From the NCBI GenBank assembly GCA_031267535.1, contig JAIRYS010000015.1, positions 1 through 41,109 on the forward strand: a DNA stretch of 41,109 nucleotides. Reading direction: 5' to 3'. The notes under the pieces were generated by a model that was given only the letters and a program-made list of their open reading frames with translations, was not told where the DNA came from and ran no database searches. Position numbers and translations under genes: made by a program. Shown one piece after another: positions 1 through 41,109 of this stretch. This DNA is from Holosporales bacterium. GTDB lineage: Bacteria > Pseudomonadota > Alphaproteobacteria > UBA3830 > JAIRWN01. How positions within the stretch are numbered: position 1 is the first letter of the stretch; each line of letters starts with the position of its first letter.

Positions 1-572
1 ATTCATATCCACCTCCGTTAATAAATTCATTTCAGATTGAAATGATTCGTCTGATGCAGGAACATGTTTGCCGAGGAGATTTTTAAACAAGACCAGTTCG
101 CAGAACTGACAATCGAGGAGGTCCTCTCGACCTCCGAGCCGCAGCTCAGGCTGCGTTGATGTAGCATTACGCTCATCAAACAAATCTTGGTGAACGCCCC
201 TTGACTGATGTGGCTCAGTATTAGACAAAGCGTCACACATACCACTTCTTACAAATGGCAGTGACAATTTGATCTGAGTTGATTGGGAAAGAGGCTTGTT
301 TAGATTTTGACTTAAGGAAGGCTGAACATTGACTATCTGACGAGCTGGGGGGGGGGGGTAGTCTTGTAACTGGCTGAATTGCTGGGTTTGATTGAGATCT
401 GAACTATTGTCTTATTTGCAATCTCTTGCCTATTAGTATTCGCAGTTGAAGCCGCTACTAATTCGGTGTTGTTACATGCCGCTCCGCTGTCTTTTCTTCC
501 CGCCATAGCTGCTAGAACTGCCTCCGTGTTACGTGATACTCCGCTTTTGCTTAAAACTTCTACTCCGACCAT
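1..572 (-). CDS. Hypothetical protein interrupted at a poly-C(12) tract; runs off the left edge of the window
   Basis: Minus-strand ORF with ATG at 572 preceded by GGAG (cgaGGAGtcagcgcaATG). The frame stops soon after the C12 tract (TPPPQLVR*), but another frame is open from the tract to base 1 (116 codons, PARQIVNVQPSLSQNLNK...LLTEVDMN). Confidence 0.55.
347..358. repeat. 12-nt homopolymeric G tract (C on the coding strand)
   Basis: Read directly: cgagct-GGGGGGGGGGGG-ta. The longest homopolymer I saw in the window. Confidence 0.95.
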
Positions 573-693
573 TGCGCTGACTCCTCGCTGAACATTTAAT
601 AACCCGAAGTCTTGCAATAAATAATTAATTTACAGTTAAAGCGTTATGTTGCTTTTAAACAATCCTCAAGACTATGCTTCTTAAACCCTCCAG

Positions 694-870
694 ACCGCCT
701 CTAGAGACCGTTTGTACTCTGATTAAGAGACTTTGGAAACTTCCACCGGGCATAGTACATTTCTAAAGCGCCTCTCTAGATCTCCTTCTGAAACCTCCGC
801 CCCTTAGAAACTAAGAGACTTCGGAAAAATAACCCATGCGTCGTGTTTTTTTAGAAGGCGCCCTAGATTT
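694..870. repeat. Imperfect direct repeats in non-coding DNA
   Basis: accgcctctagag (694), agcgcctctctagat (767) and ggcgccctagattt (857); also taagagactttggaaac (724) and taagagacttcggaaaa (812). Confidence 0.45.
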
Positions 871-1090
871 CCTTTTGCGACCACTTCACTCTGAAAATAT
901 CGCAAACAATGAAATAAAAAGATTTCTGTACTGGTTTTCAACGCCTAGTCCTAAAGATTAAATTGCCGAGTTAGATTTTTACTGAATCTACCTATCTTTA
1001 TAATAATTTCCCATTAGAAAAAGTTCATAATTACTTGATTTTTAATATATTATTAAAAAATACTTTAATTTTGATGCGAATTTTATTAAA

Positions 1091-2323
1091 ATGCATCAAT
1101 CGATTAATTGTAACAACAGTACAAGACTGATGAATAAATTTACAAAAAGTTTACTGAAGCTAAAGGCAGGATTTAGAAAGCCGAACAGCGCAAATGTTTT
1201 GGCTTTTAGCGACAACATGCCACCAGTATGGACGCCACGAGCTTATAAAAATTTAGCCAATGAGGGATATAAAAAGAACGTGATAGCCTACAGAGCCATC
1301 AATCTTATATCCCGCGGCATAGCTGCTGTGCCTTTGAAACTGTTCAGTTTTGGAACTGCGCTGACAAGCGGTGAACATATTGTCGCCAGCCTTTTGGATC
1401 ATCCCAACAGCGATCAAACCAGATCAGAGTTCTTGGAAACTTTGACTTGTCATCTGTTGATGTCGGGTAATGCATACATTTATTTGCACTACGAAGACGA
1501 CGTATTCCCAATCACCATGCATTTGCTTAGGCCAGATAGGGTGAAAATTAAAGCGGATAAAATGGGCAAGGTTACTGAATATGATTATGGTCAAAATAGG
1601 CAAATTCCCTCCTATTCAACCAAATTTAAAAGAAAGCAAGTTTTGCACCTTAAATTCTTTAACCCACTAGATGATTTCTATGGCCTGAGTCCCATTGAGG
1701 CCGCCGCGATAGCGATAGATCAATATAATGCCGTGTCGTCACACAATTTATCGCTGCTTCAGAATGGCGGCCGTCCTTCCGGCTGCCTCATTTTGAAAAA
1801 TAAAGAATTTATGACTGAGCAGCAAAAACAAGCTTTAAGGGCAAGCATAAAAAAATCATACGAAGGAGCGCTGAATGCCGGAAAGACGATGGTTCTTGAG
1901 GGTGATTTTGAGTGGAAGGAAATGGGTTTGTCGCCGAAAGACCTGGATTTTGTAACCGGGAAAACCTTCTCTGCCCGAGAAATATCGCAAGCCTTTGGGG
2001 TTCCGCCTATGTTGGTTGGCGTACCGGGAGACGCTACTTTTTCAAACTATCGCGAAGCGAGATATCACCTTTGGGAAGATACAATTTTGCCGCTGTTGGA
2101 TTACGTTCTAAGTCAGCTAAATGAAGCTCTTATAGACACAGGCGATCGTAACAATCTGGTTATTAGTTACAACGAGGACGAAATTTATGCTCTTTCGCTA
2201 AAGCGAGACAGCGTGTGGAAGCGCATTTCGGAAGCAGAGTTTTTAACCACTAACGAAAAGCGGCAAGCTTTGGGATTTGGTCCCATAGACGGCGGCGACA
2301 GTTTAGGAAAAATGCCCGATTAG
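1091..2323 (+). CDS. HK97-family phage portal protein (RcGTA g3-like)
   Basis: 410-aa ORF with portal motifs: NVIAYRAINLISRGIAAVPLKLF, LLMSGNAYIYL, FNPLDDFYGLSPIEAAAIAIDQYNA, GGRPSGCLI, AFGVPPMLVGVPG. ATG at 1130 is an alternative start. Confidence 0.93.
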   Translation: MHQSINCNNSTRLMNKFTKSLLKLKAGFRKPNSANVLAFSDNMPPVWTPRAYKNLANEGYKKNVIAYRAINLISRGIAAVPLKLFSFGTALTSGEHIVASLLDHPNSDQTRSEFLETLTCHLLMSGNAYIYLHYEDDVFPITMHLLRPDRVKIKADKMGKVTEYDYGQNRQIPSYSTKFKRKQVLHLKFFNPLDDFYGLSPIEAAAIAIDQYNAVSSHNLSLLQNGGRPSGCLILKNKEFMTEQQKQALRASIKKSYEGALNAGKTMVLEGDFEWKEMGLSPKDLDFVTGKTFSAREISQAFGVPPMLVGVPGDATFSNYREARYHLWEDTILPLLDYVLSQLNEALIDTGDRNNLVISYNEDEIYALSLKRDSVWKRISEAEFLTTNEKRQALGFGPIDGGDSLGKMPD

Positions 2324-2349
2324 ACACAATTTTTAAGAGGAGGAGCTCT

Positions 2350-2970
2350 GTGAAAACATATTTATCACCCGCGATTGACGCCGCTGAATTTACATGCGCT
2401 CAGAGACAATTTGCGATCAAAAGTCTGTCTGCGTCCGGTGAATTTCAAGGATATGCAAGCGTGTTCGACGTGGTGGATCAACAAGGCGACGTAGTTGAAA
2501 AGGGCGCTTTCAAAGACTGCCTTGAAAAAGCAAAAATCCTTGGAAGCTATCCAAAGCTTCTTTGGCAACATGACCAAAAGAAGCCAATAGGGCGCATTTT
2601 GGAGCTTAGAGAAGACAGGCACGGTCTGTTTATCCACGCCCAGCTTCTGTTGGAGGTGAAGCAGGCAAAGGAAGCATATGCTTTGCTTAAAAATAAAGCC
2701 ATAGAAGGTATGTCCATAGGATATAGGGTGATCAGATCAACCAGAGACTCAAAGACAAGTTCGGTGAGGCGCTTGCTTAAACTGGATTTACTGGAAGTAT
2801 CGCTTGTAACTTTTGCAGCCAATCCCAGGGCATGCATAACAGATGTGAAGTCCGCTGAGACAAGCGAGGCTGAAGCATGGTTGGCCGCCGACATACATCG
2901 CTTAGCGGCCATCATAAGGGGACTGACGTTTAATTCTAACAAGGAGGAAAGACATGAAATCGAATGTTAA
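2350..2970 (+). CDS. HK97-family prohead protease (RcGTA g4-like)
   Basis: FQGYASVFDVVDQQGDVVEKGAF...LLWQHDQKKPIGRI...IEGMSIGYRV...LLEVSLVTFAANPRA; preceded by gaggagg; GTG start. Confidence 0.93.
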   Translation: MKTYLSPAIDAAEFTCAQRQFAIKSLSASGEFQGYASVFDVVDQQGDVVEKGAFKDCLEKAKILGSYPKLLWQHDQKKPIGRILELREDRHGLFIHAQLLLEVKQAKEAYALLKNKAIEGMSIGYRVIRSTRDSKTSSVRRLLKLDLLEVSLVTFAANPRACITDVKSAETSEAEAWLAADIHRLAAIIRGLTFNSNKEERHEIEC

Positions 2971-4184
2971 TGAGGCATTGGACGGTCTATATAGCGCATT
3001 TCATGAGTTTAAAAGCTCAAACGGCGACAGACTTAACGAACTAGAGGAAAAGATAGCCGCTAAGAATCAAGCGGGCGGGCAAATGACAGACAGAGTTAAA
3101 AAGCTTGACGCCGTAATTAATAAGGCGGGGGCCAGATTACGCGAAATAAGCATGAAACAAAACGATAGAGAGGAGATCGTTATGAAACAACAAACCGACA
3201 ATAACCAAGAACATAAGCAAGCAATCGCAAATTACCTTCGTAAAGGCGATGATGCGTGTATCAGAGAAATCTGTACGAAAGCGGCGCTAAGCTCTGCTAC
3301 TGACAACATAGGCGGTTTTATTATGCCCGCTGAAGTCGTACACCAAATGAACAAGGCTTTGCATTCGACGTCATCAATGCGATCCATCGCACGGGTAACA
3401 ACGATATCAACCAGCGCGCTAGAGGTGCTTATTGAGAAAAAGCTGCCTAACGCTGGTTGGGCAAATGAAACCGACGCTAGAGATGAAACAGACGCCCCTG
3501 AACTAGAAAAAATCAGCATAGACGTTCACGCGATTTACGCCAAACCTAAGGCCAGTCAGCAGCTTCTGGACGACGGTAAGATAGATGTAGAAGAATGGCT
3601 TATGACAACCATTGCCGAAGAAAATCGCTGCTGTTGAGAATCAAGCCTTTGTCAATGGAGACGGCAACAATAAGCCCAAAGGCTTTTTGGCTTATGAAGG
3701 CGGGGACAAAGAATCGTGGGAATGGGGTAAGATTGAGACCATCAAGTCCGGGGCCAATGGAACCTTCGGCGATGATCCAGCCGGACTTATGATGGACGTG
3801 TTGGGTTCGCTTAAGCCACAGTACTTGCAAGGGGCAGTATGGGTTATGCCAAGATCTACCCTGGCCGAAGTTCGTAAGATTAGGGACAGAGATTCCGGTC
3901 GCTATCTTTGGACGCCAAATCTAGAACAAGCTTCGCCTTCCATTCTACTTGGATATCCAGTGGTGATTATGGACGATATGCCTGTTCTGGCCAATGGAAC
4001 CGCAAGTAAATCCGCGGCGTTTGGCAACTTTAAGTCTGGGTACCAGATTGTCGACAGACAAGAATTGCAAATCATTCGCGATCCGTTTTCAGCCAAACCT
4101 TTTGTCGAATTCTATGTAACAAAACGCGTAGGCGGCGCGATTGTTGACTTTGATGCAATCAAGATTGTGGATTTCTCAAAGTAG
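2954..4184 (+). pseudogene. HK97-family major capsid protein split by a 1-nt frameshift (frame 1 2954-3637; frame 2 resumes ~3612-4184)
   Basis: N-part contains SSATDNIGGFIMPAEVV...KPKASQQLLDDGKIDVEEWLMTTIAEE. C-part continues IAAVENQAFVNGDGNNKPKGFLAYEG...KSAAFGNFKSGYQIVDRQELQIIRDPFSAKPFVEFYVTKRVGG. Removing one A from AAAA at 3621-3624 fuses them. Confidence 0.9.
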
Positions 4185-4195
4185 TTTTTTACAGT

Positions 4196-4238
4196 GGTGT
4201 ATCCAGTGTTCTGTGAACGCTCAGGACGCGGATACGCC
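4196..4238 (+). promoter_or_regulatory. Intergenic RNA hairpin after the capsid gene (attenuator or partial terminator candidate)
   Basis: GGTGTATCC-AGTGTTC-TGT-GAACGCT-CAGGACGC-GGATACGCC: 9-bp plus 7-bp stacked stems (one G-U each) with an 8-nt bulge; T8 run at 4252-4259. Confidence 0.55.
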
Positions 4239-4276
4239 CTTTGTCAATCGTATTTTTTTTGAACAGGGGGATAACC

Positions 4277-4885
4277 GTGTCATTAAAATTGCTGCAAAAG
4301 CCGGAATCAGAACCGATTAGATTGGATGATATAAAAAGCTTCCTACATCTTGAGCATGATCTAGATGACTACTTGCTAAATGTGCTGATAACAACGGCCA
4401 GGGAGCTAGTTGAGAAGTTCCTCGGTAGATCTTTGATAACCCAGAAATTGCAATACCAAAATCAGGTGGAGATTTGCGCTGAACCAACCAGGCTTTTGAA
4501 CGTAACGGAAGGTTGTCCGTTTGGCATGAATGTGAACATAGCGCTTCCTAACGCCCCAATTATTGAGGTTACTGACCTGATGTGTAATGGGGCGAGGGTT
4601 GAAGAGCCTAATTTTAAGCTAACAACAGTTGGCGACAGGGAAATTTTATCGCTGCAAACCAAAAAGTGTACAGGTCAGCCTTTGGATATATCGGCGCAAT
4701 ATACCGCCGGTTACGGTGACAAGGCCGAGGATGTGCCATCGACCATTCGACTGGCGATTATGCTTGTTGTCAGCCGTGTATACAAAGATCGCGATTTAAT
4801 GTCAAACGGGCAAGAAAATTTATTAGACGGCGTTAAACATTTGCTTTGCGCCTATCGAATAAATCAAGACATGTGGGTGAAATAA
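4277..4885 (+). CDS. Head-tail connector protein (gp6-like / RcGTA g6-like)
   Basis: PIRLDDIKSFLHLEHDLDDYLLNVLITTARELVEKFLGRSLITQ...AQYTAGYGDKAEDVPSTIRLAIMLVVSRVYKDRD; GTG start after CAGGGGG. Confidence 0.85.
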   Translation: MSLKLLQKPESEPIRLDDIKSFLHLEHDLDDYLLNVLITTARELVEKFLGRSLITQKLQYQNQVEICAEPTRLLNVTEGCPFGMNVNIALPNAPIIEVTDLMCNGARVEEPNFKLTTVGDREILSLQTKKCTGQPLDISAQYTAGYGDKAEDVPSTIRLAIMLVVSRVYKDRDLMSNGQENLLDGVKHLLCAYRINQDMWVK

Positions 4886-4896
4886 GAGATCGCGCA

Positions 4897-5211
4897 ATGA
4901 AAAGAAAAATATATTCGCCAAACGAAAGGGTGAGAATAGAGATGTATCAGCTGACACCAGACGGCTTAGGCGGTTTTAAGAAATCGTGGCGGTTATGGCG
5001 AGAAACAACCTGCCGTATGCAACAGGTTTTTAGCAAATCAAAGCGGAATGTAGATTTTCTGCTGAGCTTTAGCTGGACGCCAAATTTCCCGAATAATATC
5101 AGAATTATCAACAAAAAGGGCGAGCCGCTTTATCCAATAACGACGCCCTTAGAAAATGGCTTTGAGTCAATATTGATCACAGTAAGGAAAGGTAACAATG
5201 AGCAATTGTAA
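4897..5211 (+). CDS. Phage head closure / head-tail adaptor protein (RcGTA g7-like)
   Basis: Small ORF in the expected synteny position: RVRIEMYQLTPDGLGGFKKSWRLWRETTCRMQQV... Confidence 0.75.
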   Translation: MKRKIYSPNERVRIEMYQLTPDGLGGFKKSWRLWRETTCRMQQVFSKSKRNVDFLLSFSWTPNFPNNIRIINKKGEPLYPITTPLENGFESILITVRKGNNEQL

Positions 5212-5578
5212 ATGGCCGTTTGTTATAACAAAATTTCTTGTCAAACAACTGCGAGAAGCCTGCGAGATTTTCACATGTCGCCTGAGTAACGACAAAGCAA
5301 CGCCCTACGCAATGTTGGAAATAGACGAAATAACTCCGGCGATTCCCGTAGATCGCGCCAAGGTGTCGTTCAGACTGCATGTGCACAACAACTATATAGG
5401 CAATCAAGAGGCCTTAAGCATTTCACAGAAAATAATCAGCATTTTGACTGGTAAGGCTTTTGATTTAGTCGACGATGAAACGAGCATTCGTGCCCGCGTA
5501 CGTTTCAAATACATTGGAAAAGAGCACAATGAGCACGCTTACAAATTCGACGGCCTAATAAGGCAAATAGGAGGATAG
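5198..5578 (+). CDS. Tail terminator-like protein (DUF3168/RcGTA g8-like)
   Basis: 126 aa in the synteny position after head closure; YAMLEIDEITPAIPVDRAKVSFRLHVHNNYIGNQEALSISQKI. Confidence 0.65.
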   Translation: MSNCKWPFVITKFLVKQLREACEIFTCRLSNDKATPYAMLEIDEITPAIPVDRAKVSFRLHVHNNYIGNQEALSISQKIISILTGKAFDLVDDETSIRARVRFKYIGKEHNEHAYKFDGLIRQIGG

Positions 5579-5584
5579 TCGAAC

Positions 5585-5740
5585 ATGATGAATTTAGCCA
5601 ACTTAATACCAACTTCGGATTTAGAAGAGTACTGCATATACACCGAGGAAAGCGCAGTAGACGTTGTGCAAGAGCTTGAATCATATTTGCGCGAAAACTC
5701 TCGCATCAGGTTTTGTATAGACCCTAGCTGGATGAGCTAA
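5585..5740 (+). CDS. Small 51-aa hypothetical protein in the tail module
   Basis: Translated by hand (below the ORF track cutoff): MMNLANLIPTSDLEEYCIYTEESAVDVVQELESYLRENSRIRFCIDPSWMS*; lies between closely packed ORFs. Confidence 0.5.
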   Translation: MMNLANLIPTSDLEEYCIYTEESAVDVVQELESYLRENSRIRFCIDPSWMS

Positions 5741-5744
5741 TTAA

Positions 5745-6254
5745 ATGAAAGAAAGCGAATTGATAATGAGCGTTGGGGGATTACCTCCTATGAGCGCTTA
5801 TGGTTGCAAACAAAGCCTGTTTCCAGCCGAAATTGGGGAAGTGCTGAGAGACATAAATGGCGAGCTTGTCTGCCTGGGTAACAATGCTCGTAAATACAGA
5901 AGCGTCATAACCGGACAAGACACTAATTCTGTGGCGCTTGACGGCTTGTGGATCGGCGCGCAAATACAGATAGGATGCATTCAAATGCTTTGGATCTGCT
6001 TAGATGAGGGTATACAAAATCTGCATATCAGCCGACCGGCCGTAGAAGGCTCGGTGGTGGCCGCAGACGAATCAGGAAACAGACTGGAAATTGAAAGTAT
6101 AGACGGAACAGATTTGAGGTTGCGTTCTGCTACTACAGAGAAATCTTTCGTCGGTTTCCGTCCATGGTTAACCATGCGGGTAGTTAACTTTATCATGCAA
6201 ACCGACGAATGGGGTAACGCCTGTTCCTGGAAGATTATCTTGGAAGAGGTATGA
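5745..6254 (+). CDS. Hypothetical tail-module protein
   Basis: 169-aa ORF, MSVGGLPPMSAYGCKQSLFPAEIGEVLRDINGELVCLGNNARKYRSVITGQDTNSVALDGLWIG...; collinear with phage genes. Confidence 0.65.
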   Translation: MKESELIMSVGGLPPMSAYGCKQSLFPAEIGEVLRDINGELVCLGNNARKYRSVITGQDTNSVALDGLWIGAQIQIGCIQMLWICLDEGIQNLHISRPAVEGSVVAADESGNRLEIESIDGTDLRLRSATTEKSFVGFRPWLTMRVVNFIMQTDEWGNACSWKIILEEV

Positions 6255-6264
6255 AGATGAATAT

Positions 6265-7155
6265 CTACGCCGGCTTAGACAATTTACGCTTCTTGCTGCT
6301 TTCATTGTACACAAGGTACAACGTGCTTGGCGCGATAATCGCAGCCGCGATGTACAGATTCATGCCGGGTACGTCCCCAAAAAATATGAACCCGAAGGCT
6401 GCCGATACGATAAATTCGCAGTACCTAAAGGGCGCCAAAGCCGACAACTCGGCGGCAGCGTAGGCCTTAAAGATGAAATATTGGATTAAATTTCCTCCGG
6501 CGCCAAGGACAAACAGCCAAATAAGCTCGTTGCCAGTAGGACGAGCCCAATCGCACAGCGCTGGTATTAGGCTTAAGGCTGTCGTGCCTAAGGAGAAGTA
6601 AAAAAGCATCGTGAAACGATCTTCGTTATCGATCATTTTCTTTATGAGGATATCTTGAATGGCAAACAAAATGGCGGAAGCAACAGGAATCAATATAACT
6701 AACCGCAATGACACTCCATCCGGGCTCATAAGGAAATATAGGCCGCTAAAGCCTATGAACGTAGCGCGCCATCTGTTGGCGGAAATGCGTTCTTTTAAAA
6801 ATATGGCTGACAGGACGAGCACGAACAGAGGCAGCGTCCAAAATACCGTAGTCACCTCGGCCAACGGCATTTTGATAACTGAATAAACGCACAGCAAAAC
6901 CGACAAAAAGCCCAGAACAGAGCGCAATATGTTTAATCCTAAGTACTTAGTAACAAAAATTGACCGGCCGCGCTTGATAATAAAAGGAAGCAAAGTAATG
7001 AATCCGAAAAAGAATCTAAAAAAAGCGACTTCCAGCTCGGAAAGCCGCTGTCCAACGAATTTCATAACGGTATCGTTGGTTGAGCTGACCAAAAAGACTA
7101 AAAGCGAGAAAAATATGCCTTGTAGGTAGCCTGGGCGATTGAACCAATTTTGCAT
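6265..7155 (-). CDS. EamA/DMT-family permease (resembles rickettsial-type metabolite/SAM transporters)
   Basis: About 10 hydrophobic helices; paired EamA repeats, LQGIFFSLLVFLVSSTNDTVMKFVG...FFRFFFGFITLLPF; APFRYCEFIVSAAFGFIFFGD. Confidence 0.85.
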   Translation of the reverse strand: MQNWFNRPGYLQGIFFSLLVFLVSSTNDTVMKFVGQRLSELEVAFFRFFFGFITLLPFIIKRGRSIFVTKYLGLNILRSVLGFLSVLLCVYSVIKMPLAEVTTVFWTLPLFVLVLSAIFLKERISANRWRATFIGFSGLYFLMSPDGVSLRLVILIPVASAILFAIQDILIKKMIDNEDRFTMLFYFSLGTTALSLIPALCDWARPTGNELIWLFVLGAGGNLIQYFIFKAYAAAELSALAPFRYCEFIVSAAFGFIFFGDVPGMNLYIAAAIIAPSTLYLVYNESSKKRKLSKPA

Positions 7156-7163
7156 AAAAACAC

Positions 7164-7186
7164 GCTCTTCGGAATTTCCGCAGAGC
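7164..7186. promoter_or_regulatory. Near-perfect palindrome in a divergent intergenic region (operator or hairpin candidate)
   Basis: GCTCTTCGGAA-T-TTCCGCAGAGC: 11-bp arms with one mismatch. Confidence 0.5.
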
Positions 7187-7241
7187 TTAGCAAAAGATTA
7201 AAGAAAAATTAAGTCCATACTTTATGGCTTGATAGGAACCT

Positions 7242-9125
7242 ATGAAATTTCTTTTAGACTGGATTAACTCATTTGACGACTGCGCCACAGTTTGGCGAGG
7301 CGACGAACATGTTTTTCATTTAACCTTGCAACACCAAGAAAATTGCTTCGCCGCTGCCAAAGCGACGCTTGTCAATTCACGCTTAAGTCAACTGGACTGC
7401 GTACGGAAACGTTACGCTCGCATTGGCATACAATGGGGCGACGGTTCGGACGTTCAGCCGATTTTTTTCGGATGTGTAACCGCGGTTCCCACTCGGATAG
7501 GGAAAAACCTTACCGTATTGGAACTGCTGTCGCGGCCGGACGATGCTTTTGAAAAATTTGAAAGGCTAAAGGCTAGATTGAAGAATTCGCCGGTGTGGGA
7601 CGAGCTGTTTGTCCCAGAAAGCCGTCAGGACGACCCAACCTACCTTCTGGAAGGAATATCCGGACTGTACTACTGGGACAAAGTTACCGGCGAACTTAGT
7701 GTCTCAGACATAAATTTTGGTCGCGAACACAGGGTGATAAATAGAACCACTTCTGCTGATATAGACCTCAAATTTTGCTCTGATCCGCTTGACTCAATAA
7801 ATATAAGAGTACAGGTCGAGTGGATTCAAAAAGCTCAAGGTATTCTTGACCTTTCAAGGTTTATATCCAAAAATTTCGCTGACGGAATCATAAACTCGTT
7901 TACGGGAAACGATCTCAAGCAACGCTTTAGACGCCTGCATTATGGAATAAAAAACAGCGCCTATAAACTTCTTCGCTGCGACGTCAAAGAGTCGGATGTT
8001 AAAGGCGCCCCGAGCTTTTACCCAGAATACTCCAGGTTGTTTGAGGTTACAGACGGAAGCGGCGGCAAACGTTCCATAAGGTTCAGAAGACATTGGTTTG
8101 ATTGTGACTGCCTTTTATATTGGAAATACAGGCAAAAACGCCGAGAAATAGCAAACATTACTCTGGAAAATTCGTTCCAACGAATCAGAAACGCCTGCCC
8201 AAACAGAAAAACGATCAATATTAAACTGCGCAGTATTGCTCTGCGGTCAGATGTTTTGCCTTGGATGGGACATACTTTCTATGCCGCCGATTCTCAGGTC
8301 GCGTTCGGTGGATATGTGTATGTATGCGTACAGGCCCATCGCTCTGGGAACAGCTTTGTGCCAGACCAAGATAAATGGCATTGTACAGGCAAAATTCCAA
8401 GCGCCATGCCGGACGCCTCTTCCGCAAGCTTCTTCCTGACTCCAAGAGGGCAATTAGCAGTAATGCACGCTGTTATGATGGCAAGGGCCCATCTCGCCTG
8501 GTCTACCAGATGTATAGAAGTAACTTTCCGAGGCTCCGTTGAAGATTTTGCCTCAATAACGCTTGATATGCACGTAACGCTGAACTGCCAAGATCTGCCT
8601 GGCGGGTCGGTAACCGGCAAGGTTATAAAAACTTTGCTTTTTGCCGATGGTAAAACTGGCCGACAGTATGTTGATATCACAATCGCCTGTTCCGTAGGTA
8701 AAGCTCGGCATGGGGTCCATTTGGAGCTAGATAAACACACCGAGCCGCTAATTAATTACGCTGACCAAAACTATGCCAATGACGAGATCTTTGTCCGAGG
8801 CGACAAGCTGAGCATACAAGACGTCAGCATTCCGGACTTTACCTCGAAAGCCAAAATCGACGGAATATTGGCCCCCAGCCTTATGGACATTGCTGATTTG
8901 GTCGATGACGTCAGAATTGCCAACTCACCGGAAGAGCAAGAATCTGTCATGAACTCTGTTATGCATCTGCGTTCAGTAGATGCGCTTAAGCAAGCGCTTA
9001 ATCATAGCAGAACGCAAATATACCTGAAGCTAAGGAACATAAATCACAAGATGACTTTGGAGCATGAGGTAAACGTCACGGCACAAACGTCATGGAGCGC
9101 GCCAGAAGGCGTCAAAATCGATTAA
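7242..9125 (+). CDS. Large tail/baseplate-like protein with CBM5/12-like segment
   Basis: 627-aa ORF; contains GHTFYAADSQVAFGGYVYVCVQAHRSGNSFVPDQDKWHCTG, a CBM5/12-like pattern. Confidence 0.65.
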   Translation: MKFLLDWINSFDDCATVWRGDEHVFHLTLQHQENCFAAAKATLVNSRLSQLDCVRKRYARIGIQWGDGSDVQPIFFGCVTAVPTRIGKNLTVLELLSRPDDAFEKFERLKARLKNSPVWDELFVPESRQDDPTYLLEGISGLYYWDKVTGELSVSDINFGREHRVINRTTSADIDLKFCSDPLDSINIRVQVEWIQKAQGILDLSRFISKNFADGIINSFTGNDLKQRFRRLHYGIKNSAYKLLRCDVKESDVKGAPSFYPEYSRLFEVTDGSGGKRSIRFRRHWFDCDCLLYWKYRQKRREIANITLENSFQRIRNACPNRKTINIKLRSIALRSDVLPWMGHTFYAADSQVAFGGYVYVCVQAHRSGNSFVPDQDKWHCTGKIPSAMPDASSASFFLTPRGQLAVMHAVMMARAHLAWSTRCIEVTFRGSVEDFASITLDMHVTLNCQDLPGGSVTGKVIKTLLFADGKTGRQYVDITIACSVGKARHGVHLELDKHTEPLINYADQNYANDEIFVRGDKLSIQDVSIPDFTSKAKIDGILAPSLMDIADLVDDVRIANSPEEQESVMNSVMHLRSVDALKQALNHSRTQIYLKLRNINHKMTLEHEVNVTAQTSWSAPEGVKID

Positions 9126-9145
9126 AAAGACAAAGGAGAAGCTTT

Positions 9146-10114
9146 ATGCAAATCAACAGAAGCGTACGTCAGGCGCTATTTGCGCCAGAAGTGCAAATTG
9201 AGCCGCCCGAAGATTTTGCTGAATACATCAATATAAATCCGTGCTTGGATACGCGCCTGTTAGCTTTGCAAGCAGAAGCTTACGCGTTGACAGAACTGGA
9301 TTCTGCCACAAGGTGGCCCGATAAAATTCTTCTGCATGTAAATGTTATGGGTATTCCGATTGGCGCAGAGGCCACAGTTTCAAGAACAGACGGCAATCGC
9401 TCGATCGGCGTCGTACCGCTTTATTCGCCGGAGTCGGCTTATGACCGCGAAGAAGCTGAGCTTATAAGGATTGCCATGCATAAAGCGCTGGAAGTCACCT
9501 ATGCCGGCAGTGGAAGCGCGATGTTTTTAACTTCCGATCAGCATCAGGAGCTTTCGATCAAAGCTGACCTAATTGCCAATAATTCAGGTAAAGTTCTGAT
9601 CCCAGAAAACAACATCATATATACAAAGCCATTTGCTTGCCAATCCGCAACCCGCATGGAGGAAAAATGGCGTAGGGATGCGTCATTCTGGGCGCTGGAT
9701 TTTCCGTTATTTGAGGGCGCCAACGGCGCGCCAATCTTAGCGTCGCTGCACGCTTTTGGCGGAATATGGCACAGCGAGCTTAGTCCAGCAGAAATGGAAC
9801 AGGTCTATTTTCAGATAACAAACAACGGCGGAAAAACTCGCGTGCATCCTACAAAAACCAGTTCTTGGCAGACGGACAGTATCGACCCACACGCCAAGTT
9901 CAGTAATGTAGACGGCACAGGCGTTGTCTGCTGGGACGATATAAGCGCCGAGCAACATCTTTCGCTTGAGCAAGCTGTTGCGAACGGTTTCGCACGCATC
10001 TCCATCGCTGGCGAGAACGGAGAAACCTGCGTGTACAAGTCGTCCCAAATCTTACGATCAGTTATCGATACTAAAACATTCGATATGTACTTTTTACGTA
10101 CAAAGGAGATGTAA
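9146..10114 (+). CDS. Hypothetical tail-associated protein
   Basis: ATG at 9146 after caaaggagaa; MQINRSVRQALFAPEVQIEPPEDFAEYININPCLDTRLL...; collinear with phage genes. Confidence 0.65.
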   Translation: MQINRSVRQALFAPEVQIEPPEDFAEYININPCLDTRLLALQAEAYALTELDSATRWPDKILLHVNVMGIPIGAEATVSRTDGNRSIGVVPLYSPESAYDREEAELIRIAMHKALEVTYAGSGSAMFLTSDQHQELSIKADLIANNSGKVLIPENNIIYTKPFACQSATRMEEKWRRDASFWALDFPLFEGANGAPILASLHAFGGIWHSELSPAEMEQVYFQITNNGGKTRVHPTKTSSWQTDSIDPHAKFSNVDGTGVVCWDDISAEQHLSLEQAVANGFARISIAGENGETCVYKSSQILRSVIDTKTFDMYFLRTKEM

Positions 10115-10115
10115 C

Positions 10116-10493
10116 ATGTCAATTATTTACAGGAATATCAAAGGCATACCGCTTACTTCCGATGAAGTGGATGAAAATTTTAGGAACCTAGATGTCCGCT
10201 TGGCCAGGCTGGAAAACGACCAGGACGGCGCAGAAACGGTATGCCGGATTGAACAGGAATTTAATGTTCTAAAGTTTTTTACCGATCGCGGGCGTGAAAT
10301 CGGAAGCGCCACAATCCCGCCCTTGCAGCTAAACCCTCAAGGCGAATGGAGGACTGGAGCTAGGTATGCCATGAACGACCTGGTCGCCAATGGCAATGGG
10401 CAAGTCTGGATTTGTTTGAATCCGCATACAGCCGAGGGTTGGGAAAAAGACAGAAGCAAGTGGGCCTTATTTTTGCGATTTAATGGAGCATGA
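10116..10493 (+). CDS. Tail-fibre-like protein with CBM5/12-like segment
   Basis: ATG at 10116 after caaaggag; IKGIPLTSDEVDENFRNLDVRLARLE (common tail-protein motif) plus GEWRTGARYAMNDLVANGNGQVWICLNPHT...DRSKWALF. Confidence 0.75.
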   Translation: MSIIYRNIKGIPLTSDEVDENFRNLDVRLARLENDQDGAETVCRIEQEFNVLKFFTDRGREIGSATIPPLQLNPQGEWRTGARYAMNDLVANGNGQVWICLNPHTAEGWEKDRSKWALFLRFNGA

Positions 10494-10496
10494 TTT

Positions 10497-10925
10497 ATGA
10501 AGCGAATTTCGTATAACCATGAAGATGAAGACGTTCTTGCCAGAACCATATTTGGTGAGGCCAGGGGCGAATATCAAAAGATTGGCGTCAACGCCCTCGT
10601 CGCAATTGGTAATGTTGTGCTAAATCGAACAAGCCTTGGCGGTTTTTTCGGCAACAGCATCTGTGAAGTTTGTAAAAAGCCTTGGCAGTTCGCTTGCTGG
10701 AATATCGGCGATCCAAACTTGCCGATAATCAGCAAGGCCGACAAATCCGACTTTTTGTTCGAGATTTGCTGTGGGGTAGCTTCGGCTCTCTTGCAAGGCA
10801 AATGGTCGGATTTAACCAAAGGCAGCGATCACTATCATTCGCGTGACGTTCGGCCGCATTGGGCCAAAAACGTTACCCCCAGGTTAAAACTTGGGGCGCA
10901 TGTTTTCTATAAATTGCAATCGTAA
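10497..10925 (+). CDS. Cell-wall hydrolase, SleB/Hydrolase_2-like (endolysin candidate)
   Basis: DEDVLARTIFGEARGEYQKIGVNALVAIGNVVLNR...GSDHYHSRDVRPHWAKNVTPRLKLGAHVFYKL. Confidence 0.88.
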   Translation: MKRISYNHEDEDVLARTIFGEARGEYQKIGVNALVAIGNVVLNRTSLGGFFGNSICEVCKKPWQFACWNIGDPNLPIISKADKSDFLFEICCGVASALLQGKWSDLTKGSDHYHSRDVRPHWAKNVTPRLKLGAHVFYKLQS

Positions 10926-10957
10926 TGTTTCTATGTATTTGAGGAGGAAAAAAAACT

Positions 10958-11491
10958 ATGAGTAAACAATTGATATCATTCGCTTTTGGTCTGAGCGAGT
11001 TTGCGCCTGTAATCAAAAGATGGCTGGAAAGCGAGAACGCCAAAAAAAACGCACAGACCATAAAGGACTTGGCCGTCTCTGTCACAAACGCAAAAAGCGA
11101 GGCAGAGGTATTTCAAATCCTTACATCCGACAAAGACGCTGCTGTTAAATTTCAGTGCGAAATTGTGAAGCTGGTCGACGAGATGGAAAGAAGTCTGCAA
11201 AAAGAACACCACAAAAAATTTATACAAAGAGTAGTCTCTAGCAGCGATAGATGCGGCCGATCAAAGGCTGGAATTATGGCTTTATGCGCTGTGCTGGGAC
11301 TGACATTCTGTCTGGGGATTTTGTCTTTACAAAGGAAGTCTTTATCCGGAGAAGTTGTTGGTATCATATCGACCATTGCCGGCATTTTTGGCTCGTGCTT
11401 AAAAGATGTATACAGCGCTGAATTCGGCGCCCGAGATCGCACAATTCCATTGATTCAAGAGGACGCGACGGAATCAAAAAAAGTAAAATGA
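10958..11491 (+). CDS. Holin-like (3TM-type) membrane protein
   Basis: Follows the hydrolase; hydrophobic segments GIMALCAVLGLTFCLGIL and GEVVGIISTIAGIFGSCLKD; strong SD gaggagg. Confidence 0.6.
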   Translation: MSKQLISFAFGLSEFAPVIKRWLESENAKKNAQTIKDLAVSVTNAKSEAEVFQILTSDKDAAVKFQCEIVKLVDEMERSLQKEHHKKFIQRVVSSSDRCGRSKAGIMALCAVLGLTFCLGILSLQRKSLSGEVVGIISTIAGIFGSCLKDVYSAEFGARDRTIPLIQEDATESKKVK

Positions 11492-11557
11492 GCAAGCTGT
11501 CTTTAGAGCCAATTCGTTTTTGATTCAAAAATACGCAGCCTTGTGCTAGCGTCCGGT

Positions 11558-12697
11558 ATGCTTAGAAGGCCGAATAGGGGAAATTTTTCACCGGGTCCGT
11601 GCGCTAAAAGACCCGGGTGGAATGTTCTTGAGTTAAAAGATGCGCTTGTTGGCAGGTCTCATAGGTCAAAAGATGGCATTGCCAAAATTAACCAGCTGAC
11701 TAATTTGCTGCGTGAAATTTTGCTGATTCCAGATGATTATTTAGTGGGAATTATATCGGGATCCGCAACCGGAGCCGTTGAGTGCGCTATGTGGAATTTG
11801 CTTGGCTTGCGCGGAGTTGACGCTGTTTGTACCGACGTGTTTAGTCAAACTTGGAAGGATGAGATTGAACATCAGCTAAAAATACCTGATTTGCGAATCT
11901 TTTCTTTTGATGGCGTCAATCTGCCAAACATTAAAGCATGTTCGTTTGAGCGAGATATAGTATTTGCCGCAGAAGGAACAACCAGCGGTGTGACCATATC
12001 CAATCTCGACTGGATCAGTGATTCTAGATCGGCGTTGGTAATCTGCGACGCAGCATCGTATGTGTTTTCGTATAATGTCCCATGGCGCAAACTGGATGCA
12101 GTGGCTTTTTCTTGGCAGAAAGGTTTGGGCGGCGAGGCCGGACACGGCGTGCTTGTCCTGGGACCTCGGGCTGTTCAAAGGATTACAGATTTCACGCCTG
12201 TATGGCCGATACCCAGGATTTATAATCTCAAAAAATCTGGGAAATTTCATCAATTGATATTTGACGGGCATACGATAAACACGCCTTCATTGTTGACAAT
12301 CGAAGATTTTATAAGCGCTTTGAGTTGGTCTAAATCAATCGGCGGTATCGAAGCTTTGATGGCGCGCGTTGATAAAAATTACATCGTAATGAAAAAATGG
12401 GTCAATCAAAGCCGATTTTTTGAATTTTTAATTTCAGATGAATCTATCAGGTCGAGAAATATTAGCTGCCTGAAAATTAAATCAACCAACCTAAGCGTTC
12501 AAGATCAGTGGTTGACCATAAAAGATGTGGCGTTGTGGCTGGAAGAAAACGCAGATATCTACGACATAGCTGGACATCCCAATTCTTTCTATCCAAACAT
12601 AAGAATATGGCATGGACCTACCATAGAATGTTTGGACCTTGAAGTAGCTCTTCCGTGGCTTGATTTGGCGTTCTCAAAAGTTTCTAACCTAACCTAA
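11558..12697 (+). CDS. serC: Phosphoserine aminotransferase (alphaproteobacterial SerC type)
   Basis: RPNRGNFSPGPCAKRPGWNVLELKDALVGRSHRSKDG...ISGSATGAVECAMWNLLG...FSWQKGLGGEAGHGVLVLGPRAV. Confidence 0.9.
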   Translation: MLRRPNRGNFSPGPCAKRPGWNVLELKDALVGRSHRSKDGIAKINQLTNLLREILLIPDDYLVGIISGSATGAVECAMWNLLGLRGVDAVCTDVFSQTWKDEIEHQLKIPDLRIFSFDGVNLPNIKACSFERDIVFAAEGTTSGVTISNLDWISDSRSALVICDAASYVFSYNVPWRKLDAVAFSWQKGLGGEAGHGVLVLGPRAVQRITDFTPVWPIPRIYNLKKSGKFHQLIFDGHTINTPSLLTIEDFISALSWSKSIGGIEALMARVDKNYIVMKKWVNQSRFFEFLISDESIRSRNISCLKIKSTNLSVQDQWLTIKDVALWLEENADIYDIAGHPNSFYPNIRIWHGPTIECLDLEVALPWLDLAFSKVSNLT

Positions 12698-12899
12698 GCG
12701 CTGATTAATAAGTCGGCGCTGCAGCTGGTTAGCGCTTTATAAACAAATGCCACTTGATTGCTATGGCATAGAGGATATAGGATGAAATGTCGTTGCAGTC
12801 ACAAAAAGCCGTTGAAAGCGGCGGCTTGCTATCCAGAAGGTTTTGATCTCCTCCTTCTAATCAACTGGGACAGGAAGTAATTTTGGGCTGCAGCGATCT

Positions 12900-12973
12900 G
12901 CGGGCGTAGCTTAATGGTAAAGCTTCGGCCTTCCAAGCCGACGACGTGGGTTCGATTCCCATCACCCGCTCCA
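12900..12973 (+). tRNA. tRNA-Gly (TCC anticodon), encoded CCA
   Basis: Cloverleaf folded by hand: acceptor GCGGGCG/CACCCGC, D-arm GCTT/AAGC, anticodon loop CTTCCAA, T-arm GTGGG TTCGATT CCCAT, T73-CCA. C6-A67 mismatch. Confidence 0.95.
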
Positions 12974-13014
12974 GGTGTGCTGTAACAGTTTGCTGCGAAT
13001 CTAGTCGGCATTTT

Positions 13015-14784
13015 ATGACTGGTTTTTATTCTCAAGACTTCCTAGACGTTCTGCGTGACCGAGTGACAATCTCGCAATTGTTCTCACAAAAAACGACCAT
13101 AAGAAGACATGGGCGAGATGTGTTCGCCATATGCCCGTTTCATCAAGAAAAAACTCCGTCTTGTAAGGTTGACGACGGCAAGGGGTTTTTCTATTGCTTT
13201 GGGTGTGGAGCCTCTGGAGACGCTATAGAATTTGTTCGAAAAACCGAAAACCTTTCATTCCTAGAAGCCGTAGAGAAACTGGCGTTACAGTTTGGGATGG
13301 AGCTGCCGACGCTGCAAAAAGACAAGGCTGATTCTCATATCAAGAAAGCATATGCGTTAATTGAACACACAGCCGTTTGGTACCACAACAATCTTAAGTC
13401 CAAGGCCGGCGAGCGGGCGTTGGAGTACTTACTTGGCAGAGGGGTTTCAGAAGAGCTGATTAACAAATTCCGTTTGGGCTATGCGCCGATATCACGCGAT
13501 GTGACGTTCAGGCATCTAAAGGCCTTTGAGCCAGACGCTAAGCTGCTGCAGGATTTTGGCCCAATTACCCAAAATTTAAGGGATAGATTCAGTGGACGTA
13601 TCATCTTTCCCATAGAGGACGATAAAGGAAGAGTGGTTGGTTTCGGCGGGCGCATTTTTGAGAACGAAGACCGTCCCAGCGCGAAGTATATCAACTCGCA
13701 AGAATCGGCGCTTTTTCATAAAAAATTACTGCTTTATAATTTATACAACGCCAAGCAGATGCCACAAGATGCTCCGCTTATCCTATGCGAAGGATATATG
13801 GACGTTTTGGCGCTTTATAAAGCCAACATAGGACGAGTAGTCGCCCCCTTGGGGACCGCAATAAGCGAAGAACAGATCATAAGCTGTTGGAAAATCTGCC
13901 AAGAACCTATCATCATGTTGGACGGTGATAACGCCGGAATCAGGGCGGCAGAGCGCTTGATGGAAAAGATTGTTCCATATCTGCGCTCGGGTTGTTCGTT
14001 GAAATTTTGCATACTGCCGAAAGACGAAGACCCAGATTCGCTGGTGGCGTCAGGAAAAACCAGCCTGATAGCAAATTTTATAAAAGAGCCTAAAAGCATC
14101 CTAGAAATGCTGTGGTCAATGCATGTGTCAAAGATTACAAAACACACGCCGGAAAGCGCGGCCAGCTTGAGGCACAGCCTGCGCAACACGATTGGCAGAA
14201 TAGTTGACGCAGACCTAAGGCAAACCTATGGCAAAGCCATTGCGGCTTTGCTTAAGGATTATACTGACGCCGTTATACGCAGCACGATTAGGCCAACAAA
14301 AATTCAGCGATTGAGCGTCGGAAATAAGCTGAAACAGCAGGATACATCAGACTTGGCAGCAAAAATACTTGTTGCGACAATCTTGAATCATCCGCATTTA
14401 TTAAGTAGAATAGAGCAACAGTTCTTGGAGCTTATCGCCAATCGCGTTGACCTTAATAATCTTGGGGACGCCGTGTTATCGTTGTATCAATCGGGCAGCT
14501 GTTCACGCGAACAGTTATTGGCGGGATTGACTGAACGCGGACACGACCTGAGTTGGTTAGGCGAAGGCCTTTATAAATACGCGAGGTTTGCAAGAGATAT
14601 AGCAGATGATGACGTGGCTTATAACGGCTGGATAAGTATGTGGGAGACCTCGTTCATCAAAAAGAATGTGAATGAAGAAGCCAAGCTTTTGGCAAACAAG
14701 CTGAAGACAAGTTTTTCTGAGTCGGATTGGACCAGATTGCAAGCGCTAAAAAGCAGCGTGTTTAATGGCAAAATGGAGGAATAA
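13015..14784 (+). CDS. dnaG: DNA primase
   Basis: [34 protein letters not shown] zinc finger; [44 protein letters not shown]. Confidence 0.97.
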
Positions 14785-14785
14785 C

Positions 14786-16720
14786 GTGGCAAAAAACAGC
14801 ATTTCGCAAAAAGATATTGAAGACAGCAATGTGAAAAATACCGAAAAGGTTATTGAAAAGGCTGAAGCAGAAAATGCTCCAACCGTGAATCGCGCGGCCT
14901 TTCAGCGATTGCTGGTCAAAGGAAAAGCGCGTGGGTTTGTCACTTATGACGAACTGGAACGAGCGCTTCCCAAAAATCAGGTGCCGGTTGAGGAAATTGA
15001 AGAGGCCATAGCGCAGATTACGGCGCTTAACGTCTCTGTAATGGAGACCGATAAGGCGGTCGATATATCCCCAGCGGTTGCAATAGACGACGCCGAGGAA
15101 GTTGAGGAAGAAGAAGAGCTAGAAGAAGAAACGACAGAAAGCAGTGGCGAGCCAGCCGCCACAGAAGACCCCGTCCGCATGTATCTGCGTGAGATGGGCA
15201 ATGTTGAACTTCTCTCTCGTGAAGGCGAGGTGGTTCTGGCTAAAAAGATTGAATCTGGCAAGCTGACAGTCATTGAAGGGCTTTGTCGTACATCTCTGAC
15301 GTTTGAGAAACTAAGCGGATGGCTAGAAGGTATCGAGAAAAAGACCGTCTTACCAAGAGAGATTTTTCAAATTGACATCGGCAATGAAGATGACGAAACG
15401 GCAGACGACGTCAGCGATACAGGCGACGTAAGCGGTGCGGTGGATGAAGCTGACGACAATACCGCTAAAAGCGCAGTTGATATCGCAGAAGCCCAGATGA
15501 CGCCGCAATTTATTGAGTCTTTGAAAGAAATTTTGGCTCTACGTAAAAAGCAACTGGATATGCTTAAGAAGGGCCCAAACGGTGCGTTTGATAAAACTCA
15601 GCAAAAAAAATACGAGCGGCTGATATCTCAAATGGTTGCCAGTATCGACAAGCTTAAGTTGAATCAAGCCAGGATTTCCGAGCTTATGACAGCTTTGTCA
15701 AGCCTAAACAAACGTTTGATGCATAGCGAAGGGGCTTTGCTGCGTTTTACCCATGATTTGAAGATTAATCGTGATGAGTTCTTAAAACATTATTATGGCA
15801 ATGAAACGAATCCAGATTGGATCTCGGCATTAAAGTTGCTTAAGAAGAAAAATTGGACCAATTTCATCGACAGACATCTCATAGACCTCATGAATCATCA
15901 GAAAGAGGTCGAGAACATAGAGAAAACCAGCGGCTTGGCAATAGCAGATTTTCGCGAAACTATCAAAAAAATTCAAAAAGGGGACGCGGAAGCCAATCAA
16001 GCTAAGAGAGATATGATTGAAGCCAACTTACGCTTAGTGATCTCGATTGCCAAAAAATATACCAACAGAGGACTGCAGTTCCTGGACCTGATTCAAGAGG
16101 GCAATATTGGCTTGATGAAGGCGGTTGATAAATTTGAGTATCAACGAGGGTATAAATTTTCGACATATGCGACTTGGTGGATTAGGCAGGCGATCACTAG
16201 GTCAATCGCCGATCAAGCAAGGACCATACGTATACCTGTCCATATGATCGAAACGATTAATAAAATAGTACGCACCTCGCGGCAGATACTGAACGATACT
16301 GGAATGGAGGCCACGCCGGAAGAGCTGGCCGCCAGACTCCGTATGCCAATCGATAAGGTGCGCAAGGTGCTGAAAATATCGAAAGAGCCGGTCAGCCTTG
16401 AAACGCCGGTCGGAGACGAAGAAGATTCGCATTTATATGATTTTATAGAAGATAAAAACGCAGTGATTCCCGTTGATGCGGCAATTAACTCTAAGTTGCG
16501 TGAGGCGGCTAATATGGCGCTTACAACCTTGACTCCACGTGAAGAGAGGGTGCTTCGTATGCGTTTTGGTATAGGCATGAATACAGACCATACTCTTGAA
16601 GAAGTAGGCCAACAGTTCTCTGTAACTCGCGAACGAATAAGGCAAATCGAAGCCAAAGCGCTTAGGAAGCTTAAGCATCCAAGCCGTTCTCGCAGATTAA
16701 GAAGCTTTTTGGACGCCTAG
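14786..16720 (+). CDS. rpoD: RNA polymerase sigma factor RpoD (sigma-70)
   Basis: GTG start after [93 protein letters not shown] end. Confidence 0.97.
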
Positions 16721-16809
16721 GTTGTATTGGATGTTACAGCAGCTCGCGGAAATTAACGGTTTTTAGGCGAATTTGTTGGAAAATTGCTTATACAAGAGGC
16801 CGATTGCTT

Positions 16810-18081
16810 ATGCCAAAAACTTCCGCCAGCAATAAAGAAAACAGCTTCCTGTGCTGTTCGTTTTGCGGCAAGAGTCAACAAGAGGTTAGAAGGCTTATTG
16901 CTGGCCCGGCTGTGTTTATATGCGACGAATGCGTCGGCGTATGTAATGAGATCATGGCCGAGGTCAAAAAGTCCTATATAGGAGAGTTTTCTAAAGGCAT
17001 AAAAAAACCACGAGAAATCAAAAACGTTCTTGATGAATACGTAATCGGTCAGGATCATGCAAAGATGATTTTGTCGGTTGCGGTCTATAACCATTATAAG
17101 CGGTTGGCGTATAAAGACTCTGTTGGAACAGGCGGCTTAGAGCTTACAAAGTCTAACATTCTGTTGATTGGGCCAACAGGCACCGGTAAGACGCTGCTTG
17201 CGCAGACTTTGGCCAAAATTTTGGACGTGCCATTTACGATGGCTGACGCTACGACTTTGACTGAAGCCGGGTATGTCGGTGAAGACGTCGAAAATATAAT
17301 TTTAAGGTTGTTGCAGGTTGCCGATTACAATGTTGAGAAAGCTCAGCGCGGTATCGTGTATATCGATGAAATCGACAAAATCTCTAGAAAATCCGAAAAT
17401 CCTTCTATCACGCGTGATGTATCTGGCGAAGGCGTGCAGCAGGCGCTTTTGAAACTTATGGAAGGTACCGTCGCTTCAGTTCCGCCACAAGGCGGTCGTA
17501 AGCATCCTCAACAAGAGCTACTGCAAGTAAATACTCATGACATTTTGTTTATATGCGGCGGCGCTTTTGATGGGCTTGAGAAAATCGTATCTCAGCGACA
17601 TAACAACTCGTCCATAGGCTTTGGCGCACAAATAGGGAAACCTCACAATGTAACAAACCTAAAAGATCTAGGCAAAGTAGAGCCGGAGGATTTGCTTAAA
17701 TATGGCTTGATTCCTGAATTTATTGGGCGCTTACCCGTGGTTGCTCTGTTGTCCGAGCTTGATCAAAAGACTTTGGTTGAGATACTTACTACGCCAAAGA
17801 ACGCCTTGGTTAAACAATATAAACAGCTGTTTAACATGGAGAAAACTGACCTAAGGTTTACCGATGAGGCGCTAAAAACCATTGCCAACAGCGCGCTTAA
17901 GATAAAAACAGGCGCTAGAGGACTTTCCTCGATTATGGAGGACGCATTGCTGAAAACTATGTATGAATTGCCGTCGAAAAGTAATATAGAGCGTATTATC
18001 TTTACTAAAGAGGCGATTCTTGGGAAAAATCAGCCTAAAGTACTGCTTAAAAAAACTCGCAAAGCGAGCCAGAAGAACTAG
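16810..18081 (+). CDS. clpX: ATP-dependent Clp protease ATP-binding subunit ClpX
   Basis: [28 protein letters not shown] zinc finger; [59 protein letters not shown]. Confidence 0.97.
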
Positions 18082-18165
18082 ATTTATTTCAAAGCTCTGC
18101 GAATTTTTCGATGTGTAATTTCAGTACGCAAGCGTTTGTGTGTATCTAAATTTTAAGCAGCAGTC

Positions 18166-19248
18166 TCATTGCTCTTGGTTTTTCTTAAGCATTTCATGAA
18201 GCGGCAGGTATGATACCGTTCCACTACCGCCAATTTTGTGACCCACCAAAATCTTCGAAGTGCAAGAAAGAATGTCTTCCATCGTTTCGAGGTATATACG
18301 TTTTGCAGTAATATCAGGCGCGTGCCTGTACTGCTCAAAGACGTTGTTGAATCGTTGAGCCGATCCTTGTGCCGTAAAGATTAAGATGCTCTTTTTAGCC
18401 TGCGCTTCGTTGATGATTTTACCTACTTTCCCTCGCGCCTCAGCCGCAACACCACGGGCGTAAGCGTCAGCCTGATTAATTTCACGCTGCTGGTCAGCTT
18501 GGGCGCGCTCTACATCGCGGAAAGAGTCGATAACCGAAGCAGGAGGTTCCACGTTTTGAAGCTGAACCTGAACGATTTCAACACCCATCTTATATAAATC
18601 CATTACGCCTTGAAGACGTTTTTGCGCCATAGCGTTAACTTCGCCTCTACCTTCGGTTTGGGCGAATGCTATCGGCGTTTGGCCGATAATTTCCCTCATA
18701 ATGCTTTCCGCTACGGCGCCAACCGTAACGTCAGGAGATCTGGCGTTAAACAAATACTCTTCAACGCCATTATCTCTTATACGCCATAGGACCGTAAACG
18801 TAACGTTGGCTAGGTTAGAATCGCCTGTCAGCATACATCCTTCTTCGCTGGTTTCTGGGTCGGAGCCGCGATTGCTTTTCCTGCTCCCTATGTCTATGCG
18901 GTTAACGGTTGTGATACTTTGAACAATGGCCTCTTCAAACGGGTAGGGAAGCCGATAATGCAACCCTGGACCGTCGGTACGAACCCAGCGGCCAAATCTA
19001 AGCACAACGCCGCGTTCATCGGGGCTTACCTGAAATATACCGCTGACCAGCCAAACTAAAACAAAGATAGTCAGAAGCAACCCGACGGACTTGAAGGCAT
19101 TGCCGGACCCTCCTTTAGGTCCTCGTGCAGAGAAAAATTTCTTAAACTTCTCTTGTAAGTCGTTTAGAAACCCCCCGCCTTTTCTCCAGGGATTATTGTC
19201 TTGCCCCCAGGGATCGTCTTCACCTTTAAAAATCAAAATTTGGTTCAT
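18166..19248 (-). CDS. hflK: FtsH modulator HflK (SPFH/band 7 membrane protein)
   Basis: Gly/Pro-rich N-term, VSPDERGVVLRFGRWVRTDGPGLHYRLPYPFEEAIVQSITTVNRIDIG...RIYLETMEDIL. Confidence 0.92.
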   Translation of the reverse strand: MNQILIFKGEDDPWGQDNNPWRKGGGFLNDLQEKFKKFFSARGPKGGSGNAFKSVGLLLTIFVLVWLVSGIFQVSPDERGVVLRFGRWVRTDGPGLHYRLPYPFEEAIVQSITTVNRIDIGSRKSNRGSDPETSEEGCMLTGDSNLANVTFTVLWRIRDNGVEEYLFNARSPDVTVGAVAESIMREIIGQTPIAFAQTEGRGEVNAMAQKRLQGVMDLYKMGVEIVQVQLQNVEPPASVIDSFRDVERAQADQQREINQADAYARGVAAEARGKVGKIINEAQAKKSILIFTAQGSAQRFNNVFEQYRHAPDITAKRIYLETMEDILSCTSKILVGHKIGGSGTVSYLPLHEMLKKNQEQ

Positions 19249-19372
19249 TCTCTGGCGTCTAAAATCATCCGCTAAACCTAGCATTCTATTCGAAACATTG
19301 AAACTGCATTTGGCACATTTACAAAATTTTACCAATTAGTAGGCATAATTAAACTAATTGTTATGATTTATA

Positions 19373-20725
19373 ATGCGCATTTATAATCTGAAAAATCATC
19401 ATAAAATCGCCTATTTTTTGTCGATTATGCTTTTACTTTCTTCATGTGGGGGGGTAAAAAAACGGCAGACTAAAGATAATGATATTACCAGTAGGCAATC
19501 AGCTATACTGCTGAACCCAGATCTTGTGTCTTTCGGCGACCTGTTTGTTGTGGACGAGATTAAGGCTAAAGCGACCGGAATATTAAGTAAGGCGTTCGCA
19601 GCAGAGGAACAGCATAGAATATCTACTCTTGAAGAGTTAGATTTTTTGCTAAGAACACTGAAAGAGCGTTTTGTCCTAAGTAATATTTCTAAAAGCGACT
19701 TTAAGCAGCGGGTTTATAAGCGCTTGGATCGCGATTTGGCAATCACAAACGATCTTAATAGATGTCTAGAAATGGTTAGCGGCAATGATCGAGCGCTTTA
19801 CCTATGCAAGGAAAACAAGCTGTATTCAGTAATTTCCAGCGCATATAACATTATTCAGAATCATTTTGACACTTTAATACAAGGTAAGCTGCCGATAGGC
19901 TTTAAGAAATCCTTTTATAACATAACTACGCTGGAGACGGACAAGGGCAGTCGAATCATTACAGGCTCGTTCAAGACAACCTGTCTGAAGGGCGTAATAA
20001 TAACTATGCTGGTAGAGCTTGCCGGAAGCGAGGCAAACGCGTCCGACCTTGCTCTTCCTGCTCGTAGTGGCGAGCAATGGGCCGACTACAGCTGGATTTT
20101 CCACACGATTCCTGTAGCGAAAAGTCTTGTAAAGACAGATGTGTATCCTAAGCTGAGATCGTTTACATATTTCTATAAAGACGATAACAGTCCGTCTCAG
20201 GGCGAACTAGGATTCCCGCACAGCGGATATTATTCAGGAGGCGGCTATGAAAGAGGGGGCAGAGACACTCCATCAAGGCCTGAGGATTGCTCATCCTGGG
20301 TGTCAAAAATTCTGGGGACTAAGCATGATATCACTACATTTGGTTTGATGCAGTTCTTCAGAATCAAATCGCACTGTGGTTTAGCAGATAAGTCTTGGGT
20401 AGGCAAACCAGAATTTCAGCATATCTCGAACGTACTTGAACCAATCAACGCGGCCAACTTGAAGGAAGACATAAAACCTGGCGATGTCCTATGTATCAGA
20501 AGGGCTAAGCAAGGACGAGTTAATCGATATACGAACTATGGAGACTCAGGACATATGGCCGTGGCGCTGTTTGCCACAGATACACACCTACTGGTGCTTG
20601 CTTGTACCCGTGACGCTCCATTCATGGAGGGCATAGGATTGCAAAAGATCAGTCTGCAAACTGAAGAGAACAGCGACTTAATGTTTTTAAGGTATAAAAA
20701 AGACCACGTTGCAGCCAGTTTGTGA
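19373..20725 (+). CDS. Putative lipoprotein with NlpC/P60-like cysteine peptidase region
   Basis: Signal peptide with lipobox LLLSSC; C-terminal PEDCSSWVSKILG ... KPGDVLCIRRA ... GDSGHMAVALFATDTHLLVLACTRD, matching the Cys / PGD / His arrangement. Confidence 0.65.
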   Translation: MRIYNLKNHHKIAYFLSIMLLLSSCGGVKKRQTKDNDITSRQSAILLNPDLVSFGDLFVVDEIKAKATGILSKAFAAEEQHRISTLEELDFLLRTLKERFVLSNISKSDFKQRVYKRLDRDLAITNDLNRCLEMVSGNDRALYLCKENKLYSVISSAYNIIQNHFDTLIQGKLPIGFKKSFYNITTLETDKGSRIITGSFKTTCLKGVIITMLVELAGSEANASDLALPARSGEQWADYSWIFHTIPVAKSLVKTDVYPKLRSFTYFYKDDNSPSQGELGFPHSGYYSGGGYERGGRDTPSRPEDCSSWVSKILGTKHDITTFGLMQFFRIKSHCGLADKSWVGKPEFQHISNVLEPINAANLKEDIKPGDVLCIRRAKQGRVNRYTNYGDSGHMAVALFATDTHLLVLACTRDAPFMEGIGLQKISLQTEENSDLMFLRYKKDHVAASL

Positions 20726-20741
20726 CAACGACTGTCACAAA
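20719..20741. terminator. Hairpin between convergent genes (possible bidirectional terminator)
   Basis: Perfect 9-bp inverted repeat TTTGTGACA-acgac-TGTCACAAA overlapping the stop codon at 20723-20725. Confidence 0.5.
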
Positions 20742-20749
20742 ATATCCGG

Positions 20750-21097
20750 CTATTTTTTCGGAGCTGTGGGCGCCTCTGGCTTAGCGTCCGCTGTTGGCGG
20801 CGTAGTATCAACTGTGATCGGCGCGTCCACAACCTGCTCTTGCGAGGCTTGATCAATCACCGATACGTGCTTGTGCTCAGGCTTGGAAATCGAGGCCATT
20901 AATATGCAATTAAGGATAAAGATCGTCGCCAACCAGCTAGTCATTTTTGTCAGTAAATTAGCTTGTCCCCTGGCGGTCAGAAGCCCACCGCTGGAATTAC
21001 CGCCGATGCCTAAAGCAGTATCGCCACTTTTTTGCAGCAAAATAACACCAACCAACGCAAGCGTGACGAGAAAATGCAAAGCCAACAAAAACTTCAT
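20750..21097 (-). CDS. secG: Preprotein translocase subunit SecG
   Basis: MKFLLALHFLVTLALVGVILLQKSGDTALGIGGNSSGGLLTARGQANLLTKMTSWLATIFILNCI. Confidence 0.93.
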   Translation of the reverse strand: MKFLLALHFLVTLALVGVILLQKSGDTALGIGGNSSGGLLTARGQANLLTKMTSWLATIFILNCILMASISKPEHKHVSVIDQASQEQVVDAPITVDTTPPTADAKPEAPTAPKK

Positions 21098-21232
21098 CTC
21101 AGCCGTATAACCAACTAAACCAAAGCCACTATATCACGAACCGTTTGCATACCTCAAGACGTTTCAGTGTAAGAGCATACCAATAGTATTATTAACAACT
21201 TGCGCAAAAGGCACGTATTAATTTTGCGCCTG

Positions 21233-21261
21233 TTGACTTTAATGCAGTAAGGCATTAGGAT
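21233..21261 (+). promoter_or_regulatory. Sigma-70-like promoter of the str operon
   Basis: TTGACT (21233-21238), 17-nt spacer, TAGGAT (21256-21261), ~43 nt upstream of rpsL. Confidence 0.6.
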
Positions 21262-21303
21262 GTCGCTTCTTGGTTCTTGCTTTTGATAAAGGGAAACAGG
21301 CGT

Positions 21304-21675
21304 ATGCCTACGATAAATCAGCTGGTGCGCAAACCCAGATGTAGCGCTCTTAAAAGGAATAAGGTTCCGGCGCTTGAGTATTGTCCCCAAAAAAGAGGGG
21401 TCTGTACCCGCGTAACCACAACTACGCCTAAAAAGCCTAACTCAGCTTTGCGTAAGATTGCGCGTGTTCGCTTAACCAACGGATTTGAGGTGACCGGGTA
21501 TATCCCGGGCGAGGGGCATAATCTTCAAGAGCACTCGGTCGTGTTGATTCGTGGCGGGCGTGTTAAAGACTTGCCGGGTGTGAGGTATCACATCATTCGC
21601 GGATCGCTTGATACTCAAGGGGTTAAAGATCGTCGTAAAGGCCGGTCTAAGTACGGAGCCAAGCGGCCAAAGTAG
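21304..21675 (+). CDS. rpsL: 30S ribosomal protein S12
   Basis: [12 protein letters not shown]...[63 protein letters not shown]. Confidence 0.98.
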
Positions 21676-21693
21676 AAATTTAGGGATTTAACC

Positions 21694-22164
21694 ATGTCGC
21701 GACGTCGCGCAGCGAATAAAAGAGAGATCGTAGCGGATACCCGCTTCGGCAATGTTGTTATCACTAAGTTCATCAATACGTTGATGTATGACGGCAAGCG
21801 TTCTGTCGCTGAAAAAGCGCTGTATTCTGCTTTGAGTGATGCGGAAAAAAAGATCAAAAAGCCGGCCGTAGATGTTTTTTCTGAGGCTATAAATAACGTA
21901 AAACCCAATCTGGAAGTAAGATCCAAGCGAGTTGGCGGCGCTACCTACCAAGTTCCTTCTGAAGTAAGACCGTCCAGGTCGCAAGCTTTGGCTATACGTT
22001 GGATAATAAGCAGCGCAAGAGGGCGGGCCGAAAAAACTATGCAGGACCGCCTCTGCGCTGAGATTCTGGACGCCTGTAACGGGCGCGGCAATGCCATTAA
22101 GAAGCGTGACGATATGCACCGTATGGCGGAAGCTAACCGTGCATTCGCTCATTACAGATGGTGA
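21694..22164 (+). CDS. rpsG: 30S ribosomal protein S7
   Basis: [47 protein letters not shown]. Confidence 0.98.
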
Positions 22165-22170
22165 TATAAA

Positions 22171-24252
22171 ATGGCAAGCAATTTTACCCTGGACAGGTAC
22201 CGCAATATCGGGATCATGGCGCACATTGACGCGGGTAAAACCACAACCACGGAAAGAATTCTGTTTTATACCGGTAGGTCTCATAAAATTGGCGAGGTCC
22301 ATGAAGGCGCAGCCACTATGGACTGGATGGAGCAGGAGCAAGAGCGGGGAATCACTATCACCTCGGCTGCAACGACCTGTTTCTGGAAAGATCATCGCAT
22401 TAATATAATCGATACGCCCGGGCACGTGGATTTTACCATAGAAGTTGAGCGCTCTTTACGAGTGTTGGACGGCGCAGTAGCGGTGTTTGATGGAGTTGCC
22501 GGGGTTGAGCCGCAGTCCGAAACCGTATGGCGTCAGGCCGATAAATATTCAGTTCCTCGCATCTGTTTTATCAATAAGATGGACCGTATAGGGGCCAACT
22601 TTTTTCGTTGCGTAGATATGATTAAGGATCGACTTGGTGCGGTTTCTATAGTCATGCAGCTGCCCGTTGGGGCAGAGAGTGATTTTGTGGGCGTTGTTGA
22701 TTTAGTTGAGATGAAGTCTGTACGCTGGCTAGGAGATAACCCCGGGTCGGAGTTTGTTTACGAAGACATTCCCTCAGATTTAGTAAAAACCGCAGAGGAT
22801 TATAGATCTAAGCTGGTCGAGCTGGCAGTTGAACAGGATGACAGCATTTTAGAGGACTATTTATCCGGGAAAATGCCGTCAAAAGAACAGCTTGTCGCTT
22901 GCATCAGGAAAGGCGCTATATCTGGCGCTTTTGTACCGGTTTTTTGCGGCAGCGCGTTCAAGAACAAAGGCGTGCAGTTACTACTTGACGGGGTGGCGTC
23001 GTATCTGCCTTCTCCGCTTGATATTGGCGACGTAAAGGGAATCGAAGTCGGCTCTGATAAAGTATTGACTAGGTCTCCGGCAGACAATCAGCCGCTTTCG
23101 GCGTTGGCGTTCAAGATTATGAACGATCCGTTTGTAGGAACATTAACGTTCGTTCGCATTTATTCCGGCATTATGGCATCGGGTGAAAGCGCGCTCAATT
23201 CCGTCAAAGATAATAAAGAAAGGATTGGCCGTATTTTGCTTATGCACGCGAATAATCGTGAAGATATAAAAGAGGCGCATGCGGGTGATATAGTTGCTAT
23301 ATGCGGGCTGAAAAACACCACGACAGGCGATACCCTTTGCTCTATTGACCATCCGATAGTTCTTGAGCGAATGGAGTTTCCAGACCCGGTTATCGAGGTG
23401 GCGGTTGAGCCAAAAACTAAGGCCGATCAAGAGAAAATGTCTCAGGCGCTGAATCGCTTGGCTGCGGAGGATCCGTCATTTCGCGTAAGCATAAATCACG
23501 AGACGGGTCAGACAATAATAAAAGGTATGGGGGAGCTTCACCTTGAGATTATCGTTGATCGTATGTGTCGCGAATTTAAAGTTGATGCAAATGTTGGGGC
23601 CCCTCAGGTCGCTTACCGTGAAACTATTTCAAAAACTGTTGAGATTGATTACGTTCACAAAAAGCAAACGGGGGGGGCGGGACAGTTTGCTCGCGTTAAA
23701 ATAATATTCGAGCCAACCACTTACGATCAAGGGTTGGTGTTCGAAAGTAAGATCATTGGCGGCGCCGTTCCTAGGGAATATGTGCCGGGCGTTGAGAAAG
23801 GGCTGAAGATTGCGACTGACAACGGATATCTTATCGGATTTCCCGTTGTGGGAATGAAGTGTGCGTTGATTGACGGAGCGTATCATGACGTTGATTCCAG
23901 CGTGTTGGCCTTTGAAATTGCCGCCAGGGCCGCCTTCCGGGAAGCCATGGGAAAGGCGGGGGCTAGGCTGCTGGAGCCAATAATGGATGTAGAAGTCGTC
24001 ACCCCCGAAGAATATATGGGCGATATAATTGGAGACTTAAACAGCAGGCGCGGTCAGGTGCTTGGTATGGATCAGCGAGGAAACGCCAGGGTACTTAATG
24101 CAATTGTGCCATTGGCAGAAATGTTTGGATATGTTAATAACCTAAGGTCTATGAGCCAAGGGCGTGCTCAGTATACTATGCAGTTTGCCCGTTATGACTT
24201 GGTTCCTCAGCAGGTTGCGGACCAAGTTATCGCTGGGCATAAGGCGGGATAG
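22171..24252 (+). CDS. fusA: Elongation factor G
   Basis: [25 protein letters not shown]...[27 protein letters not shown]. Confidence 0.98.
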
Positions 24253-24289
24253 TTCGGTTTTTTTTGTTTTAGGGTAAGGAGTTTTTGAT

Positions 24290-25480
24290 ATGGCACAAGC
24301 AAAGTTTGAGCGGAATAAGCCGCATTGCAACATAGGAACCGTCGGTCACGTTGATCACGGTAAGACCACACTAACGGCGGCTATTACAAAGGTTTTGTCC
24401 GAGGCGGGCGGGGCGAATTTTACTGCGTATGATCAGATAGATAATGCGCCTGAAGAAAAGGCTCGCGGTATCACTATTTCAACGTCTCATGTCGAGTACG
24501 AGACCGCAAAAAGACATTATGCTCATGTCGATTGTCCTGGACATGCGGACTATGTCAAAAACATGATCACCGGAGCCGCCCAGATGGACGGTGGTATTCT
24601 CGTTGTATCTGCAACCGACGGCGTGATGCCCCAAACGCGCGAGCATATATTGCTTGCTCGTCAGGTTGGCGTGCCGGCATTGGTTGTTTTCGTTAACAAA
24701 GTCGATATGGTCGACGATCCAGAAATTCTTGAGCTGGTTGAGCTCGAAGTTCGTGAAATTCTGTCTAAGTACGAGTTTCCTGGGGATTCGATTCCGATTA
24801 TCAAAGGAAGCGCTCTTTGCGCCTTGGAAGGCAAAAATGACGAGCTTGGGAAAAAGAAAGTGTTGGAGCTTATGGACGCTATCGACAACTATATCCCGCA
24901 GCCAGAGCGTCCAAAGAACCGTCCTTTCTTGATGCCAATAGAAGATGTGTTTTCCATCTCTGGTCGTGGCACAGTTGTCACAGGTCGTATCGAGCAGGGT
25001 ATCCTGAAAGTTGGGGATGAAATTGAAATTGTTGGTATAAAGCCAACCGTCAAATCCGTTTGTACGGGTGTTGAAATGTTTAAAAAGCTTCTCGATCAAG
25101 GTGAGGCCGGGGATAACATCGGTTGTTTATTGCGCGGCACTAAGCGCGAAGAGGTTGAAAGAGGGCAGGTTTTGGCTGCGCCTGGGTTTATTACTCCGCA
25201 TACCCATTTTAAGTGCGAGGCATACATTCTAACCAAGGAAGAAGGCGGACGTCATACTCCGTTCTTTAATGGGTACAGGCCGCAATTCTACTTCAGAACG
25301 ACAGACGTTACGGGCACAGTTAAATTGCCGGACGGCGTAGAAATGATTATGCCGGGGGATAACATTGCGGCCGAAGTTGAATTAATTGCGCCTATCGCTA
25401 TGGACGAGGGGCTTAGGTTCGCTGTGCGTGAAGGCGGCCATACCGTTGGGGCTGGCGTGGTCTCAAAGATTATAAAATAG
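24290..25480 (+). CDS. tuf: Elongation factor Tu
   Basis: [36 protein letters not shown]...; 396 aa. Confidence 0.98.
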
Positions 25481-25486
25481 AGACCG

Positions 25487-25801
25487 ATGAATACTCAGCG
25501 CATACGGATCTGCTTGCAGGCATATGACAACAGGATATTGGATTATTCTGCTGCGGAGATTGTTTCTACTGCAAAAAGGACTGGCGCGCTTATTAAGGGG
25601 CCGGTGCCGTTCCCTAACAGGATTGAGCGGTTTACGGTGTTGCGCTCTCCGCACATTGACAGAAAGTCGCGCGAGCAGTTTGAAATAAGGACGTACAAGC
25701 GCTTAATTGATATCTTGAATTGTCCACCGCAGACCGTTGACGCTCTTATGAAGCTTGATTTGGCGGCTGGGGTCGATGTTGAAGTAAAAGTGATGGATTG
25801 A
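25487..25801 (+). CDS. rpsJ: 30S ribosomal protein S10
   Basis: [73 protein letters not shown]. Confidence 0.98.
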
Positions 25802-25807
25802 AAAGCT

Positions 25808-26476
25808 ATGCAGGTTGGTTTGGTTGCAAAAAAGATAGGCATGAGCCAAGTTTTATCAGATGATGGACGCAGTATTCCGATCACGCTTCTGAAGCTTGGA
25901 AAGAACGTGATTCTGGCTCATAAAATTGCCGATAAGCATGGGTATGACGCTGTTGTGGTTGGCGCATTTCCTGTACATGAGCGCAAGCTTACCAAGCCGA
26001 TGAGGGTTTTTTTTTCTAAGCAGAATGCTGAGAATTTTGGGATTATTAAAGAGTTCCGCACGAGTGGAGATAAAGTCGCAGTCGGCGCCGAACTTGGGCT
26101 AGATACAATCTCATTAGGCGAGGTTATAGATGTTACTGGCGTCTCTATAGGTAAGGGATTTGCAGGTGGAATAAAAAGGCATGGCTTTGGCGGCTTGCGA
26201 GCGTCGCACGGCGTTTCGATAACGCATAGGTGTTTGGGGTCTACGGGTCAGCGTCAAGAGCCCGCTAAAGTGTTTAAAGGTAAAAAGATGGCCGGGCATA
26301 TGGGGGCAAAACAAGTTACTATGCTGAATTTGCCAGTACACAGCGTAGATTCTTCCCTTGGGCTTATAGCCGTTAAAGGAAGTATCCCTGGCGCGAAAAA
26401 TGGCGTAGTTTTTTTACGTAGCGCAGTAAAGGGTGTGACGGCAGCTGGGGCGACCAAAGGCGCTGTAAATAAATAG
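25808..26476 (+). CDS. rplC: 50S ribosomal protein L3
   Basis: GLVAKKIGMSQVL...GKGFAGGIKRHGFGGLRASHGVSITHRCLGSTGQ. Confidence 0.97.
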   Translation: MQVGLVAKKIGMSQVLSDDGRSIPITLLKLGKNVILAHKIADKHGYDAVVVGAFPVHERKLTKPMRVFFSKQNAENFGIIKEFRTSGDKVAVGAELGLDTISLGEVIDVTGVSIGKGFAGGIKRHGFGGLRASHGVSITHRCLGSTGQRQEPAKVFKGKKMAGHMGAKQVTMLNLPVHSVDSSLGLIAVKGSIPGAKNGVVFLRSAVKGVTAAGATKGAVNK

Positions 26477-26497
26477 TAATTGAAAGTTTTTTGAGAG

Positions 26498-27142
26498 ATG
26501 CAAATTAAGATTGTCAGTCTAAAAGGCGGAAAGGCGGGAGAGGTCGAATTAAGTCCAGACCTTTTCTCTGTTGAACCGCGGCTGGATATTATTTCCGAGG
26601 TCATTAGGTGGCAATTGGCTGCACGGCAGGCGGGCACTCATCAAGTTAAAAATAGATCCGCAGTACACGGGACGACTAAAAAAGCCTTTAAACAAAAGGG
26701 TACAGGACGGGCGCGTCGTGGTTCTTGGACCAGCAACGTATGCCGTGGTGGCGGAGTGGCGTTTGGTCCGGTTGTGCGGTCTCATGCGTTCAAACTGAAC
26801 AAAAAAGTCAGACAGTTAGCTTTGAAAAGCGCGCTATCCCTTAGACTGCAGCAAAATAATTTGGTGGTGATGGGCGATTTGGAAAGCAGTTCTTGTAAGG
26901 CCAAGGAGGTAAAACAAAATTTGGCTAAGCTTGGAATAACTTCAGCCCTGTTTGTGTGTGGCGAGGCTGGCTCGATAAGTAATTTTTCCAATGCGATTAT
27001 GAATTTGCCTGAGGCTGATCTGATGTCAGTTAAGGGATTAAATGTGTACGACGTCATCAGCAAAGATAAATTGGTGCTAACTAAAGACGCCCTGCTGGGT
27101 TTGCAGAAGCGTCTTGGAGGTGAAAATGCTAAACCAGTATGA
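26498..27142 (+). CDS. rplD: 50S ribosomal protein L4
   Basis: RQAGTHQVKNRSAVHGTTKKAFKQKGTGRARRGSWTSNVCRGGGVAFGP. Confidence 0.96.
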   Translation: MQIKIVSLKGGKAGEVELSPDLFSVEPRLDIISEVIRWQLAARQAGTHQVKNRSAVHGTTKKAFKQKGTGRARRGSWTSNVCRGGGVAFGPVVRSHAFKLNKKVRQLALKSALSLRLQQNNLVVMGDLESSSCKAKEVKQNLAKLGITSALFVCGEAGSISNFSNAIMNLPEADLMSVKGLNVYDVISKDKLVLTKDALLGLQKRLGGENAKPV

Positions 27143-27410
27143 TTGCCTTATCAGGCCGGTTGTGACCGAGAAGTCCATGCTAAATACCTCCGGCGGTTCC
27201 TATACGTTTGTGGTTAATTGTTGTGCTACTAAGCAAGATGTAAAGTTAGCCGTGGAGTCGATTTTTAACGTGAAAGTTGACAGCGTAAGGTTGCTTAATC
27301 GTAAGGGAAAGTCGCGTACCTTTAAGGGCAGGCATGGGGAAAGGTCCGACAGCAAAAGGGCTTTTGTTCACCTAAAAGACGGCGCGATTAACTTTGAGAG
27401 TGGATTTTAG
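27126..27410 (+). CDS. rplW: 50S ribosomal protein L23
   Basis: [10 protein letters not shown]...[33 protein letters not shown]. Confidence 0.95.
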
Positions 27411-27412
27411 TT

Positions 27413-28240
27413 ATGGCTTTAAGGAAATTAAATCCGGTAACTTCCGCCTCCAGAGGCGTTGTTTTAGTGGACAGAAGCGGCCTATGGCGAGGTGGACCGC
27501 TTAAAGCCCTGACAACCGGTAAAAAAAGCTCCGGCGGACGCAATGGGCACGGCCGTATAACGGTTAGACACAGAGGATCAGGTCATAAGAGGCTTTACAG
27601 ATTTATTGATCTTGTGAGGAATAAGACGGGGGTTTCAGCTGTTGTCGAGCGGATTGAGTATGATCCAAACAGGACTTCGTTTATAGCGCTTATAAAATAT
27701 TCGGACGGCGAATTTTCTTACATAATAGCCCCTCAAGGCCTTAATCCTGGCGATAGTGTCGAGTCGGGTGAAGAGGCTGATGTAAAGGTTGGAAACTGTC
27801 TGTTTTTAAGAAGCATACCAGTTGGTACTTTTGTCCATAACATAGAGCTTAAAGTCGGCAAAGGCGGACAAATGGCCAGGTCTGCCGGAACCAGCGCCCA
27901 AATAGTTGGTCGCGATTCTGATAAGGTCATATTAAGGCTGTCTTCGGGTGAGATGAGGCTGATTCCTGGAAATTGCCGAGCCACGATAGGGGCAGTTTCC
28001 AATCCTGATCAAAAAAACATAAATCTTGGGAAGGCCGGCCGTAGCAGGTGGCTTGGTGTAAGACCAAGCGTAAGAGGCGTTGCCATGAACCCGATCGATC
28101 ACCCCCATGGTGGAGGCGAAGGTAAAACTAAAGGCGGGCGTCATCCAGTCACTCCTTGGGGGATTCCGACTAAAGGGTACAAAACCCGTCGTAAGGCTAA
28201 GCCGTCGGATCGTTTTATATTGTCAAGTAGGAAGAAGTAG
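27413..28240 (+). CDS. rplB: 50S ribosomal protein L2
   Basis: [23 protein letters not shown]...[29 protein letters not shown]. Confidence 0.98.
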
Positions 28241-28249
28241 GATATAAAG

Positions 28250-28528
28250 ATGGCTCGTTCTGTCTGGAAAGGCCCGTTTGTTGAGGGATACCTGGTAAAA
28301 AAGGCCCAAAAGGTCATGGAGTCAGGGCGTAAAGATGTAATTAAGACCTGGTCTAGGCGGTCTACGATTATACCGGATTTTGTTGGAGTAAACTTCGCTG
28401 TACACAATGGAAAGAAGTTTATTCCCGTTTATGTAACTGAGGATATGATAGGGCACAAGTTGGGCGAGTTTGCCCCTACGCGCACTTTTTACGGTCACGC
28501 AGGCGGCAAAAAAGCGAAGAAAGCATAA
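28250..28528 (+). CDS. rpsS: 30S ribosomal protein S19
   Basis: [19 protein letters not shown]...[47 protein letters not shown]. Confidence 0.98.
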
Positions 28529-28532
28529 GAAA

Positions 28533-28904
28533 ATGTCTAAAAGATTACATTTGGCACATAAATCTACTCAGGTTACCGCGCGTAACAGGTTTGTGAAAAG
28601 CTCTCCACGCAAAGTTAACTTGGTCGCCTCGATGATTAGAGGCAAAACCGTCGCCAAAGCGTTGACTTCTTTGGCTTTTTGTGAGAAGCGTTCGTCTGAA
28701 GACGTTTATAAAACACTTAAGTCGGCGATTGCTAATGCCGAGAACAATTACGGTTTAGACGTTGATTTGCTTGTCGTGTCAGAAGCGTATGTAGGCAAGT
28801 CGGGCACTCTGCGCAGGTGGAAAGCCGGTTCGTTTGGTAAGGCTCGGCCGATCTTGAAAAGGTCTAGCAATTTAACAGTGGTGGTTAGCGAGGTCGAGGA
28901 CTGA
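28533..28904 (+). CDS. rplV: 50S ribosomal protein L22
   Basis: [24 protein letters not shown]...[34 protein letters not shown]. Confidence 0.95.
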
Positions 28905-28908
28905 GGGT

Positions 28909-29571
28909 ATGGGGCAGAAGATAAATCCACATTCGTTTCGCCTTGGCATTATCAGGAACTGGACTTCTTGTTGGTTTTCGAAAAGAGATTTTGCTGATCG
29001 CCTGCACGAAGACTATAAAGTGCGAGCTTTTATAAAGAAAAAACTTACGCAAGGCGCAGTGTCCAAGGTTTCTATAGAGCGCATGGCGACGCGGGTTGTC
29101 GTGTCTATACACACCGCTAGACCGGGGGTTGTGATAGGCAAGAAAGGTTCGGATATAGAGGCGCTTAAAAAGGAGATTTCGAAACTTGTTGGCGGGGATG
29201 TAGTCCTGAATATTGTGGAAATACGCAAACCAGAAGTTGACGCTGAATTGGTCGCCGAAAATATTGCTTCTCAAATAGAAAAAAGGATCGGGTTCAGGCG
29301 AGCCATAAAACGGGCCATGCAAAGCGCTTTACGATTTGGCGCGCAGGGAATAAGAGTTAATTGCTCCGGACGTTTGGGTGGCGCCGAGATTGCCAGAATG
29401 GAATGGTATCGTGAAGGACAAGTGCCGTTGCACACGCTGCGCGCTGATATTGATTATGGGTTTAGAGATGCCTTTACGACCTACGGCTGCATAGGCGTTA
29501 AGGTATGGATATATAAAGGTGAGAAATACGATGCGGACTCTGTATTCTTACCCGGAAAGTTAAAATCCTAA
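28909..29571 (+). CDS. rpsC: 30S ribosomal protein S3
   Basis: [18 protein letters not shown]...[20 protein letters not shown]. Confidence 0.98.
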
Positions 29572-29590
29572 ATATAAGGGTTGTGGGTTT

Positions 29591-30001
29591 ATGTTTTCTC
29601 CTAAAAAGACCAAGTTTCGCAAGCAGTTTAAGGGCCGTATACACGGGGTCGTGTCCCGTGGCGCGTCGTTAAGTTTCGGAGCATATGGCCTTAAGGCTTT
29701 AGAGCCCATGAGAGTAACTGCCGCGCAAATAGAAGCGGCTAGGCGAGCCATAACCCGCCATATGAAGAGGGTCGGTAAGGTCTGGATCAGGATATTCCCT
29801 GATGTGCCTGTATCTAGGCGACCGGCCGAAGTTCGTATGGGCAGTGGGAAAGGAGCGCCTGAGTACTGGGCTTGTCGTGTGTACCCTGGTACAGTTATGT
29901 TCGAGCTGGATGGAGTAAACGAAACAGTGGCTCGTGAAGCTTTGGGATTAGCGGCGGCCAAGTTGCCGATCTCTACGAAATTTATTGAAAGGATTCTTTA
30001 A
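29591..30001 (+). CDS. rplP: 50S ribosomal protein L16
   Basis: [19 protein letters not shown]...[43 protein letters not shown]. Confidence 0.97.
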
Positions 30002-30005
30002 GTTT

Positions 30006-30191
30006 ATGGCGAAGAAAAAAGATCAAAAGCAAACGCCTGAGAAGGTTGACGCATTCGAGGCTAAGAAAGAAATCGCAAGGATGCGTTTTCGTAGAGCCAT
30101 GGGCGAGTCGGTTGCCTCGCACCGTTTTCGTGAATTACGTCGATCAATTGCGATTGAGCTGACGGACAAGCGGCAAGGTAAAGGAACATAA
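30006..30191 (+). CDS. rpmC: 50S ribosomal protein L29 (divergent)
   Basis: Position between rplP and rps[33 protein letters not shown] resembles the L29 helices. Confidence 0.85.
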
Positions 30192-30436
30192 TGCCTAAAC
30201 GAATTCTTTCAGGAATTGTTGTCAGTAATGTTTGCGACAAGACGGTGACAGTCAATGTTACCAGGCAGGTCAAGCATCCGCGCTATATGAAATATGTGCG
30301 CATTTCCAAGAAGTACCTTGCGCATGATTCGGCCAATGCTTGTAAAATCGGCGAAGTTGTGAGCATTCAGGAGTCTCGTCCGATTTCTAAACGCAAAAGC
30401 TGGATCGTCCTTGGAGAAAGCGGAGGCGGCCAATGA
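30191..30436 (+). CDS. rpsQ: 30S ribosomal protein S17
   Basis: [66 protein letters not shown]. Confidence 0.97.
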
Positions 30437-30801
30437 TTCAAATGCAAACCAGACTTGAGGTGGCTGATAATTCCGGCGCTAAAGAGATTATGTGTATCAA
30501 GGTTTTGGGAGGAACTCATCGCAGAACCGCTAGCATAGGGGATATTATCATCGCGTCTGTTAAGGGCGCTATTCCAAGGGGGAAGGTAAAAAGCGGCGAT
30601 GTAGTTCGTGCAATTATTGTAAAGACGGTCTTTCCAGTTAGGCGAGAGGACGGATCGATAATTCGCTTTGATCGTAATGCGGCGGTACTGTTGAACAAGC
30701 AGGACGAGCCAATAGGTACTCGTATCTTTGGCCCGGTGACCAGAGAGTTGCGTAGGGCCAAGATGACGAAGATCATATCGCTGGCTCCGGAGGTGTTGTA
30801 A
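30433..30801 (+). CDS. rplN: 50S ribosomal protein L14
   Basis: [28 protein letters not shown]...[13 protein letters not shown]. Confidence 0.98.
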
Positions 30802-31115
30802 TGTGTGCGCAGCGTCTAAAGAAAGGAGATAAGGTTGTTGTCATTACCGGTAAGGATAAAGGCGTCAAAGGTGAGATTGAGCGCATTTTCACCAAAACGC
30901 ACAAGGCCTTGGTTAAGGGAGTTAATGTAGCGACTTGCCACGTCAAACCATCTCAAAATGACGCTGGTGGATTGGTAAAAAAGGACAGGCCGGTGGATAT
31001 TTCTAATCTGATGATTGTTGATCCTTCGTTAGACAAGCCAACGAGAATCGGGTTTAAGATAATTGATGGTCGCAAGGTGCGTTTTGCAAAGCGCTCCGGA
31101 GCAGTTTTGGATTGA
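30801..31115 (+). CDS. rplX: 50S ribosomal protein L24
   Basis: LKKGDKVVVITGKDKGVKGEIERIF...RPVDISNLMIVDP. Confidence 0.95.
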   Translation: MCAQRLKKGDKVVVITGKDKGVKGEIERIFTKTHKALVKGVNVATCHVKPSQNDAGGLVKKDRPVDISNLMIVDPSLDKPTRIGFKIIDGRKVRFAKRSGAVLD

Positions 31116-31135
31116 AAATAGGAAGTTGATTTAAA

Positions 31136-31678
31136 GTGAGTAGACTTTATAAAGAATATAACGATCTAATGATTCCCAAGCTGCAGGAAGAGTTTGGTTA
31201 TAAAAACAAATTCGAGGTTCCAAGGCTTGAGAAAATAGTCCTAAACATGGGGGTGGGAGAAGCTTTAACGGACAGTAAGCACATTAAACAAGCTTCTGAA
31301 GAACTCAGTTGGATCTCTGGACAGAAGGCGATTGTTACTGAAGCACGCAAGTCAATCGCTGGGTTTAAGTTGAGGGCGGGTAACAAAGTTGGGGCTAAGG
31401 TAACGCTGCGTGGAAATCGCATGTACGAGTTTTTGGACAGGCTTATTAATATCGCTTTACCGCGAGTGAGAGATTTCAGAGGGCTGCCTGTTCGATCCTG
31501 CGACGGTGGAGGGAATTACTCTTTTGGTATAAAGGAACAGATAATTTTCCCCGAGGTTGCTACGCGTGAGGCCGATACAATACGCGGACTGGATGTAACC
31601 TTGGTAACTACGGCAAAGAAGGATGAGGAGTGTGTTTTCTTGTTAAAAATGTTTAATTTTCCCTTTGCGAAGGCTTAA
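31136..31678 (+). CDS. rplE: 50S ribosomal protein L5
   Basis: [16 protein letters not shown]...[48 protein letters not shown] start. Confidence 0.97.
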
Positions 31679-31681
31679 GGT

Positions 31682-31987
31682 ATGGCAAAAAAAAGTTCCA
31701 TAGAAAGGTGCATACATATAAGAAGCTTGGTTCGTCGCGCAAAAAATAAGCGGGACGCGTTAAAGTCTGTTATATACAACAGAAAAGAGGAGCCGGCGGT
31801 TCGTTTTGCGGCTCAAATGAAGCTAGCGGCTTTGCCCAGAAACGGCTCTGCAACCAGAATAAGGAATCGTTGCGAGATTACAGGGCGGGCAAGAGGGTAT
31901 TACCGTAAATTTAGGATTTCTAGAATCATGATAAGAGAAATGGCGGCGCAAGGGATAATTCCCGGCATGCGAAAGGCAAGTTGGTGA
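31682..31987 (+). CDS. rpsN: 30S ribosomal protein S14
   Basis: AALPRNGSATRIRNRCEITGRARGYYRKFRISRIMIREMAAQGIIPGMRKASW. Confidence 0.97.
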   Translation: MAKKSSIERCIHIRSLVRRAKNKRDALKSVIYNRKEEPAVRFAAQMKLAALPRNGSATRIRNRCEITGRARGYYRKFRISRIMIREMAAQGIIPGMRKASW

Positions 31988-32006
31988 GGGGGATATTGAT
32001 ATGTGC

Positions 32007-32396
32007 ATGACTGATCCAATATCCGATATGTTTGCCAGGATGAGGAACGCTGGTATGCGTGGTTATAAGACCGTGTCGGTTCCGGCTTCTAAACTTAAGG
32101 CGAGCATATTAGAGACTCTGCTTAGGGAAGGCTATATAGGCGGGTACTCTAAGGAAATAAAAGACCGATTTCCAAGTATTTCTATAGACTTGAAATACCA
32201 TGATGGAAAGCCGGTGATATCCAGTATATCCAAGGTGTCAAAGCCGGGATGCAGGATTTATGCGAACGTAAAATCTATTCCGCAGGTCAGTAACGGACTT
32301 GGCGTTTCGATAGTTTCTACATCATCTGGGGTATTTTCCGACGCTGAAGCGCGCGAAAGGAAGCTGGGCGGCGAAGTCATTTGTAAGGTATTCTAA
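32007..32396 (+). CDS. rpsH: 30S ribosomal protein S8
   Basis: MTDPISDMFARMRNAGMRGYKTVSVPASKLK...SNGLGVSIVSTSSGVFSDAEARERKLGGEVICKVF; alternative ATG at 32001. Confidence 0.96.
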   Translation: MTDPISDMFARMRNAGMRGYKTVSVPASKLKASILETLLREGYIGGYSKEIKDRFPSISIDLKYHDGKPVISSISKVSKPGCRIYANVKSIPQVSNGLGVSIVSTSSGVFSDAEARERKLGGEVICKVF

Positions 32397-32413
32397 AAAG
32401 GAAAAGGGCGGAC

Positions 32414-32947
32414 ATGTCACGTGTAGGTAAATATCCGATAGCTGTGCCCGCTGGAATTAAAGCGTTGATAGAGGGTGGGGTTTTTGTTGCTCAAGCCGCT
32501 AAGGGTGAGTTTAGATTCCCTATTCCCGATGGCGTTAAGATATCGTTGGAAGATTCGAAAATATTCGTCGCAAGCGTAAGCAAGGATAAGCGAGATCGGC
32601 AAATGTGGGGAACTACTCGAGCGATCATAAACAACGGAATCTCTGGATTGGTTACGCCGTTTTGTCGGAAGGTTGAGTTGGTAGGCGTTGGCTACAGAGC
32701 GTCGATGCAGGGAAGCGACCTAGTGTTGCAATTGGGATACAGCCATGATATAAATTTTACCGTTCCAAAGGGTATTTTGGTGAAGTGCGAGAAGCCTACG
32801 ACAATCTCGGTTAACGGTTCTGATAAAAAGATGGTTGGGCAGGTGGTTAGAGAGCTGCAAAACCTTAGGAAGCCAGAGCCTTATAAGGGCAAGGGCGTTT
32901 TGAGGGAAGGTCAGTTTGTCATCAGAAAAGAAGGAAAAAAGAAGTAG
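32414..32947 (+). CDS. rplF: 50S ribosomal protein L6
   Basis: [14 protein letters not shown]...[25 protein letters not shown]...[11 protein letters not shown]. Confidence 0.97.
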
Positions 32948-32949
32948 CC

Positions 32950-33318
32950 ATGTCTCGTTTTGACGAAGAATTTAAACGCAGAGAACGCCGGGTTCGTTAT
33001 AAAGTGAAAAAGCTTGCTTACGGGCGTAACAGGTTGTCTGTTTTTAGGTCTCAGCGGCATGTTTATGCGCAAATAATAGATGATGAGAAAGGGGTGACCT
33101 TGTGTTCGGCTTCTACGCTTTGTGATGAGTTTTCGAAGCTTAATAAATCAAATAAAACCAGCAACGTTGAGGCTGCTTCCTCTGTAGGCAGGTTGCTTGC
33201 GCAGAGGGCTTTGGGCCAAGGTATACGCGATGTAGTATTTGATCGCGGCGGTCATGCTTACCATGGTCGAGTCAAAGCTTTTGCTGATGCGGCCCGCGAA
33301 GGCGGATTGGTATTTTAG
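32950..33318 (+). CDS. rplR: 50S ribosomal protein L18
   Basis: [30 protein letters not shown]...[28 protein letters not shown]. Confidence 0.96.
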
Positions 33319-33330
33319 GGGATTTTTAAT

Positions 33331-33858
33331 ATGGCGCGACAAGTTGCCGCACAAACAGATTCGCAGAGCGAAGCTCTGGTAGAGAAATTGGTTGCGATTA
33401 ACCGTGTAGCCAAGGTTGTGAAAGGAGGAAAAAAATTCTCTTTTGCGGCTTTGGTTGTTGTCGGCGACAGTCGCGGGCATGTAGGATTTGGCGCCGGCAA
33501 GGCTCGTGAAGTCTCAGACGCCGTAAAAAAGGCTTCGGATCAGGCGAAAAAGGGTATGATTCACGTGCCCTTGAGGGAATCTCGTACTTTGCACCATGAC
33601 ATTAAGTCTGGTTATGGGGCAGGGTTGGTTGTAATGCGGTCAGCGCCGGCAGGTACAGGTATAATCGCTGGCGGCGCTATGCGCGCGATTTTTGAAGCTT
33701 TAGGTGTGCAAGACGTGGTCAGCAAGTGTGTAGGTACGGCAAATCCGCATAATATGGTTCGCGCTACATTTAAGGCTTTGAAGGGAATCGTTTCGCCGCG
33801 TAATATAGCGGCTAAGAGAGATAAGAAGGTTGGGGACCTAACCTCAAGAAGAGCGTAA
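33331..33858 (+). CDS. rpsE: 30S ribosomal protein S5
   Basis: [37 protein letters not shown]...[43 protein letters not shown]. Confidence 0.97.
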
Positions 33859-33877
33859 CGAGATAGTGAGATCTGAG

Positions 33878-34261
33878 ATGGCGGAAAAGAAATCTCTTAA
33901 TAAAAAAACAGCGGCCAGCGCTTCTAAATCGGTCAAGAAGCCTGCAGCAAAGACCAAAGAAGCTAAGGCAAGCGCTGCTGCCAAGGCAGATGTTGCTGTA
34001 TTAACCGCTAGGCCTAAAAAGGTTTCTGTCGCTGCGGCGTCCAAATCATCTGAGGTCAAGCCGGCTAGCAGGGTTCAGTCTGGCGCTCGTGTAAAAGTTA
34101 CGCAGGTTAGAAGTTTTATAGGAAGAAAAGAAAACCAGGCTTTGTCCTTAAAAGCTTTGGGTTTAGGTAAAATAGGCAAAAGTAGGATTTTATTGGATGG
34201 TCCGGAAACCAGGGGGCTTTTATGCCGAGTGAAACACTTGGTGACGGTAGAGGTAGTATGA
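33878..34261 (+). CDS. rpmD: 50S ribosomal protein L30 with ~70-aa Lys/Ala-rich N-terminal extension
   Basis: C-terminal 57 aa (RVKVTQVRSFIGRKENQALSLKALGLGKIGKSRILLDGPETRGLLCRVKHLVTVEVV) is a complete L30 core. No in-frame ATG/GTG/TTG between 33881 and the core. Confidence 0.93.
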   Translation: MAEKKSLNKKTAASASKSVKKPAAKTKEAKASAAAKADVAVLTARPKKVSVAAASKSSEVKPASRVQSGARVKVTQVRSFIGRKENQALSLKALGLGKIGKSRILLDGPETRGLLCRVKHLVTVEVV

Positions 34262-34746
34262 CAGAAGAAAAGTTCTCCCTCAATAAATTGCTTCCAGCTG
34301 ACCGGTCTGCGCGAAAACGTAGAGGTAGGGGTATAGGCTCTGGCCTTGGTAAAACCTGTGGATATGGCCACAAGGGCGGCAAGGCAAGGGCCGGACGCGG
34401 AAAGGTGCGACTTTTTGAGGGCGGGCAAACGCCTCTCTACAGAAGGCTGCCGAAGCGTGGATTTACTCCTTTGTTATCCAAAGATAGGATTGCTTGTATC
34501 AATATTGGCTCTGTTCAGTCGTTGATCGATTCGGGGAAAATTCAGAAATCCGATGTAGTTGATTTGTCGTTGCTGCAGAAGCTGAATGTAATAAAGGCGA
34601 GGAGCGTTTGCTTAAGAGTTTTGGGCAAAGGTGGTCTTAGCAGTCCGGCGCAAGTATCTGCAGATCATTTTTCTGCTTCAGCCTTATCAGCGATTGAGCG
34701 AGCCGGCGGTAAGATTATTAAGGGGCCTGTTTTAAATGGCGTTTGA
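34258..34746 (+). CDS. rplO: 50S ribosomal protein L15
   Basis: RKRRGRGIGSGLGKTCGYGHKGGKARAG...FEGGQTPLYRRLPKRGF; ATGA overlap with rpmD. Confidence 0.97.
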   Translation: MTEEKFSLNKLLPADRSARKRRGRGIGSGLGKTCGYGHKGGKARAGRGKVRLFEGGQTPLYRRLPKRGFTPLLSKDRIACINIGSVQSLIDSGKIQKSDVVDLSLLQKLNVIKARSVCLRVLGKGGLSSPAQVSADHFSASALSAIERAGGKIIKGPVLNGV

Positions 34747-36076
34747 AAATGATTCTTTCAGGCAAGGGCTGAATTGGGCTTCTTTTGCTCAGGCTACTGA
34801 TCTTAAGAAGAGGTTGTTATTTACGATTTTGGCGCTTTTAGTCTATCGCGTTGGAACCTATGTCCCGCTGCCTGGGGTAAACCCAGAGATTATATCCGAG
34901 ATTGGTCGCAGGAACATGGGTGGAATCCTCGGCATGTTCGACATGTTTTCTGGCGGCGCTTTGGGGCGTATGACAGTTTTTGCCTTAAACATTGTGCCCT
35001 ATATATCTGCCAGCATCATTATACAGCTCTTTACGGTTATTTCTCCGACTCTTGAAGCTATGAAAAAAGAGGGGGAGGTTGGCCGCCGCAAGCTTAATCA
35101 ATACACGCGCTATTTGACGGTTGGTATCGCTAGCGTTCAGGCTTATGGTCTGTCAATCGGGCTTATGAGCATGTCTTCCGGTGCACAAACAGTTACCACC
35201 ATAGGGGCTTTGTTTCCTTTGATAGCGGTTCCAACTTTGGTGGGTGGGACTGTATTTTTGATGTGGCTGGGCGAACAAATTACTTCCAGGGGCATAGGGA
35301 ACGGCTCTTCCCTTATAATTTTTGCCGGTATCGTTGCAAACTTGCCAAGAGCGCTGATGAATGCGTTAGAGCTTGGCAAAAGCGGCGCTTTATCGCCGGG
35401 CGTTATGGTGTTTTTTGTCTTCGTTATTGTTTCTGTTATTGCTCTTGTAGTGTTTGTCGAACGAGCTCAGCGCAGGATAACGGTGCACTATCCTCAACGC
35501 CATGTGGCCGTAGGGAAAGGTGATATGGGATCATCTCATTTGCCTTTAAAAATCAATACTTCGGGCGTTATTCCTCCGATATTTGCAAGTTCGCTTTTAT
35601 TATTGCCTGCTACTTTGGTTGGTTTGGGGGCCGGGTCTGGAGCTGAGTGGGCTCAGACTTTGGCTAGATATTTATCTCATGGACATCCAGTGTACATCAC
35701 AGTTTATATAGGTCTTTTGGTATTCTTTTCTTTCTTTTACACTGCGGTTGTGTTTAATCCGGATGAAGTTGCTGATAATCTTCGGAAATCGGGTGGATTT
35801 ATACCAGGAATCAGGCCGGGAGAATTTACTTCGAAGTACCTGTACTTTGTTTTAGAGCGCTTAACTGTAATCGGGGCGATATACCTGTCGTTTATATGTA
35901 TATTACCGGAGCTGCTTATCGCAAAACTATCGGTGCCATTTTTCTTTGGTGGAACCAACATATTGATTGTTGTCAGCGTGACCATAGATACAATCTCGCA
36001 GATTTATACTCACCTGCTGGCCCATCAATACAAAGGGGTGTTGAGGAAGGCTAAATCTCGCGGAGTAATAAAGTAA
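34736..36076 (+). CDS. secY: Preprotein translocase subunit SecY
   Basis: RVGTYVPLPGVNPEIISEIGRRNMGGILGMFDMFSGGALGRMTVFALNIVPYISASIIIQL. Confidence 0.98.
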   Translation: MAFENDSFRQGLNWASFAQATDLKKRLLFTILALLVYRVGTYVPLPGVNPEIISEIGRRNMGGILGMFDMFSGGALGRMTVFALNIVPYISASIIIQLFTVISPTLEAMKKEGEVGRRKLNQYTRYLTVGIASVQAYGLSIGLMSMSSGAQTVTTIGALFPLIAVPTLVGGTVFLMWLGEQITSRGIGNGSSLIIFAGIVANLPRALMNALELGKSGALSPGVMVFFVFVIVSVIALVVFVERAQRRITVHYPQRHVAVGKGDMGSSHLPLKINTSGVIPPIFASSLLLLPATLVGLGAGSGAEWAQTLARYLSHGHPVYITVYIGLLVFFSFFYTAVVFNPDEVADNLRKSGGFIPGIRPGEFTSKYLYFVLERLTVIGAIYLSFICILPELLIAKLSVPFFFGGTNILIVVSVTIDTISQIYTHLLAHQYKGVLRKAKSRGVIK

Positions 36077-36759
36077 TGGGCAGTGATCTGTATCCAGTTG
36101 TTGCTCTGTTTGGGGCTCCGGGCGCCGGTAAGGGCACGCAGTCGGCGTTGTTGGTAGAAAGGCTTAAGTTTAAGCACTTTTCAGTCGGCGATTTGCTTAG
36201 GGCAGAAGTTGCAAAAGGCAGCAGTATCGGCGATCTTGCTTCTTCCTATATGAACCAGGGGAAGTTTGTACCCGATTATGTTGTTAATGATGTTGTTAAA
36301 GCTTATTTTCTTGAAAATAAAGAGGATAAAGTCATTTTGGACGGTTTCCCAAGAACGGTTGGGCAGGCCAAGGAATTGCGTACTTTATTAAAACTTTTCC
36401 CTCAAATTCGCTTTTGTGCGATTCAGATTGATCTAAGTCCAAGCGAAATTAAAGAGCGTATAAAAAGTCGTTTTATGTGCGCTGGCTGTCAGACCATTTA
36501 TAGCAAAGAGGATTTTAAATCGCAGTTCGTTTGCTCAAAATGCAATTCAAACGAAGTGACAGTTAGGAAGGACGACGCCGAAGAGGTTGTGCAAACTAGA
36601 ATTGACGAGTATCAAACAAATGTGTCGGATTTGCTTGACTTTTACAAGTCGGGAGGCATACTGTCCGTTGTTGATGGCTCTGGTTCTGCGGAGTCGGTTT
36701 ACAAAAAGATCAGCTCTGTTGTTGACGGGGCGTTGGGATTTAGTTTGGGGAGAAGCTAG
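36076..36759 (+). CDS. adk: Adenylate kinase (long form, Cys4 zinc-type LID)
   Basis: [61 protein letters not shown]. Confidence 0.97.
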
Positions 36760-36761
36760 CC

Positions 36762-37139
36762 GTGGCTCGTATATCAGGCGTTGATTTACCAAGCAAAAAG
36801 CGTGTTGAGATAGCCTTGGCTTACCTTTACGGAATTGGTTTTACCAGGGCTAAGTATATTTGTCAGAAGTTAAATATTGCTCCTGAGACGCGTATCTTTC
36901 AGCTTAATGAAGATCAGGTTTCGAGAATACGCGGGGTAATTGATTCAGAGTTTCATGTCGAGGGAGACCTTAGGCGCGAAGTTTCTATGAACATTAAGAG
37001 GCTGCTAGATCTTGGATGCTACAGAGGGCTGCGTCATAGAAAAAAACTGCCGGTACATGGACAGAGGACGCATACTAATGCCCGTACTAGGAAGGGACGC
37101 GCGATTGCCATAGCGGGTAAAAAGAAAGTTACTAGATAG
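36762..37139 (+). CDS. rpsM: 30S ribosomal protein S13
   Basis: [25 protein letters not shown]...[27 protein letters not shown] start. Confidence 0.97.
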
Positions 37140-37162
37140 GTTATTGTCAAGAGAGTTATTAT

Positions 37163-37555
37163 ATGGCTTATAAAGCCGGACAGAGCGTCAGAAAAAAGGA
37201 CAGGAAGAACATCGTCGCCGCGGTTGCTCATGTGCAAGCCTCTTTTAATAACACGATGATAACGATTACAGACATGCGTGGTGATACGGTTGCATGGTCG
37301 TCAGCTGGTAATGCCGGATTTAAAGGAGCCCGTAAATCGACGCCTTATGCGGCCCAATTGGCAGCAGAGAAAGTCGGCAACCTGGCTAAAGAGTTCGGTA
37401 TAAAAACGCTTGATGTGGAAATTTGTGGTCCTGGATCCGGGCGAGAGTCAGCCTTGAGGGCTTTACAGGCGGTAGGGTTTGCGATCAATTCGATAAAAGA
37501 CGTTACCCCTATACCTCATAACGGTTGTCGTCCACCAAAGCGCAGGCGAGTCTAG
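37163..37555 (+). CDS. rpsK: 30S ribosomal protein S11
   Basis: [44 protein letters not shown]...[15 protein letters not shown]. Confidence 0.98.
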
Positions 37556-37579
37556 CATTCTTTTTGGAGAAAATGTTTT

Positions 37580-38599
37580 ATGATTAATAAGCATTGGGAG
37601 AGCCTTATTCGTCCCTATAAAATGCAAACCTCAGAGATAGAGGGTCAAGGCGATAGAGTTGGGTCTGTTGTAGCGGAACCCATGGAAAGGGGTTTTGGGT
37701 TAACTTTGGGTAATGCGCTTAGGCGTGTGTTGCTGTCGTCTTTGTCTGGCGCTGCGGTGATCTCAATCAAAATAGATGGCGTTTTGCACGAGTTCTCCAC
37801 GATTCCAGGGGTTATTGAGGACGTTACAGATATCGTGTTGAACGTAAAATCTATGGCCGTAACTATGGACGGAACATCTGAGAAGAAGATTAAACTATCG
37901 GCGAAAGGTCCGTGTAAGGTGACGGCCGGTATGTTCGAAACTGGGTATGGCGTTAAAATCCTAGATCCAGATCATCATATATGCACCGTTGGCGAGGGCG
38001 GGCAGTTCTCTATGGAAGCGACCATCGCGTCGGGCAGAGGATATGTGCCGGCCAATGAGAATAAATCAGAAGATATGCCCATTGGGCATATAGCCGTTGA
38101 TGCTTTGTACAGTCCTGTCAAAAGAGTTGTTTATAAAGTGGAAAACGCTCGTGTTGGACAGGTAACCGATTATGATCGGTTGATCATGAAGGTTGAGACT
38201 AATGGCTCGATCAAACCAATTGATGCGGTCGCGGTTGCGGCAAGGATTCTTCAAGATCAACTGAAGCGATTTGTTAACTTTAACGATCCTCTAATCGATG
38301 ATCGAGAGGAAAAGCCCGCTGAAGATCGGCTTAATCCGAATTTGCTGCGTTTGATTGATGAGTTAGAGCTTTCTGTCCGGTCTATGAATTGTCTAAAAAG
38401 CGACAATGTCGTATACATAGGCGATTTGGTACATAAGACAGAAAGCGAGATGTTAAAGACGCCTAACTTTGGCCGCAAATCGCTAAATGAGATAAAAGAC
38501 ACTCTTTCGCAGATGGGGCTGTACCTTGGTATGCAAGTGCCTGGCTGGCCTCCTGAAAATATCGAAGAAGCAGTTAAGAAGTCTAGTAGTGGTTATTAG
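37580..38599 (+). CDS. rpoA: DNA-directed RNA polymerase subunit alpha
   Basis: [58 protein letters not shown]. Confidence 0.98.
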
Positions 38600-38617
38600 G
38601 TTGTAGGGGCATTTGTT

Positions 38618-39040
38618 ATGCGACATGGCATAAGTGGAAGAAAGTTTAATCGCAAGGTCGCTCATAACAAAGCGTTGCTGATTAATTTGGCCAAATCTTT
38701 GATCAAATACGAGCAGATCGTTACTACTTTACCTAAAGCTAAGGAGCTGCGGCCTTTGGTTGAAAAAGCTATTACTCTTGGGAAAAGGGGCGGCCTACAA
38801 AAGCGCCGTCAGACAATTTCTTTGCTTGGGGACAACGATCTGGTTGTTAAGATTATGGGCCCTTTATCCGAGCGATATAACAGCAGAGCGGGCGGATATG
38901 CTAGGATACTGCACAATGGCTTTCGCAAGGGGGATCGTGCTCCCATGGCAGTGATCGAACTCATTGGCAGAGATGAAAGCGCGAAGGCGTCTGCTGTACA
39001 AGCTGATAGCTCTGTTACAATTGCCGCTGAAAAAGAGTAG
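38618..39040 (+). CDS. rplQ: 50S ribosomal protein L17
   Basis: [58 protein letters not shown]. Confidence 0.97.
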
Positions 39041-39071
39041 CTCTATTTTGACTGTTTTTTAGACTAAAGCG

Positions 39072-40364
39072 ATGTGTTTTTTAACTAAAATCAGGAAAGG
39101 TTTCGTAATTGCCTGCATGATGCCGTTTGTGGCTATTTTGAGGTTAATACGTCCCTGGTTATGGATTAAGTTCTACAGAGTAAAACAAGATCGTATCGGC
39201 AACCAGACGATGGAATTTGCAGTTTGCCAAACTGAATTAGCGCATCGATTTATGCCAAAAACTGATAAATGTCGAGAATTAATTGTCTTTTACGCTGGTG
39301 TTGAAGAGAATGGGAAGTACGTTGCAAATAAATTCTTACTTAAATTAATAAAAAGAGAAAAAATGTCCGCACGTTTCTCGTGGTTGCTTACCAAATTTTG
39401 CAATTACCTGAGAGATTTTCATGAAGTATTTGGGGGGGGCGGCTTCATTCTATCTTACCCTGATGCATTTTTAGCAAGTGAGAGTGAATTTGCTTTTGTT
39501 AAGTATCCACCCTTGTTTAGGTTGCGTAGCAGTGACGTTAAAAAAGGAGAATACGAGCTAGAGAAATTCTTTAGATGTGGCAGAGATGCCCAGATAGTTA
39601 CGTTTTTTAACAGAGATTCAGCTTATGTTGAGTCGCTAAAGGATATTTTCGGTGATAACGCTAAACATGCTGCATATTGCCATTCTAACAGAAATTCTTC
39701 GATTCGAAATCTTCATGAGGCAATGATTTTAATGTCGAAGAAGTATTTTTGCTTCCGTATGGGCAAATTTGTCTTGGAGCCACTCGGTTTGAAACAAGAC
39801 AACTTAGTTGATTATGCCACATCAGAATATAGAAGCGATTTTTTGGATATTTATATTTTTGCAAAGAGCAGATTTTACATCGGAGATGAATCTGGAATCA
39901 ATATAGTACCTTGCATTTTTAGAAAAAGTATAGGGCTAATAAACGGACAGATTAGCGAATGTTTTGCAGCACTATACGGGGGCGATACGCGTAAATCGTT
40001 ACCACGTCACTTGATTGGTCAGACATTGATTCCCCAAAAATATTATTCTACAAAGAGGGATAGATTGTTAAATTTGTCTGAAATTGTGGCTTTGGCCGCA
40101 TCTTATGAAAATGCTACCTTGCTGATGACGAGTTGCGACAAATATGGCTTTAAATTAATAAAAAACACCCCTCAGGAAATACTGGATTTGACGTTAGAGG
40201 TTGAGAAGAAGGCTAATGATGAGTGGGAAGAGGACTATGACCACTTTAAGCGTGAAGATGAGTTTTGGAAGATTATGGGCGCTCCGTATAAAAGTAAAGA
40301 TAGATTCCTCTTCCCAAGAATTGGCAATCAGTATTTAAAAGAAAATGAGTGGTTATTGCAATAA
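39072..40364 (+). CDS. Putative TIGR04372-family glycosyltransferase
   Basis: QDRIGNQTMEFAVCQTEL, VTFFNRDSAYVESL, SSIRNLHEAMILMSKKYFCFRMG, VDYATSEYRSDFLDIYIFAKSRFYIGDESGINIVPCIFRK match the TIGR04372 pattern as I remember it. Confidence 0.7.
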   Translation: MCFLTKIRKGFVIACMMPFVAILRLIRPWLWIKFYRVKQDRIGNQTMEFAVCQTELAHRFMPKTDKCRELIVFYAGVEENGKYVANKFLLKLIKREKMSARFSWLLTKFCNYLRDFHEVFGGGGFILSYPDAFLASESEFAFVKYPPLFRLRSSDVKKGEYELEKFFRCGRDAQIVTFFNRDSAYVESLKDIFGDNAKHAAYCHSNRNSSIRNLHEAMILMSKKYFCFRMGKFVLEPLGLKQDNLVDYATSEYRSDFLDIYIFAKSRFYIGDESGINIVPCIFRKSIGLINGQISECFAALYGGDTRKSLPRHLIGQTLIPQKYYSTKRDRLLNLSEIVALAASYENATLLMTSCDKYGFKLIKNTPQEILDLTLEVEKKANDEWEEDYDHFKREDEFWKIMGAPYKSKDRFLFPRIGNQYLKENEWLLQ

Positions 40365-40962
40365 AAATGGAGAGGGCGCTCTGTTTTCTAAGATCTTTTT
40401 GCGAGAACTCGTCCAGGTGATCGATAAAATTGACGTGTCTGCTGTAGAGACGCTAGTCGGTGAATTGCTGAGTTTGCGGGAACGTGGCGGAAGATTATTT
40501 GTCCTTGGCGTTGGGGGAAGTGCCGCAAGCGCATCGCATGCCGTATGTGACTTTAGGAAATTATGCGATATAGAAGCCTATGCTGCTACGGATAACATTG
40601 TTGAGCTTAGCGCTAGGATAAACGATGAGGGTTGGAACAGCGTTTTTTGCGAATGGCTTAAGGTCAGTAAATTATCCGCTAGAGACGCCTTACTTATATT
40701 TTCAGTAGGCGGTGGATCATTAGAGAAGAATGTTAGCGTTAATTTAATTCAAGCTGTTGATTTAGCCAAGGGAATAGGCGCTAAAGTATTTGGGGTGGTA
40801 GGCAGAGACGGTGGCTATACCAAAGCCAGAGGAGATTGTGTAGTACTAGTTCCGGATACAAACTCCGGCATGGTAACGCCTTACACGGAGGCGTGTCACG
40901 GTATTATATGGCATTGTCTTGTAAGTCACCCAAAACTACAGTTGAACAAAACTAAGTGGTAA
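40345..40962 (+). CDS. SIS-domain phosphosugar isomerase (GmhA-like)
   Basis: GGRLFVLGVGGSAASASHAVCDFRKLCDIEAYAATDNIVELSARINDEGWNSVFCEWL...DALLIFSVGGGS; 20-nt overlap with the upstream CDS. Confidence 0.85.
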   Translation: MSGYCNKNGEGALFSKIFLRELVQVIDKIDVSAVETLVGELLSLRERGGRLFVLGVGGSAASASHAVCDFRKLCDIEAYAATDNIVELSARINDEGWNSVFCEWLKVSKLSARDALLIFSVGGGSLEKNVSVNLIQAVDLAKGIGAKVFGVVGRDGGYTKARGDCVVLVPDTNSGMVTPYTEACHGIIWHCLVSHPKLQLNKTKW

Positions 40963-41109
40963 AGATCATGTTTGTTACTTCTTTTCGCACCACAATCAAG
41001 TTTTAGGGGTGCAGAAGCGGTTAAGGTTGGTTTTCTATTGGAAACATTTTTTTTATTTAGCGAACAGCATACCAGTGCCAGGGATGGTGACGTTAGTGGG
41101 GCGTTGTCC

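Follow-up and report, generated by a model that had tools for sequence, protein, structure and literature searches.

A poly-C tract as candidate contingency switch of an exported-protein gene in a tract-rich Holosporales genome

Introduction

The classical examples of contingency loci come from pathogens that face immunity. In Campylobacter, 91% of SSRs are poly-G/C tracts, which switch genes when eight or more units long (PMC6321876). The tracts described here are like those of Campylobacter jejuni and its relatives in that G/C homopolymers are many and A/T tracts few, and in that they shift the frame of surface and glycan genes and vary between strains and species; they differ in belonging to an unrelated Holosporales lineage with a reduced genome, in occurring as both G- and C-coding tracts, in being longer (9–18) and more often intergenic, and in coexisting with mutS (PMC6321876). 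Campylobacter is the closest model for the tract system considered below. A second parallel is with the opacity and haemoglobin-receptor type proteins of Neisseria, outer-membrane proteins that are frame-switched by a repeat within the ORF and whose copies are independently ON or OFF (PMC3786947, PMC3745409). Their counterpart here is a barrel family in genome G002; the proteins are not homologous, however, and the gene studied here has a long leader and repeat modules between the tract and the signal peptide.

A full-text search of open-licence PMC papers found none in which Holosporales and phase variation appear together, and the terms homopolymer, slipped and antigenic are all absent from a 2025 review of Holosporales. 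Homopolymer switching is itself a known mechanism; the Holosporales genus described here would employ it in dozens of genes, and our search turned up no earlier account of it for the lineage.

Results

We analysed a stretch of 41,109 nt (the window) that constitutes the entire contig C31 of a 0.86-Mb genome in 37 contigs (G000). An earlier note had described a minus-strand ORF that begins at ATG 572 behind a good Shine-Dalgarno sequence (SD) and is halted after a 12-C tract, and this is borne out: the ORF follows an AGGAG at 585-581, crosses the tract as PPP and ends ...SASYKTTPPPQLVR at a TAG at 335-333 (Table 1). The homopolymer is exactly 12 nt, G12 on the plus strand and C12 on the coding strand. 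The open frame that the note had placed between the tract and base 1 is also real, although it has 115 codons rather than 116; it reads ARQIVNVQPSLSQNL...EVDMN in a frame different from that of the leader. The two frames fuse, as had been proposed, at n = 1 mod 3; the tract lies within the leader ORF and exceeds the eight units taken as enough for slippage, an indel of one or two units would join the two open frames into a single product, and the assembled C12 is a non-joining length. The caveat that an ideal SD precedes an in-frame ATG at 6-4 holds as well: GGAGGTGGAT-ATG is in frame with the downstream piece, the exported protein probably starts there independently, and in the assembled phase the leader terminates 326 nt ahead of it. 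Base 1 is a contig end within repeated DNA, and the gene therefore cannot be followed leftward in the assembly. A promoter-consensus scan over 300-1150 yielded no sigma-70-like site on the minus strand, and a search of window 1-1200 against Rfam gave no match.

Table 1. Features of the window and of related tract loci in the genus
Feature	Position	Strand	Tract length	Remarks
GGAGGTGGAT-ATG, SD and in-frame start	4..16	-		EVDMN; compare EVNMN in G001, EVDMN in G000:C30
Downstream open frame, 115 codons	1..345	-		leaves contig at base 1; C17 equivalent 225 codons
Dispersed stop-poor palindromic-type element	85..156	.		encodes LRLGGREDLLD...CQFCEL
Segment duplicated at G000:C17:480-1164	148..835	-		95% identical; holds tract, leader ORF and upstream region
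Leader ORF, N-terminal piece	333..572	-		ATG 572-570 to TAG 335-333, 79 codons through tract; SD and ATG conserved in C17 and G001:C30
G12/C12 homopolymer	347..358	.	12	10 in C17 paralog, none in G001 ortholog
SD (AGGAG) of leader ORF	581..585	-		precedes ATG 572-570
Unassigned 485-aa ORF, methyltransferase-like C-terminal sequence			G000/G001 13/11	
C-methyltransferase			G000/G001 12/12	
Second methyltransferase			G000/G001 10/12; G002 10	
rmlB-like dehydratase			G000/G001 12/12	
Formyltransferase			G000/G001 14/13	open in G000, broken in G001
PglD-like acyltransferase			G000/G001 14/16; G002 11	broken in G000, open in G001 and G002
G002 barrel loci				L211, L215, L216, L218, L220, L221, L222, L225, L232, L235

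We consider it probable, though by no means assured, that the poly-C tract in this leader acts by strand slippage as a contingency switch for an exported surface-protein gene, most likely one of many contingency loci in a genus-wide phasome. The exported portion is seen in the paralog on contig C17, the sole paralog with the N-terminal part. Where the window has C12 and one further A, the paralog has C10; because the lengths differ by 3 nt, the two copies share the non-joining phase, and no joined (ON) copy of the window locus was found. In C17 the equivalent frame has no stop over 225 codons, up to where the contig ends; it runs through an SD-ATG (GAGG...ATGAAT), a hydrophobic stretch typical of a signal peptide, and ASLHNAFGTAMG, and it reaches the secreted-protein motif SLHNAFGTAMG, with leader and exported ORF in one common frame. 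The motif begins a family of exported proteins in the genus whose C-terminal parts vary and comprise an OmpA domain (Pfam) and weak beta-propeller-type and repeat-type sequences. A scan of a genome collection with the exported protein returned no relative.

In the congener G001 the syntenic locus (C30), upstream of the same portal gene, carries a 169-aa ORF that spans both halves with no tract, followed by a single in-frame stop and then by an exported ORF with SVYNAFGTNMG. A homolog across the tract position thus exists, in tract-free form, and the tract differs in length among homologous copies (12 C in the window and 10 in C17; G001 lacks it). All three copies (window, C17 and G001:C30) retain the leader start GCGAGGAGTNANNGCAATGG. 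Since the G001 ORF covers both halves and the leader start is conserved in three copies, the halves were probably a single frame until the tract appeared or expanded. Pfam returned no family for the leader piece, the downstream piece, the G001 169-aa ORF or the G001 exported ORF. Codon-position substitution patterns are near neutral. Window and C17 differ at 11 sites in each half, with no clear third-position excess, and the pattern in the N half is not significant (P=0.09-0.18). The downstream half compared with G001 is alone suggestive, in that amino-acid changes fall below random placement (P=0.003), a comparison that the protein-based alignment biases in the same direction. Stops interrupt the fragments on G001 C6 and C13 that are related to the downstream piece. 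Because there is no strong dN/dS signal, the coding status of the leader rests on its conserved start, its open frame and the spanning ortholog.

Loci of the same architecture occur in both phases. Barrel genes of G001 have their parts in the order of the window locus, from leader through tract and palindromic-element module to signal peptide. In L181 (C11) the leader is open to the barrel, and the stretch from tract to signal peptide has no start with an SD ahead of it; the related L185 and L240 are in a closed phase. On G000 C26 a C10 leader is in the open phase for 378 codons from a TTG start with SD. In G002, 10 outer-membrane-barrel paralogs each have an ATG, 27 nt and then a G tract, with lengths of 12, 13, 14, 14, 14, 15, 15, 16, 17 and 18 that represent all three phases; n=14 and 17 give the signal-peptide phase. 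Tracts at orthologous sites in G000 and G001 have flanks that are 82-87% identical and lengths that mostly differ; they fall in glycan-type genes, some with altered phase (Table 1). Only among sister loci and the remaining orthologous tracts do both ON and OFF phases occur; the two window-type copies are OFF. The earlier reading of the locus as a phase-variable layout in its OFF state agrees with the frames, with the tract-free ortholog that spans both halves and with these ON and OFF sister loci.

The strongest competing explanation, which we regard as unlikely, is that the tract is a passenger, in which case the leader ORF would be a decaying remnant or an upstream peptide and the exported protein would be made constitutively from its own SD-ATG (6-4). 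Such a passenger would account for the ideal SD-ATG in window and C17, for the out-of-phase state of both copies, for the stop codon that separates the leader ORF from the exported ORF in G001 and for the near-neutral substitutions, but it leaves unexplained why the leader start and its SD are conserved in 3/3 copies and why leader and exported ORF lie in the same frame in C17 and, save for one stop codon, in G001. It also sits poorly with L181, where the same architecture offers no SD start downstream of the tract.

To place the tract in its genomic context, we compared homopolymer counts from pattern searches of the genome with those expected from a first-order Markov model built from the window. 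The genome contains 49 G/C runs of at least 9, against ~2.7 expected, and because of this excess the window tract is not a chance occurrence; A/T runs number 6, against ~60 expected. Two congeners have 38 and 39 G/C runs of at least 9, and several further genomes of the same order are likewise tract-rich. Loss of mismatch repair as a source of the tracts is unsupported as judged by mutS, which is intact in this genome. Intergenic tracts make up 38-47%, versus 14-24% at control positions, and in-frame tracts occur in the linker of the GTPase Der (C10, G000:C29:20510-20519, L161) and in CheA (C17, G000:C36:103-112, L166), housekeeping-type genes in which switching is implausible. With tracts over-represented between genes and present in frame within der and cheA, some of the excess probably has no regulatory role. 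These same observations, together with the tract-rich genomes elsewhere in the order, are what would be expected if the genus neutrally expanded G/C homopolymers by mutational bias and the window tract had no function. We find this account improbable, given that A/T runs are depleted rather than expanded, that mutS is intact, that tracts are retained at orthologous sites in glycan-type genes and that their placement after the start is identical in the 10 barrel paralogs. As a separate observation, the position that holds poly-C in a similar G001 leader (C36) is occupied at G000:C30:75-101 (L062) by a dinucleotide repeat, (TC)n.

That the tract as such is an artefact, arising from assembly or base calling in a short-read MAG, is very improbable: the window does end in a repeat and a G59 run at C2:32113 does join foreign-looking DNA, but both tract flanks are continuous with the C17 copy, with a 95% match across the tract, and independent MAGs bear tracts at orthologous sites. 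The G59 run (G000:C2:32113-32171; L067, L040) fuses cheA-like DNA of the genome to the foreign-looking DNA and is probably a two-colour poly-G assembly chimera. Since a true poly-G artefact occurs elsewhere in the assembly, the exact length of 12 should be read with caution.

Discussion

If the tract is the contingency switch that we favour, replication slippage would alter its C count. In one phase of three, ribosomes from ATG 572 would continue past the tract, translate the repeat modules and enter the exported protein that lies at the contig end. Either of the remaining phases would end translation soon after the tract, and the assembled sequence would represent an OFF phase. The joined phase would yield an N-extended exported protein or, alternatively, continued translation could protect the message and couple to the internal start. 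This model presumes variation of tract length in the population, translation of the leader and an effect of phase on the output of exported protein. With an SD-ATG just before the signal peptide in window and C17, the effect may be modulation (an N-extended isoform, or coupling or polarity across the 326-nt gap) instead of strict ON/OFF control, and the switch would have little effect if the internal start operates alone.

A broader and more tentative proposal, about which we remain doubtful, is that one Holosporales genus, protist- or termite-gut-associated, has a large poly-G/C phasome with a distinctive gene plan, in which a short leader, a homopolymer and stop-poor palindromic-element modules precede a signal peptide, and the exported domain after it is interchangeable. 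The tract would then set how much exported protein is made, by way of either a very long N-terminal leader or translational coupling. Dozens of contingency loci in the glycan and outer-membrane genes of a 0.9-Mb symbiont lineage would suggest surface variation against the host cell, predators or phages, and a lineage-wide phasome would be a more interesting result than the single window locus.

Palindromic-type elements lie both within ORFs and between genes, at window 85-156 and on G000 C17, C20, C22, C25, C26 and C36, with no Rfam family; such an element is found at about a dozen genome sites, many of them contig ends. They are reminiscent of Rickettsia palindromic elements (RPE), which are short, palindromic in type, dispersed both within ORFs and in the gaps between them, and can be read as protein. 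Being stop-poor, the elements may produce long open frames by accident and can contribute to the open frames seen here.

By its portal protein, the closest named relative is the Holosporales MAG JAIRWN010000019 (80% aa identity), and many other matches are also Holosporales MAGs; the sample codes of the MAG series presumably denote termite guts. We rejected the tract locus as a prophage gene, as it is absent upstream of the portal gene in JAIRWN010000019, where rpsL/rpsG/fusA are found, and family members are located elsewhere; a viral-contig scan with the N piece gave no match. Window 1091-4184 holds a cluster of GTA or prophage type, with genes for portal, prohead protease and capsid, that is conserved across Holosporales. 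In place of the 405 aa seen in L096, the capsid is represented there by a short frame of 227 aa (2954-3637) beside one of 190 aa (3612-4184), which suggests a frameshift.
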